From contig OZ020305.1 in the NCBI GenBank assembly GCA_963971305.1, positions 45,655,750 through 45,719,749 on the forward strand: 64,000 bases of DNA, given 5' to 3'. How positions within the stretch are numbered: the first letter of the stretch is position 1; every line of letters begins with the position of its first letter. Shown here piece after piece: positions 1 to 64,000 of the stretch. The notes under the pieces are model-generated. The model was not told the origin of the DNA, made no database searches, and saw nothing but the letters and a program-made list of their open reading frames with translations. Both the position numbers and the translations under genes were made by a program. This stretch comes from Arcuatula senhousia (lineage: Eukaryota; Mollusca; Bivalvia; Mytilida; Mytilidae).

Positions 1-647
1 GCAAAATTTACAAAGGATTTTTTATAGCTGTACAAGATACTAGTATATATTTTATGTTATTCTATAATATAAATAATTCTTTAAAATATTTCATTATAAT
101 CAACTAAGTGAATAAAAAAGGATATTCACCTGGCAAAGTGATATTCATCTAAAAATGGCGGAAAAGGTGATGACGTCGTTACAGTATTTTTCTGTTTTTT
201 TTTTTTTTTTAACACTTCAAATGCATATTTTTGTCAGATATTGGATAAAAGAATAAAACAATTACTGTCTTTTGTTTCGATATATGTGAGTGTTATTGAC
301 TTTGGAAAAAACTAAAGATATTAGTCATTTATATCTCTATTGTAATGTTCAAACCAAATAAATAATCTCACAAACTGTTCAATTTAAAGTATTAGTATAA
401 GGTTTCTTGACTTAAGCTACATGAGAGTGCCTACAAATTGTTATTGTTTTAAGTGCAACAACGTATATAAGATCATATCAGATACCTTTTTTCTCGATTT
501 GAAGAACTTTTTAAACTAGAGTGTCTGACTGACATATTAATTTAAGCAACATCCATCTTCCATTGAAACCTAAGATCCCTATGCACATCAAAAGGTTTCT
601 ACAACCATTCGATACTGTGACAGACATTTTACCTAATATTTTCTTAC
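1..647. other. No gene seen; presumed intron of the ion-channel gene
   Basis: AT-rich sequence with a T-tract near 190-210. The minus-strand exon ending at 648 has a good splice donor (ATG|GTAAGAA), so this stretch should be intron. I looked for an exon carrying the second transmembrane helix and found none; the rest of the gene should lie to the left of the window. Confidence 0.5.
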
Positions 648-905
648 CATTATTAACAAAACATTCCAAATGAAAAATCCAGCTCGCCGCCTTGCACAAC
701 ATGATATAACGAGTCCAGGGTGTTTGTACTTTGTATTTGCGTATTCTTTCGTAGTGACTTTAGGTGTGAATTCAACAAATTCAAAAAGATGCCATTCTTG
801 TTGTTTGGCGAATGTTTCTGTATGAACACTAGATATTTCTTTGACCTCTTCTAAAAGTTCGATGTCTGCTTCTGAGTGTTCTGTGCTAACAACCACTGAT
901 AGGTC
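648..905 (-). CDS. Internal exon of a pentameric ligand-gated ion channel (end of ligand domain plus TM1), partial gene
   Basis: An 86-codon open exon, phase 0 at both ends, bounded by an acceptor (TTGCAG|GACCTA) and a donor (ATG|GTAAGAA). It begins DLSVVVSTEHSEADIELLEE and ends with CCARRRAGFFIWNVLLIM, which matches the junction of the extracellular ligand-binding domain and first transmembrane helix of pentameric ligand-gated channels (two or more basic residues, then a hydrophobic helix). Joined to the exon at 4636-4827 it continues the FPFDIQ motif. The product would be a plasma-membrane, agonist-gated ion channel; the ligand and ion selectivity cannot be read, because the pore-lining TM2 is outside the window. 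Both Cys-loop positions are non-cysteine (see the other exon). It resembles cysteine-less invertebrate channels I recall from lophotrochozoans, but I could not check a paralogue. An open frame runs through both splice sites for a few codons, so a retained reading is possible but less likely. Confidence 0.72.
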
Positions 906-1267
906 CTGCAATATTATATCAAATCCAACTCTATCAGATATTTTCAATTAAAATTTCGAGTTCTTTTTTTTAACCCTTCGATTATTCAACTTCGAGGCGC
1001 ATGCTTTAGACCTTGTTTGAATTGCCACGTTGTTGTAGCTTAAGGTTCATTTCTATGCTCTCAAAATTACATTATTGTTGAGGTTTGAGATTTTTATAAA
1101 GCCAGACATAGATGATTCGTAATTTAAATTCGACAGCATGTTCGATAATATTTATTGCCATGTTCTTCATATTTTTCTTTATTTTAATTTTTGGGTTGTT
1201 GTCTAATTGAGTATTTAATGCGCACGACAATCGCATATAAAATTACATTTATTTTTCTATTTTAATA

Positions 1268-1510
1268 AAGGGCCCCTTTTGTGGACCACCAAGTAGTGCA
1301 CCACATAGGCTAAATTTTCCGCCCCTTCCCACCTCTCCCCTTTTTCTGTGATTACTGTTCCTTTGTTTTCCACCCCATCCCCCATATTTCATATATCATA
1401 ACTTGTCTTGAAAATGATGCCTTTTAAGTTGAACAGTCAATGAAACTGCATATAACATTGACAAAAGAGAAGTAACTCAATGTTGAATGTATTTATCTTT
1501 CCACACACAA
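1268..1510 (+). repeat. SINE-like family A, 3' fragment
   Basis: Starts near GGGCCCCTTTTGTGGACC and keeps the family landmark AAGTAGTGCACCACATAGGC, then the pyrimidine-rich CCACCTCTCCCC stretch. The same order occurs in the fuller copies at 6.4 and 35.25 kb. The 5' half is missing. Confidence 0.7.
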
Positions 1511-4400
1511 ACAAGAGGATCCCAGGAGCCTGAATCGCTCACCTGTCATATGTGCCTGAAGTAAAATCTGTTTGACATTGAAAGGGTCATAAGTTTAATA
1601 AGGGGGTCATCTGACATTATGGTGGATCTTAAGATGCTGATCACTTTTGTTCTCAATCAAAATTCAAAAATCTGTCACCCTTTCTGAGTTATTAGCAAAC
1701 AAAATGCAGTTTAACCCAATATTCTATTTTTAACCAAAGCGGTCATGTTTTACAACCAATCAAAAATTCCCACATCAGTTCTATACACCTAATGCTAATA
1801 AACAACTATACCAAGTTAGGTTTCAATTGGACTTAAAGTGTCAGAGGAGTTAACATTTTCAATGAAATGAGGAAATGCTATTAAAATGCTCAATTTTGTC
1901 GTTATAAGGACAATAACTACTAAAAGGAAAGGTCCTACAAGGTTGACCCTTAATATTACATATTTTGTAGATCTTGATGTGCTAAACCTTATGCAATTTA
2001 AATTTCTCAAATATCTTGTATAGTTTTCAAGATATTGAGCTAAACAAGTGCAAAATTTGCAAAAAATCCACAACAAAAGGCTCCTAGTAGCCTGAATCGC
2101 TCACCTGAGCTACACAGATACACATATTCTGTAGATATTATTGTGCTTAACCATATGCGATTTAAATTTCTGAATTATCTTATAAAGTTTTCAAGATAAA
2201 GGGCTTAATAAGTGCAAATTTTTGCAAAAATTACACAAAAGGGCAATAACTTCCACATCAGCAGTAAGATCTTTTTCAAAATTTCAGGACAGGTTGATCT
2301 TAATATGCTGATCATTTTTTATTCTTACACAATTTTGATATCTGAAACCATATTTTTGAGTAATTAGCAAAAAACTGCAATTTACCCCTATGTTTTTTTA
2401 TTAGCCATGGCAACCATGTTTTTTGACAAATTAAAAATCTGAACGATAGAGTTGTATGCTAATATGAAATAGGCATTGCCTAAATACGAGCACAGCTTAA
2501 TTCTGTAAAATAAATGTAATATAAATGTAATGTTAACATGTTAAGTGCCATTGTTAACATTGTTTAATGAACGAATAAAAAAGATTTTATTTCAAATCGA
2601 TGCAGTCAAATAAGATTTGAAATCATCGTAGTTATTTTTGTTTTGGTTCATTTTCTAGAACGTTCAATTTGGGACGAGATGCTTGGGGCGATTGAACGTT
2701 AAATAGAAAAGCAAGCAAAATCGATTAAATTCGGTTACTACAAAGAAATGTAGCAACTCATCGTCATAAGAATATTTTTCTCTTTATACATAATTACATA
2801 GATAATTTTTGGAATGCGACTAGCAAAATGGGTAATTATTTTCAAATTCACACCGTTCCTGTAAAATTTGAGAGCCTTTCCGGACCATGAAAAATCAATA
2901 TCAGCATTAGGCAAATTTCTCGCGGGAACAAATACCGTAGAGCTCTCGCTGTGCTCGCTATTAAACAAGTGTGCCAAGTTAAGATGTAGTTAGTCTTACA
3001 GTGTCAGACAAGTTAATCTTTGAAATTCAGGGGAAAAGTACTGAAAAATGGTAAATTTTGTCGCTTTAAGGGCAATAACTCCTAAAAGACATGGTCCTAC
3101 ATCTTTGACCTAATTACAAGAAATGTAGATATTGATATGCTAAATCATATGCAATTTAGATTTGAAATATCTTGTAAAGTTTTCAAGATATAGGGCTAAA
3201 TAAGTGAAAAAAATAAAAAAAAATCCTGAAAAAGGGCAATAACTCCTACATCAATTGTTGGATCTTCTTGAAAATTTCAGAGCAGGTAGATCTTGATGTG
3301 CTGATTACTTTTAATATTTGCATAATTTTAATACCTGTAACCATTTTTGAGTTATTAGCGAAAAAATGCAATTTACCACTATGTTCTATTTTTAGCCATG
3401 GCAGCCATATGTTTTGACGAATCAAAAATCCAAACGATGGAATTGTAGCAGATATGCTATTGAATATGTGTGCCAAGTTTAGATGCAGTTGGTCGTATGA
3501 TGTCAGACAAGTAAATCCGTGAAATTCAGGGGAAAAGTAATGAAAAATGGTAAATTTTGACGCTTTATGGGCCATAATTCCTAAAAGACATGGTCCTAAA
3601 TCTTTGACCTAATTACAAGAAATGTAGATATTGATATGCTAAATCATATGCAATCTAGATTTGAAATATCTTGTATAGTTTTCAAGATATAGGGCTAAAT
3701 AGGTGAAAATTTTGAAAAAGTCCAGAAAAAGGGCAATAACTCCTACATCAGATGTTGGATCTTCTTGAAAATTTCAGGGCAGGTAGATCTTGAGATGCTG
3801 ATCACTTTTACATTGTCAGAATTTTAATATCTTCACCGGTTTTGAGTTATTTGCAAAAAAAATGCAATTTACCCCCTATGTTCTATTTTTAGCTACAGCG
3901 GCCATGTTTTTTTATGAATCAAAAATCCAAACGATAGTTTTGAAGCACCTATGCCAATAAACAACTGTACCAAGTTTGGTTGCTATTGGAATTATGGTGT
4001 CAGAGGAGTTAACGATTGAAAAAGTTAATGGACGACGGACGGACGGACGACGGACGCCAAGTGATGGCAATAGCTAAAAGGGGCAATAACTCCTACATGG
4101 GTCGTTGGATTTTCTTCAAAATTTCAGGGTAGGTAGATCTTGAGGTGCTGATCACTTTTAACCATGCCAGAATTTTGATATCTGAGTAATTCGCAAAAAA
4201 CTGAATTTTACCCCTATGTTCTATTTTTAGTCACGGCGGCCATGTTTTACGACGAATCAAAAATCCCCAAATGAATTCTTAGCACCGAATGCTAATGAAC
4301 AACCATACCAAGTTTGGTTTCAATTGGACTTATGGCGTCAGAGGATTTTACGTTTTAAAACGTTTACGGACGACTGACGACGGACAGGGTCAGGTGAGCT
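1511..4400 (-). repeat. Dispersed bivalve repeat (GCTCACCTG family), multi-module copy
   Basis: Bounded by AGGAGCCTGAATCGCTCACC at the low end and GGGTCAGGTGAGCTAAAAA at the high end, with tandem CGGACGACGGACG near 4030-4060 and 4370. Inside, related modules recur, each with a GGGCAATAACTCCTACAT segment, a TAGATCTTGA segment and a TATGTTCTATTTTTAGCCA segment. A second internal end (GCCTGAATCGCTCACCTGAG near 2090) suggests two copies joined or nested. The repeating modules give several spurious reading frames. Other copies are at 30.3, 36.3 and 62.8 kb. Confidence 0.75.
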
Positions 4401-4635
4401 AAAAAAGGACATAAAAGTTATGATGACCAAGAAACAAACCAATTACATTGTGCAATATAAGATATGTACAGGAAAGTAGATGTATTTATCATATATTTCA
4501 ACATTGATATAGTATAACTTCGATTTTGAAAACATAGAAGACTGTACATGACTAAATTACTCTAACCAACATATCTTGTGTAATTTGAGTTAAAAAAAGC
4601 TGCATAAAACCGTAAACCATGGTTTGTTAGCATAC

Positions 4636-4827
4636 CTGAATATCAAATGGAAAAAGTAACAGTTCTAAGTTTTCAGCAAAGGTTGCCTTTATCCGTTGTT
4701 TATCTATAACAAAAGCTTCCCCATCTTCCTTCTGTAGAACTTTCCAATGGTCGTGTCTTGTCTCAGAAAGCACGTTTTGTATTTTGATTTTGGCATCCCA
4801 GTAACTTTTCCAATCTATGTCATTACT
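4636..4827 (-). CDS. Internal exon of the same pentameric ligand-gated ion channel (extracellular domain)
   Basis: A 64-codon open exon in phase 0 with acceptor TTCTTATCTAG|AGTAATG and donor CAG|GTATG. It encodes DWKSYWDAKIKIQNV, resembling the 'W-P-D-hydrophobic-x-N' strand of channel ligand domains, and ends in ENLELLLFPFDIQ. FPFDxQ is the most recognisable signature of the Cys-loop region. In classical receptors a cysteine sits seven residues before that F and another directly after the xQx; here these positions are E and (in the next exon) L, so the disulphide loop is absent. The exon lies 3.7 kb upstream of exon 648-905 on the same strand in matching phase. Exons upstream of it (signal peptide, N-terminal helix) were not found. 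Confidence 0.72.
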
Positions 4828-5227
4828 CTAGATAAGAATTTAAAAAATTACAGCTCTGTAACTATAAACATTTTTTTTCAAAAACAAGTTTTAGTTTAAA
4901 GTGAAATATGTGTTAAGTGATTTATTGTCTGGAACTTTGTTGTCATTTGTATTTCGAACACACGTGAAGGTTAGCACTGCTGGTGGAGTTTTAATTCCCC
5001 GAGGTTAGCCCGCTCCGGCACCAACACTTTTGAGTTGGAAAAAACATCAAAGCTTTAAATTATCCGCCTAAATTTCAAAATTGTCTAAACCCTAAGGTTC
5101 TTCCTACCCCAGACATAGGTTGATTATCTTAGTAATAATTTGGCTCCCCAGTTTGGTATTTTTGGTTAAACTGTTCTATGCTCTTCATATTCATATAGTG
5201 TTTGGCATTTTCAATATTTTTGGTAGA

Positions 5228-5271
5228 GCGCCTCTGATGAGTCTTTAATAGACGAAACGCGCGTCAGGCGT
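5228..5271 (+). ncRNA. Type I hammerhead ribozyme, copy 1
   Basis: Stem I is GCGCCT (5228-5233) with AGGCGT (5266-5271); the core CTGATGA is 5234-5240; stem II is GTC/GAC closing a 7-nt loop; GAAA is 5254-5257; then the short palindromic stem III ACGCGCGT, ending in the GTC cleavage triplet (5263-5265). Cleavage is predicted after C5265. Every core nucleotide I can place is conserved. Stem III is very short, so efficient cleavage may need two ribozymes pairing in trans, as known for short-stem-III hammerheads. Confidence 0.9.
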
Positions 5272-5585
5272 AGCAAAATTTATTGTCTGGAACTTTGTTG
5301 TCATTTGTATTTCGAACACACGTGAAGGTTTGCACTGCTGGTGGAGTTTTAATTCCCCGAGTTTAGCTCGCTCCGGCACCAACACTTTTGAGTTGGAGAA
5401 AACATCAAAGCTTTAAATTATCCGTCTAAATTTCAAAATTGTCTAAACCCTAAGGTTCTTCCTACCCCAGACATAGGTTGATTATCTAAGTAATAATTTG
5501 GCTCCCCAGTTTGGTATTTTTTGTTTAACTGTCCTATGCTCTTCATATTCATATAGTGTTTGGCATTTTCGATATTTTTGGTAGA

Positions 5586-5629
5586 GCGCCTCTGATGAGT
5601 CTTGAATAGACGAAACGCGCGTCAGGCGT
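5586..5629 (+). ncRNA. Type I hammerhead ribozyme, copy 2
   Basis: Same structure as copy 1: stem I 5586-5591 with 5624-5629, CTGATGA at 5592-5598, GAAA at 5612-5615, cleavage triplet GTC at 5621-5623. It differs from copy 1 by one base in the stem II loop (TTGAATA against TTTAATA), a position that should not affect catalysis. Confidence 0.9.
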
Positions 5630-5659
5630 AGCAAAAATTTATTGTCATTTGTATTTTAA

Positions 5660-5930
5660 GCACGTAAAATACCCCTTAGGTATCACATAGGCTAATCCTT
5701 TGCCTGTACCCACCTCTCCCCTCATCCAGTGGTCTTCAAACTTTACTGTTCCTTTGTTTCACATCCCATCCCATATTCCTTCACATCATTTCATGTTCAT
5801 TTTATCAGCTCCTTCACGCATGTTCATCGCCTTAATTACAAAACCTATGAAGTGATCCTAGGGCATAAAATACTAACTCACTCACTCATCATGATAGCAA
5901 AATTACAATAAGGCTCAATCACGTAAATGT
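5660..5930 (+). repeat. SINE-like family A, degraded 3' fragment
   Basis: Carries CACGTAAAATACCCCTTAGG, CACATAGGCTAAT, CCCACCTCTCCCC and GGGCATAAAATACTAACTCA in the same order as the full copies. The 5' half and the scaffold around the GTGCACC landmark are deleted. Confidence 0.65.
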
Positions 5931-6419
5931 CCATTTCATGACCTTTTCTAACACCAAAAATTACACGAAAAGTGGACCAAATGGCTAGAAAATGTTCTTT
6001 TTTTAAACATCAATGACACTCTATATCATGTCAGGACCTTTGCGGTGTTCAACTTCTCCGCTATGTAATAACCTAGATTTTTTTTGTCCTTAACATTTGA
6101 GATTTTAATTATCCCCTTTGAATATTTCGTTGTGACCTTTGTTTACTCTTGTAGGACTATCAAACAAAGAGAATCAAATATGAAGGGGAGACTACCGTAC
6201 CGAGAGTTGTGTTTTGTCCAATTGGGGTTCTCTCCATCTAGATTGTACGTAAACATCTGCTGTAAAGTTCTCCTTTAATGTGTCGATTTCACCAATCTTT
6301 AAGAAGGACACTTTGATGTAGACCTGTCTCTGGAAATAAACAATCAATTTACAGGAGCCTAAGGGCTGTTGTATTATATACCGGTACTCTGATTTCCAGG
6401 ACTTCTAATAGCAAAGTCC

Positions 6420-6905
6420 CGTGCGGGGTCCGGATGGCGAAAAGGCCCGCAGCAGAGCCTAGCTTGTCGTAAGAGACGACTAAGGGTCTTGGGATTCTGA
6501 CGTCGGGTCAGTGCTTAGCCCACAGAGCGACCAAGTGTGTACCCTAGGTGGCTGAATACGGTGGCCCTCGCCCGCGGGGGTTGTCAGGTCTATAATACGG
6601 AAACCATGACCGCTGACCATAGTGGGCCAACGTGTGTGGAGAGTGCCTCGCTTCGTGCACGTAAAAGACCCCTTCGTGGACCGCCAAGTAGTGCACCACA
6701 TAGGCTAAATTTTCCGCCCCTAACCACCTTTCCCCTTTTCCTGTGGTTCTTTAAAATTAACCCTTTCCTTTGTTTCCCACCCCATCCCCATATTTTATTC
6801 ATCATCATTTCATGTTCATTATGTTCATCGCCTGTAAATAACCTACAAGTATATAGCGAACACCAACTCACTCTAATAGCAAAGGATCTATCGGACGACA
6901 TTTTT
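6420..6905 (+). mobile_element. SINE-like family A, near-complete copy
   Basis: Begins GTGCGGGGTCCGGATGGCGA and runs through GGCCCGCAGCAGAGCCTAG, GACTAAGGGTCTTGGGATTC, GTACCCTAGGTGGCTGAATA, GTAGTGCACCACATAGGC and a pyrimidine-rich tail ending CACCAACTCACTC. It aligns end to end with 35250-35738. No convincing pol III A/B boxes were found, so 'SINE-like' describes size and copy pattern rather than a proven origin. The reading frames inside are incidental. Confidence 0.75.
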
Positions 6906-6929
6906 TCTATGAGGGCCTACATTGACTGA

Positions 6930-8350
6930 CCAAAAACGGACTTGGTATTCCTTAAGTTTCGGTGTTTTCTTGCATTTGAACCATTTCTGTTCAAAATGAG
7001 GCAAGCATCATTGCCCAATAAACTCTTCACTTCTTGGTTACCAAAAAAGATGCATTTTATATGCATTATACGTCTTAATTAGATGGCACAGAGCTTACTT
7101 GGAAAAGCACAACATGATATCATTGGTTCTGGGTTGACCTGCGATTGTGATTAAAATATCCGTGCCATCAAGAATGTTATGTTTGCAATTGTTTGAAATA
7201 CGATTCCATTTTACTGGCTTTTAATTTTGCTACCTATCAGAAATACTCAAAATTTAGGACTGAGTTAGTTTCATTCGAAACTAAAGTTTTATCTTAATGA
7301 ATTAGATATACGAATTTAAATTAGTGCATTGCGTTATTATAAACCATTATGGTTATTTTTATGTCTCATTTGTAGTATTGGTCGTAACTATTAATGCATT
7401 AAATGTCGTGTTAAAACAAAAACTATCATTCAGTAAATAATTGATTTCCTTATTTAATGACTATTAATTGTCAAACGTATGGGTTAATTGAACTGCTGTG
7501 ATCATCCAGCGAATCCTATTAAAATATGTTTGAATAGTTAATAATGTTTAATTTATATTAAAGAAAAAACCATTAAACAAATATAGGTTAACTAAAAATA
7601 ATATTTTACATTTACTTGTGACTTTGGAAATATCAGTAATCATTTTATTTAACAGATTTGCTTTGCAAATAACGCTTGTCTCTCTGTTTGAACCACTACA
7701 TGGGCTTGCTCCTGGCATTTTCAAGTCGAGAGTCGAAGGGCCACCACCTAGATTAACATGTTACATTATATTTTTTTCTAGCGGGTTAACCTTTCACTCT
7801 AGCTTCTCTTGCTGGGCCGTGCCAGGCCTTTGGCTATATGACCCTTGCTTTTCAAACTGGTAGTCATTGGGTTATATGACTCTAGGATTTCAAACTGCGA
7901 TTATCATTTGTTCTAGCTGGTGGCCCTTTCACTCTCTAACTCTTGATCACCACATTTTTCTACATTGTGGCCCTTTAATTCTTTTACTGTCGCCTTTAAA
8001 GCTGGTAGTCATTTCGCTCTCGACCATCATGTTTTCTAGCCAGTGGCCCTTTGACTCTTGTCCCCTAAATGCCGTAGCAAGTCCGCGTGCATTTAATTGC
8101 TGGGTCTGTGAATTATATACATGTATGTTAATGATTCTGTAGATTATTCTCATGCAGAACAAGTATAAAGCCACTGCTTTTGAGGCAAATACGAATCAAC
8201 ATTGCCTTGTCTTTTACAATAAGGCTAAAAATAAACTAGATTGAGAATTTTAAAAGATTTATAGAGCCAATGCGTAAGGAATGAATTATTTTAACTGAAA
8301 CGACGTCTAGTAATTGTTAATCTTTTGTTACATCTTTATTATGTATGTCA
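6930..8350. other. No gene or clear repeat seen
   Basis: AT-rich, no long conserved-looking frame on either strand. 7670-8060 is more pyrimidine-rich and repeats GTGGCCCTTT-like phrases, which look like a decayed short tandem repeat. Confidence 0.4.
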
Positions 8351-8379
8351 TATATATAGCCCTGTCACACTATCACGTT

Positions 8380-8752
8380 TAAACGAAAGACCGGTAGTGC
8401 CATCGGTTCTGTCACATTTCTGGATTGATGCGAGAAATTTTCTCATTTCCAAGTTGACATTTCTCACTGAGTTCCAAGTTGACATTTCGCACTTCTCCAA
8501 GTTGACATTTCGCACTTCCAAGTTGACATTTCGCACTTCCAAGTTGACATTTCCAAGTTGGAACTAAGAAATGTCAACTTGGAAGTGCGAAATGTCAAGT
8601 TGGAACTAGTTGGAACTGAGAAATGTCAACTTGGAAGTGCGAAATGTCAACTTGGAAGTGCGAAATGTCAACTTGGAAGTGAGCAATTTCTCTCATCAAT
8701 CGAGAAATGTGACAGAACCAATGGCACTACCGGTCTTTCGTACGTTTAAACT
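8380..8752. repeat. ~370-bp palindrome built from ~20-bp tandem repeats
   Basis: GTTTAAACGAAAGACCGGTA near 8380 is mirrored by a matching inverted stretch ending near 8752, and ACCGATGGCACTACCGG-like sequence is mirrored too. Between them CCAAGTTGACATTTCGCACT repeats several times, then its reverse complement repeats several times, with the turn near 8550. Transcribed, it would fold into one long hairpin. The small reading frames here on both strands are only translations of this repeat. Confidence 0.85.
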
Positions 8753-8900
8753 AACGTGTGCCGACGTCTTAGAATATACACACACTGGTAGTGTTTTAAA
8801 AATTATGGAGAAGTTACAAACACGTTAGCGAACGTCAGCGTGCGTTGGTCGAGTCGCAAAATTTTGAACATGCTTAGATTTTCGACGTTCGCAAACGTGT

Positions 8901-9678
8901 TTAAGGATGTATTCTTCTGAGGGGTCAAAATTTTCCTTAATCAAGTTTTTTCCCAAACCTACATTTTTGATTTGCTAAGACCCTGAGAAAATCAAATTTA
9001 CTCAGAAAACAATATGTCTGTGTGCATTTTAGTTCGCTACAGTCATTTAAAAAGGGCCTATTTTGACAATTTTCCCAAAATTTCATCATTTTTGGTCTAT
9101 TTTGAGGTAGTTTTCTTTAAAATATCAAGTATCAAAATCAAGTTTTCTCTCAAAGTTTCCATATTGATAGATGCCATGATTCTGAACAAATTTAACTTAT
9201 AAAAAGTATATGTCCGTGATGATATAAGAAAGTTTAGTCCCGAAAATGTGCTTTTTTAGGTCATTTTCAAGACACCATAAAACCAGTAAAAATAAAGATT
9301 TTTCAAATTTTCTATCATACCGAAACCTCAAAACTCTCCATTTTCATTTGAAATAATTGGACAAATATATCTTTTTGAATTTAGAAAAGAAATTATATGA
9401 ATTGCATGGATATTTTGTTGGAAAAATGAATTTTACTACCCCTACCCTGAAATTGGCTAAATTCAGACTGAGATTGATGGTCAAATTTGGTCAAAAATTA
9501 AAATGTTGCATACCTCAAAAACTACTTATCATATCTTCATAATTTTTTGACAAAATTTAGATGGATCATCATTTGATATACATTCACTAAAAGTTTTCAA
9601 TTATAAGGCAAGGTTTAAAAATTATTCACAAACGAGATTTCAACGAGACTGAAACCTCAGAAGAATACCCCCTTAAAA
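8901..9678. mobile_element. TTAA-flanked MITE nested in the larger transposon
   Basis: Both ends carry TTAA (8901-8904, 9675-9678), followed inward by GGATGTATTCTTCTGAGG and, inverted, CCTCAGAAGAATACCCCC. The interior is AT-rich with no coding potential. TTAA target sites fit piggyBac or Kolobok-type mobilisation. Confidence 0.75.
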
Positions 9679-10679
9679 TAATAAGTTATTCAAACGTTAG
9701 AACGTTATACACACGCTAATGTACGCTATGAAGTTGTTTTGCGTACGTTGAAATGCGTTTGATGAACGCCGAATAATAATGAAACTAACGTGTAACGTCT
9801 GTCTAACGATAGTCTACAGCACATTTAGCGTAAGTCTAACGACAAAGAAACCTATTTACATGTAACATGTTTAAAACGTGTACAGAGCGCACAGAGCGTC
9901 ATTGTTACGAACGAGTAGCGCATCAAACCCCGAATTTTATACGTTAAATTGGATTACAAAAGGGAAATTCAATTTCAAAAGCTTAAAATACTAATTCAAA
10001 TTTTTAAAAAATCTATTTACAAAAACAATGAAAAAGCCAAAACTAATCTTGAATAAAACAAGGATAACTTAGATGGTCTTGAAGGGAAAGTAATTCTTGC
10101 AAATTGTAATACACACGTCGTGTTGTCGGTGGACATTTTTTGGTATAAAAAAAATACTCAAATACAACAAGTTACGACAGTCTAACATCAATAATCATTG
10201 AAGTAATGTGTATTTTTAAAAATTATCAAGCACACGCATTCTTCTCTGTTAAGGACATCCGTCATGCTGTCGGCGATCATTTAGGATTAGTCAAGTGCAT
10301 TAAAAATGATGCTAGGTAAAATCTACAGACCGGTATTTTTATAACGAAACTTAGTTAACATGTATATTTATTAATTAATCCAACAATATATTTAAGAGAA
10401 TTCCTGGGTCTCCTCACCAAGAGCAAACAATGTAAGTTAGACGAACGTTTTGCAATCGTCACACTTGCATAAGGCAATCGTCAAGTACGCTGAACAAGCG
10501 CTAGAGATAAGTTTTGAATAATTTGCATTTAGTAAGTTGGTCTGACGTTTTGGGTTCGTTTACCGACTTTTTACAGCGACTGTCAACGTGTCACAACGTT
10601 GTAGAAAATTATTCGAACGTTCAGCACACGTTGACTAAAACGTTGTTAGTGTGACAGGGCCATTATAGATTATCATTGT

Positions 10680-10890
10680 AAATGTGAAAAGTCCGAAAGG
10701 GTAGACAAAGCTCAGTAAACACGAACGAGAACAACACGAAGAAACGGGCAACATAAAAACACATTAAAACAACTGATTAAAGCAATCAAGGCCATTCAAC
10801 AACGCTAACTCAAGTCATGACGAGAGTGTACATAGTCGACCGGAAGGGAAGCAGTTCTCGTTTGTTGCAATATATAACCGTCGCGTTGCT
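10680..10890 (-). repeat. PLE-A 3' end fragment
   Basis: Reads, on the minus strand, like the 3' end shared by the copies at 27.25, 42.0 and 60.0 kb: GTCCGAAAGGGTAGACAAA, then the AAACAACTGATTAAAGCAAT and GAAGCAGTTCTCG segments. No reverse-transcriptase sequence is attached, so this is an isolated 3' piece. Confidence 0.65.
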
Positions 10891-10899
10891 ATTAATATT

Positions 10900-12400
10900 C
10901 GATATTCAATATTCTTCAAAAATAAATATTTATAGTTAGCTGTATATTGTCTTGTTTTGATTAAATGAACCTATGGTCAAGAATGTTATTTCAAATTTTG
11001 ATTATTCAATCGGCGGCTTTCGGATAATTTATCTTTTTAATAAATTTCAATGATTTTGTTTGTGTCCCGAAGTTTGTTCGTCAACAACATTATTGTTTCG
11101 AAATAATATACAAATCATGTAAATATTATCACTACAAGTTCTTTGAAAACATTTTGTTTTATGTTTTATATACCTGGCCTGCTTTATTTTGTGGGTCCTC
11201 GTGAGAAAAGCAAACACACCCAGACGCATAATGCTATATACATGTACATATTACGCTTTCAGTACTAGTTTTAAACGCCCATTGATGTTTGACCAAATGT
11301 TACCCTCCTATTGGTTTGATGTCTGTCGACCTGTTCTCTGATGGGGAATCTGGTGGTTTCCAGAATATACCGTATTCATTCATGAGTTGATTTTAATTTC
11401 CGCGGATTTCTTGAAAAAACAACAACAATATATAGATAACATATAGCCTGAGAAAAGCATTATCAACTGAGGCGGAGCCGAGGTTGACAATGTCTTTTCG
11501 AAGGGTAGCAATCTACTCGATCACCTTCTCAGATTATGTTATTAAATTTATTATACTGAATCATTAAAGTACTTTTACGCACCGATTTTCAATTCTTTTT
11601 ATTTGTTTTCCCGAGTTAAACTGAAAAAAAAATGTTGCTCTATGAAATAACTTAAGAAAACATTTTTTTATTTATTTACAGTCTGTAAAGGGTAGTCTGG
11701 AGAATGAAAAAATCAAAACTTATTTTTTCTCAAAAACATTAGCCTATATTTTTTTTCATAATCTTATGAGTATCAAACAGACCTAACTAAAAATATAATA
11801 ACTTTTAAAAATGCTTAAATGCATTTTCTAAAAATCTAGATATTTACATTTGAATGGGAAATTCCCATAGTAAAAAAAGTACGGGAAAAAATCTCAAATT
11901 TCTATTGTGACGTCATATGACGTCAAAATGCACCCCTGATGCAAACAAAAACAAGTTGATGACAAAATACTTCTTTGGTCAAAGTATATAGTGATTTTTG
12001 AAAATTTTGCATCTTTGTTAGAAATCATAACATATGCACCGTTAAATTTTTGGGACTGTCTTCAGATTTCCGATCGTAACCGATAGCCAGTTATCTCGTT
12101 GCAGTCATAGGCCTTTGTCAATTTTGGTTGCATTGAAAATTTCATATAACTAATGATCAGCTTTTAGCTGGCACCAGACTTCATTTAATTCTTGAAATCT
12201 GTTCTTGAATAGAATCAAAACAACTAAAAATACATGTAAGAGGCGGTACAATAATCGTGATACTACTAAACTTGATCCTCCGCCCCCCCCCCCCAGAAAA
12301 ATCAAATTGGTTTTATTTCTAAGGATAAATTAAACTTATGTGAAAAAAAACCTTCCCGCGTTTGCGTTAGAAGATTTAACGTTGGGGACCGAAGAGAGTC
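10900..12400. other. No gene seen; AT-rich with small repeat-like motifs
   Basis: TGACGTCATATGACGTCA at about 11909 is a palindromic motif resembling CRE sites, but no gene start is visible next to it. A small inverted pair (CCTGAGAA / TTCTCAG) flanks 11448-11526. A run of C occurs at about 12282-12294. Confidence 0.4.
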
Positions 12401-12439
12401 GAACGTACTAAAACCTCAAATTTTGCAACGTCACAATAT

Positions 12440-12548
12440 TCTATTGTTTGACGTCGACGAAAAAAACATCGGCCCAAAATCGGCCCATGGCACTCCAGGG
12501 AGTATTTCAAATCGGCCTAAAATCGGCCCGTGGCACAGAAAAGGTTAA
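12440..12548 (-). mobile_element. Detached end of a second piggyBac-like element
   Basis: Read inward from TTAA at 12545-12548 the sequence is TTAACCTTTTCTGTGCCACG, followed by two GGGCCGATTTTNGGCCGA repeats and TGCCATGGGCC. This matches the organisation of the ends at 13001 and 17327 (TTAACC, then GTGCC-TGGGCC words). The other end of this element was not found. Confidence 0.6.
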
Positions 12549-13751
12549 TTGATTAATTCAAATTTGTTAGAAAAAAATCTTATGAAGTATAATAAAACGA
12601 AAACTCGTTTTCGCGGAATTCAATTTTTGCGAGTATAATCTGTACTTGTACATGTACATATACTATTAACAAGATTTTATTTTCGCAAATTGCCAACTAC
12701 TGTGAAAAAAAGAGACAATTGGATACCTGCAGGAAAAAAAACTTGTACAATATTTGAAAATCATTTTAGCTTTGTTGTAATTTTGTTTTCAGCAGATTAA
12801 ATAATATATTCAAGGCCGTTGAGAACAATATAACACCGAACAAGCAATTCTTAATAAAAAAATATAAGAATATTTTTTTCAGGGTCCAATTACATGAAAC
12901 AGAATCTAGACATTGCAATTAAATTCCATATTAAAGGAAGCTACAAATTTAACTTAAAATGGGCCTTGGTTTTTATCAAAAATTTTATTGAATCTTGATT
13001 TTAACCACCTGTGTGCCGTGGGCCTATTTTGGGCCTATCTTTTTGTACTACGTTCAGTGCCGTGGGCCTATTTAGGGCCTTTGTTTATTTTCTGACGTCA
13101 ATAACAATCACCTCCATGACGTTGCGTAACTTGCGTTTTACTTTCACTCGCACTGCATCGGTCGTATCCTGGTTCCCGGGACCGCGTTCCAGGTTTTAGC
13201 AGTAGTATATATTTGTATATGTGTAGCATACTGAATATTACGAGCGGGGACCAGTCTACATCGGTCGTTGTCGTAGTCCAGTCAAGATAAAAAGGCGGGA
13301 AACGTAAGAAAAAATAATATATTTCAAAACTGTTTAAGTAAAAGATCAAGTGTAAATAAAATGTTTAAAACTTAAATATACATCTTTTAGCTGTAGAAAG
13401 GGACATCTATACAATGTATGTAGCAACCTTTGCACCTTTTTTTATTTTTTAATATTAACAGCGTTGATTGTATTTCTGTTTTAACTCTCTTCCTAGGTAA
13501 CTCTTACAAATCTTAGATAAGTTGGTTGAACTTTCCATATCCTTTTTTAAATGTGCTGTCTTACATTTTAATAATTTCTTTAAAAAAAACAACAAACACA
13601 ATTACGCACACAAACCGAAAAAAAAAAAAAAAACCAGGACGTGTTCTTCCAACGTTCTGCTGTTCTTGTCACGTTCTCTGTCGCAAATGACGTCATATGA
13701 CGCTGATTGACTCTCCGGAGTACCAACGGAGTATTTTTTCAAAATCAAGAA

Positions 13752-16004
13752 ATGAGTGACACGGAGTCGGAGGAAGGAAGCATTTATGACAGCGGCAGTG
13801 ATGGGGAAATGGAGACGGAGATAGATAGTAGTGACGAGGACGATGACCCAGTGGTACCAGTTGAAAGATTACCCTGGTTTAGAATTCAACCACCTGAACA
13901 TTGAAGACGATGAGGAGGAACCTTTCAGAGAGAACTTCGGACCCAGAAACATGCCAGTTCGAACAAGCTCACCGGCAACATATTTCTTTCTATTTATGAC
14001 CTTAGATTTTATTAGGAGGCTTGTAACTGAAACTAACAGGTGCGTTAGAATAGGTTTTTAGATATTTAAACAGCATACGATATTTATCGTTTCTGAAAAA
14101 TGGCTGCTTTTCATCGCTGTTCTTATTGATATTTTGTCATGTATATTTGCCGACCAAAGTTTTTACATGCACAAGTTAAATTAATAGAATATATAAAGCT
14201 TGTCGTTATATGTAATGTTTTATAGGACGACTCCTATTTTGTTAACTAAAAACGTATTATACAACTTAAAAACAACCAAATTAAAGCCAATGTAGCACAT
14301 TTTTATACAAATCGCCGAAGCCGCAATGCTTTTATTATCCGCGCATTAGTAGACGATTGTCTCCTATAAAAATAGTGCATTGTAACAAGTTTTATTCAAA
14401 TGTAAAAAAACCCACACGCATTTTAAAAGACAGGTACACATTATATAAGTTATATAGGTTGTAACATCAGGTTTATAAAATATGAATCATGCCTTAGTGC
14501 GTACGATTTAACTTTTAGTTGATGGACGTTATTTTTTTTCAAAAATCTAGGCGAAAAAATATATCAAATAGGCCATCAAACCCCGAAGTCGAAAAAGCAA
14601 ACAAACGAACAAAAAAAATCAAACAATTTTATTGTGTAAATATATTCGATTTTTTTTTATTTAGATATGCTGCTAATTACATTAGAGGAAGAGACCAAAT
14701 AAGTCGATTTAGTAGACTGCATGATTGGTACAAAGTAGGAGTCGTAACTGTTAATGAAATGAAAGCGTTTTTAGGTGTTATATTAAACATGGGGTTAATG
14801 AAAAAAGCTACAATTGCAGAATATTGGAATTAACACGAAATACCCGAGCCAGGACACCAGATGGTTTAGAAATGTGTTTAGTAGAAACAGATTTCAAATT
14901 TTATTGAAATTTTTTCATTTGGTAAATAATGAAACTGTTCCTGATAGAGAAAGTCCGGACTATCAACCAACTTGCAGATTCCAATGCCTAATCGACCAGT
15001 TCAACACTTCATCATTACACCATCTCATACCAGCTCAGAACCTCAGTATTGAAGAGAGTTTAATTACGACACGCGGTAGATCCGTCATGAAACAATACAT
15101 ACCCACTAAAAGTGCAAAGTTTGGAGTTAAGGCATGGATGCTTGTAGAAGCCATCTCAGGGTATTTATTACAAATGTCAATTTATCCAGGAAAAAGATAC
15201 GACCGAACACCGAGAGGAACCCCTCAAGGAGAATATGTTGTGATGTCTTTATTAAGGGCTGCAGGACTGATCAGGAAATGGTTCCACGTTGTTTGCGACA
15301 GTTTTTTTACGTCCATAAACTTAGCACGAAAACTAATCGATTCAAGAACATACTTCACCGGAACTATTCGCCAAAACCGACCAATGCCCCAGAGTATTAA
15401 AAATCCGCAAATAGGTGTCAACGAATCGATTTTTGTTCGTCAGGGAAAGCTTTTGCTGTGTAGTTATCGCGAAAGAGCTCATCGGAAACCAGTCCGTATT
15501 ATTTCAACAAAGCAAAGAGCCGTACTAGATGGAAACAACAAACCGGATGTGTTGAACTTTTACAACAAACATATGGGTGGTGTCGATTTATGTGACATGA
15601 TGTTAAGTTTTTATGCAACCAACCGCAAAAGTATTAAAGTATGGAAAAAAGTTTGTTTCAACATCATTAATAGAATGGTTGTCAATGCATATATTTTGTA
15701 CTTGAAACAGTCATCAGACAGACCTCTTAAATCTCGCCTTCAGTTTACGCAATGCATTGTTGAAGAATTGGTAAGAGATCATTTGGTGGACAAAGACGCG
15801 GACATTGAGAATAGAATTAGAAATCGTGGAACTGTTAGAATAAAGATAAGGAAGCTGCCCGCCGCTAAGCAGTTGGAATGTAATGTTTGTTCCGACAGAT
15901 ACGGAATAGGAGGAAGACACAGGGCTAGAACCGCATGTACTACTTGTGGGAAAGGGCTACATAAAGACTGTATTGTGAATCATGTTTGTTTGAATGAAGC
16001 ATAA
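13752..16004 (+). pseudogene. piggyBac transposase (DDE_Tnp_1_7 type) with a spliced intron and two frameshifts
   Basis: Start chosen at ATG 13752, giving an acidic N-terminus (MSDTESEEGS), usual for the family; an in-frame ATG at 13707 is the alternative. Exon 1 runs to 14039, is shifted near 13896, then carries the RTSSPATYFF...ETNR segment. A 625-bp intron (14040-14664; GTGCGT...TTTAG) joins ETNR to YAANYIRGRD in frame. A second one-base shift lies near 14830, after which 390 codons are open to the stop at 16002. Catalytic segments: LSIEESL (expected Asp is Glu), VVCDSFFTS (Asp present), MGGVDLCDMM (Asp present). The C-terminus has the family's cysteine-rich zinc finger (CNVC...CTTC...HKDC...HVC). 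The frameshifts plus the D-to-E change argue against activity, though sequencing error could explain either shift. Confidence 0.88.
14040..14664 (+). other. Intron inside the piggyBac transposase gene
   Basis: Donor AACAG|GTGCGT and acceptor TTTTTATTTAG|ATATGC with a long T-tract. Removal reconstitutes an AGA codon in the conserved TNRYA motif, which is strong evidence that it is a real intron rather than a random break. Confidence 0.8.
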
Positions 16005-16019
16005 TTTTTTGTAATTTCC

Positions 16020-16025
16020 AATAAA
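16020..16025 (+). terminator. Polyadenylation signal of the transposase gene
   Basis: AATAAA lies 16 nt after the transposase stop codon, within a T- and A-rich 3' flank. Nothing else of note lies between here and the right end of the transposon apart from AT-rich filler. Confidence 0.6.
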
Positions 16026-17439
16026 TTAAGTTGCCTTTCCAAATTATCATTAAAGATGCTTTTTTTTCTCACATGCAATAATAAAGCATGTACTACTATC
16101 ATAAAAAAAGAAGCAAAGAAGTACAAATGAAGCATTCGAATGCCAGAAGTTAGAAAAAGCAAAGACGAAATTTGATACCAAAAAAAAGAAACAACACCAT
16201 TTAACAGATGACATAAAAAAAGACATATAGCAACAAAACTGCAATGATTTTTGAGTGTCGACAAATTTAAAAAATACGTGTGTATAGTCACGTACATCAA
16301 TACATTTAAGAGTCGATCTATCCAGAAGTTCAAGGAACAATAAGAATTAGAACTTAGATATATATGCAAGATTCAATATCATATCAAAAACATGTAACAT
16401 TGCTGCAAAGAAAAAGTACCAATAACTTACAGGTACGATCTACACGGTTTAAAAAAAACACTGTCAAAATTGTTATGTGTTACTTAAAAGACGGAACACC
16501 CTTTGTATCTAATTTTAAACACAAAAAAAACAATACGCATAATAAAAGCTAACAAATAAATACCCCGCCCCCAAATGTGTGAAAATTTCATGAAAATCCA
16601 TCAAGGTGTTTAGGTGGAGTTGCGGATAAGAGATGGGTACCCGACTAAGTCCATGTTTTGCTATGGGAAAGCCCAAGAATCATTCTGATCAAATTTTAAA
16701 AAAGGAGGTGCACATCTACAGTATGTTAAAAAGATCGTGTGAAAGTTTCATAAATATTAAACAGAAAACAGAAAATAAACAAAACCACAAATGCTTAATT
16801 ACATTGACATACTGAACGCGTGGTCTAAATTTAGAAACTTGAAACGCAAAATACGGACTTCATGCACTTGAAGACACAAATTTTATGTATTGATTCAAAA
16901 CTGGTCCTGGCACTGAATATGACAAGGAATTCTGAAAATAATATCGCAGAACTCTTTTGGTTTATTTGATGAATGAATTTCGGCAACGTATGCAAAAATT
17001 GCCGATAAATTTCAAATTATTTTGCTTATGGTTTAACGATAATGTCGAGATGTAATACAATAACAAAATAACATAATTTCTTCTTTAAGCCCTTAAAGTT
17101 AAGTTAGTTTATGTAATTAAACAGACCCAAACTTATTAATTTTTGTTGCGGGAACATTCCTTTCGGAATTCCTTGCTACACATGAACCATCGACGTTATT
17201 CAATTGTTGACGTCACAGTGCCAAAATTCTTGTGTACATATCAAAAATATAGCTTGGCACTGAACGTAGAAATCCGCGAAAATGCCATGGCACTGAAAAG
17301 GAACATATTTTGACAGCAGAGGGTTAAGTAATAAAATATTTTTAAGAAGGATTTCTGCTGTAGAATAATGCTAATTTCGAGAAAAATATTTCGAATTGAC
17401 ACCTTTAAGAAATAAATATTTTTTTCCAAAATTCGCTCC

Positions 17440-17991
17440 TTAAGGTAGATGGGATGTCTAAAAAAATATCCATAGAATTTTCTTTAATTTTTGTCACAGC
17501 TAGCATAAGACTGGTACTATAAATCTCAATAATAAAATTAAAAGTTCACCAGAAGAATATTTGTAGAAACTGCTTTGAAAAATGCATGATTTTAGTAATT
17601 TTTATATAGGATCAATAGGGAAAATTCAAATTTTCTTTATCTAAAAAAATCTACTCCATAGATTTATCTAAAAATCTGAGAAAATCTTTGTTTTGTATGG
17701 ATTTTTAAGTTTACTAAATAAAAAATAAAGTTCACCATCCAATTTTTTGAAAAAAGTGAAAAATGTGTATTTCCCCTATTATTTCTAAACAAATTACCTC
17801 CCCTTAAAAAGTACGGGAAAATATTAAATTATGAAAAGAAGGTGTATTTTATCCAATTTTTTGTTGTAATTATCCATTTAATGTTCACCTAGCCCAATAG
17901 AAATCAATTAGAGTAATAAGCGTTATAAATTTTAAAGTTATGATAGATGTGCAAAAAATATGCTCAGTGAAAGGCACCCCATCTACCTTAA
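17440..17991. mobile_element. TTAA-flanked MITE, 552 bp
   Basis: TTAAGGTAGATGGGATGTC at the left is mirrored by GGCACCCCATCTACCTTAA at the right. TTAA at both edges is the probable target duplication. The AT-rich interior has no coding potential. It lies 113 bp beyond the end of the piggyBac element. Confidence 0.8.
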
Positions 17992-17999
17992 ATTATTCC

Positions 18000-18530
18000 G
18001 ACCATAACAATAAAAACAAAACAAAAACACACAAAAAAAACCACTTTCCGTTAAAGTTAAGTATTTGTTCCCTTAGACGCTTCACTTTTATTTTTTGAAG
18101 TGGTCTTACCTTCAGATTGTAGTTATTTCGACGTAAACGACGTATAGCTATCATTGTTTTAAATACATTGTGTAGGAAACAACTTAAAACTCTAAGCAAT
18201 CACATATTTCATAAATTGCATTTTCGTTTTGCATCGATCATTTTATAGTTACTCAATACATCAATTAAAAACTAAGTTAGAAGTTTTTTTTCAATCATAC
18301 TCCCATAGACATATCAATACCTTACTAGAAAAGAGAAACAGTACAAACAAACAAATGTGATGCATTTTAGAATTATATTTGTTAATTGCATTGAGATGTT
18401 ATTGAAATGTCAGGTATCATTCAGTAAATTTATTCCGTTCTAAAATAAATAAAATGGGCTTTTTCGAACTGCTGGATTTAATTCAATTAGTCTCTTGCAT
18501 ATGATCTACATAATGCAGGTCAAGTTTCAT
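18000..18530. other. No gene seen
   Basis: AT-rich sequence with short A- and T-tracts. No repeat family from elsewhere in the window and no credible exon. Confidence 0.4.
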
Positions 18531-18539
18531 TCAATTTCC

Positions 18540-18925
18540 CGAGAGGAGAAAGCCAGCAACATAGTCCATCTTGTAAAAGGCGACTTAAGGCCTTGATGTT
18601 CTGACGGCGGATCATTACTCATCACCCAGGACGATCAAGGTGGCTGAATAAAGGATGGTCCGCGGGGTTTTCATGAAAACTGACAAAAAATTGCTTACGT
18701 GCATGCAGAGTAAAACGCTTCACGCACGTAAAAATATTTTATGGATCGCCATGTAGTGCACCAGAGACTAAAATGTTCGCCCTTCCCATCCCAGTCTATA
18801 AAACTACTCCTTTGTTTTCCGCCCCAACCCCATATTTCTCATCATCATTTTATGTTCATTTTATCATCTCGCCCTTGTAAGGGTCTTACAAAACCTATAT
18901 AGTGTTGCTGAGGTGTAAAACACTC
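18540..18925 (+). repeat. SINE-like family A, old diverged copy
   Basis: The order of landmarks is kept (GTAAAAGGCGACTTAAGG, AGGTGGCTGAATAAAGG, CGCACGTAAAAATATTTTAT, TGTAGTGCACCAG, GTAAAACACTC) but with many substitutions and small deletions against the 6.4- and 35.25-kb copies. Confidence 0.7.
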
Positions 18926-19199
18926 TTGTTAAATTCCATTAAAGTCCTATAAATGACAGTTAGTATCTTGTTTTTAAGAAATATATATGTTTTGGGTTCT
19001 TTTTCCGAATCATCTCTTGGTACACGTAATAATGGTTGAAAAATTATTATACACGTTGTACATGAAGTTTGTTTAAAAAAATATATTTTTATGTCAATGC
19101 AAATCATATGCACCAACTTATTTTTAGTCTTCTTCGACGCAGTGATCGAAATGACATCACAATCGTCATTATAAGGCACCGGCTTCTTACATGTATGTG

Positions 19200-19900
19200 C
19201 GTTACATTAAAAATTGTTGATTCGGCAAACTTTTGCGTCAATTTATGAGAAAGAAGACCGAAGCCAAATGGGCAGTTTAGTTTAGTTCTCTAAAAACATT
19301 TTACCGCTCTGAATATAATTTACGCAAAACTGACAGTTGCTCTAGATGGACAGTCCAGTTTTCATTTCTCTCTCCTACCTTGTTTTTCTCTTTATCCTCC
19401 TCCATTGGTTGTTGGTATTCAAATGTCAACTGTGGGTTTTCGATTCTTACAATTCACCCGATACCAAATAGATTGGTCGTGCTGATTATTTAATAGAACA
19501 CCATGATTTATGTTAGCTGACGGAAGTGTATTGAACTTTTCTATACATTTCTGCAAATATACCTTTTATTCTCAACAATTTCACAAAAGTCTTCGGAGAT
19601 TTAAAATTGATTTTACAGTATCATTGAACAGAATGCCGACAAGCTATTTGTTGCATTGGTACAGTACATGAAAATTAACAACAACTACAATCATAAAACA
19701 AAAAATAGTGTTTACACCTATAGAAAAAAAACTATTGCAGATAGTGCTCAAATGTTCAGCTTATTTAGCTCTACAAAAGGTCGAAGTTGTCAAGGGGTTA
19801 TGGCCCTTTAAAGGTGAAATAAATGGGGGTTTTTTGCTGACAGAATGAAAACTATTGCAGATAGGGAAAAGCTTTTTTTTTGCTTAAAGATTCAACTCAT
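19200..19900. other. No gene seen
   Basis: AT-rich. CTATTGCAGATAG with flanking AAAAC occurs twice (about 19728 and 19847), a short direct repeat. No credible exon. Confidence 0.35.
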
Positions 19901-19969
19901 TTAGCTATACAAAAGTCTTCATAGGGTTGACATCAAGACCAGGTGAGCGATTCAGGGTCCTGGGAGCAT

Positions 19970-20195
19970 CTTGTTTCTGCATTTTACAACTTTTTAATTC
20001 ACGAACCATTGCTAGAGAAAGTCGTTGCATGGTTGAGTCAATTTTCTTCGTTTTGTGCACTCGGCTTCGTTTGTGTATGATTAAATGATATCGATTTTTT
20101 TGGCTTAAAACTATCCACAATATTTAATTGTATAAAGAGAAACTTCCAGAGGTACCTATGATCAATTTGTTTGTATTCTTTTAAGGTAAACAATG
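19970..20195 (-). pseudogene. Truncated duplicate of the SGNH-hydrolase gene 5' region
   Basis: On the minus strand this matches the start of the intact gene at 22090-22998: the shared 5' leader (CTTCCAGAGGTACCTATGAT, 20146 here and 23047 there), a deletion removing the start codon and membrane anchor, then DSTMQRLSLAMVRELKSCK, which includes the catalytic-serine motif of the parent. Just past that it runs into repeat sequence (GGTGAGCGATTCAGGGTCCT). It lacks the remaining catalytic blocks and cannot encode an enzyme. Confidence 0.8.
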
Positions 20196-20257
20196 CTTAA
20201 GTATACATCAACTGGTTTATCTATACATGAAATCTAGTGCACATTTATATCGTTATT

Positions 20258-20998
20258 GTCCCCCACCGCAACGCGGAGCGGGGACATAGAAATGCCGTGC
20301 GTCCGTCCGTTCGTCTTTCCGTCCGTCCGTCACACTTTTTGTAAGCACTCTCAAGGCTACAAATTTTGTAGGATTTTCCTGAAATTTATACCAAATGTTT
20401 ATATTACTAATACCTTAGACAAGTTCGAAAATCAGCATTTTTCAATAATTTTTGTAGGAGTTACGGGACTTTGACCATTGAAACGACTCTGGTTTTTTTG
20501 CCAAACAGACCTTATAAGCGCTCTCATCCCTACAGATATTTGATTTTCATTAAATTTATACCAATGTTTATATCGCTAAAACATTGGACAAGTTTGAACA
20601 TCAGCATGTTCCAATAATTTTTGTAGGAGTAAGGGGACTTTGACCATAAAAACAACTATGTTTGTTTTGCAAAACAGACCTTGTAAGCGCTCTTATCCCT
20701 ACAGATGTTGACAGATTTTCATGAAATTTATACCAAATGTTTATATCACTATTACCTTGGACAAGTTTAAAAATCAGCATTTTTCAATGACTTTTGTAGG
20801 AGTTCTGGGACTTTTACCATAAAAACGACTCTGGTTTTTTTTTTTTTTTTTTTGCAAAACATACCTTGTAAGCACTCTCATCCCTACAGATGTTGACAGA
20901 TTTCCATGAAATTTTTACCAAATGTTTATATCACTAATACTTTGGTCAAGTTAAAAAATAAGCTGTGTTCGATAATTTTTGCTTCACCGGCGGGGGAC
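20258..20998 (+). repeat. Dispersed repeat with CCGTCCGTCCG tract and ~170-bp tandem modules
   Basis: Starts GTCCCCCACCGCAACGCGGA and ends GCTTCACCGGCGGGGGAC, a weak inverted pair. After the CGTCCGTCC tract, four related modules follow, each with GTAAGC(A/G)CTCT, TACAGAT and ACCAAATGTTTATAT(C/T)ACTA segments. It is organised like the GCTCACCTG family but distinct in sequence. Not coding. Confidence 0.7.
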
Positions 20999-21499
20999 CC
21001 TGGAATTCCATTCTTGTTTATTATGGGGACAATCCCTATAACATTGAAAGAATAATTATATACGATAAAAATTATATAATAGATCCTCTGTAAGGAATAT
21101 TGCCTGACCGATTTACCCTGCCTAGACGATAAAAAACGCGAAAATCAGATAGCTTTATGACTTCAATAAGGCTCTGCCTAAAAATCGTTTTATTGTTAAA
21201 TTATACTCGTGGACGTGTAGTGACTACCTGGTTTCTGAAATTGTTTTTCTTTATTGGAGTCGAAAATAGGTACATTCTTGATTACAGAACCATACATGTT
21301 CGACCAATCCGATTCTTGATTTTACAGAACCAGTTATCAAAAACCAAGGATGACCAATGAAACGTAAAGTTTTCAAAGTTGGTTCAATTTAGATTGAAAT
21401 TAATCTTGTGTGTTAATACGTGGTAAAGGTTAAATGGTATTACGATCGCCACCTAGTGGTTACGATAAACCAAAAGGTGTTTTCCCCGAGTCTGGGTTC

Positions 21500-21905
21500 G
21501 AGACTAGAGCATGAGATGATAATGAAAAATATATGTGGTGGGACAGAAACAAAGGAACAGTAAAATTTTGAAGATCATTGAAAACGGGGAAAAGGTGGAC
21601 ATTAGCATATGTTGTGCACTACTTTGCGGTCCACAAAGGAATATTTTACGTGCATGAAGTTAGCATCAGTTTCCAAACACGTTGGTTCACTACGGTCCGC
21701 CGTCAAGCTTTGTGTATTATGACCTGATCATGACAAACCTGCGGACGAGGGCAACTTTATTTAGCCACCCAGATTACAAACCTTGTTCGCTATATGTGGG
21801 TTGAAAACTAACCCAAAATCAGAATCTCAAGACCCTAAGAAGCCGCTAACGACAAGCATAACTCTGATGTGGGCCTATTCGCCTTACGTGTGCCGCATGT
21901 GACCC
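21500..21905 (-). repeat. SINE-like family A, inverted diverged copy
   Basis: Reverse complement of family A: GTGCACTACTTTGCGGTCC, CACGTTGGTTCACTACGGTC, AATCTCAAGACCCTAAGAAG and GTGGGCCTATTCGCC appear in reverse order. It lies between the truncated SGNH copy and the intact gene. Confidence 0.7.
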
Positions 21906-22089
21906 TCTTGAATCCCTATATCGTTATGTCTTTTTTTCTTATTTTACTGGATTTTTTTTCTTTAATTACCGAATCGTAAAAGGTCCCACATTTTTTATCA
22001 AAAGTGACCAACAGAAGTGGAGATGTGGGTGTGTCTATGTAATACAACTAGACAAAGTACTTGAAGGTCTTTAATTCAACATATATTTT

Positions 22090-22998
22090 TCATTCTTTTT
22101 TTTTATATTCCTGAATCAATATTTTTGATACATTGTCATAGTAGGAATCTTTCATGTGAACGTTATCTGCATGTAGCTCGACAGAATCTGACATTGGAAA
22201 TACATCAAAATACTGAATTTTTGGAAAATCCTTCTTAATCATTTGCGCCATTAACTTGTTCCATATTTTAATTCTTTTATTCTTTTGAATATATGTGTCT
22301 GTTTTTACTGCATTTATCGACAGCCATGTGATATTTTTACATACTGGTTCTAGCAGACGTAAATATTGCCTCACGTTCTCGACGTACATGTGGTCATCTA
22401 AATCCGGAATAAGAACGTCGTGTATCCCCGTATTTATAACACATGCTTGTTTGAAATTATCTTTCATTGATAGATAGTGAGCTACAACTTCCTGTGTCGT
22501 CCGTCTGTTATCTGTTTGCCATGTAACATCGCGGGCAAACTCTACTGGTAAATACTCTAAGGTTTGGTGTAAACACCTACACTTAGTTGCGAGGCATGTT
22601 TTACAGTCCACACAATATGAATGTGTAAGTCCATACTGTCTAGGCCCTTCAGTTTTCGATGGCGGTATCCATTTCTTCCGACGTTGTATGCCTAAGTATA
22701 CATCTAAATTACATCTACTTGCCTTTTTCTGTATTTTACAACTTTTTAATTTACGAACCATTGCTAGAAATAGTCGTTGCATAGTTGAGTCGCCAGTTAA
22801 AAGCCAATTTTCTTCGTTTTGTGCATTCGGCTGCATTTGTGTGAGATTAAATGAAATCGATTTCATAAGTTGGGGCGAAAACGTTAACACGCTTGAACTA
22901 AATTTGAATTCTCCATGAATACATGAACTGACTATAAATGATATTATAACTAATCCAAATAAAGCATATTTGCACCACTGTCTTTTTTGAAAGTCCAT
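22090..22998 (-). CDS. Type II membrane SGNH-hydrolase-like protein, intronless
   Basis: A 302-codon uninterrupted frame, much the longest intact host-like gene here. Residues about 11-28 (YALFGLVIISFIVSSC) form one transmembrane anchor after a short basic N-terminus, so the rest should face the Golgi lumen or outside. The SGNH blocks are in order: GDSTMQ (G69-D70-S71, the nucleophile), NTGIHD (189-194) and DNVH (D278, H281). Cysteines at about 129-142 (CVDCKTC...CRC) suggest disulphides. The layout recalls animal PC-esterase/NXPE-like and polysaccharide-esterase-like proteins; a secretory-pathway ester or acyl transfer role is inference and the substrate is unknown. Start: the first ATG, directly before the basic region. 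ATTAAA about 15-20 nt past the stop may be the polyadenylation signal. Lack of introns plus a nearby truncated copy suggests local duplication, possibly retrotransposition. Confidence 0.82.
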   Translation of the reverse strand: MDFQKRQWCKYALFGLVIISFIVSSCIHGEFKFSSSVLTFSPQLMKSISFNLTQMQPNAQNEENWLLTGDSTMQRLFLAMVRKLKSCKIQKKASRCNLDVYLGIQRRKKWIPPSKTEGPRQYGLTHSYCVDCKTCLATKCRCLHQTLEYLPVEFARDVTWQTDNRRTTQEVVAHYLSMKDNFKQACVINTGIHDVLIPDLDDHMYVENVRQYLRLLEPVCKNITWLSINAVKTDTYIQKNKRIKIWNKLMAQMIKKDFPKIQYFDVFPMSDSVELHADNVHMKDSYYDNVSKILIQEYKKKE

Positions 22999-23379
22999 CT
23001 TTTAACATTCAGTTTTTTTGGCTTAAAACTGTCGCATAAAGAGAAACTTCCAGAGGTACCTATGATCAATTTGTTTGTATTTTTTGTCGCCATTATTTAG
23101 AAATTTTCTTAACTATCGAAAACATCTGTTAAAGTTAAAAAAACATTTGTTATATAACGGTCTTCAAATAATAGTTATCATTCATAATTACATCATTTCG
23201 GTACCTCCCATTTACCATCAAATTTGCATACCGACATTAATTTGGAAAAAAAAGATGAAAAGTAAAAAGATAGTCACACGTTTAAATGTTCTTATAGATA
23301 AAATTTCCATTTCTGCACGTTCAAAGTATAGCCATACTTTCAGTTAAAAAAAACCCACACGTTAAATATTTGATATAGT

Positions 23380-25045
23380 GGGTTGGCACGTTAAGAGAAA
23401 ACTCGTCATCCTGTGAAGGTATGTAGCAAGCTTGCAGAAAGGTCTTGTAAAGTTGTGACTCGTAAGAAGAAGAGGAAGTAGAAAACTAAAGTTAAACAGC
23501 CTTGGTCTGACATAACAATATATGATCAAAAGAAAAATTTAAATTATTTGAGCGGTCAAATCAGGAAACCCCCTTTGAATCGTGAGTTGAAACAGAAATA
23601 CTTTTTACAATTAAAATCTTTTAAAAAGGCTGTTAAGCACAAAAAATATTTATTTAAACAATCCATATTTGATAAATTTTCTGACGCAATTAATAATAAA
23701 CCCTCAGAGTTCTGGAAAATTATCAACTCTATGCCTGACTGAAAAAAAAGTCAATGAAAATGAAGAAGTTTCAGAATTGATTTCTGATTTTGAAAATAAA
23801 GTTGCCCATGTTAAAAAACAATGAGAGTACTAGTGTAAAAGTATTAATCAAGATTTTCAGAATAAAGTTCGCTCAGAAATTCCAAAAATTGAGTAAAAAT
23901 AACCCTCGAAGAAAAAACAGATAAACCTATCAAAATTAGTGAAATTAAAAATGTACTCAAAACTCTTGAAAAAGGGTAAATCAAGTGGTCCAGATGGTAT
24001 AAAAAATGAAATATTTAGATATAGTTGTAACACAACAGTTGCTGCCCTAACCAAACTGTTCAATCTTATTTTAAAATCTGGACACTACCCACACCAGTGG
24101 AACAAGTCTCACCTGATATTGTTACACAAAATGGGCAACAAACTAGATCCCTCTAATTACAAGGGAATTTTTCTTAGTAATTGCATGGCAAAAATATTTA
24201 GTAGTGTTCTTAACAATAGACCTAAATTACTTATGAAGGGAAAATATGCAAACTCCCAATTTGGTTTCAGAGAAAATCACAGAACAAGTGATAGTTTATT
24301 TGTTCTCAAAACTCTAGTTAATAAATATATTCACAAAAATAAAAAGAAACTTTACTTCTGTTTTGTGGAATTCCAAAAATCTTTTGACTCTGTGTGGAGG
24401 GAAGGGTTATTATTTAAATAATTGGCTAAGATGGGGACGGGCAAATATATGTTTAATATCATTAAAAATATGCTGACTAAAACAGAAATTGCATTGAGAG
24501 TGGATCAGAAACACTCAGAATATTTTGATATAAAAAGAGGAGTGAAGCAGGGAGATTCATTAAGACCCTCTCTGTTCAATATGTTTATAAATGACCGAAA
24601 CCTAAACTTTATTTCACAAAATTGTGATCCTCCAAAACTTATAGATTCTTTCATTGGTTCTCAATCATTTGCAGATGACCTTTTGATCATGTCTGAAAGT
24701 AGGGAAGGTCTACAAAATAGTGTTAATAACTTAGCCAGTTTTTGTGATAACTGGCAACTTTCATTAAATGTTCAAAAAACTAAAACCATGGTTGTCCAAC
24801 AGTATTCTAATAATAAAATTGATTCATTCATAGTGTATAAGGGAGCTTATAAGAATATGAATTTTAAGGCACTCTTCTGAAAAACAATGGGAATCTGAAA
24901 CACAGTCTGGAAGAACTTTCTAAAAAAGCTAGAAAAGTTCTTTTTTTTCTATTAGAGGAAAGACTGCTTCTTTAGGCAATCTTCCTATTTCAGTTATTAA
25001 TAATCTATTTGACAAACTAGTTATTCCAGTAACGACGTTTTTTTT
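23380..25045 (+). pseudogene. LINE reverse transcriptase, 5' and central part, broken
   Basis: Decayed non-LTR retrotransposon ORF2. The linker before the RT is at about 23480-23740; RT begins near 23940 with GKSSGPDGI, then FGFRENHRTSDSLF, motif A as FVEFQKSFDSVW (the expected catalytic Asp is Glu), a stop at 24419, GVKQGDSLRPSLFNMFI, and the FADD catalytic box (about 24669-24680). A frame change near 24870 leads to SLEELSKKARKVLF. No endonuclease domain is visible, so the copy is 5'-truncated or rearranged. Motifs fit a CR1/Jockey-like or related clade, not decided further. It continues, after unrelated sequence, at 26785 and 29238. Confidence 0.85.
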
Positions 25046-25697
25046 TTTTTTGTTAGCCGGATTGCAGCCTAAACAATAAATGCTACGACTAAGCTCCATA
25101 TATCAAAAATAGGGGATATGGTTGTGCCCTTTAAAAATTTTATTAGCACATATGCAATTATGTCTGATGTTTGCTCATTTACCTAATTAATTGATCCGGA
25201 AACGCTATAGCCGTCATCGTTCCGGAATTACCCCCCGCTTTGTGGTACCAACTACTAAATCGGCCAATCTGATTTGGAACGTATGTGAAAATAGTGCTTA
25301 GAATTCACAAAGTAGTGATTTCAAGGTTCAATATTTTTCATAAAAAATGTAGTAAAGTTTTGTAATATCTTCATATGTAACATGTCCAACCCAAATTTAT
25401 TAAATTTTAAGAAGACCTAAGTTTGCTTAAAAGGGTATCCCAGGACCTATACTTTTTGAAAATGCTGTCTGTAAATCGTTTCTATTTTTAGGCCGCTTTT
25501 CAACGAGGAGATAGCTCTTCTCTATAAGACTTTAAATGTGTAAACAAACTAGATATATGTTAAGGATTCTGATGATATATACTTGTCAAGAGGTTTTACT
25601 CAAGGTAAACTGGCTAGAGGGTTTTGAAAAACTGATTTTTTAGTTGATTAAAGAGGGGGCTTGATTTAGTTTGTACCCAATTTTTAGATAAGCTGGC

Positions 25698-25733
25698 AAC
25701 CGGCTCCCTTCTGTTCAGATAAGGAGCCGGTAT
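25698..25733. repeat. Hairpin in a direct-repeat unit
   Basis: ACCGGCTCCCTT and AAGGAGCCGGT pair as a stem of about 11 bp around a 10-nt loop (CTGTTCAGAT). In the second copy at 26.11 kb the loop-side sequence is kept but the pairing arm is changed. Confidence 0.6.
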
Positions 25734-26398
25734 GACCCAATGATAAAATTGATATGATTGGGTATCATCCCATTGGTAATAAGTTGTCAATCAGAACTGA
25801 TATATTAGCGTTAATTAACGATGTTTACTTATCTAAAGATATACGATTAAAAATGATATGAATCAATTCACACCTAAAATGTTAAACGGTAAGGAATTCT
25901 TAATAACGAGAAATGTTTGCATAGCCAATTAACAGTTAATTAACTAACAGTGTAGATAAGGAAAGAGGGATGATTTTAATCACATGGTAATACCATATTT
26001 GGTAAAGTCTCGTATAATCTCACAAGTAAAATAGTTTACATGCAAAATCGGGTCATATCCGCCTTTATCCTCAGATAACAGCGGGGTACCAGCATATTTT
26101 TTAGTAAGCTGGCAACCGGCTCCCTACTGTTCAGATACCAGCCTATTTTTTTTTTAGAATTTTTGAAATTATTTCCCCTGTAACTGTTTTCAGACAATTA
26201 CTAAAAAATCCCACAAAACTTTTCCATTGATTATGTTATATATCCAAAATGATTTTATATGATATATTATATTGGTAAGTATATAAAAATGTATGCAAAA
26301 CATGTTTAACTGTCAAAAATTGTAACTTCATAGAAAAAATTAAAACCATAATGATTTTCCCCCTAAGTGATAAATTGCGTAGCGATGTAACATTTTTC

Positions 26399-26545
26399 AT
26401 TATGCTAATTCCGACCAGTACTTCCCCGTGGTGTAAGACGGACACTGTTCCGGCGACGACAAAGGATACTCTGGAGCAGCTAACATTGGCGATGGTGTGT
26501 CATGGGATGGACGACCCATGGCACATAGCGAGTCTTTAGCAGGTT
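26399..26545 (-). CDS. Possible terminal exon, unknown protein (weak)
   Basis: A locally GC-richer minus-strand frame of about 48 codons (PAKDSLCAMGRPSHDTPSPM, continuing ...GKYWSELA then stop). Composition is more coding-like than the surroundings, but there is no strong acceptor upstream and no partner exon. I do not recognise the family. It could equally be an old repeat. Confidence 0.2.
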
Positions 26546-26784
26546 TACTTCAATAGTCACGACTATACAAACCCATCAGTCAGACCACTTTTTCAGGAAT
26601 GGTAACAAATAAACGAATATAAACCTACCGTAGAACTTTTAATATGCGATTAGCACAACCATGTAAGGTAATGTAATGCTTTTATTGTGTGGTCTATTTT
26701 TGAAAGCAACGCAACGATTTCGCGGGTTTTTCCTAGTTACTAGTAACTTATAGTTCTAAGATATCATTTGTGGACTTTTTCAGT

Positions 26785-27253
26785 GCTCAATATAGAGCAT
26801 AACAGAGGGCAGCTACCAACAACATTGAAATTGACCCCGTCTTTATAGATAAAACTCCCTTTGAAAAGGTCCAAATTAGTTTCTGCAAATTTACACTTGG
26901 GACAAGGAAAACTTCAACGAATTTAGAGGCACGTTTTGAATTGGGAAGGGTTCCTATTGAAAATTTTATTTTGAAACAACCACTTTTATATTTTGCAAGA
27001 TTATACACTGATGATTTAAATCCGTTTTTAAAGAAGCATTTGTTCTTTCAAAATTTCTTGATTCAGAAGGTGACGTGAAGCAATTTGATTCGGTGGTCTC
27101 TTTAATCTCCAATTCTGGAGGAATTTTATCTTTCATATAATGATTTTTCAATTAAGAATATTTTTACAAAACTTCGTATAGGTGACCATAATTTGGAAAT
27201 TGAGAGAGGTCGCTATTTCAAAATAAATAGAGATGAAAGATTATGCAAGAAGC
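26785..27253 (+). pseudogene. LINE C-terminal part, continuation
   Basis: In plus-strand frames: FEKVQISFCKFTLGTRKTST, then LEARFELGRVPIENF and DLNPFLKKAF, and from about 27150 SIKNIFTKLRIGDHNLEIER followed by RDERLCKK. This is the familiar region between the RT thumb and the terminal zinc-finger-like segment of LINE ORF2. It ends where PLE-A is inserted at about 27254; the next residues of the same ORF are at 29238. Confidence 0.8.
27062..27131 (-). repeat. Short PLE-B fragment embedded in the LINE
   Basis: About 60 bp matching PLE-B in inverted orientation (minus-strand PPELEIKETTESNCFTS), nearly identical to 48030-48085. It sits between LINE segments ending FLKKAF and starting NDFSIKN. 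It is too small for an ordinary 3'-anchored insertion. Confidence 0.7.
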
Positions 27254-29237
27254 AGAGGTACCAATGGGATCTCCGAATGTCAAAAGTCTGAAAGGGCAGT
27301 GACAAAACCAGAAAACACCAAAAAGAACGGGACAAAAACAGACAACATACAAAACATGGAAACACAAAACAACTGAATATCAATCAACAACGCGAACTTC
27401 AGTCGAAACAAGAGTGAACTCAGGTGCTCCGGAAGAGTAAGCAGTTCCTGCTTGCTATAGCACACCCGTCGCATTGCCAATAGTCCATTCAACGTGTCAA
27501 ATCCGGTAAAGGAAGACAAACCAAAACCCTATGACAAACCAACATCTGCCCTCATCTGAGAGATAGAAATCCCATATTTGTCTATATCCGTAAATTTTAT
27601 TGAGTGAAGACAGCAACCGAGGAGCAACATAACCTTGTGTGAGCAATTTTTGCGTCAGACGTGTCGCTCTGCTAAGGAAATTGATGTAAGTCCTGCACGC
27701 TCTGGAGTAACAAATCAATTGAGATACGTAAACTCCATAAGCTGGAGCAGACGGAATGTTGCTACACAAGAAGGGAAAGTTGACGATTGGAAAGTTGTAC
27801 AGTAATAACCACCTTTGTCATATAGAGCCTTGTTGAAAGTCTTCCTTGAGAGTCAATTTCGATATGTAGATCCAAATATAAAGCACACTTCCTAGAATCC
27901 GTTTTGTACTTTATCTAAAGCTCCTGGGGATATATGAGATGGAGAAAGTCACCAAATCGAGAATTGTTTAGTGAAAGGACATCATAAATATAACGGAACG
28001 TGAGGTAGAAAGAGATAGCTAGTCTTAAGGTCTTTTTTGTCTAGAAGAGATTGTAAGAAGTCTGCTTCATATGAATCAAGAAACAAATCAGCAAGCAAAG
28101 GTGCACAATTAGTGCCCATTGGAATCCCTATTGTTTGTTGAAAAACACGTCCACCAAACTGAACAAATATGTTGTCAATAAGAAAGTTGAGCATGTCGAT
28201 TATTTGGTCTTCTGTAAAGGAGTAGGGGTGATAAGGCCCTTATTTAGCCTAAAAATATGAAGGTATTGCAAAAGTTCCATTTCTGGTTACAATACAGTAT
28301 AACCTTGCCTAAGTGGAAAACATGTCTAAAAATTTTAAAATCTAATATTGAAGCGTAATAATGACGTCATAGTTCTAGTGATTTTAGCAAAAACGACAAA
28401 AAATGAGAAATTTTGGTCGTTTTCGGGGTTCATTTTGGACCAGGAATCATCGTCTGCACATGAGAAACAAGTTCATATTTTAGAGAAGGTTTATATAAGC
28501 CATAAAAACAATCTATAAAAAATATTTAGTTGTTTCTTGTTTGCGAAGATACTTTTCTGACCCAAAATGTATCTTAAACATGCTGAAAATTGATGTAAAT
28601 TCGCAATTTTCTGAATGAAGGTCAGTTTCATTCATAGTTTTTACCAAAACAATCATTCAAAAATTAAAAAAAATATTTTCAGTTTCTCATTTTGTGGCTA
28701 TTTAATAAATATTTTATCAGCATCTGACAACAGTATTGAAAGGTTGAGAATTGGGTAGAATTATAGGCCAAAAACAGGCCTCATCGTCCCTACTCCAAGA
28801 TATTTGTACCTGCGTTTTCTATTCTTTTTGAAAAAGCTGCGTTTAATCAGCTTTGCCAATCGCGATTTCGGTTGTTAATGTGGAATAGAAGTGTAAAGTG
28901 TGGAGAAATCGAATGTTTTGATGTTGTTACAAGATGAAACTGATTTAGAGTTAGGAATCCCCATCAGTTCTTTCGAATTCTTCAGAATCCACATTTGATT
29001 GACACCATTTCTAGAATAACAACAATCGTAATATTTCTGGAGGCCGGATTTTATTGCCGTAAGTATTGAAGTCAACAGAACTGAAAGAGGCTTAGTTGTA
29101 CATTTGGATGACCCTGCAATGAAGCGCTGTTTGTATGGATTTTTATGTAATTTAGGAATCCAATACAGGGATGGAATGTCATCATTATCGCCACCAACAG
29201 AAAGGCTGAAGGAGAATGTCAATGAAAGTCATTGATT
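27254..29237 (-). mobile_element. Penelope-like element A (PLE-A), inserted in the LINE
   Basis: A minus-strand reverse transcriptase of the Penelope-like type. From 29222 down: IPSLYWIPKLHKNPYKQRF, FDFSTLYTSIPH, then (after a MITE) GIPMGTNCAPLLADLF, DVLSLNN near 27970, and NIPSAPAYGVYVSQL at about 27760. The catalytic region has mutated (IYD where IDD is expected) and several stops occur, so it is dead. The 3' end reads into GTCAAAAGTCTGAAAGGGC, shared with the other PLE-A copies. No GIY-YIG endonuclease was seen. The LINE ORF resumes right after it, which dates it as younger than the LINE. Confidence 0.82.
28219..28797. mobile_element. MITE inside PLE-A
   Basis: Left end GGAGTAGGGGTGATAAGGCC, right end inverted GGAGTAGGGACGATGAGGCC. 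About 580 bp, AT-rich, non-coding. It separates the RT segment ending in RRYKYL from the segment starting CFTEDQIIDMLNF, so it landed inside the PLE after the PLE inserted. Confidence 0.78.
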
Positions 29238-29660
29238 TTGCAAAGTAGTAGAAGATGAAGAACACTTTATTTTAAAATGCTCGAAAAATGAGAATATCAG
29301 ACAAGCTCTCTTTGAAGATATTAAAAAAGACTGTAACAATTTCTCTGACCTTCCAGATGATCAAAAGATTAATTATCTGTTGAATCCTAAAACCTTTAGA
29401 CATGTTAAAATTATTGGCTTCTTTTTAAAACGGTCTTATGAACTGAGGACAGAAGACTTTTGATAACATGCCTACTACCAATGAACATAATGTCTACTTG
29501 CACTCAATGGTATGTTTATTTTTTATACAATATAATGTTGAATTGCTCAGTACAATCTTTTGTATTTTGTATTTTGAATATGCTATATTTGTGCTTGTAT
29601 ATATGTTACTGCAGCCCTAGTTTTTAGGGTTAATATTTTGAAATAAAGTTATTAATATCT
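29238..29660 (+). pseudogene. LINE 3' end: C-terminal domain and tail
   Basis: VVEDEEHFILKCSKNENI, then about 50 more residues to a stop at 29461-29463, is the typical C-terminal 'E-D-E-x-H-F-x-x-x-C' segment of LINE ORF2. The 3' flank ends in AT-rich sequence with AATAAAG near 29642, a likely polyadenylation region. This block is the direct continuation of 27253 once PLE-A is removed. Confidence 0.82.
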
Positions 29661-30300
29661 TAAAGTTAAGTAAAAATCCGTTGAAAACTTTTTGCGTTGT
29701 GGTCCTGAAACCACTTTTTTGGACAAATTTTCTAACGTTTTTTTCCTGCTTTTGTTACCTAGACCTTCAAGGGAATTACCCCAAAATCAATAGGGTTTCT
29801 CCTCTTATAGTTTGCAACAATATGCCAAGGATTCATTTAAATTGGTTGAAATCCTCTTTGAGTAATCGTCCGGAACCACTTTTTGGAAGAAAAAAATATC
29901 TGACATTTTTCTGACACTTTGACCTTGACCTTTAATGGACTGGTCCCAAAATGTTGTGTGCTTTAGTTAGTTTTATGTCTGTGTAGGTTTATGTGAAGTG
30001 TCACAAACTGTATAAAAGTTTAATGACAATAAAGATTCGTATATTAGTAAATTCGTATGATTTAGAAATTTATTAACTATTGAAAACAGATGTGTACGTA
30101 ATGAATTTGTCATTGTCTCGTTTTCAGTGTAAAAAGAAAACATCCACATATTTACAGAAACATTAGTTCACCAATCTTCAACAAAAAGTCATTCATTCAT
30201 TATTATAACATTAAAACAAAAAGGTTTCAATGCCAGGACTAATATCAAAGCTTGATAGAAAAGATACTTATAGAACTCAACAATTAAAAAAAAGTAATTA
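29661..30300. other. No gene seen
   Basis: 29690-29940 repeats the phrases CCACTTTTTNGGA and GACCTTGACCTTTAATGG; such phrases suggest an old dispersed repeat. The rest is AT-rich with no credible exon. Confidence 0.4.
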
Positions 30301-30307
30301 CATTTTT

Positions 30308-31755
30308 AGCTCACCTGACCCGAAGGGTTATGTGAGCTATTGTCATCACTTGGCGTCCGTCGTCCGTCCGTCCGTCGTCCGTCGTCCGTCGCCCGTAAAC
30401 TTTTTAAAACGTTAACTCCTCTGACACCATCAGTCCAATTGCAACCAAACTTGGTATGGTTGTTCATTAGCATTCGGTGCTTAGAACTGATGTGGGGATT
30501 TTTGATTCAACGTAAAACATGGCCGCCATGGCTAAAAATAGAACATAGGGGTAAAATTCAGTTTTTTTGCAAATAACTCAAAAACGGCTACAGATATCAA
30601 AATTCTGGCAGAATAAAGGTGATCAGCACCTCAAGATCTACCTACCCTGAAATTTTGAAGAAAATCCAACAACCCATGTAGGAGTTATTGCCCTTTTTGT
30701 GGATTTTTTGCAAATTTTGCACCTGTTTAGCTCAATATTTTGAAAACTATACAAGATATTTGAGAAATATTAATTGCATATTGTTAAGCACATCAAGATC
30801 TACAAAATATGTATTCATGGTCAACCTTGTGGGACATTTCCTTTTAGTAGTTATTGCCCTTATAACGACAAAACTGAGCATTTTAACAGCATTTCCTCAT
30901 TACATTGAAAATGTTAACTCCTCTGACACTTTAAGTCCAATTGAAACCAAACTTGGTATAGTTGTTTATTAGCATCAGGTGTATAGAACTGATGTGGGAA
31001 TTTTTGATTGGTGGTAAAACAAGGCCGCTGTGGCTAAAAATATATCATAGGGGCAAATGGCAGATTTTTGCAAATATCTCAAAAACGGTGACAGATTTTA
31101 AAATTTTGATTGGGAACAAAAGATATTAGCACATTAAGATCTACCAGCTCGAAAATTTTGAAGAAAATCCAACAACCCATGTAGGAGTTATTGCCCTTTT
31201 TGTGGATTTGCTGTAAATTTTGCACCTGTTTAGCTCAATATCTTAAAAACTATACAAGATATTTGAGAAATTTAAATTGCATATTGTTAAGCACATCAAT
31301 ATCTACAAAATATTGTAGGACCTTTCCTTTGGGGAGTTATTGCCCTTAGAACGTCAAAATTGAGCATTTAAAAAGCATTTCCTCATTATATTGAAAACGT
31401 TAACTCATCTGACACTTTAAGTCCAATTGGAACCAAACTTGATATTATTGTTTATTAGCATTATGTGTATAAAACTGATGTGGGGATTTTTTATTGGTTG
31501 TAAAACATGGCCGCTGTGGCTAAAAATAGATTATTAGGTTAAACTGCATTTTTTGCAAATAACTCAAAAAGGGTGACAGATTTTTAGATTTTGATTGAGA
31601 ACAAAAGTGATCAGCATCTTAAGATCCACCATATTGTCAGATGATCCCCTTATTAATCTTATGACCCTTTCAACCTCAAATAGATTTTGCCTAATAACCT
31701 TTACTTCAGGCACATATGTCAGGTGAGCGATTCAGGCTCCTGGGAGCCTCTTGTT
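30308..31755 (+). repeat. Dispersed bivalve repeat (GCTCACCTG family), complete copy
   Basis: Begins AGCTCACCTGACCCGAAGGG, followed by a CGTCCGTCCGTCG tract, and ends CAGGTGAGCGATTCAGGCTC then CTGGGAGCCTCTTG. Between are three modules of about 490-500 bp, each starting GTTAACTC(C/A)TCTGACAC (30411, 30914, 31398). The end has a near-palindrome AGGCTCCTGGGAGCCT. The short inverted pair AGCTCACCTGA / TCAGGTGAGC suggests a mobile element, but no class can be assigned. Confidence 0.8.
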
Positions 31756-31759
31756 ATTG

Positions 31760-33770
31760 ACATAAGGGTATAGCACTTCAAAATTAATTTCAGTGCTCAA
31801 AAGCTGTTTAATAACCAATATATGTAAAATAATGTACAATATATTCAATAATGCATTGCACTGAAATTCAATCTGAGTTAAAAGAATAATAGCATTTTAC
31901 CATTAAACTTGAGGTTTGTCGTCGCTCACTCATTAACCGACCACACTAACATCATAAAAAATAGACATTTTCAATATGAATTTCACTTTTTTCTTAATTT
32001 TACATATTACGATAATCAACGAAATCTGTTTTTCGATAACATAAAAATAACTAAAACAACCAATTCCCCAATTTAAGCCCTATTGATAAAATTAAATTTC
32101 TATTAGTCCCGACAAATGAGTTAATTATTATTGGCTGATCTGTGTGACTTTATTCAACAGTCATTAGAATTGAGAAATTAACAGGTCCATGCCAGCTAAT
32201 GCTTAATTCTATTTGATTTTTTTTTTCTTATGTGATGTTAATATAATGTGTTTTTGAAACTGTTTATATGTTGTACGTTTGTAACTCTATGTATTGCTTG
32301 ACCCTTATGGGTGTAATTTTGCAATAAAGAATGAATTAATATTTTCACAAAAGGGTTTGATATGTTCATTACTTGTGCTATTCTTTTGTTAAAACATATT
32401 TCCAATGAGAAAAAACCTTAAAATACTCTGTTCTTTTGATTAACATTGCAAATTTTAGGGTGTCCCTTTATTCTTAGGCAGCGTACATTTGATTTTCGGG
32501 GGGGGGCTCGGGTGTAAATCCCAGCCCCCCCCCCCGAAAATCAAATGGTCGGTGCCTTAAGGAAATGAATGTTTCGAATACATAAATAAGGTTATTTAAA
32601 CCATTTTGAAAGGTTTAGTTTTTTTTTAAAAAATAACATAATACATGTATAAACAAATAAACATGATATGAACAAAAATTTAATAAATTTCTTTCAATCA
32701 ATCAATAAATCAATAAAAAATTTCTTTACATTCTTAATTATCATAATTTTTATAAACGTACCCCAATACATCCATTTTGCAACTTTTTCGATAAAATAAC
32801 CCGCATATTATGTGTAACCAATGCGATAAACGTATAATCGTTTCAGTGCAAATCAAGATACACAGGGAGGAGTCGCTACACATAGAGGACAGTCGATGTT
32901 AGACCAATGTTGAAGCAGTGCTCCGAGTAGGAACATAAACATTAAACGCTCTAATGTTGAAAATAGATATTGCGCGACACACTAAAATGATAAAACAACG
33001 AATACACATTAAAAGTACTAACCAAAACCTGACATTTGATCCGATACGCCTCAATTTTTTCCGAGCTTTGTTTTGTTGTTTCGCAATGCAATCATTGATT
33101 TATATAGCTGAAATACCGCTGATTAGATTCAATTCTAGAGGTGATAATTCGCCTTTGCCTCTAACAATGTCCTAATAAATTTAAACATTAGGAATCTTTG
33201 AGGAAGCTTTTGTTTGTACTTGACGTTTTGGTGTTTTCTGTTGATTGTTTACGGAGGGGGTCTTTCTTTGACATTTGAACTGTATGTGTTTTATTTTGAC
33301 ATTGGGCTAATCGCAAAACAGCAAGCAGCACCAATCGGCCTCGTTAAAGACTGCTTTTAAATTGCCGCTTGATTATGAAGGCTGTGTCGCGTGCACCTAT
33401 TCTATATCTCATTATCTTCCATTTGTTCATCAAAATGAAGCTACCATAATAAGTGCCGTAGCGGACATCCAAGTTGGATTGTATTGAACGTCTAGAGGAG
33501 GTAGCATTATATTTGATTTGAAGACTGAACTATACTGATCGGTACTAGTTGTACGAAAAAATATATATATATTATTTTCATTCCGTTAGGATACCACAAA
33601 ACACAAAAAAATAAGGACATACACATATCAGTATAATGTCAATATCTACCTTATTTTATGGAATTATGAATTAAAATTTGACACTTATTCTTTTTTATCG
33701 TGCATATCTTATTTTTGTCAAAATGATTATGAAAACAAAGATTTTGATGATGAAAGTTTGCTATTTTAAA
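31760..33770. other. No gene seen apart from one small foldback
   Basis: AT-rich. It contains the 87-bp foldback at 32474-32560. 32880-33180 and 33200-33550 have a little more GC but no credible exon on either strand. Confidence 0.4.
32474..32560. mobile_element. Short G-rich foldback element
   Basis: TTAGGCAGCGTACATTTGAT then a run of G, mirrored by a run of C then ATCAAATGGTCGGTGCCTTAA. The two arms pair over about 38 bp. The same terminal theme (TTAAGGGANCGACCATTTGA) recurs at 38.43-38.74, 49.76-50.01 and 61.13 kb, and at one end near 62.73 kb. Confidence 0.75.
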
Positions 33771-33774
33771 GGAA

Positions 33775-34072
33775 TTCTACGGGGATCATATGCATGGGTA
33801 CTACTCTTACCAAGTCTTTAACATGCGAGGAACGTGACATTTTTCTCAACACGGGGAACCACTATGATTTGCGATCAGGTTTTCTGCATTCAATGATAGC
33901 CTGACGACCCTGGCATTCATTATGACAGGACAGCCCCATTCAACAACCTGGGACACACATCCGAGTCGCTTTACGGGCCAAGTGGCGAGACCCGATGTCA
34001 AGTTTCTGACAGCTCTTCAGTGGACTTAAGCTTAGCGCTGCTGCAGGCCTATTCACCACCCGGAACCGTAAA
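33775..34072 (-). repeat. SINE-like family B, inverted partial copy
   Basis: Reverse complement of 45.94-46.24 kb: GGTACTACTCTTACCAAG, ACATGCGAGGAACGTGACAT, GCCTGACGACCCTGGCATTC and GCGCTGCTGCAGGCCTATTC in matching inverted order. Confidence 0.7.
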
Positions 34073-34383
34073 AATAGCTTTAAGTTATAATAAGTACCAT
34101 TAAAATATTAATAACCTCATAATCGTGAAAATGAATCTATTTCTTATAATAGTTGGCCATTGGGATCATTAATTTTTTTTCTTTATTAGTCCAATAAGAG
34201 TGGAAAATTGTTTAGACGTGACTTACTCTAACACTGCAACGAGCCAATTTTTGCCAGAATCAGTCTTCGTTTTATATACTATGGCTTGGTCTAGAAATGA
34301 GTTTCATATAGCCACAAATGCTAAACACCAGTTTTTTATCTAAAACAAAAAATAACCCATAAAGTTCGTTTTATTAAGCCTAC

Positions 34384-34490
34384 CTTAGTTTCAATGTTCA
34401 GAACAACCACGCCTTTCTTTCCACGTTTAACATCCACCACGAACCCCTGGCTTTTTCTCATGTCACATAAATGACATTCGAGTATTTCCA
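34384..34490 (-). CDS. Possible internal exon, unknown protein
   Basis: A minus-strand frame LECHLCDMRKSQGFVVDVKR followed by GKKGVVVLNIETK, ending at a consensus donor AAG|GTAGGC. Codon composition is coding-like and the CxxC pair is suggestive of a zinc or disulphide site. The acceptor (AAAATAAG|TGG) is weak because it lacks a pyrimidine tract, and the frame meets a stop just upstream. I do not recognise the family and see no partner exon nearby. Confidence 0.35.
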
Positions 34491-34499
34491 CTTATTTTT

Positions 34500-35245
34500 T
34501 TACTAAAAGTCCATTTTCTCGTTAATTACAAAACTATTCTTGACATGGAACCCAGTGGATTTTCACGAATTAATATTGAATAATAGTCTTTGATTTGCAA
34601 TAATTTTTTTTCAGTTGATATCAATTTTCAGATTTTCCTTGTTTCATCTTTCAATTGAAAATCAATCATTACCTCATATAACCGGGCAAGGATTTAATGA
34701 AAAACATATTGACGAGATATCACCTACGCAGGAAATAGCTTTTGAAGTCAGAACTATAATATTTGGTTTCTTTATTTGAAATTTAGCACGCAGTTTTGAA
34801 ACATATTTTTTTTTAATTAATTTAACGAAAGACGAAACGAACGAAAAATGAAACGCACAAAAACCAAAAAATAGGTATAAGTCACTAAAAGTTGCCTTAG
34901 ATAGTGTATCAAAATATTAATTTTAATCGAAATAGGACAAAATTTCTATTTTTCTGGTTACTGGATGGGAGTATGGTCAAATTTCCGCCATTTTGCCTGA
35001 AACCGTTTCGGCGACTTGATAAAGTTAACACACACAAGCAAACGACCAAACCGCAATCAGGAAGTGAACCCAACTCAAAACGAATAATAACTAGTATGTG
35101 GCTGATCCATGGTTTAACCTTTTCTCTCAAACCTCAATGTTTGTCGGAAATCAAACAAACCCTTTCAACGAATACACACAACATTTTTTAAACTAAAAGT
35201 AACATAATGACAATAATATAGTATGTACCTAATGACAAGTAGTTT
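34500..35245. other. No gene seen
   Basis: AT-rich. Open frames on both strands around 34904-35191 overlap each other and show no motifs or splice context. Confidence 0.4.
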
Positions 35246-35249
35246 TTTT

Positions 35250-35738
35250 ATGCGGGGCCCGGTGGCAAATAGGCCCGCAGCAGAGCCTAGGCCGTCATAA
35301 AAGGCGACTAAGGGTCTTGGGATTCTGACGTCGGGTCAGTGCTCAGCCCACAGAGCGACCAAGTGTGTACCCTAGGTGGCTGAATAGGGTGTCCCTCGTC
35401 CGCAGGGGTTGTCAGGTCTATAATACGGAAACCCTGACCGCTGACCATAGTGGACCAACGTGTGTGGAGAGTGCCAAGCTTCATGTACGTAAAAGATCCC
35501 CTTGTTGACCGCCAGGTAGTGCACCAGATAGGCTAAATTTTCTGCCCCTACCCACCTCTCCCCTTTTCCTGTTGTTCTTTAAAATTTACTGTTCTCGTGT
35601 TTCCCACACCACCCCCATATTTCATTTTTCATCATTTTTTCATGTTCATTTTATCATCCTTTTCATGTTCATTGCCTTTAAATAACCTTATATGGTGTTG
35701 AAAGGGCGTAAAACACCAACTCACTCACTCACTCACTT
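35250..35738 (+). mobile_element. SINE-like family A, near-complete copy
   Basis: Starts ATGCGGGGCCCGGTGGCAAA and carries the whole landmark series to GGGCGTAAAACACCAACTCA, then a (CACT)n tail to 35738. It is the best match to 6420-6905 and defines the family's full length of about 485 bp. Confidence 0.78.
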
Positions 35739-35915
35739 ACATTTTATGCTGGTACATCTCCCCACCCAATTCTTTTACAGAGCAAAGGTATCAATCCAAT
35801 TTACAAAATGAAAAAGAATAGAATTCTTTGCATACGAAAGTTATGAAAAGCCACGAACGTACAGTAGTGAGATATATATGACGAATGAAAAGGGTATCAA
35901 ACCCCAATAAAAGAG

Positions 35916-36135
35916 GGTGTAGGTAATCATCGAGTTCGAGTTAGAGTTAGAGTTCGAGTTAAAGTTCGAGTTACGACTCGAGTTCGAGTTAAAGTTCGAG
36001 TTAGAGTTCGCGTTATTTTTAGAGTTCGAGTTGAAATTTGAGCTAACTCGAAACAGTGATTTTTATGGCAATAATCGAGTTACTACTCGAGTTCGAGTTA
36101 GAGTTAGAGTTCGAGTTACAGTTCGAGTTGGATAT
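35916..36135 (+). repeat. Hexamer-array element (GAGTTC/GAGTTA), forward copy
   Basis: Begins GGTGTAGGTAATCATCGAG and continues as degenerate tandem GAGTTCGAGTTAGAGTT. It is interrupted by ACTCGAAACAGTGATTTTTATGGCAATAATCGAGTTA. The same architecture in reverse occurs at 38970-39215. Serine/asparagine-rich frames here are translations of the hexamer. Confidence 0.8.
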
Positions 36136-36164
36136 TAACTTTAGCGCAATTACATGAATGTTGT

Positions 36165-36235
36165 CAAAATAACACTTGTTGGTGTTTACTGGTTTTGTCT
36201 CTACCCTTTCGGACTTTCGACATTTGGAGTGTTGT
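36165..36235 (+). repeat. PLE-A 3'-tail fragment
   Basis: GTTGGTGTTTACTGGTTTTG and TCTACCCTTTCGGACTTTCG match the PLE-A tail at 60037-60080. Only about 70 bp are present. Confidence 0.6.
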
Positions 36236-36282
36236 CTTGCAATATACTCATTTATAAATATATGTGTAGATATGATTAAACA

Positions 36283-37705
36283 AAAGGCTCCCAGGAGCCT
36301 GAATCGCTCACCTGAACTACACAGATACATATATTTTGTAGATATTATTGTGCTTAACCATATGCGATTTAAATTTCTGAAATATCTTGGTTAGTTTTCA
36401 AGATATTGAGTTTAATAAGTGCAAAATTTGTCAAAAATTACGAAAAAGGTCAATACCTCCCACACCAGCAGTCAGATCTTTTCTGAAATTTCAGGACAGG
36501 TAGATCTTAATATGATGAACACTCTTGATTCTTGCACAATTTTGATATCTGATACCAGTTCTGAGTTATTAGCAAAAAAAAGCAATTTACCCTTATGTTC
36601 TATTTTTAGCCATGGAACGATAGAGTTTTAGCATATAAGCTATTAAACAAATGTGCCAAGTTTAGGTTCAGTTGGTCTTAGGGTGTCACACAAGTTAATC
36701 TTTGAAATTCAGGGGAAAAGAAATGAAAAATGGTAAATTTTGTTGTTTTAAGGACAATAACTCCTTAAAGAAACTGTCCTACAGCTTGGACCTAACAACT
36801 GTAGATCTTGATGTGCTTAGTCATATGCAATTTAAATTTTTGAAATATCTTGTATAGTTTTCAAGATATATGGTTAAATAAGTGAAAAAATTTGAAAAAA
36901 AAAATCCAGAAAAAGGGCAATAAATCCTACATCAATTGTTGGATCTTCTTGAAACTTTCATAACAGGTACATCTTGAGATGCTCATCACTTTTGTTTCCA
37001 TCCGAATTTTGATATCTGTAACCATTTTTGAGTTATTAGCAAAAAACTGCAATTTACCCATATGTTCTATTTTTAGCCATGGCAGCCATATTTTTTAACG
37101 AATCAAAAATCTGTACGATAAAATTGTAGCATTAATGCTATTAAACAATTCTGCCAAGTTTGGTTGAAGTTGAATGTATGGTGTCAGACAAGTTTATCTT
37201 TGAAATTCAGTGGAAAAGTAATGAACAATGGTAAATTTTGACGCTTTAAGGACCATAACTCCTAAAAGAAATGGTTCTACAGCTTTGACCTAATACATGA
37301 AATGTAGATCTTGATGTGCTTAATCATGTGCAATATGAATTTTTAAAATATTTTGTATAGTTTTTAAGATATAGGGCTAAATAAGTGCAAAATTTTGAAA
37401 AAATCCAGAAAAAGGGCAACAACTCCTACATCAGTTGTTGGATCTTCTTGAAAATTTCTGGGTAGGTAGATCTTGAGGTGCTGATCACTTTAATTTTTAT
37501 GCAAGAATTTTGATATTTGTGACTGTTTTTGAGTTATTTGCATAAAACTGTATTTGACCCCCCTGTTCTATTTTTAGTAACAGCGGCCATGTTTTTTGAC
37601 GTATCGAAAATCCTAACGCAAACTTTTTGCACAATACCCTAAGGAACAACCATATCAAGTTTGGCTGCATTTGGCCAGCAGTTTCAGTTTCGGGTCAGGT
37701 GAGCT
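36283..37705 (-). repeat. Dispersed bivalve repeat (GCTCACCTG family), inverted copy
   Basis: Low end AAGGCTCCCAGGAGCCTGAA then TCGCTCACC; high end CGGGTCAGGTGAGCTAAAAA. Internal modules with GGGCAATAA, TAGATCTTGA and TTCTATTTTTAGCCATGG recur, as at 1.5-4.4 kb. The CGTCCG tract is missing from this copy. Confidence 0.78.
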
Positions 37706-37789
37706 AAAAACCACTATATGTACATATTTACGTAATGTCACAAAGACTGTGGACAAAAAGTAAATAAGTACCAATGTGGCAATCTCCCG

Positions 37790-38250
37790 CCCAATTTACA
37801 AGCGGGGGTATAATAAAAACTTGGTATACATATTCTCCGGTACTGGACTAACACAGCGGAATTCCCGTCTTTTGTCTTTGAAAATCTGAAAATATTATAC
37901 CCCCACTCGTAAGAAAGGGGGCTATATTGCAATTACCTTGTCTGTCCGTCCGTTCGTGAGTTGTACCGTGCCCCAACCCCCTTTTTTCAGGACAGTAGCG
38001 CATCCACTTTCTGTTTTCTTTGCGGTTATACATTTTAAGGGTAAGAAATAAGACAATTTGTCGTAACAGATTTCACGGTATCTGCTGAAGGAATTGATTT
38101 CCAATTTGGTATACAGCTTTATTATGATGAGTTGTAACGTGCCTCCCCTTTCCAGGTCAGTTAGGCATCGCTTTGAAGAAGAAGGGGTTTCCTGTTTTAC
38201 CCTTGCCCACCCGTCTGTTCTTTCGTTCGTCCTTCCGTAATTTTCTAAGC
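37790..38250. repeat. Second family of CCGTCCG-type dispersed repeat, fragments
   Basis: CAAGCGGGGGTATAATAAAA and TTATACCCCCACTCGTAAGA form an imperfect inverted pair around 37800-37910. These are followed by CTGTCCGTCCGTTCGTGAG and GTTGTACCGTGCCCCAACCC, and a related CCGTCTGTTCTTTCG near 38211. This looks like an element start plus degraded modules; no coding sequence. Confidence 0.5.
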
Positions 38251-38434
38251 AACTGTATGACGTAAATGTCTCTTTTTTTATATAACTTTATTCTATGTAT
38301 AACTCCTGTTATACTTTACCAAATACTTTCCACGCAAGGCATTATTTGGGAGCGGGCGTATCACTTACGAGCAATAGCTCATAGATTTACTTGTTTAAAA
38401 TCAAGTTTTTTGGATGAAAACAACAACCGAACAG

Positions 38435-38735
38435 TAAGGGAACGACCATTAGATTTTTAGGGGGAGGGGCTATGGATATTTTCTTCGTCCTGTCTTTTTT
38501 TTTTTTGAAAAATCGAAGCCTGGAATTTTTGTTTTGCGCGCATTTTTTATTTCTATTTTTTAACTTACCATAATCTTTTTCAGGCAAAAACACCATTCTG
38601 CCTTTTTAATTCAGAGCACCGTCCAGCCTTTCAATTTCCTGATTTTTGGCATCCTGCCTATTACTTCAAATTCATCATACCCCCCCCCCTTTCCTCCCCG
38701 TCCCCAACTCCAAAAATCAAATGGTTGCTCCCTTA
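38435..38735. mobile_element. Foldback element with TAAGGGANCNACCATTNGATT ends
   Basis: Left end TAAGGGAACGACCATTAGAT then GGGGGAGGGGCTATGG; right end, inverted, TAAGGGAGCAACCATTTGAT. About 300 bp. C-rich and G-rich tracts lie just inside the ends. Same family as the 32.5-kb and 49.76-kb foldbacks. Confidence 0.75.
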
Positions 38736-38969
38736 CATAACACTGTGTTAGATTTTATGCGTCAGAAGCATTTTAATACATGTCCGAATTTGTTTAAGAA
38801 GAAAAATAGGCATCCGATGTAAATGTATTTCCATTGTAGTCTGGGTTTTATCTGTAACCGCATTATTAATATGAATCAGTACCTTACTAAGAAAGTATCT
38901 CAAAGAAGATTGCTTGTTACATGCAGCAGAGTTGCAATTATAACTGACAAAGAAAGTGTGCAAAAAATT

Positions 38970-39215
38970 AATATAAAACTCGTTCTGTAACTCGAACTCT
39001 AACTCGATCTGTAACTCGAACTCTAACACGAACTCGAGTCGTAACTCGAATATTGCCATGAAAATCACTGTTTCGAGTTAGCTGAAAATCTAACTCGAAC
39101 TCGAATAATAACTCGAACTCTAACTCGAACTTTAATTCGAACTCGAGTCGAAACTCGAACTTTAACTCGAATTCTAACTCTGACTCGAACTCGAACTCGA
39201 TGATTACCTACACCC
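38970..39215 (-). repeat. Hexamer-array element, inverted copy
   Basis: Reverse complement of 35916-36135: AACTCGAACTCTAACTCG arrays around GCCATGAAAATCACTGTTTC, ending CGATGATTACCTACACCC. Arginine/valine-rich minus-strand frames here are hexamer translations. Confidence 0.8.
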
Positions 39216-39229
39216 AATAAAAGATATGG

Positions 39230-41500
39230 GAATGTCTTCAATCTTGTGATATTCACATGGTGTATTTAATCGCATAAAATGATGTTTCAAAATTCAAACT
39301 CCTCTGATTCTTAGCATTATAAAACTTTTGTTAAATGTATTTTTAATGTATAAAAATGTATAAAATACCATTTTCCCTACCTTTCGTTTCCCAAAGAATA
39401 TATCCATATAAAAAAAAATGTCCAAAATGTCTAAATATAAATGGCAAAATTTGTATATTACTTCTATTGGTGTAATGACAAAGCCTCGTTTAAATATAAA
39501 GTGAAACCGGTCTAAACCGAATCCCTTAGGGACTTAAGAATCATTTAGAATTCTAAAAGACAGTTATAGTTGTTCTGGTTATACAGGATATAAGTAGAGA
39601 CACAATAAAAAGGGGGACTTGAAAACCAGATTGGTTTGTACAGGTTTTCGGTTTAAACAGGGTCAAATTTAGAAAGGTTTCACTGTAAAAAATAAAAACA
39701 ATTGATCTTACTTTCCGGAACAGGTATTGGCTCTGCTGTAAAGGACTTTTGAAAAAAAAAACGTGAACAAACAACAAAAGTTTATTCGAAAATCGTTATA
39801 TAGATTTTGTTCTGAAAATCTTTGCATCAGACCAGTTATTCTCATTAAAAAAGGTCTTCTGAAAGAAAGGTTTGTATTGAATAATTTTATACAACCACTT
39901 GAAAGTTGACTCCTGAACATGGCATTATGTATGGATTTTTTAATTACTTTATGGTTTTTATACTTAACTTACTTAACTTAAATTGGTTTACTTCATACTC
40001 TTGCATGCACATTTAAATAGTGTTTTGAACCTGACCCCTTTGGTTCTGATGATATATTCGAATTATCTGAGCTCCACTTTGCCAATTTTTCATAGGAACC
40101 CAAATTCGGCATTGTATAGCACGCCATATGATAAGATTTGTTATCAAATTCAATATTCTATTAGAAAGAGTGCAATAGAGGTGTGATCCACTAATATATT
40201 AAAATCATAGATATCATGCATGTATATTAAGAGCCTAAGATTAAAAGGACTAAAAAAAACTTTGAAAAGTATGACCCATTTACATATGAGCAAACTCTAT
40301 TCTGTTATGATAGTTATTTATGATTCTGAGATTAAATATTTATTTTAATGATAAGCAAGATAAACATATCAGACAGTGACCGACATTGTGCTAGTCCCCG
40401 AGTTTGTTCAAAGGCCTCATTTGTAAAATGACAAAGAACTTTTTAATACATTTAGGAATTTAGGATACAATATATCCGAGATTAATACATTCCAAATATA
40501 CTAGTGTTTAAACCAGCATGTATATCTTATTCTCAAAGTTGTTTTTCTATTGGGGAATATTTTCATCTTCCACTTGGATTTTACAAAAGGAGAAGGTGCG
40601 ATAAGGGTCAATTTTGGCCTGCAATTTTCCGAATTTTCAACAACCGACAGAAATTTATTTTATGAGTGTTAATGTGCAGGAGAATAGTGAAGAATACTAT
40701 ATCTAGATTTTTTTTGCCAAATTCTGCATACAAGTCTGGGGATTCTACCATTTAATGTGTCGAATGTGAGAAAATCTTCGTTTTTTATATATTTCTGTTA
40801 AATTTTCGGTAGTTTTTGCTAAAAACAGATGTGGGCGCATGTATGTTCAACAAAGATCTTTATATATATGTTGTAACTAACCGTTTTAAATAAAATATAT
40901 AAAGAATGAACAATGAACACGCATGTGCCTAATGTTAAAAACGTCAAAAACTTGCCAAAATATGAAGTATTTAGTACTCGGGGAAACTTGTAAATATTAT
41001 TTACAAGTTTCCCTTCTTTTATCCGACTTTGCGTAGCTTTTGTGATTACAGATGTTTACTTTTATGCGAAAAAGAAATTGAACGAACAAAAATATATATT
41101 GCAGAATGTGAAATACATCTTGAACCGTACTTTTAGCATACCTCAAAATTTGAGGCCAATATGCCCCCCTTATCAGACTAACTCCTTTACAATATCTTTT
41201 TTGTGGTGGAGTTTATGGTTTTGAATACCTACCTTTTGCAGTTGCCAAAGAATGGGCGTATGAATTCTTAATTTTGTTGATTTGTTTCTGATTACAATCT
41301 GTTAAGGTTTACTGTAAAATATACAGAACAACAGGTTTGGCCATTTTATACCCCCTCCCCAAATAAAAGAGGTTACAGCTGTATGAGAGTATGAGAGTCA
41401 ATCTATGTATTTTTCAATAATATGAAACAGAAAAACGCCACTGAAAACCCTGCCTTCCCTACTTATTCCATTTGTAGCTAATTGCTAGGAATTTTGCATC
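39230..41500. other. No gene seen; one strong hairpin
   Basis: AT-rich intergenic sequence. A perfect hairpin lies at 40981-41013. 40590-40640 has GGAGAAGGTGCGATAAGGGT, resembling the left end of the 28.2-kb MITE, but no matching right end was found. Confidence 0.4.
40981..41013. repeat. Perfect 15-bp hairpin
   Basis: GGGAAACTTGTAAAT and ATTTACAAGTTTCCC pair perfectly around a 3-nt loop. No adjacent gene, so a terminator role is not implied; it may be the core of a decayed foldback. Confidence 0.7.
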
Positions 41501-41507
41501 ATGTTTG

Positions 41508-42085
41508 GTATTCGGATCTACATCTCGAAATAGACTCTCGAGGAAGACTTTTCAAAAAAGCTCTATGACAAACATGATGACTTCAACTTTCCAATCGTCA
41601 TCTTTCCCTTCTTGTTGTGTAGTAAAACTCTGTCTGCTCCAGTTTACGTATATCACAATTGATACGTTATTCCAGAGCTTACGGGACTTACATCGATTTC
41701 CTTTACGGAGCGCCAGGTGCTCACATTATTTTGCTCGGCTCGGTTGCTGTCTTCACTCTAGAAATTTTATGACAAGACATCATGCTATGGGGATAGACAA
41801 ATATGGATACCGATCTCTCAGATGAGTGTAGATGTTGGTTTGTCATAAGGTTTTGTTCCGTCTTCCTTTACTAACTGACTTGAAAATTGGCAGCGCGACG
41901 CGAATAGCCTACTCTTAGTACGGAGCACCTTTGTTAACTCTCATTTAATCTTGAGTTTGCGTTATTCATTTCTGTTCAGTTGGTCTATTGTTTTAGTGCT
42001 AGTATCATTCGTACTTACTGGTTTTGACGTTGTCCATTTGGAGTTTTTTGACTATCGAATGCCCTATACCTCTACCTCTTTGCTT
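41508..42085 (+). pseudogene. PLE-A remnant, C-terminal RT part and 3' end
   Basis: Plus-strand frames read LYDKHDDFNFPIVIFPF, then a decayed Y-Y-SQL-type segment and RQIW(I)P(I)SQM, matching the PLE-A C-terminus. The tail TACTGGTTTTGACGTTGTCC follows. Many stops and frameshifts; an old copy. Confidence 0.75.
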
Positions 42086-42479
42086 CTAAAGTAGCTTTTA
42101 ATTGTTACATCGTAAAGAGCCTCGTCCGAAAATGACGTCATCAACGTCATCAAAGTCCTTTGAATGTTTTTATAGATATAGAATTTGGTTGATGCTAAAA
42201 GAGTTATTCTGAAACATCTTTCCAAACAATGATTAAAAATAGTGAAACACAGCCACAGGCAGAAAGATATTTTGTTCCAATAAATGTGGCGATTGCAAAT
42301 CAAAGACACAGATCTTCACGTGAATCGGTAAGGTTAAATGGGGGTACAGAGGAAACACTACTGATCTCGCTAGCATTGCAATATTAGCAAGTGTTTTTCG
42401 CAGCACAGTTGTAGTAAACTTTTAAAAACTTTGTTTGTTTTTTATTTTTTTTTATTTTACTGTGACTTTCTGAAAATCA

Positions 42480-42700
42480 AGCATAAATGCGCATAAAATT
42501 TTACCGTTACTCTCTGGGAGTCAAGACTCACGTTTACAAATGCATACCAAATTTTACCGTTATAGTTTATACTCTCTGGGAGTCCGTCATATACTAAATG
42601 CACCATTAATTTTATCCGGTGATAAGTACCTTCTGCAAAGGAGTTTGAATTTTACCGTGAATCCCTGGAATCAAGCATATCACCAAATTTATGACAAGCA
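42480..42700 (+). repeat. Degenerate short tandem repeat
   Basis: AAATTTTACCGT followed by TACTCTCTGGGAGTC recurs three to four times with spacings near 60-110 bp. No coding evidence, though a 74-codon frame crosses it. Confidence 0.45.
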
Positions 42701-42758
42701 TATAAATGAACTCCAACTCCAGCTAGAACCTTTGAATTTCAGATATTTAGGTGATAAA

Positions 42759-43318
42759 GGTTAGTGAGGACACCTGTCATGTGACCAAAAATAGCTAAAA
42801 ATGCAAAAAAACAAGTGCAAATGTCACAAATACCTTGAAATTTGTGTTAAATAGTTTCATTTAATAAAACTAAATCAAAATAAATTAATTTTAATACAAA
42901 TAAAACAACTATTCCTTCATAAATAACATTTTCAAATAAAACAAGGGAGATAATCCATTTGAAAAATGGCCAAAAAATTACAAAGATTTGTATTGTAGAA
43001 AGAAAAGTAAGCTGGTGACCCCCAGTTTTTATTGTTTTATTTCAAAATATATTGTATTTCATTGATTTTTATCAAATAAAAATAAAATTTAAATTCGTGG
43101 ATTTTTTCTGCGACAAGATTTTATGCTAATTATTTGGCCTTTCCTATATAATCTATAGTAATTTGGGAAAACTTTGAGCCTTAATTTTGGGAAAACAAGC
43201 CTGGAAAGGGGGTCCAATATTTTTACACAAGATAAAGTATATACCTAATTTTAATATATTAAAAAATTAGACATTTTAAATTCGGCATTATTTTTGGGGT
43301 TAGGTGTCCTCACTAACC
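42759..43318. mobile_element. MITE 1 of an abutting pair
   Basis: Left end GGTTAGTGAGGACACCTGTC, right end inverted GGTTAGTGAGGACACCTAAC: 17 bp shared before divergence. 560 bp, AT-rich, non-coding. Its right end directly abuts the TTAA of MITE 2. Confidence 0.8.
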
Positions 43319-43731
43319 TTAAGTGCAGTTCTCTGTAAGAATCAGGCAAAATTTAAAACAAATAGTTTCCACACAAAAAAGTAAATTGAATCATAATTTT
43401 AAAAACACACGGTTTTGACAATAAATTGTCATTCAAAATAGCCTTCAAATGAAGAAACAATCATTAGTTGTTGTCTCGAGTGTCAGAGGATGGATAAAAT
43501 TTTCTGTAAAAAAGATAGTAATTTAGTGTGACTTGACAGAGTTATCTCCCTTAGATTCAAATTTTATATGCATTTCAACCAAAATATATCTCAAATTACT
43601 GACTTTAAAAAGGTGCCAATGCATTTTTTGATACTTTTTAAGCATTTTGAACAATATTTTGAAGTCAAACTCGTGTGTTTATTTAATCATGATTCACCCA
43701 TTGCCTGATTCTTACAGAGAATGGCACTTAA
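43319..43731. mobile_element. MITE 2 of an abutting pair, TTAA-flanked
   Basis: TTAAGTGCAGTTCTCTGTAA then GAATCAGGCAA, mirrored by TTGCCTGATTCTTACAGAGA then ATGGCACTTAA. TTAA at 43319-43322 and 43728-43731. About 31-bp terminal inverted repeats with two or three differences. Confidence 0.82.
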
Positions 43732-43805
43732 TTAAGTATAGATAGTTTTGTTCTCAAAATGTACGTTCAAAAACGATTTCCTATCTTTTTCTCTTTTTTG
43801 CATAG

Positions 43806-44270
43806 GTATCTTTAATTTGTGATGAAATTGATAAAAAAGATGATTTAACCGAAAGAAGAAGTGAAACAGGGGCATGCCGTCAAAGTACTAACGATATCTG
43901 TTGTCGACCTCAAGAAGATCCAAAAGTGTCTACTGCCCGTCGAAACAATGCTTTCAATCTGCAGGACGGTAGATCAACCTTCGCCGATAATTTTAGCAAT
44001 TTGCAACTTGGCACACACAACTACTCCTACCCGATGTCACAAAATGTACAAATACAAACGAAGTGTATCCCGTCACCCCACAGTAGTCTCAAATCTGCGA
44101 CATTGCCATCACTGAATCAAAGCTCTGTTGGTTCCCCGAGAATCCGCTGTTCTTCTTGTTCACCTCTGAGAAATCAATCTTCTAGCAGATCAACACAAAA
44201 CAGCAGGACAAAGAGAAGTTTAAACAGGTTTGCGATAATAAAACAAAGATCAGGATATGCAATGCCATGA
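43806..44270 (+). CDS. Probable 3'-terminal exon, disordered serine-rich C-terminus of an unknown protein
   Basis: A pyrimidine tract and acceptor (CTCTTTTTTGCATAG|GTATCT) lead into 154 open codons ending at TGA 44268-44270. The reading frame is phase 0 at the acceptor. The sequence starts VSLICDEIDKKDDLTERRSE and is polar, with serine/asparagine/glutamine-rich stretches (NQSSVGSPRIRCSSCSPLRN, SSSRSTQNSRTKRS) and no recognised domain; it looks like an intrinsically disordered tail, such as the cytoplasmic end of a receptor or adaptor. The upstream exon was not found: two MITEs fill the sequence up to 75 bp before the acceptor. An 89-bp hairpin begins 15 nt after the stop, so it would lie in the 3' UTR. 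The unusual length for random AT-rich DNA and the clean acceptor support it; expression is unproven. Confidence 0.5.
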   Translation, partial: VSLICDEIDKKDDLTERRSETGACRQSTNDICCRPQEDPKVSTARRNNAFNLQDGRSTFADNFSNLQLGTHNYSYPMSQNVQIQTKCIPSPHSSLKSATLPSLNQSSVGSPRIRCSSCSPLRNQSSSRSTQNSRTKRSLNRFAIIKQRSGYAMP

Positions 44271-44284
44271 AGCCTATACATTAG

Positions 44285-44373
44285 CATCTTCGCTAGCCAA
44301 GGGTTACGATCCGCCATCTCTCATCTTTTGAAGATGAGAGATAGCGGATCGTAACCTATGGCTAGCGAAGATG
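44285..44373. repeat. Near-perfect 89-bp hairpin (foldback)
   Basis: CATCTTCGCTAGCCAAGGGT and onward pairs with ...CCTATGGCTAGCGAAGATG over about 43 bp with about three mismatches and a 3-nt loop near 44329. Its stem contains GTTACGATCCGC / GCGGATCGTAAC. It directly follows the stop codon of the candidate exon. Confidence 0.85.
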
Positions 44374-44399
44374 ATATTTTAGTCTTTATAAAGCTTTTT

Positions 44400-45925
44400 G
44401 TACATCATTGACATTTGACTTGGCAGAAATTCTAAAGATTGTTTTGTTCTTTCTGTGTCTGACTTAGATATTGTATGTTCTAAGCTTGAATTTTCTCACA
44501 ATCTTTGTAACATCATGTAAATGTGCGTCGTTATTTCAAAATGGCAAAACATGGACTTTGATATTTTGGTTACAATGGGGTACCCATCTTTAACCCGTAA
44601 CTCTTTCTAAACTTCTTAGTGGATTTTTATGAAACTTTTACAAAATCTTTGAGACAAAATTTAGATGTGCACATCTTATTTTAAAAGGGGTAGAGCCACG
44701 AATGGGAAAAAATGGCCCACCCTAAAAAAATACCAAACTGTGTTTTAAAATGTTGCACATTGTATCTTTTTCTGCAAAAGACAGCCCAATGACTTTGTGT
44801 TTGACCATTTAGTCATTTTTGGGGAAAAAACGTGAAAATTGACAAGAAATCGCTAATTTCTGGAAATATTTTTTAGTTTTGTACTGGAATGCCATTAGTT
44901 TAGAGTTAAAGTGTAAAATGGAAGAACTTTAGTCAATTCAACCACAGGTTTAGGTTTGAATGTGTTTTTATCGATAAAAGCTTTTATTTTGGGGCTAAAA
45001 GTTGAAAAATCAGCAAAAAATCACACATTTTTGATTTTTTTTTTATATTTAAAAAATATCTATATATATAATATACATAATGATACAAAATATCGGCTTA
45101 AAGTTGCAAATAAAATACAATGAGGCACTACATCAAGACTTACATTCGAAATATTGGTATTTCGGTTATTTTTTGTGAAAATGGCAAAATGATTGCAAAA
45201 TATATGATTTCTGGAAATAGTTTTAACAATTCCTCTTTTGTAATAATCCATACGGTATTGACAAAGCAGGTGATCTACCAGAGCATTGTTCCTGAACTTC
45301 AATAAGGGGTGCAAGAGGTACATGTATACGTAGACATCTGATAAAATGTACACAGACACTTCAGTTCATAAACGTTAGACGATAGCCACACCTCTTTATC
45401 AAACAAAAACATACCCAAAATAAATAATTGTCCTAGCTCAATTTTAATACATTTGTCTAAATCTTATAATGCAATTAAAGGTGTAGCAATCAGTATGTTT
45501 ATAAAAAATACATATGCGCAAGTCTTAACAGGATATATGTCATAACGATATTTTTTTGTACTATTGTATTATTGTAGCAAGTATTTATTTACTAGTATAT
45601 AAACACAACTAGTATACTTAATGAAACACAATCAATGCATTCCTAGTACAAAATGTAGTCCAATGTTGAGCTTTTCTATATCATGGTATTCCATTCATGT
45701 GGAATATACCGATTTTGAATTATCTTGATTTTTTATTAAACGAGGTGTGGATGCGCAAACGACCAAAGAAAAACCCCCAAAAACAAGAACACAATTCTCC
45801 ATCCTACCAATATGTTTTGTTATCTAGTGTTTTAATTTATTTTTTGCCTTTATTTCTTTCCTTTCTTGTGCACATAAGCATGGTTTTGTAAACAACCAGC
45901 ATATGCGTAAGCGTACCGTTATACA
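44400..45925. other. No gene seen
   Basis: AT-rich, with phrases such as GTAACTCTTTCTAAACTTC and GGTAGAGCCACGAATGGG that suggest an old dispersed repeat. Opposed overlapping frames around 45060-45360 show no motif. Confidence 0.4.
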
Positions 45926-45934
45926 ATTGAGAAC

Positions 45935-46345
45935 CCCTCCTCCGGGTGGCGAATAAGCCCGCAGCAGCGCTAAGATTAAAGTCCACTATAGAGCGCTCAG
46001 AAACCTGACTTCAGGCCAGACCGTTTTGCCCACAAAGCTACTGAGATGTGTGCCCCAGCTGGTGATTGAATCGGACCGCCCTGTCATAATGAATGCCGGG
46101 GTCGTCAGGCTATAATGCAGAAAACCTTATCGCAAACCATAGTGGTGCACCCTTTTGGGAAAAATGTCATGTTCCTCGCACGTCAAAGAACCCTGCTGCA
46201 GGTCTCGATAAAAGTAGGACCCGTACCTAGGATCCCAATGCAGGAGGCTAAATTTCCAGTCCCTACCCAGCATTACTTTTTCCAGTGGTAGTCAAAACTC
46301 TCCTACCCGATTGGCCTTGTGTCCCCATTTCCTAACTAACTTTCC
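45935..46345 (+). mobile_element. SINE-like family B, near-complete copy
   Basis: Starts near CTCCGGGTGGCGAATAAGCC and includes CGCAGCAGCGCTAAG, GGGGTCGTCAGGCTATAATG, CCATAGTGGTGCACCC, TCCTCGCACGTCAAAGAACC and CCTACCCGATTGGCCTTGTG. Some landmarks (GGTGGCGAATA, GCCCGCAGCAG, CATAGTGGTGCAC) are shared with family A, so the two are probably related. Confidence 0.75.
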
Positions 46346-46914
46346 ATTGAAGATTTAGTCATTGCAAAAATACAAATACCAAAACCGGTATTTGCATATT
46401 TTTAAACCAAACAGAGTTTTCAAAACCGGGTAATCTGGTTATGCTGTATATGCATATTTCAAGGGGTAACCTCTCATCAGCAGCATCAAAACATTGGAAG
46501 GTCGAAAAACAAAATTATTAAAGCAAAGTACTCTAAACCAAAACATTCCAAAAGGGAAGCCAAATCTAGCATCGATGATATTTAGTTATAATTTGGTTTG
46601 TCAATAATAAAAGCGATAGTATATTGTCAAAAACAAAGACAAAGGGACAGGACACAAGTTCTACAACTTAGAACGTCTTCTCCCGTAAAATCGATCTAGA
46701 CAGACCTGTGGACTATATGTACATTGTATTATTGAATAATAGTAACTTTATTCACGCAACACAAGACTACATGTCATGGCGATACAATAATGAAACAAGT
46801 AATCAAGCTTAATTGGCCCACTGGACTTAATTGAATAATCAAGAACCTTAAAGTTCCGTTAAACTGTTATTAAAGAAAACAGACGAATTATATGCTTTAT
46901 TGGTTAGTTAGTTA

Positions 46915-47250
46915 GTTATTGCTTTACTCCCAAGCAGCACGATTTCGGCTATATCCGGGAGATGAACATGAAAATGGTGATACAATGAACATGAAATGAT
47001 GATGAAGTGAAGGAAATAGGGACACAAGGCCAATCGGGTAGGAGAGTTTTGACTGCCACTGGAATAAAGGTAATAACAAAACTACCGAACTTGAATGATC
47101 AATCTCATAGTCCAGAGAAAATGACAAAAACGAATCAGTCATACCGGAGAACTGGTGGATCGCAATGGTCCTGACTTGGTACAGGCATTTCAAACGAAAT
47201 GGTGGGTTAAACCAGGTTTTATGGCGCCAAACCTCCCTCTTCCATTGCGA
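46915..47250 (-). repeat. SINE-like family B tail plus a CCATTGCGATC-type repeat
   Basis: 46960-47065 is the reverse complement of the family B 3' end (GACACAAGGCCAATCGGGTA, GGAGAGTTTTGACTGCCACT). 47155-47250 (GATCGCAATGGTCCTGACTT to CCATTGCGATC) is a repeat whose second copy, at 47494-47587, directly precedes PLE-B. Its ends GATCGCAATGG / CCATTGCGATC are inverted. Confidence 0.6.
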
Positions 47251-47493
47251 TCTTCAAGTCCTTAATATATATAGTAACATAGAATAGTGTGACACTGAAA
47301 AATTCGCTTAACCCATAAAATATAGTTACCTAAAATAGTGTGACACTGAATTTTCTTGGAATTAGGTTTTAAAAGTCGAGCATAATAGGACATGTAGGAT
47401 ATGAAAATTATCATGAACAAAATACAGAAGCTTTCGTCTGGAATTTTGTTGTAATTTTTATTTGAGAGAAACACAAAACCAGAAGAATTAAAG

Positions 47494-48250
47494 ATTGCAA
47501 TGGTCCCGACTTGGTACAGGCACTTCCAAAGAAGTGGTGGGTTAAACCAGGTTTTATGGCGCCAAACCTCCCTCTTCCATTGCGATCTTAGGATCCGGTA
47601 ATGACCATAGAACACAACATAGTTGTGAGACACAATAGGGATATTGAGGTGATCATCTCAGTACAGCAGACCAGTCAAACACTAATTAAAACAATTAACT
47701 ATCATATCTTTTAACTCAATTTTGAACTTTTCTACTAGTGGCTGATAACGAAGAAAGAATTTTTTTAGTGATCGTATGAGACGTATTTTCTTATAGCCCT
47801 GCTTCAAAAGTCGGTCACGAAGAAACCGGTGTCTGATCAAAAAATCTGTGAAATGTGTGCAAGCTCTGGCATATCGAATAAGTTGAGAAATATAAACACT
47901 TAGGTATATTGCTCTGTAGATTAGGAAAATTAATAATTTGAAAATTAAAATCGTCTCGTTTATCGTAAATTTTTGTACTGAGAATGAGATGACAACCCGG
48001 GTCAAATTCGAGGTGCAAATCCAAGAAAGACGTGAAGCAATTAGATTCGGTGGTCTCTTTAATCTCCAATTCCGGAGGATATATTGAAGGAATCCAACTA
48101 CCAAATGAAGTGTTATTGACAGAAAGGACATCATCAATATATCTGAATGTAAGATTAAATGACCTTGCCTCTTTCATCTTCTTGTTCCTTACGAGTCCCT
48201 GAAGAAATTCAGTGAAGAAAAAGGAGTGATGGGTAGGGACGGGAAATTTT
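47494..48250 (-). mobile_element. Penelope-like element B (PLE-B), 3' half, reference copy
   Basis: Minus-strand RT C-terminal half with few disruptions: SFFFTEFLQGLVRNKKMKEA, FNLTFRYIDDVLSVNNTSFG (catalytic YIDD intact), YPPELEIKETTESNCFTSFL, YDKRDDFNFQIINFPNLQ, then after a frame change YISQLIRYARACTHFTDFLI and a stop after KDMIVNCFN. The 3' flank continues through GATCATCTCAGTACAGCAGA to GGATCCGGTAATGACCAT. Upstream (above 48250) it meets SINE-B sequence and the RT N-terminal half is missing. This copy keeps the residues conserved in PLE-A, so it is used as the reference for the hypermutated copy at 61.2 kb. Confidence 0.82.
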
Positions 48251-48254
48251 GCCT

Positions 48255-48430
48255 CCTGCATGGGGATCCTACGGGTTCTACTCTTACCGAGACCTGCAGC
48301 AGGGTTCTTTAACGTGCGAGGAACGTGACATTTTTCCCAACACGGTGCACCACTATGGTTTGTGGTCAGGTTCTCCGCATTATCGCCTGACGACCCCGCA
48401 TCTCTCGATGTCAGGGTTGCCCTATGCTTT
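48255..48430 (-). repeat. SINE-like family B, inverted fragment
   Basis: GGGATCCTACGGGTTCTACT, CGAGGAACGTGACATTTTTC, CACTATGGTTTGTGGTCAGG and GCCTGACGACCCCGC are the family B landmarks in reverse order. Confidence 0.7.
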
Positions 48431-48434
48431 ATTG

Positions 48435-49090
48435 GTCACAAAAGAATAATAGGGAAAAGTAACCCTCGCTACATTCCCGTGAGGATTACGACCTGGTCCA
48501 TTTAACGTATTTGAGCTGCGTCGTAGTAAATATTATAACTATTATAACTATGGATGTACGGTACTTCTTTATGAATAAAATTCTTCAGGTATTTAATTGA
48601 AAACTTTCACACTTAATGTGTATCTTCTGATGTCCACTTATGCATTTATTCTAGTGTTTCTTCTCTCTCTGAATAATTAGTTCAGCTTGTCACTATCATT
48701 GTTTGGCTCTGATTAAAATTATCATATGTTGACCAGTTAACCCGGCTTTGATTGTATTGTTTTTAAAACAAAAACTTTGTTAAAACCGAACTGGGTAAAA
48801 CAGGTAGTTTCTAATGGGAATACAGTTATTCAGGTGCCGTTCCGTCATTGTACCATTGACTTTCGTTTTTGTAATCATGATCAACAAACGTCATCAATCA
48901 CAGTGTAGATAATTATAGAAAGATAAAAATAGAACTAGAAGTTATACAGTTTCAGTAATGTTTTGAAAAATTCAAATAGAACAGTTTATACGGGAGTTTT
49001 TTTACATAACAATAAATACAATAAGCATTATTTAGTATGACAGAGGGCTTCCATTTGAAATATTTTCTTCATAAATCTCTGCCAGAATAA
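48435..49090. other. No gene seen
   Basis: AT-rich, without repeats shared with the rest of the window and without credible exons. Confidence 0.4.
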
Positions 49091-49091
49091 C

Positions 49092-49111
49092 GGGGGGGGG
49101 GGGGGGGGGGG
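49092..49111 (+). repeat. Run of 20 G
   Basis: An uninterrupted homopolymer of about 20 G, capable of forming a G-quadruplex. Its length should be taken with caution, since long homopolymers are error-prone in sequencing. Confidence 0.8.
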
Positions 49112-49196
49112 TTGGGTACTCAAAGTATTTTCATGATTTTTTAATGCATATAAAATTTAATTCCATAGAATAAAGTTATGTTTAAACTTAACATAT

Positions 49197-49626
49197 TCTA
49201 TAGACCGGGGGCTACTTCCTATATAATCAATGGTGTGAGTGTGCCGCAATATAGGTCTACTTTTTCAGGCATCAAGGTGTAGAACAGGGTTGAAAATTCA
49301 GCTGTTACCAAATTTCATACAGAAGTTAAATAGAATGGACATTAAAAATTTTAACCTTATAATGCTTCTAAAAATGAAAGTTCCGGATCTATTTCACCTC
49401 AAAAAGTTATCCCCATTGTGAACTTCCTCTGAACGGCTATATATACAGTAAAATATATACACAAAAGCATTTTGATATTGTCATAACAGGGTATGATATA
49501 AAATGTCGCCTGGTATAGCAGGGTATGTTTTTCGCATTTTTTTTTATACTAACAGGGTCCGGTTCTGAACAGACCAACGGCACAGGTATACCCTAAATTA
49601 TAGGCAGTAGCCCCCGGGTCTATAGA
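49197..49626. mobile_element. TIR element (TCTATAGACCSGGGGGCTAC ends), left palindrome flank
   Basis: TCTATAGACCGGGGGCTACT at the left is mirrored by GTAGCCCCCGGGTCTATAGA at the right, about 28 bp with two or three differences. Inside near the right end are AACAGGGTCCGGTTCTGAAC and CAACGGCACAGGTATACCCT. The inverted partner of this right half lies at 62588-62730. Confidence 0.72.
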
Positions 49627-49756
49627 TCTATGTTCTATTCAAATCAAATTGTGAATGGTTAAAGTGAATACCAAATGGCATTATGAATGTACACTGAGAT
49701 AATTAAAATTTAGTCTTAATTTTCTCAGATCTACAAAATAAAATGTACACTAACAG

Positions 49757-50009
49757 TTAGGGACGGACCATTTAACTTGAAGGGGGGCCTTGGTTTTTTG
49801 TTTTGGTCAGAATATTTATTTTTCGAAGGCGTCGCGACAGAATATTTGTTTTCATTAACATTTTTTTATGTGGCAGAAATCGTTCTTCAGAATATTTTTT
49901 TTCTTACCCTCTGCTGCCAAAATATTTTTTTCATCAAAAATAATTTTCAACAGAATATTTTTTTAGGAAAAAAGATCGCCCCTTTCAAGTTAAATGGTCG
50001 GTCCCTTAA
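49757..50009. mobile_element. Foldback element (GGGACSGACCATTTAACTTG ends)
   Basis: TTAGGGACGGACCATTTAAC at the left, inverted TTAAGGGACCGACCATTTAA at the right. The interior has repeated AGAATATTT(T)TT phrases. The same right half appears inverted at about 61124-61187 and 62306-62350, split there by PLE-B. Confidence 0.75.
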
Positions 50010-50334
50010 GGTCACAAGGCAGCAAAACAACGTAAATGCTGGTTAATTCACTCTTTTTCTATTGATATATGATAATTGTAAAAAGTACACCTTTTCATAT
50101 ATGCAACATCTAAAATTTCACTCGGTCTTCATATTGATACCCGAAAAGAAGACCCTTTTGTGACGCACATATGTACCTACCACTACCCCCCCCCCTGGAC
50201 AGAATATATTTTTACATTAAATGAAATAACTAGTTTTAATTAGTCCCAGATTTTTATCACAAATTCAGAAACAAAATATTTTTTCAAAGAAAATTTCAAG
50301 GTCTCCTCCTTAAATAATTCGTTCCTTTTGGTAA

Positions 50335-53300
50335 ATTCACTCATATTCTTAGACAGAGCTACCCTATACATAGTTGTAAAGTTCAAGTGTGGTAAATTTC
50401 ACCATATTTCACCACTCTATTGCTACAAATACTCTAACTATACTCAACATCCAGTCATTCAGAATGGAATCCAGTCACTCATATTCTTAGACAGAGCTAC
50501 CCTATACATAGTTGTAAAGTTCAAATGTGATAAATTTCACCATATTTCACCACTCTATTGCTACAAATACTCTAACTATACTCAACATCCAGTCATTCAG
50601 AATGGAATCCAGTCACTCATATTCTTAGACAGAGCTACCCTATACATAGTTGTAAAGTTCAAATGTGATAAATTTCACCATATTTCACCACTCTATTGCT
50701 TCAAATACTCAAACTATATTCAACATCCAGTCTTTCATATGATAATTCAAAGCTACCCTTAACATATTTATATGATACAAATGTACCAAATTTCACCATA
50801 TTTCACCACTCCATTGCTACAAATATTCTAGCAATACTCAACATCCAGTCATTCAGAATGGAATCCAGTCACTCATATTCTTAGACAGAGCTACCCTTAA
50901 CATAGTTGTAAAGTTCAAATGTGATAAATTAATATATTTCACCACTCTACTGCTACAAATACTCTAACTATATTCATCATCCAGTCATTCGGAATGGAAT
51001 CCAGTCACTGATATTCTTAAACAGAGCTACCCTATACATATTTATATGATACAAATGTACCAAATTGCACCATATCTCACTACTCTATTGCTACAAATAC
51101 TCTAACTATATTCAACATCCAGTCATTCAGAATGGAATCCAGTCACTCATATTCTTAGACAGAGCTACCCTATACATAGATGTAAAGTTCAAATGTGATA
51201 AATTTCACCATATTTCACTGCTCTATAGCTACAAATGCTCTAACTAAATTCAACATCCAGTCATTCAGAATGGAACCCAGTCATTCATATGATAATTCAA
51301 AGTTACCCTTAACATATTTATATGGTACAAATGTACCAAATTTCACCATATTCACCACTCCATTGCTACAAAGATTCTAGCAATACTCAACATCCAGTCA
51401 TTCAGAATGGAATCCAGTCACTCATATTCTTAGAGCTACCCTAAACCTAGTTGTAAAGTTCAAATGAGATAAATTTCACTATATTTCACCACTCTATTGC
51501 TACAACTGTTCTAGCAATACTCAACATCCAGTCAATCAGAATGGAATCCAGTCACTCATATTCTTAGACAGAGCTACCATATACATATTTATATGATACA
51601 AATGTACCAAATTGCACCATATTTCACTACTCTATTGCTACAAATACTCTCACTATATTCAACATCAGGTCATTCAGAATGGAATCCAGTCATTCATATC
51701 ATAATTCAAAGTTACCCTAAACATATTTATATGATACAAATGTACCAAATGTCACCATATTTCACCACTCTGTTGCTAAAAATACTCTAACTATATTAAA
51801 CATCCAGTCATTCAGAATGGAATCCAGTCACTCATATTCTTAGACAGAGCTACCCTAAACATAGTTGTAAAGTTCAAATGTGATAAATTAATATATTTCA
51901 CCACTCTACTGCTACAAATACTCTAACTAAATTCAACATCCAGTCATTCAGAATGGAACCCAGTCATTCATATGATAATTCAAAGCTACCCTTAACATAT
52001 TTATATGGTACAAATGTACCAAATTTCACCATATTTCACCACTCCATTGCTACAAATATTCTAGCAATACTCAACATCCAGTCATTCAGAATGGAATCCA
52101 GTCACTCATATTCTTAGAGCTACCCTAAACATAGTTGTAAAGTTCAAATGTGATAAATTTCACTATATTTCACCACTCTATTGCTACAACTGTTCTAGCA
52201 ATACTCAACATCCAGTCATTCAGAATGGAATCCAGTCACTCATATTCTTAGACAGAGCTACTCCAAACATAGTTGTAAAGTTCAAATGTGATAAATTTCA
52301 CTATATTTCACCACTCCATTGCTACAACTGTTCTAGCAATACTCAACATCCAGTCATTCAGAATGGAATCCAGTCACTCATATTCTTAGACAGAGCTACC
52401 CTAAACATAGTTGTAAAGTTCAAATGTGATAAATTTCACTATATTTCACCACTCCATTGCTACAACTGTTCTAGCAATACTCAATATCCAGTCATTCAGA
52501 ATGGAATCCAGTCACTCATATTCTTAGACAGAGCTACCCTAAACATAGTTGTAAAGTTCAAATGTGATAAATTTCACCATATTTCACCGCTCTATAGCTA
52601 CAAATGCTCTAACTAAATTCAACATCCAGTCATTCAGAATGGAACCCAGTCATTCATATGATAATTCAAAGCTACCCTTAACATATTTATATGGTACAAA
52701 TGTACCAAATTTCACCATATTTCACCACTCCATTGCTACAAATATTCTAGCAATACTCAACATCCAGTCATTCAGAATGGAATCCAGTCACTCATATTCT
52801 TAGAGCTACCCTAAACATAGTTGTAAAGTTCAAATGTGATAAATTTCACTATATTTCACCACTCTATTGCTACAACTGTTCTAGCAATACTCAACATCCA
52901 GTCAATCAGAATGGAATCCAGTCACATATATTCTTAGACAGAGCTACCCTAAACAAAGTTGTAAAGTTCAAATGTGATAAATTTCAACATATTTCACCAC
53001 TCTACTGCTACAAATACTCTAACTATATTCAACATCCAGTCATTCAGAATGGAATCCAGTCACTCATATTCTTAGACAGAGCTACCCTATACATAGTTGT
53101 AAAGTTCAAATGTGATAAATTTCACCATATTTCACCGCTCTATAGCTACAAATGCTCTAACTAAATTCAACATCCAGTCATTCAGAATGGAACCCAGTCA
53201 TTCATATGATAATTCAAAGCTACCCTTAACATATTTATATGGTACAAATATACCAAATTTCACCATATTTCACCACTCCATTGCTACAAATATTCTAGCA

Positions 53301-54544
53301 ATACTCAACATCCAGTCATTCAGAATGGAATCCAGTCACTCATATTCTTAGACAGAGCTACTCTAAACATAGTTGTAAAGTTCAAATGTGATAAATTTCA
53401 CTATATTTCACCACTCCATTGCTACAACTGTTCTAGCAATACTCAACATCCAGTCATTCAGAATGGAATCCAGTCACTCATATTCTTAGACAGAGCTACC
53501 CTAAACATAGTTGTAAAGTTCAAATGTGATAAATTTCAACATATTTCACCACTCTACTGCTACAAATACTCTAACTATATTCAACATCCAGTCATTCAGA
53601 ATGGAATCCAGTCACTCATATTCTTAGACAGAGCTACCCTATACATATTTATATGATACAAATGTACCAAATTGCACCACATTTCACTACTCTATTGCTA
53701 CAAATACTCTAACTATATTCAACATCAGGTCATTCAGAATGGAATCCAGTCATTCATATAATAATTCAAAGTTACCCTAAACATATTTATATGATACAAA
53801 TGTACCAAATGTCACCATATTTCACCACTCTGTTGCTAAAAATACTCTAACTATACTCAACATCCAGTCATTCAGAACGGAATCCAGTCATTCATATAAT
53901 AATTCAAAGCTACCCTTAACACATTCATATGATACAAATGTACCAATTTTTTCCATATTTCACTACTCTATTGCTACAAATATCTAACTGTACTCAACAT
54001 CCAATCATTCAGAATGGAATCCAGTCATTAAAACAATAATTCAAACTGACCCTATACATTATTATATGATACAAATGTACCAAATTTCACCACTCTATTG
54101 CTACAAATACTCTAACTATATTCAACATCAGGTCATTCAGAATGGTATCCAGTTTTTCATATAATAATTCAAATTTAACCTAAACATATTTATATAGTAC
54201 AAATGTACCAAATTTTTCTATATTTCACCACTTTATTGCTACAAATACTCTAACAATACTCAACATCCAGTCATTCAGAATGGAATCCAGTCATTCATAT
54301 TCTTAGACAGAGCTACCCTATTCATTGTTGTAAAGTTCAAATGTGATCAATTTCACCATATTTCACCGCTCTATTGCTACAAATACTCTAACTATACTCA
54401 ACATCCAGTCATTCAGAATGGAATCCAGTCTTTCATATAATAATTCAAGTTTAACCTATTTATTTTCATATTTATATGCTACAAATGTACCAATTTTTTC
54501 CATATTTCACCGCTCTATTGGCATTTGCTACAGATACTCTAACT
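50335..54544 (+). repeat. Tandem array of ~138-bp units, forward arm
   Basis: About 30 units, period near 137-138 bp (GTTGTAAAGTTC at 50373, 50511, 50649). Each has CACCATATTTCACCACTCTA, TTGCTACAAATACTCTAACT and CAACATCCAGTCATTCAGAA. Two half-types alternate irregularly: one with TTCTTAGACAGAGCTACCCT and GTTGTAAAGTTCAAATGTGA, one with ATAATTCAAAGCTACCCTTA and GATACAAATGTACCAAATTT. Frames inside translate the repeat and show no selection for coding. Confidence 0.9.
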
Positions 54545-54545
54545 A

Positions 54546-54932
54546 CAGTACACTCAGAGAGGATTGATTCTCATACTCTTATTTCGGAGGGAATTTTATT
54601 AATGATTCCAGGAAACTCCAAGAAAAGCCATAAAACCTAGGAGGGTTCTAAGAGTACTCCCTCCAAAGGGTCATAAATTACTCCGAGCTTGGAGTTTTTT
54701 ATTGCCTTGAAAACCTTTTGAAGTAGCATCTATTTCCTGTCTTTCTTGTCAGGTGAAAATGATTATAATACACAAGGTAATAAACAACTCCAAAATACTC
54801 CGAAAAAGGTAATAAATTTCTCCCAGGTTGGAGAAATTCCTTGGAGAATTTTAAGAGTTTTCTCTGTGAAACTCTGTGAATCACTGGACACTGAAATCAG
54901 AGTATGAGAATTAATCCTCTCTGAGTGTACTG
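54546..54932. mobile_element. Tc1/mariner-type MITE at the palindrome centre
   Basis: 387 bp with TA on both sides (54544-54545, 54933-54934) and terminal inverted repeats of about 39 bp starting CAGTACACTCAGAGAGGATT, with two differences. Removing it and one TA restores the array phrase CTAACTATATTCAAC. TA duplication plus CAGT start fits mobilisation by a Tc1/mariner transposase. Confidence 0.9.
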
Positions 54933-54934
54933 TA

Positions 54935-57900
54935 TATTCAACAATTGAATTATCATATGAAAGACTGGATTCTGAATGACTGGATGTTGAGTATAGTTAG
55001 AGTTTTTGTAGCAATAGAGTGGTGAAATATGGTGACATTTATCACATTTGAACTAAACAAATATGCATAGGGTAGCTCTCTTAAATAATATGAGTGACTG
55101 GATTCCATTCTGAATGACTTGATGTTGAGTATCGTTAGAGTATTTGTAGCAATAGAGTGGTGAAATATTGTGAAATTTGGTACATTTGTATCATATAAAT
55201 ATGTATAGGGTAGCTCTGTCTAAGAATATGAGTGACTGGATTCCATTCTGATTGACTGGATGTTGAGTATAGTTAGAACTTTTGTAGCAATAGAGTGGTG
55301 AAATATGGTGAAATTTGGTACATTTGTATCATATGAATATGTTAATGGTAGCTTTGAATTATCATATGAATGACTGGATTCCATTCTGAATGACTGGATG
55401 TTGAATATAGTTAGAGTATTTGTAGCAATAGAGCGGTGCAATATGGAAAAAAATTGGTACATTTTTATCATATAAATATGTTTAAGTTAAATTTGAATTA
55501 TTATATGAAAGACTGGGTTCCATTCTGAATGACTGGATGTTGAATTTAGTTAGAGCATTTGTAGCAATGGAGCGGTGAAATATGGTGAAATTTATCACAT
55601 TTGAACTTTACAACTATGCATAGGGTAGCTCTGTCTAAGAATATGAATGACTGGATTCCATTCTGAATGACTGGATGTTGAGTATTGTTAGAGTATTTGT
55701 AGCAATAAAGTGGTGAAATATAGAAAAATTTGGTACATTTGTACTATATAAATATGTTTAGGTTAAATTTGAATTATTATATGAAAAACTGGATACCATT
55801 CTGAATGACCTGATGTTGAATATAGTTAGAGTATTTGTAGCAATAGAGTGGTGAAATTTGGTACATTTGTATCATATAATAATGTATAGGGTCAGTTTGA
55901 ATTATTGTTTTAATGACTGGATTCCATTCTGAATGATTGGATGTTGAGTACAGTTAGATATTTGTAGCAATAGAGTAGTGAAATATGGAAAAAATTGGTA
56001 CATTTGTATCATATGAATGTGTTAAGGGTAGCTTTGAATTATTATATGAATGACTGGATTCCGTTCTGAATGACTGGATGTTGAGTATAGTTAGAGTATT
56101 TTTAGCAACAGAGTGGTGAAATATGGTGACATTTGGTACATTTGTATCATATAAATATGTTTAGGGTAACTTTGAATTATTATATGAATGACTGGATTCC
56201 ATTCTGAATGACCTGATGTTGAATATAGTTAGAGTATTTGTAGCAATAGAGTAGTGAAATGTGGTGCAATTTGGTACATTTGTATCATATAAATATGTAT
56301 AGGGTAGCTCTGTCTAAGAATATGAGTGACTGGATTCCATTCTGAATGACTGGATGTTGAATATAGTTAGAGTATTTGTAGCAGTAGAGTGGTGAAATAT
56401 GTTGAAATTTATCACATTTGAACTTTACAACTATGTTTAGGGTAGCTCTGTCTAAGAATATGAGTGACTGGATTCCATTCTGAATGACTGGATGTTGAGT
56501 ATTGCTAGAACAGTTGTAGCAATGGAGTGGTGAAATATAGTGAAATTTATCACATTTGAACTTTACAACTATGTTTAGAGTAGCTCTGTCTAAGAATATG
56601 AGTGACTGGATTCCATTCTGAATGACTGGATGTTGAGTATTGCTAGAATATTTGTAGCAATGGAGTGGTGAAATATGGTGAAATTTGGTATATTTGTACC
56701 ATATAAATATGTTAAGGGTAGCTTTGAATTATCATATGAATGACTGGGTTCCATTCTGAATGACTGGATGTTGAATTTAGTTAGAGCATTTGTAGCTATA
56801 GAGCGGTGAAATATGGTGAAATTTATCACATTTGAACTTTACAACTATGTATAGGGTAGCTCTGTCTAAGAATATGAGTGACTGGATTCCATTCTGAATG
56901 ACTGGATGTTGAATATAGTTAGAGTATTTGTAGCAGTAGAGTGGTGAAATATGTTGAAATTTATCACATTTGAACTTTACAACTTTGTTTAGGGTAGCTC
57001 TGTCTAAGAATATATGTGACTGGATTCCATTCTGATTGACTGGATGTTGAGTATTGCTAGAACAGTTGTAGCAATAGAGTGGTGAAATATAGTGAAATTT
57101 ATCACATTTGAACTTTACAACTATGTTTAGGGTAGCTCTAAGAATATGAGTGACTGGATTCCATTCTGAATGACTGGATGTTGAGTATTGCTAGAATATT
57201 TGTAGCAATGGAGTGGTGAAATATGGTGAAATTTGGTACATTTGTACCATATAAATATGTTAAGGGTAGCTTTGAATTATCATATGAATGACTGGGTTCC
57301 ATTCTGAATGACTGGATGTTGAATTTAGTTAGAGCATTTGTAGCTATAGAGCGGTGAAATATGGTGAAATTTATCACATTTGAACTTTACAACTATGTTT
57401 AGGGTAGCTCTGTCTAAGAATATGAGTGACTGGATTCCATTCTGAATGACTGGATATTGAGTATTGCTAGAACAGTTGTAGCAATGGAGTGGTGAAATAT
57501 AGTGAAATTTATCACATTTGAACTTTACAACTATGTTTAGGGTAGCTCTGTCTAAGAATATGAGTGACTGGATTCCATTCTGAATGACTGGATGTTGAGT
57601 ATTGCTAGAACAGTTGTAGCAATGGAGTGGTGAAATATAGTGAAATTTATCACATTTGAACTTTACAACTATGTTTGGAGTAGCTCTGTCTAAGAATATG
57701 AGTGACTGGATTCCATTCTGAATGACTGGATGTTGAGTATTGCTAGAACAGTTGTAGCAATAGAGTGGTGAAATATAGTGAAATTTATCACATTTGAACT
57801 TTACAACTATGTTTAGGGTAGCTCTAAGAATATGAGTGACTGGATTCCATTCTGAATGACTGGATGTTGAGTATTGCTAGAATATTTGTAGCAATGGAGT

Positions 57901-59235
57901 GGTGAAATATGGTGAAATTTGGTACATTTGTACCATATAAATATGTTAAGGGTAGCTTTGAATTATCATATGAATGACTGGGTTCCATTCTGAATGACTG
58001 GATGTTGAATTTAGTTAGAGTATTTGTAGCAGTAGAGTGGTGAAATATATTAATTTATCACATTTGAACTTTACAACTATGTTTAGGGTAGCTCTGTCTA
58101 AGAATATGAGTGACTGGATTCCATTCTGAATGACTGGATGTTGAGTATTGTTAGAGTATTTGTAGCAATAGAGGGATGGAATATGGTGAAATTTATCACA
58201 TTTGTATCATATTAATATGTTTAGGGTAGCTTTGAATTATCATATGAATGACTGGATTCTATTCTGAATGACTGGATGTTGAGTATTGTTAGAGTATTTG
58301 TAGCAATAGAGTGGTGAAATATTGAAAAATTTGGTACATTTGTATTATATAAATATGTTTAGGTTAAATTTGAATTATTATATGAAAAACTGGATACCAT
58401 TCTGAATGACCTGATGTTGAATATAGTTAGAGTATTTGTAGCAATAGAGTGGTGAAATATGGTGAAATTTGGTACATTTGTATCATATAATAATGTATAG
58501 GGTCAGTTTGAATTATTGTATGAATGACTGGATTCCATTCTGAATGACTGGATGTTGAGTACAGTTAGATATTTGTAGCAATAGAGTAGTGAAATATGGA
58601 AAAAATTGGTACATTTGTATCATGTGAATGTGTTTAGGGTAGCTTTGAATTATTATATGAATGACTGGATTCCGTTCTGAATGACTGGATGTTGAGTATA
58701 GTTAGAGTATTTGTAGCAATAGATTAGTGAAATATGGTGAAATTTATATGAAAGATTGGATTTAGGGTAGCTTTGAATTATTATATGAATGACTGGATTC
58801 CGTTCTGAATGACTGGATGTTGAGTATAGTTAGAGTATTTGTAGCAATAGATTAGTGAAATATGGTGAAATTTATATGAAAGATTGGATTTAGGGTAGCT
58901 TTGAATTATTATATGAATGACTGGATTCCGTTCTGAATGACTGGATGTTGAGTATAGTTAGAGTATTTTTAGCAACAGAGTGGTGAAATATGGTGACATT
59001 TGGTACATTTGTATCATATAAATATGTTTAGGGTAACTTTGAATGACTGGATTCCGTTCTGAATGACTGGATGTTGAGTATAGTTAGAGTATTTGTAGCA
59101 ATAGATTAGTGAAATATGGTGAAATTTATATGAAAGATTGGATTCCATTCTGAATGACTGGATGTTGAGTATTTGTAGCAATTGAGTGCATGGTGAAATA
59201 TGGTGAAATTTGGTACTTTTGTATCATATAAATAC
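54935..59235 (-). repeat. Tandem array of ~138-bp units, reverse arm
   Basis: Same unit family read on the minus strand. The turn is at about 54945, inside CAATTG (54942-54947). 54950-55570 has no counterpart in the left arm and acts as a loop. Beyond about 58145 the arm changes: 58245-58700 is a direct near-copy of 55645-56100, and 58700-59130 holds shortened units with GAAATTTATATGAAAGATTG repeated about three times. Confidence 0.9.
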
Positions 59236-59589
59236 GTTTGTGTTTTTATCGTTTAATACATTTTTAACTGTTCTTAAGACACAGTAATAATTCTAAATAA
59301 AGAATCTCCAAGTGTACTTACAGACTGCCTTAGGATCCTTACATTTTTACAAATGTTCAAAGTTAAGTCAAACAATCTTTTGCAAGAGAAAGAATTGTTG
59401 TTGTTTGTTTGGTTTGTTTTGTTTTTTTGTTTTTTTTTTGCGAGGGTGTTTAATTTAAAGCCTGGTCGAAGCCTGAATGACTCATCTAAAATATGCAATC
59501 AAGGAATAAAAGCAATGTTCAAAATAATTTACTCCTGAAATATGGTGTGTTGAGTTACAGAGTAGAAAAGTTATAACAATTTTGGTCTT
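59236..59589. other. No gene seen
   Basis: Transition from the satellite array into PLE-A sequence. A T-rich tract lies at 59416-59440. Opposed frames here have no motif. Confidence 0.4.
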
Positions 59590-60095
59590 ATTTGTCTCAG
59601 TCAACTTTCCATTCTTGTATAAAACATTCCAACCGCTCCAGCTTATGGAGTTTACGTATCTCAATTGATTCGTTACTCCAGAGCGTGCAGGACTTACATC
59701 GATTTCCTTAGCAGAATTGCTCACACAGGGTTATGTTGCTCCTCGGTTGCTGTCTTCACTCAAGAATTTTTACGGAAGACATCATGCACTTATAGATAAA
59801 TACGGGATTTCGATCTCTCAGATGGTTTGTCATAGAGTTTTGTTTTGTCTTCCTTTACCGGATTTGACATGCTGAATTGACCGTTGCCAACGCAACGGAT
59901 GTGCTATAGCAAGCAGGAACTGCCTACTCTTCCGGATCACCTGAGTTCACTCTTGCTTCGACTTGAGTTCGCGTTGTTGATTAATATTCAGTTATTTTGT
60001 GTTTCCATGTTTTACATGTCTGTTATTGTACCGTTCTTGTTGGTGTTTACTGGTTTTGTCTCTGCCCTTTCGGACTTTTGACATTCAGATACCCC
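59590..60095 (+). pseudogene. PLE-A remnant, C-terminal RT part and 3' end
   Basis: Plus-strand frames read YGVYVSQLIRYSRACRTYID, then degraded LSSLKKFYGR-like text, then the 3' tail GTTGGTGTTTACTGGTTTTG and CCTTTCGGACTTTTGACATT. It ends at GATACCCCATCGGTACCTCT, the same end as the 27.25-kb copy. Present only in the right palindrome arm. Confidence 0.78.
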
Positions 60096-60339
60096 ATCGG
60101 TACCTCTGTTTCTTTCATGATTATTTCTCTGCATATATAATCCCAATACATGTGCCATGTTTGTTTATATTTGATTTAATGTATTACGAAAGAAAGAAAA
60201 AAATATAACACGGCTAGTCGTAAACAGGAAGTTGAAGTTTTGAGGTTTGAAAGTTGCTCAGGACTGTACAGTTTGTAATTATTTTTGATTTAAACATATT
60301 TATGTATCCTGGATTGGGAAACAAGCTTAATGCTTATGT

Positions 60340-60545
60340 GAATCCCTCCCCAGTTAGCGGTTTGCGAGCGTGGCCTTTGTAGCGGCCCCATTGAGCTTTC
60401 TCTTATCAAACTCTACAAAGGGGTATTTAACATGCATGGGGTATTGCTCTCCACATACACGGGACGGCCTTTTTTGTCCCTTCCGAAGGACTAGCATCGT
60501 TCCTTGAGACCTTCCTCGCAATGGAATTATGAACCATCCTAACAA
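60340..60545 (-). repeat. Unassigned GC-richer dispersed repeat
   Basis: GGGGTATTTAACATGCATGG and CACGGGACGGCCTTTTTTGT with TTCCGAAGGACTAGC have the look of the 3' end of a further SINE-like family. No second copy in this window; assignment is from general resemblance only. Confidence 0.35.
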
Positions 60546-60599
60546 ATTTCAAGTCATTCTTATATACAATTTCTGAGAAAAGCTTGACGAAAATTCATA

Positions 60600-60904
60600 T
60601 GGATGTACGTACAGACGGTCGGACATGAGTAAAATTTAATGACCACCGATATGTTTTTGTCGTCGACACACATAAAACAGACGATCGAATACCTTTTAGT
60701 TGGGTAATCTATATACCAGAACCTTAAATACTAAACTCTGAGTCTACGTTGCGGAACGACTGGGCGTCGCCATTTGAGGGAAACTGTAACCTTATAATCA
60801 TAATTAATAATTGTGACTATTAAAGTCCTAAGAATGACAAAAAAAAAACAAATGCGGAGACGAAAGAAAGCATCCGTAATAATTAGCGGTATTTTGAAAC
60901 CTTA
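60600..60904. other. No gene seen
   Basis: Mixed sequence with one short GGTCGGACATGAG phrase typical of bivalve repeats. No credible exon. Confidence 0.4.
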
Positions 60905-61187
60905 AACTAGTTATTTTATTTTAAAATTTAAAAATATATTCTGTCCAGGGGGGGGTAGTGGTACGTACATATGTGCGTCCCAAAAGGGTATACTTTTCGG
61001 GTATCAATATGAAAATCGAGTGAAATTTTAGATGTTGCATATATGAAAGGTGTACTTTTTACAAATATCGTATATCAATAGAAAAAGAGTGAACCAGCAA
61101 TTACGTTTTGCCTCCTTGTGACCTTAAGGGACCGACCATTTAACTTGAAAAGGGGGGGGGCGTTGTTTTTTCCTAAAAAAATATTCT
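60905..61187 (-). repeat. Right palindrome flank, inner part
   Basis: Inverted match to 49970-50240, including AACTAGTTATTTTATTTTAA, GGGGGGGTAGTGGTACGTAC, GGGTATCAATATGAAAATCG and TTAAGGGACCGACCATTTAA. It is cut at CTAAAAAAATATTCTC by PLE-B; the other side of the cut resumes at about 62306 with GAAAATTATTTTTGATGAAA. Confidence 0.82.
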
Positions 61188-62308
61188 CAAACCTACCTCT
61201 TCCATTGCGATCTTAGGATCCGGTAATGACCATAAAACACAACACAGCTGTGAGACACAATAAGGATATTGAGGTGATCATCTCAATACAGCAGACCAGC
61301 CAAACACCAACTAAAACAACCAACCAAAACATCCCCCAACTCAATTCCGAACCCCTCCACCAGTGGCTGATAACGAAGAAAGAATTCTCCCAGGGACCGC
61401 ATGAAACGCCTCTTCATACAGCCCTGCTCCAAAAGTTGGTCACGAAGAAATCGGTGCCTGATCAAAATATCCGAGAAATTCGTGCAAGCCCCGGCACATC
61501 GAGCAACTTGTGAAACACAAACACCGCACGCAGGGGAAGCAGGCACACCGCTCTGCAGATTAGGAAAACCAACAATTTGAAAGTTAAAACCGTCTCTTCT
61601 ATCGTAAATTGTACCGAAATGACCACCTGCATGGTTTGACACTCGAGGCGCAAATCCAAGGAAAACGTGAAGCAATCCGACCCCGTGGTCTCTCTTATCT
61701 CAAACCCTGGAGGATACATTGAAGGAACCCATCAACCAAATGAAGTGCCACCGACAGAAAGGACATCATCAATATATCTGAATGTAAGACCAAACGACCC
61801 CGCCCCTGTCACCCCCTGCTCCCTACGAGTCCCCGAAGAAATTCAGTCCCGCAACAGTATAAAAACAAATCGGCGAGGAGAGGAGCACAGTAAGTGCCCA
61901 TTGGAATGCCGATTTGTTGTTGAAAATGTCTCCTCCGAAGGTGACAAATATGTTGTCAATGGGGAAATCAAGCACACTGCAAACTTGTTCCAGTGTGTAA
62001 CAAATTTTATCTTTGAAAGATGTTTTGGGAAAGAATGTAGAGTTATAACCCAAAACAACAAAATTCCTAGAATATGAAAAGGCTTTTTCGATAAGTTTTT
62101 TCAGGCGACATTTTAGGTTTTCCTGTGGCGGGGTAGTGTATAAAGTTGAAAAATCGAACGTTTTCAAAGAATGAACCGCAGAAAATGATCTAGATTTAAA
62201 ATGATCTAACAAATCTTTCGAGTTCTTCAAAACCCACTATGATTATAAATAGTGTCGCAGTATGCTTGTTGACCTTCTTTGACAGCAGACAAGATTTTAT
62301 CAAGACAA
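61188..62308 (-). mobile_element. Penelope-like element B (PLE-B), hypermutated copy
   Basis: A minus-strand RT fragment inserted in the right palindrome flank. The upstream part (62230 down to about 61850) looks ordinary: MKNSKDLLDHFKSRSF, KTFDFSTLYTTPPQENLK, then the GIPMGT-type segment. From about 61850 to 61240 the alignment to 47590-48200 shows roughly 70 T-to-C plus-strand differences (A-to-G in sense) and only a handful of any other transition. Protein effects: YDKRDDFNFQI to YDRRDGFNFQI, NNTSFG to GGTSFG, SQLIRYARAC to SQVARCAGAC, LLKQGY to LLEQGC, and the stop TAG to TGG with read-through. The YIDD box is kept. The 3' flank (GGATCCGGTAATGACCAT) is shared with the reference copy. Confidence 0.85.
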
Positions 62309-62730
62309 GAAAATTATTTTTGATGAAAAAAAATATTTTGGCAGCAGAGGGTATGTATTTTGTAGATCTGAGAAAATTAAGACTAAATTTTAATTATCGC
62401 AGTGTACATTCATAATGCCATTTGGTATTCACTTTAAACATTCATACTTTGATTTTAATAGAACATAGGAAGTAGCCCCCCCCCCCCCCGTTCTATAGAA
62501 TATGTTTGATTTTAATAGATCTATAGACGCGGGGGCCACTGCCTATAATTTAGGGTCTATAGAATATGTTTGATTTTAATAGATCTATAGACCCGGGGGG
62601 CTACTGCCTATAATTTAGGGTATACCTGTGCCGTTGGTCTGTTCAGAACCGGACCCTGTTAGTATAAAAATATTTGCTAAAAACATACCCTGTTATGCCA
62701 GACTTCATTTTATATCATACCCTGTTAGGA
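62306..62730 (-). repeat. Right palindrome flank, outer part
   Basis: Inverted match to 49488-49755: GGCAGCAGAGGGTA, TTTGTAGATCTGAGAAAATT, ATTCATAATGCCATTTGGTA, ATACCTGTGCCGTTGGTCTG, GAACCGGACCCTGTTAGTAT. It contains a local tandem duplication of about 66 bp (TCTATAGAATATGTTTGATT at 62493 and 62559) absent from the left side. Confidence 0.8.
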
Positions 62731-62847
62731 AGCAACCATTTGATTTTTATGGGGTTTTAGGGGGGGGGCTATGGTGAAATTTGAAATAAAGGGCAGGATG
62801 GCAAAAATCCAGAAATAAAAAGACAGGACAGTGCTTTGAGAAAACTA

Positions 62848-64000
62848 GAGGCTCCCAGGAGCCTGAATCGCTCACCTTGTATTCGATGATACTTATAAGC
62901 TGGATATTTTAACAAAGGACTGCTACCCCTCTGGTGAATTATCAATTTTATTGTTCTAAGGGAAACAACTCCTATCAAGAAAAGTCTTACAACTTTGACC
63001 CCATTACATAATTTTTAGATCTTTGTGTGCTTAACCATATGTAATTAAAAATTTTCAAATATCTTGTATTTTTTCCAAGATATTAGTCTTAAAAATGCAA
63101 AATTTGAAGAAGAAAAAACAAGAAAAAGGGCAATAACTCCTATAACCATTGTCAGATCTTCTTCAAAACTTCTGAGCAGGTAGATCTTTATGTGCTGACC
63201 ATTATTACCAAAATAGAATTTTAATATCTGTTCCCATATTTGAGTAATTTGCAAAAAACTGCAATTTACCCATATGTTCTATTTTTAGCCATGGCAGCCA
63301 TTTTTTTTGTCGAATCAAAATTTCGAACGATGATTTTGTAGACCACATACTACAGAACTACCCTACTAAGTTTCATTTCATTTGACTAAGCAGTTTCAGA
63401 GAAGAAGATTTTTGAAAAGTTGAACAAAAAACTGTGAAAATGGTCAATTTTTACAATCCAAGGGGTATAACTCCTAAAGAAATGATCCTACAACTTTGAC
63501 TCTGTTACAACTTTTGTAGATCTTGATGTGCTTAGTCATATGCAATTTAAATTTTTGAAATATCTTGTATAGTTTTCAAGATATAGGGCTAAATAAGTAA
63601 AATTTTTGAAAAAAATCCAGAAAAAGGGCAATAACTCCTACATCGATTGTTGGATCTACTTGAAAATTTCTGGGCAGGTAGATCTTGAGGTGCTGATCAC
63701 TTTAACCCTATGCCAGAATTTTGATATCTGTTACCATTTTTGAGTTATTTGCAAAAAACTGCAATTTACCCCTATGTTCTATTTTTAGCCATGGCGGCCA
63801 TGTTTTTTGTCGAATCAAAATTTCGAACGATAATTTTGTAGAGGACATACTACAGAACAACCCTACCAAGTTTCATTACATTTGGCCAAGCGGTTTCAGA
63901 GAAGAAGATTTTTGAAAAGTTGAACGACGGACGACAGACGACGGACGACGGACGACGGACGCCAAGTGATTGCAAAAGCTCACATTGCCTTCGGCAAGGT
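62848..64000 (-). repeat. Dispersed bivalve repeat (GCTCACCTG family), cut by window end
   Basis: Low end AGGCTCCCAGGAGCCTGAAT then CGCTCACC; runs through two modules (GGGCAATAACTCCTA near 63126 and 63626) to the GACGGACGACGGACG tract (63925-63960) and AAGCTCACATTGCCTTCGGC at the window edge. Confidence 0.78.

What the first reader, a model, noticed from the sequence alone, without database searches (positions are those of the whole stretch)
61240..61850. One-directional A-to-G cluster in a Penelope-like element: candidate adenosine-deaminase hyperediting
Aligning this PLE-B copy by eye to the reference at 47590-48200 gives about 70 T-to-C differences on the plus strand (A-to-G on the element's sense strand), against roughly 3 C-to-T, 3 A-to-G and 5 G-to-A. 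Direction is set by conserved protein text: YDKRDDFNF and SQLIRYARAC are kept in the reference (and in PLE-A), while this copy has YDRRDGFNF and SQVARCAGAC, with K-to-E/R/G, N-to-G/S/D, Y-to-C, I-to-V and stop TAG-to-TGG. The cluster stops sharply near 61850; upstream codons of the same element look normal. Cytosine deamination (APOBEC, methyl-CpG decay) gives the wrong change. A-to-I editing of double-stranded RNA by ADAR, then reverse transcription, fits. A fixed genomic trace of it in a mollusc PLE would be notable.
Basis: partly seen in the sequence, partly recalled or inferred. Interest (0 to 1): 0.93.

Follow-up and report, generated by a model that had tools for sequence, protein, structure and literature searches.

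The report
Genomic fossil of RNA hyperediting
A jumping-gene copy in this genome carries a sharply bounded block in which about half of all A's have become G's, best explained by the cell's RNA-editing enzyme ADAR rewriting the element's RNA before it was copied back into DNA, and a second copy shows the same kind of scar.

Summary
Against 36 normal copies from the same genome, the retroelement copy at 61188-62309 (sense strand minus) has 80 of 164 A sites changed to G in 61300-61852, with 4 G>A, 5 T>C, 3 C>T and 19 transversions. Outside the block 6 of 160 are changed (27-copy majority). No normal copy has more than 7 A>G there. Protein relatives give the same polarity. The changes ignore codon position and favour a 5' T or A, as ADAR does. 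ADAR genes are present. The block lies inside one 5'-truncated insertion whose empty site is in the window; three carrier copies share 77 edits, so one event was later duplicated. Of two A>G patterns answered, one found nothing and one found a second, differently edited copy on C8 (30 A>G, 2 G>A, 1 T>C, 0 C>T); the two matched T>C controls found none. Best reading: A-to-I hyperediting of double-stranded element RNA, then reverse transcription. The RNA partner was not found and inosine was not observed, so the enzyme is inferred. The block's 3' edge is nearer 61300 than 61240.

The parts
61188..62309 (-). 5'-truncated retroelement (PLE-B) copy, sense strand minus, about 1.12 kb, one insertion
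   Evidence: flanks match the other arm of the carrier with the insert missing; normal copies align along its length
61300..61852 (-). hyperedited block: 80 of 164 sense A sites changed to G
   Evidence: protein-polarised 43 of 103 obligate A sites in 61250-61860
61853..62309 (-). unedited 5' part of the same insertion (A>G 3 of 139)
   Evidence: protein-polarised A>G 1 of 26 obligate A sites
61188..61299 (-). nearly unedited 3' end of the same insertion (A>G 2 of 26; the two changes are at 61245 and 61248)
   Evidence: differs from the majority of 27 normal copies in 61240-61860 by 2 A>G, 1 G>A, 1 transversion
61001..61187 (+). carrier repeat on the 3' side of the insertion
   Evidence: 88% to 49952-50140 minus
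62310..62468 (+). carrier repeat on the 5' side of the insertion
   Evidence: 62309-62353 matches 49948-49905 and 62356-62468 matches 49740-49628, both minus
49628..50140 (-). other arm of the carrier with the empty insertion site near 49948-49952
59120..62844 (+). part of the carrier unit shared with two other genomic copies that hold the same edited insertion
   Evidence: 98.5% to C3:43981882-43985603 and 98.3% to C10:51870519-51874238; C6:13669312-13670354 holds 61801-62844 only

Best explanation
A transcript of this retroelement formed a long RNA duplex over about 553 nucleotides of its 3' coding part, presumably with an antisense transcript of the same family (inferred). ADAR deaminated about half of the adenosines in the duplexed sense strand to inosine (inferred from the spectrum, density, block shape and neighbour preference). 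The element's reverse transcriptase read inosine as G, and the 5'-truncated cDNA was inserted into a larger repeat (insertion shown; timing inferred from the block edges lying inside the insert). That repeat now exists at four places at least, three with the whole scar and one with part of it (shown). A second copy of the family carries a different scar (shown), so it happened at least twice.
For: A>G 80 against G>A 4, T>C 5, C>T 3 in the block, against 36 normal copies. Protein-polarised, without the window reference: A>G 43 of 103, G>A 5 of 58, T>C 7 of 81, C>T 1 of 34; upstream A>G 1 of 26; the reference copy 6 of 103. Two sharp edges inside one insertion. Fraction edited by 5' neighbour: T 27/41, A 28/49, C 12/33, G 13/41; W against S p=6e-4, G against rest p=0.012. 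Combined with the second copy: T 33/47, A 35/60, C 15/39, G 18/53; p=1.2e-4 and 0.006. Blind to codon position: 26/55, 27/60, 24/45, p=0.69. Second copy L057: A>G 30, G>A 2, T>C 1, C>T 0, 3 transversions over 483 nt, main block 21 of 36. Two matched T>C pattern controls gave 0. A_deamin domain on four contigs, one a close match to ADAR2 structures, 1zy7, E 1.3e-87. Published yardsticks, passages read: mollusc ADAR1 edits TA, CA and AA over GA (PMC6651903); nearly 50% of A's changed in an inverted-repeat region of avian retroviruses (PMC12925331).
Against: No antisense or inverted partner with the right ends was found: the loci L002-L031 and four larger stretches show no oppositely oriented copy of 100 nt or more, only short ones such as 99 nt in L009 and 64 nt in L020; the rest of the genome was not searched for this. 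The 3' neighbour preference is flat (A 27/50, G 16/30, T 24/53, C 13/31), so invertebrate 3' A enrichment is not confirmed. A 5' C is edited as little as a 5' G (12/33, 13/41), unlike the mollusc report where CA is a strong target. G stands 5' of 13 of 80 edited sites, against 7.85% (human) and 5.8% (Xenopus) of sites in RNA reads (PMC2873906 passages). A>G variants in normal copies fall on edited columns more than expected (21 of 80 against 6 of 84, p=0.0013), so some of the 80 may be old polymorphism. One of the two A>G patterns that were answered found nothing.
Confidence: 0.88

Rival explanations
1. Reverse-transcription hypermutation: the element's reverse transcriptase put C opposite A over a stretch, for example when dTTP was short, giving sense A>G without any deaminase.
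For: Gives the right strand and the right change; a single cDNA event would also be blocky.
Against: Needs a misincorporation rate of about 49% with normal copying before and after; does not predict preference for 5' T or A (p=6e-4; 1.2e-4 combined).
Confidence: 0.05
2. In-place DNA damage or error-prone synthesis (polymerase eta likes WA sites) on one strand after insertion.
For: 5' W preference fits.
Against: Density of 80 in 164 with few other changes; both edges lie inside the insertion; a second copy with different edits shows the same one-way change. Polymerase eta properties are recalled, not looked up.
Confidence: 0.03
3. Inherited divergent subfamily: the G-rich state is ancestral or was transmitted by transposition.
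For: Three full copies and one partial copy share it; 25 of 80 columns show G in at least one normal copy.
Against: The sharing copies also share the carrier flanks, so they are duplicates; protein relatives support A; 55 columns have no G in 36 normal copies. A protein search with the edited frame found 1 relative, which has the normal residues; the normal frame found 1350, but the two queries cover only partly the same stretch, so this comparison is loose.
Confidence: 0.02
4. ADAR acting on the DNA strand of the RNA:DNA hybrid during reverse transcription.
For: Activity on model substrates is reviewed in PMC12925331 (passage).
Against: Editing first-strand cDNA would give sense T>C; T>C in the block is 5. 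Only second-strand editing would fit.
Confidence: 0.02

Closest known systems
A-to-G hyperedited avian retroviruses (Rous-associated virus, avian leukosis virus)
   Same: one-way A>G at nearly 50% of A's in a part of the genome (PMC12925331 passages)
   Different: retroviruses, described in the review as sequence changes in U3 and in an inverted repeat; here a retroelement copy sitting and duplicated in a host chromosome
ADAR1 hyperediting of malacoherpesvirus RNA in oyster and abalone
   Same: A>G clusters, 5' T and A preferred over G (PMC6651903 passages)
   Different: RNA-level and low frequency per site; 5' C is a good target there, not here
A-to-I hyperediting of repeat-derived dsRNA across Metazoa
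   Same: repeat elements as targets, 5' G depleted (PMC5625713 passages)
   Different: seen in RNA reads; invertebrate 3' A enrichment is not significant here
APOBEC-type DNA editing of retroelements
   Same: one-way strand-specific cluster in retroelement DNA (PMC2873906 passages)
   Different: gives G>A; in that survey A>G/T>C clusters were not over-represented in high-quality human and Xenopus DNA traces

Membership tests
ADAR hyperediting trace | one-directional A>G on the RNA-sense strand | tested here: met
   80 A>G against 4 G>A, 5 T>C, 3 C>T
ADAR hyperediting trace | 5' neighbour T or A favoured, G disfavoured | tested here: met
   W against S p=6e-4, G against rest p=0.012; combined p=1.2e-4 and 0.006; C is as low as G
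ADAR hyperediting trace | 3' A enriched as in invertebrates | tested here: inconclusive
   A 27/50, G 16/30, T 24/53, C 13/31
ADAR hyperediting trace | confined to a block, as a duplex would be | tested here: met
   80 of 164 inside, 6 of 160 outside
ADAR hyperediting trace | a duplex partner (antisense or inverted copy) | tested here: inconclusive
   none of 100 nt or more in the held loci; no helix over 18 bp in the sense RNA alone; not searched genome-wide
ADAR hyperediting trace | ADAR enzyme in the host | tested here: met
   PF02137 over cut-off on C9, C11, C4, C6; the C9 piece matches ADAR2 structures best; the other three were not identified further than motifs on C11
ADAR hyperediting trace | inosine in the RNA | not testable with these tools
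   no RNA reads
APOBEC/AID cytosine deamination | G>A or C>T excess | tested here: not met
   G>A 4, C>T 3 in the block
Penelope-like element | reverse transcriptase domain | tested here: inconclusive
   relatives P0001, P0002, P0047 match RVT_1 at 19.4, 17.6, 17.4 bits, under the 29.6 cut-off; three window frames match no family; YIDD motif visible
Penelope-like element | GIY-YIG endonuclease domain | not tested
   that end of the element was not looked for
target-primed retroelement insertion | 5' truncation and filled target against an empty site | tested here: met
   insert begins inside the coding frame; empty arm near 49948-49952; no target duplication seen, about 3-4 bp of the target missing

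The most novel reading that the evidence does not exclude
In this animal, ADAR hyperediting of retroelement RNA in the germline is recurrent and leaves heritable, datable A>G scars, so that a genome-wide census of such blocks can map past sense-antisense duplexes of transposons and measure ADAR as an anti-transposon mutator.
Probability: 0.6. Interest if true: 0.82.

Novelty: new variant of a known kind. Interest (0 to 1): 0.74.

Why it matters
Retroelement scars of cytosine deaminases are well studied, whereas the one DNA-trace survey I saw passages of found no A>G excess in DNA. This is a clean A>G scar with controls and a second example in the same family. It implies that edited RNA was not merely silenced but was still used as a template and inserted in the germline. 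It makes an open question testable in any animal genome: how often does ADAR meet transposon RNA in germ cells, and does it stop transposition?

Tried and rejected
Intramolecular folding of the normal sense fragment: no long helix (longest 18 bp), and edited A's are not significantly more paired than kept ones (0.56 against 0.49, p=0.28). Purifying selection as the cause of the kept A's: codon positions do not differ, though the YIDD motif happens to be spared. Light A>G bias in 27 normal copies: singletons show none clear (A>G 23 of 346, T>C 17 of 381, G>A 30 of 186, C>T 30 of 215). Inverted partner copies: none of 100 nt or more in held loci. The window reference's truncation point (61847-equivalent) lies 5-11 nt from the block edge, but the edits at 61849 and 61852 lie beyond it, so it is only a lead. 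Viral contigs gave no relative; genome contigs gave one, in a bacterial bin. Literature searches searches listed no title or abstract start reporting a fixed ADAR scar in a transposon; only open-licence PMC papers are held, and I saw listings and, for seven papers, passages; no whole paper. The Hajjar and Linial 1995 paper is not held. Two more A>G patterns (P2, P4) and the P2 control did not complete. How many hyperedited copies such patterns would catch was not measured.

Full report
The finding holds. The copy at 61188-62309 (sense strand minus) was aligned to its neighbour at 47563-48213: 77 sense A>G against 7 G>A, 7 C>T and 3 T>C, with 27 transversions and 530 identities. Among 248 repeat pairs of at least 80 bp in the window, this is by far the most strand-asymmetric (about 1e-18; next 5e-4).

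Direction was tested without the neighbour. A protein search with a normal frame found 1350 relatives; the 120 listed were used. At positions where at least 60% of the relatives share a residue that forces a base, the block 61250-61860 has A>G 43 of 103, G>A 5 of 58, T>C 7 of 81 and C>T 1 of 34. The upstream part of the same copy has A>G 1 of 26, and the neighbour copy 6 of 103. A search with the edited frame found one relative, which carries the normal residues; the two queries cover only partly the same stretch, so their hit numbers are not a fair contrast.

The genome (1.036 Gb; window at C3:45655750-45719749) was then searched. Of 4317 candidates 40 were scored, giving 41 matches: three full edited copies (the window's included), one partial edited copy on C6, 36 normal copies, and one 36-base piece. 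The panel is therefore the best-scoring part of a much larger family: one 26-mer from it occurs, with up to one mismatch, at 2,427 places. The 36 normal copies were the panel, some of them incomplete; the first fits used 27 of them. The neighbour copy, the C6 partial copy, the 36-base piece and the bacterial-bin relative L001 were left out of the majority.

Against the 36-copy majority, block 61300-61852 has A>G 80, G>A 4, C>T 3, T>C 5 and 19 transversions. Upstream A>G is 3 of 139 and at the 3' end 2 of 26. The largest A>G count in any normal copy is 7. A two-breakpoint fit, made with 27 normal copies, puts the block at A sites 61852 to 61300, with 80 of 164 inside and 6 of 160 outside. The gain in log likelihood is 48; over 27 normal copies and four transition types it never exceeds 8.6. 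Of the 80 columns, 25 also show G in some normal copy, so 55 are strictly private.

The edits are blind to coding: 26/55, 27/60 and 24/45 at the three codon positions (p=0.69), in a frame that is open for 335 codons in the 27-copy majority. They favour 5' T (27/41) and A (28/49) over C (12/33) and G (13/41); W against S p=6e-4, G against rest p=0.012. The 3' neighbour shows nothing. T and A over G agrees with what is reported for mollusc ADAR1 (PMC6651903, passages) and for ADARs of many animals (PMC5625713, passages). Two points do not: a 5' C is a good target in the mollusc report and a poor one here, and the invertebrate 3' A enrichment is not seen.

The copy is one insertion. Its flanks match the other arm of the carrier repeat at 49628-50140, where the insert is missing; about 3-4 bp of the target are lost and no target duplication is seen. 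Both block edges lie inside the insert. The two other full copies share carrier sequence over window 59120-62844 at 98.3-98.5%, and 77 of the 80 edits are common to all three. The G's are therefore one event that was later duplicated, not a transposing lineage. Leaving A/G pairs aside, the copy is about 5-7% from 27 normal copies, while these differ from each other by about 1.6%, so the insertion is old or came from an older subfamily.

A second example was sought with degenerate patterns that allow G at every A and ask for G at three places, one mismatch allowed. The first gave 0, its T>C control 0. The second gave one place, on C8, and its T>C control 0. That copy (L057, 483 nt) has A>G 30, G>A 2, T>C 1, C>T 0 and 3 transversions, with a main block of 21 of 36 and 9 of 102 outside it, partly in a second small cluster; 25 of its 30 columns have no G in 36 normal copies. 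Its edits differ from those of the window copy (overlap table 8, 2, 13, 12), so I take it as an independent event; its flanks were not compared with the carrier. Two further A>G patterns did not complete.

ADAR genes are present: A_deamin domains on C9, C11, C4 and C6. The C9 piece is closest to ADAR2 structures (1zy7, E 1.3e-87).

Mechanism. Shown: direction, density, limits, neighbour preference, single insertion, duplication, a second differently edited copy, and presence of ADAR genes. Inferred: that the change was deamination of RNA in a duplex before reverse transcription. Misreading by the reverse transcriptase, DNA-level mutation and an inherited subfamily each fit worse on at least one test. 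Not shown: the duplex partner, and inosine. The neighbour copy's truncation lies 5-11 nt from the block edge, but edits at 61849 and 61852 lie outside its homology, so it is only a lead.

Novelty. Comparable one-way A>G changes are described for avian retroviruses (PMC12925331, passages). A survey of sequencing traces saw G>A clusters in retroelements and no over-representation of A>G/T>C clusters in high-quality human and Xenopus DNA traces (PMC2873906, passages). My ten library searches listed no fixed ADAR scar in a transposon; the library holds only open-licence papers. I file it as a new variant of a known kind.

Noticed in passing
50337-59239: Two satellite arrays in inverted orientation (about 50337-54545 and 54945-59239); longest arms 3034 nt, 97% complementary, 998 nt apart. 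The edited insertion sits in one arm of the repeat that flanks them.
   Followed up: partly
62845-64005: About 1.16 kb present in the window carrier copy but missing from the carrier copies on C3:43.98 Mb, C10 and C6, so probably a later insertion.
   Followed up: no
61300-61852: A>G variants in 27 normal copies fall on edited columns more often than on kept ones (21 of 80 against 6 of 84, p=0.0013): old polymorphism, mutable sites or recurrent light editing.
   Followed up: partly
48213: The normal neighbour copy is 5' truncated at a point equivalent to 61847, within 5-11 nt of the 5' edge of the edited block.
   Followed up: partly
L057:1447-1929: Second hyperedited copy of the family, with a smaller cluster of A>G at its 5' end besides the main block.
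   Followed up: partly
L001:1-594: A Candidatus Thioglobus bin contig encodes a relative of the element, probably host DNA in a bacterial bin.
   Followed up: no
14519-16004: Open frames of 104 and 396 aa that look like a piggyBac-type transposase (recalled resemblance).
   Followed up: no
23939-24880: Two adjoining frames that look like a LINE-type reverse transcriptase (recalled resemblance).
   Followed up: no
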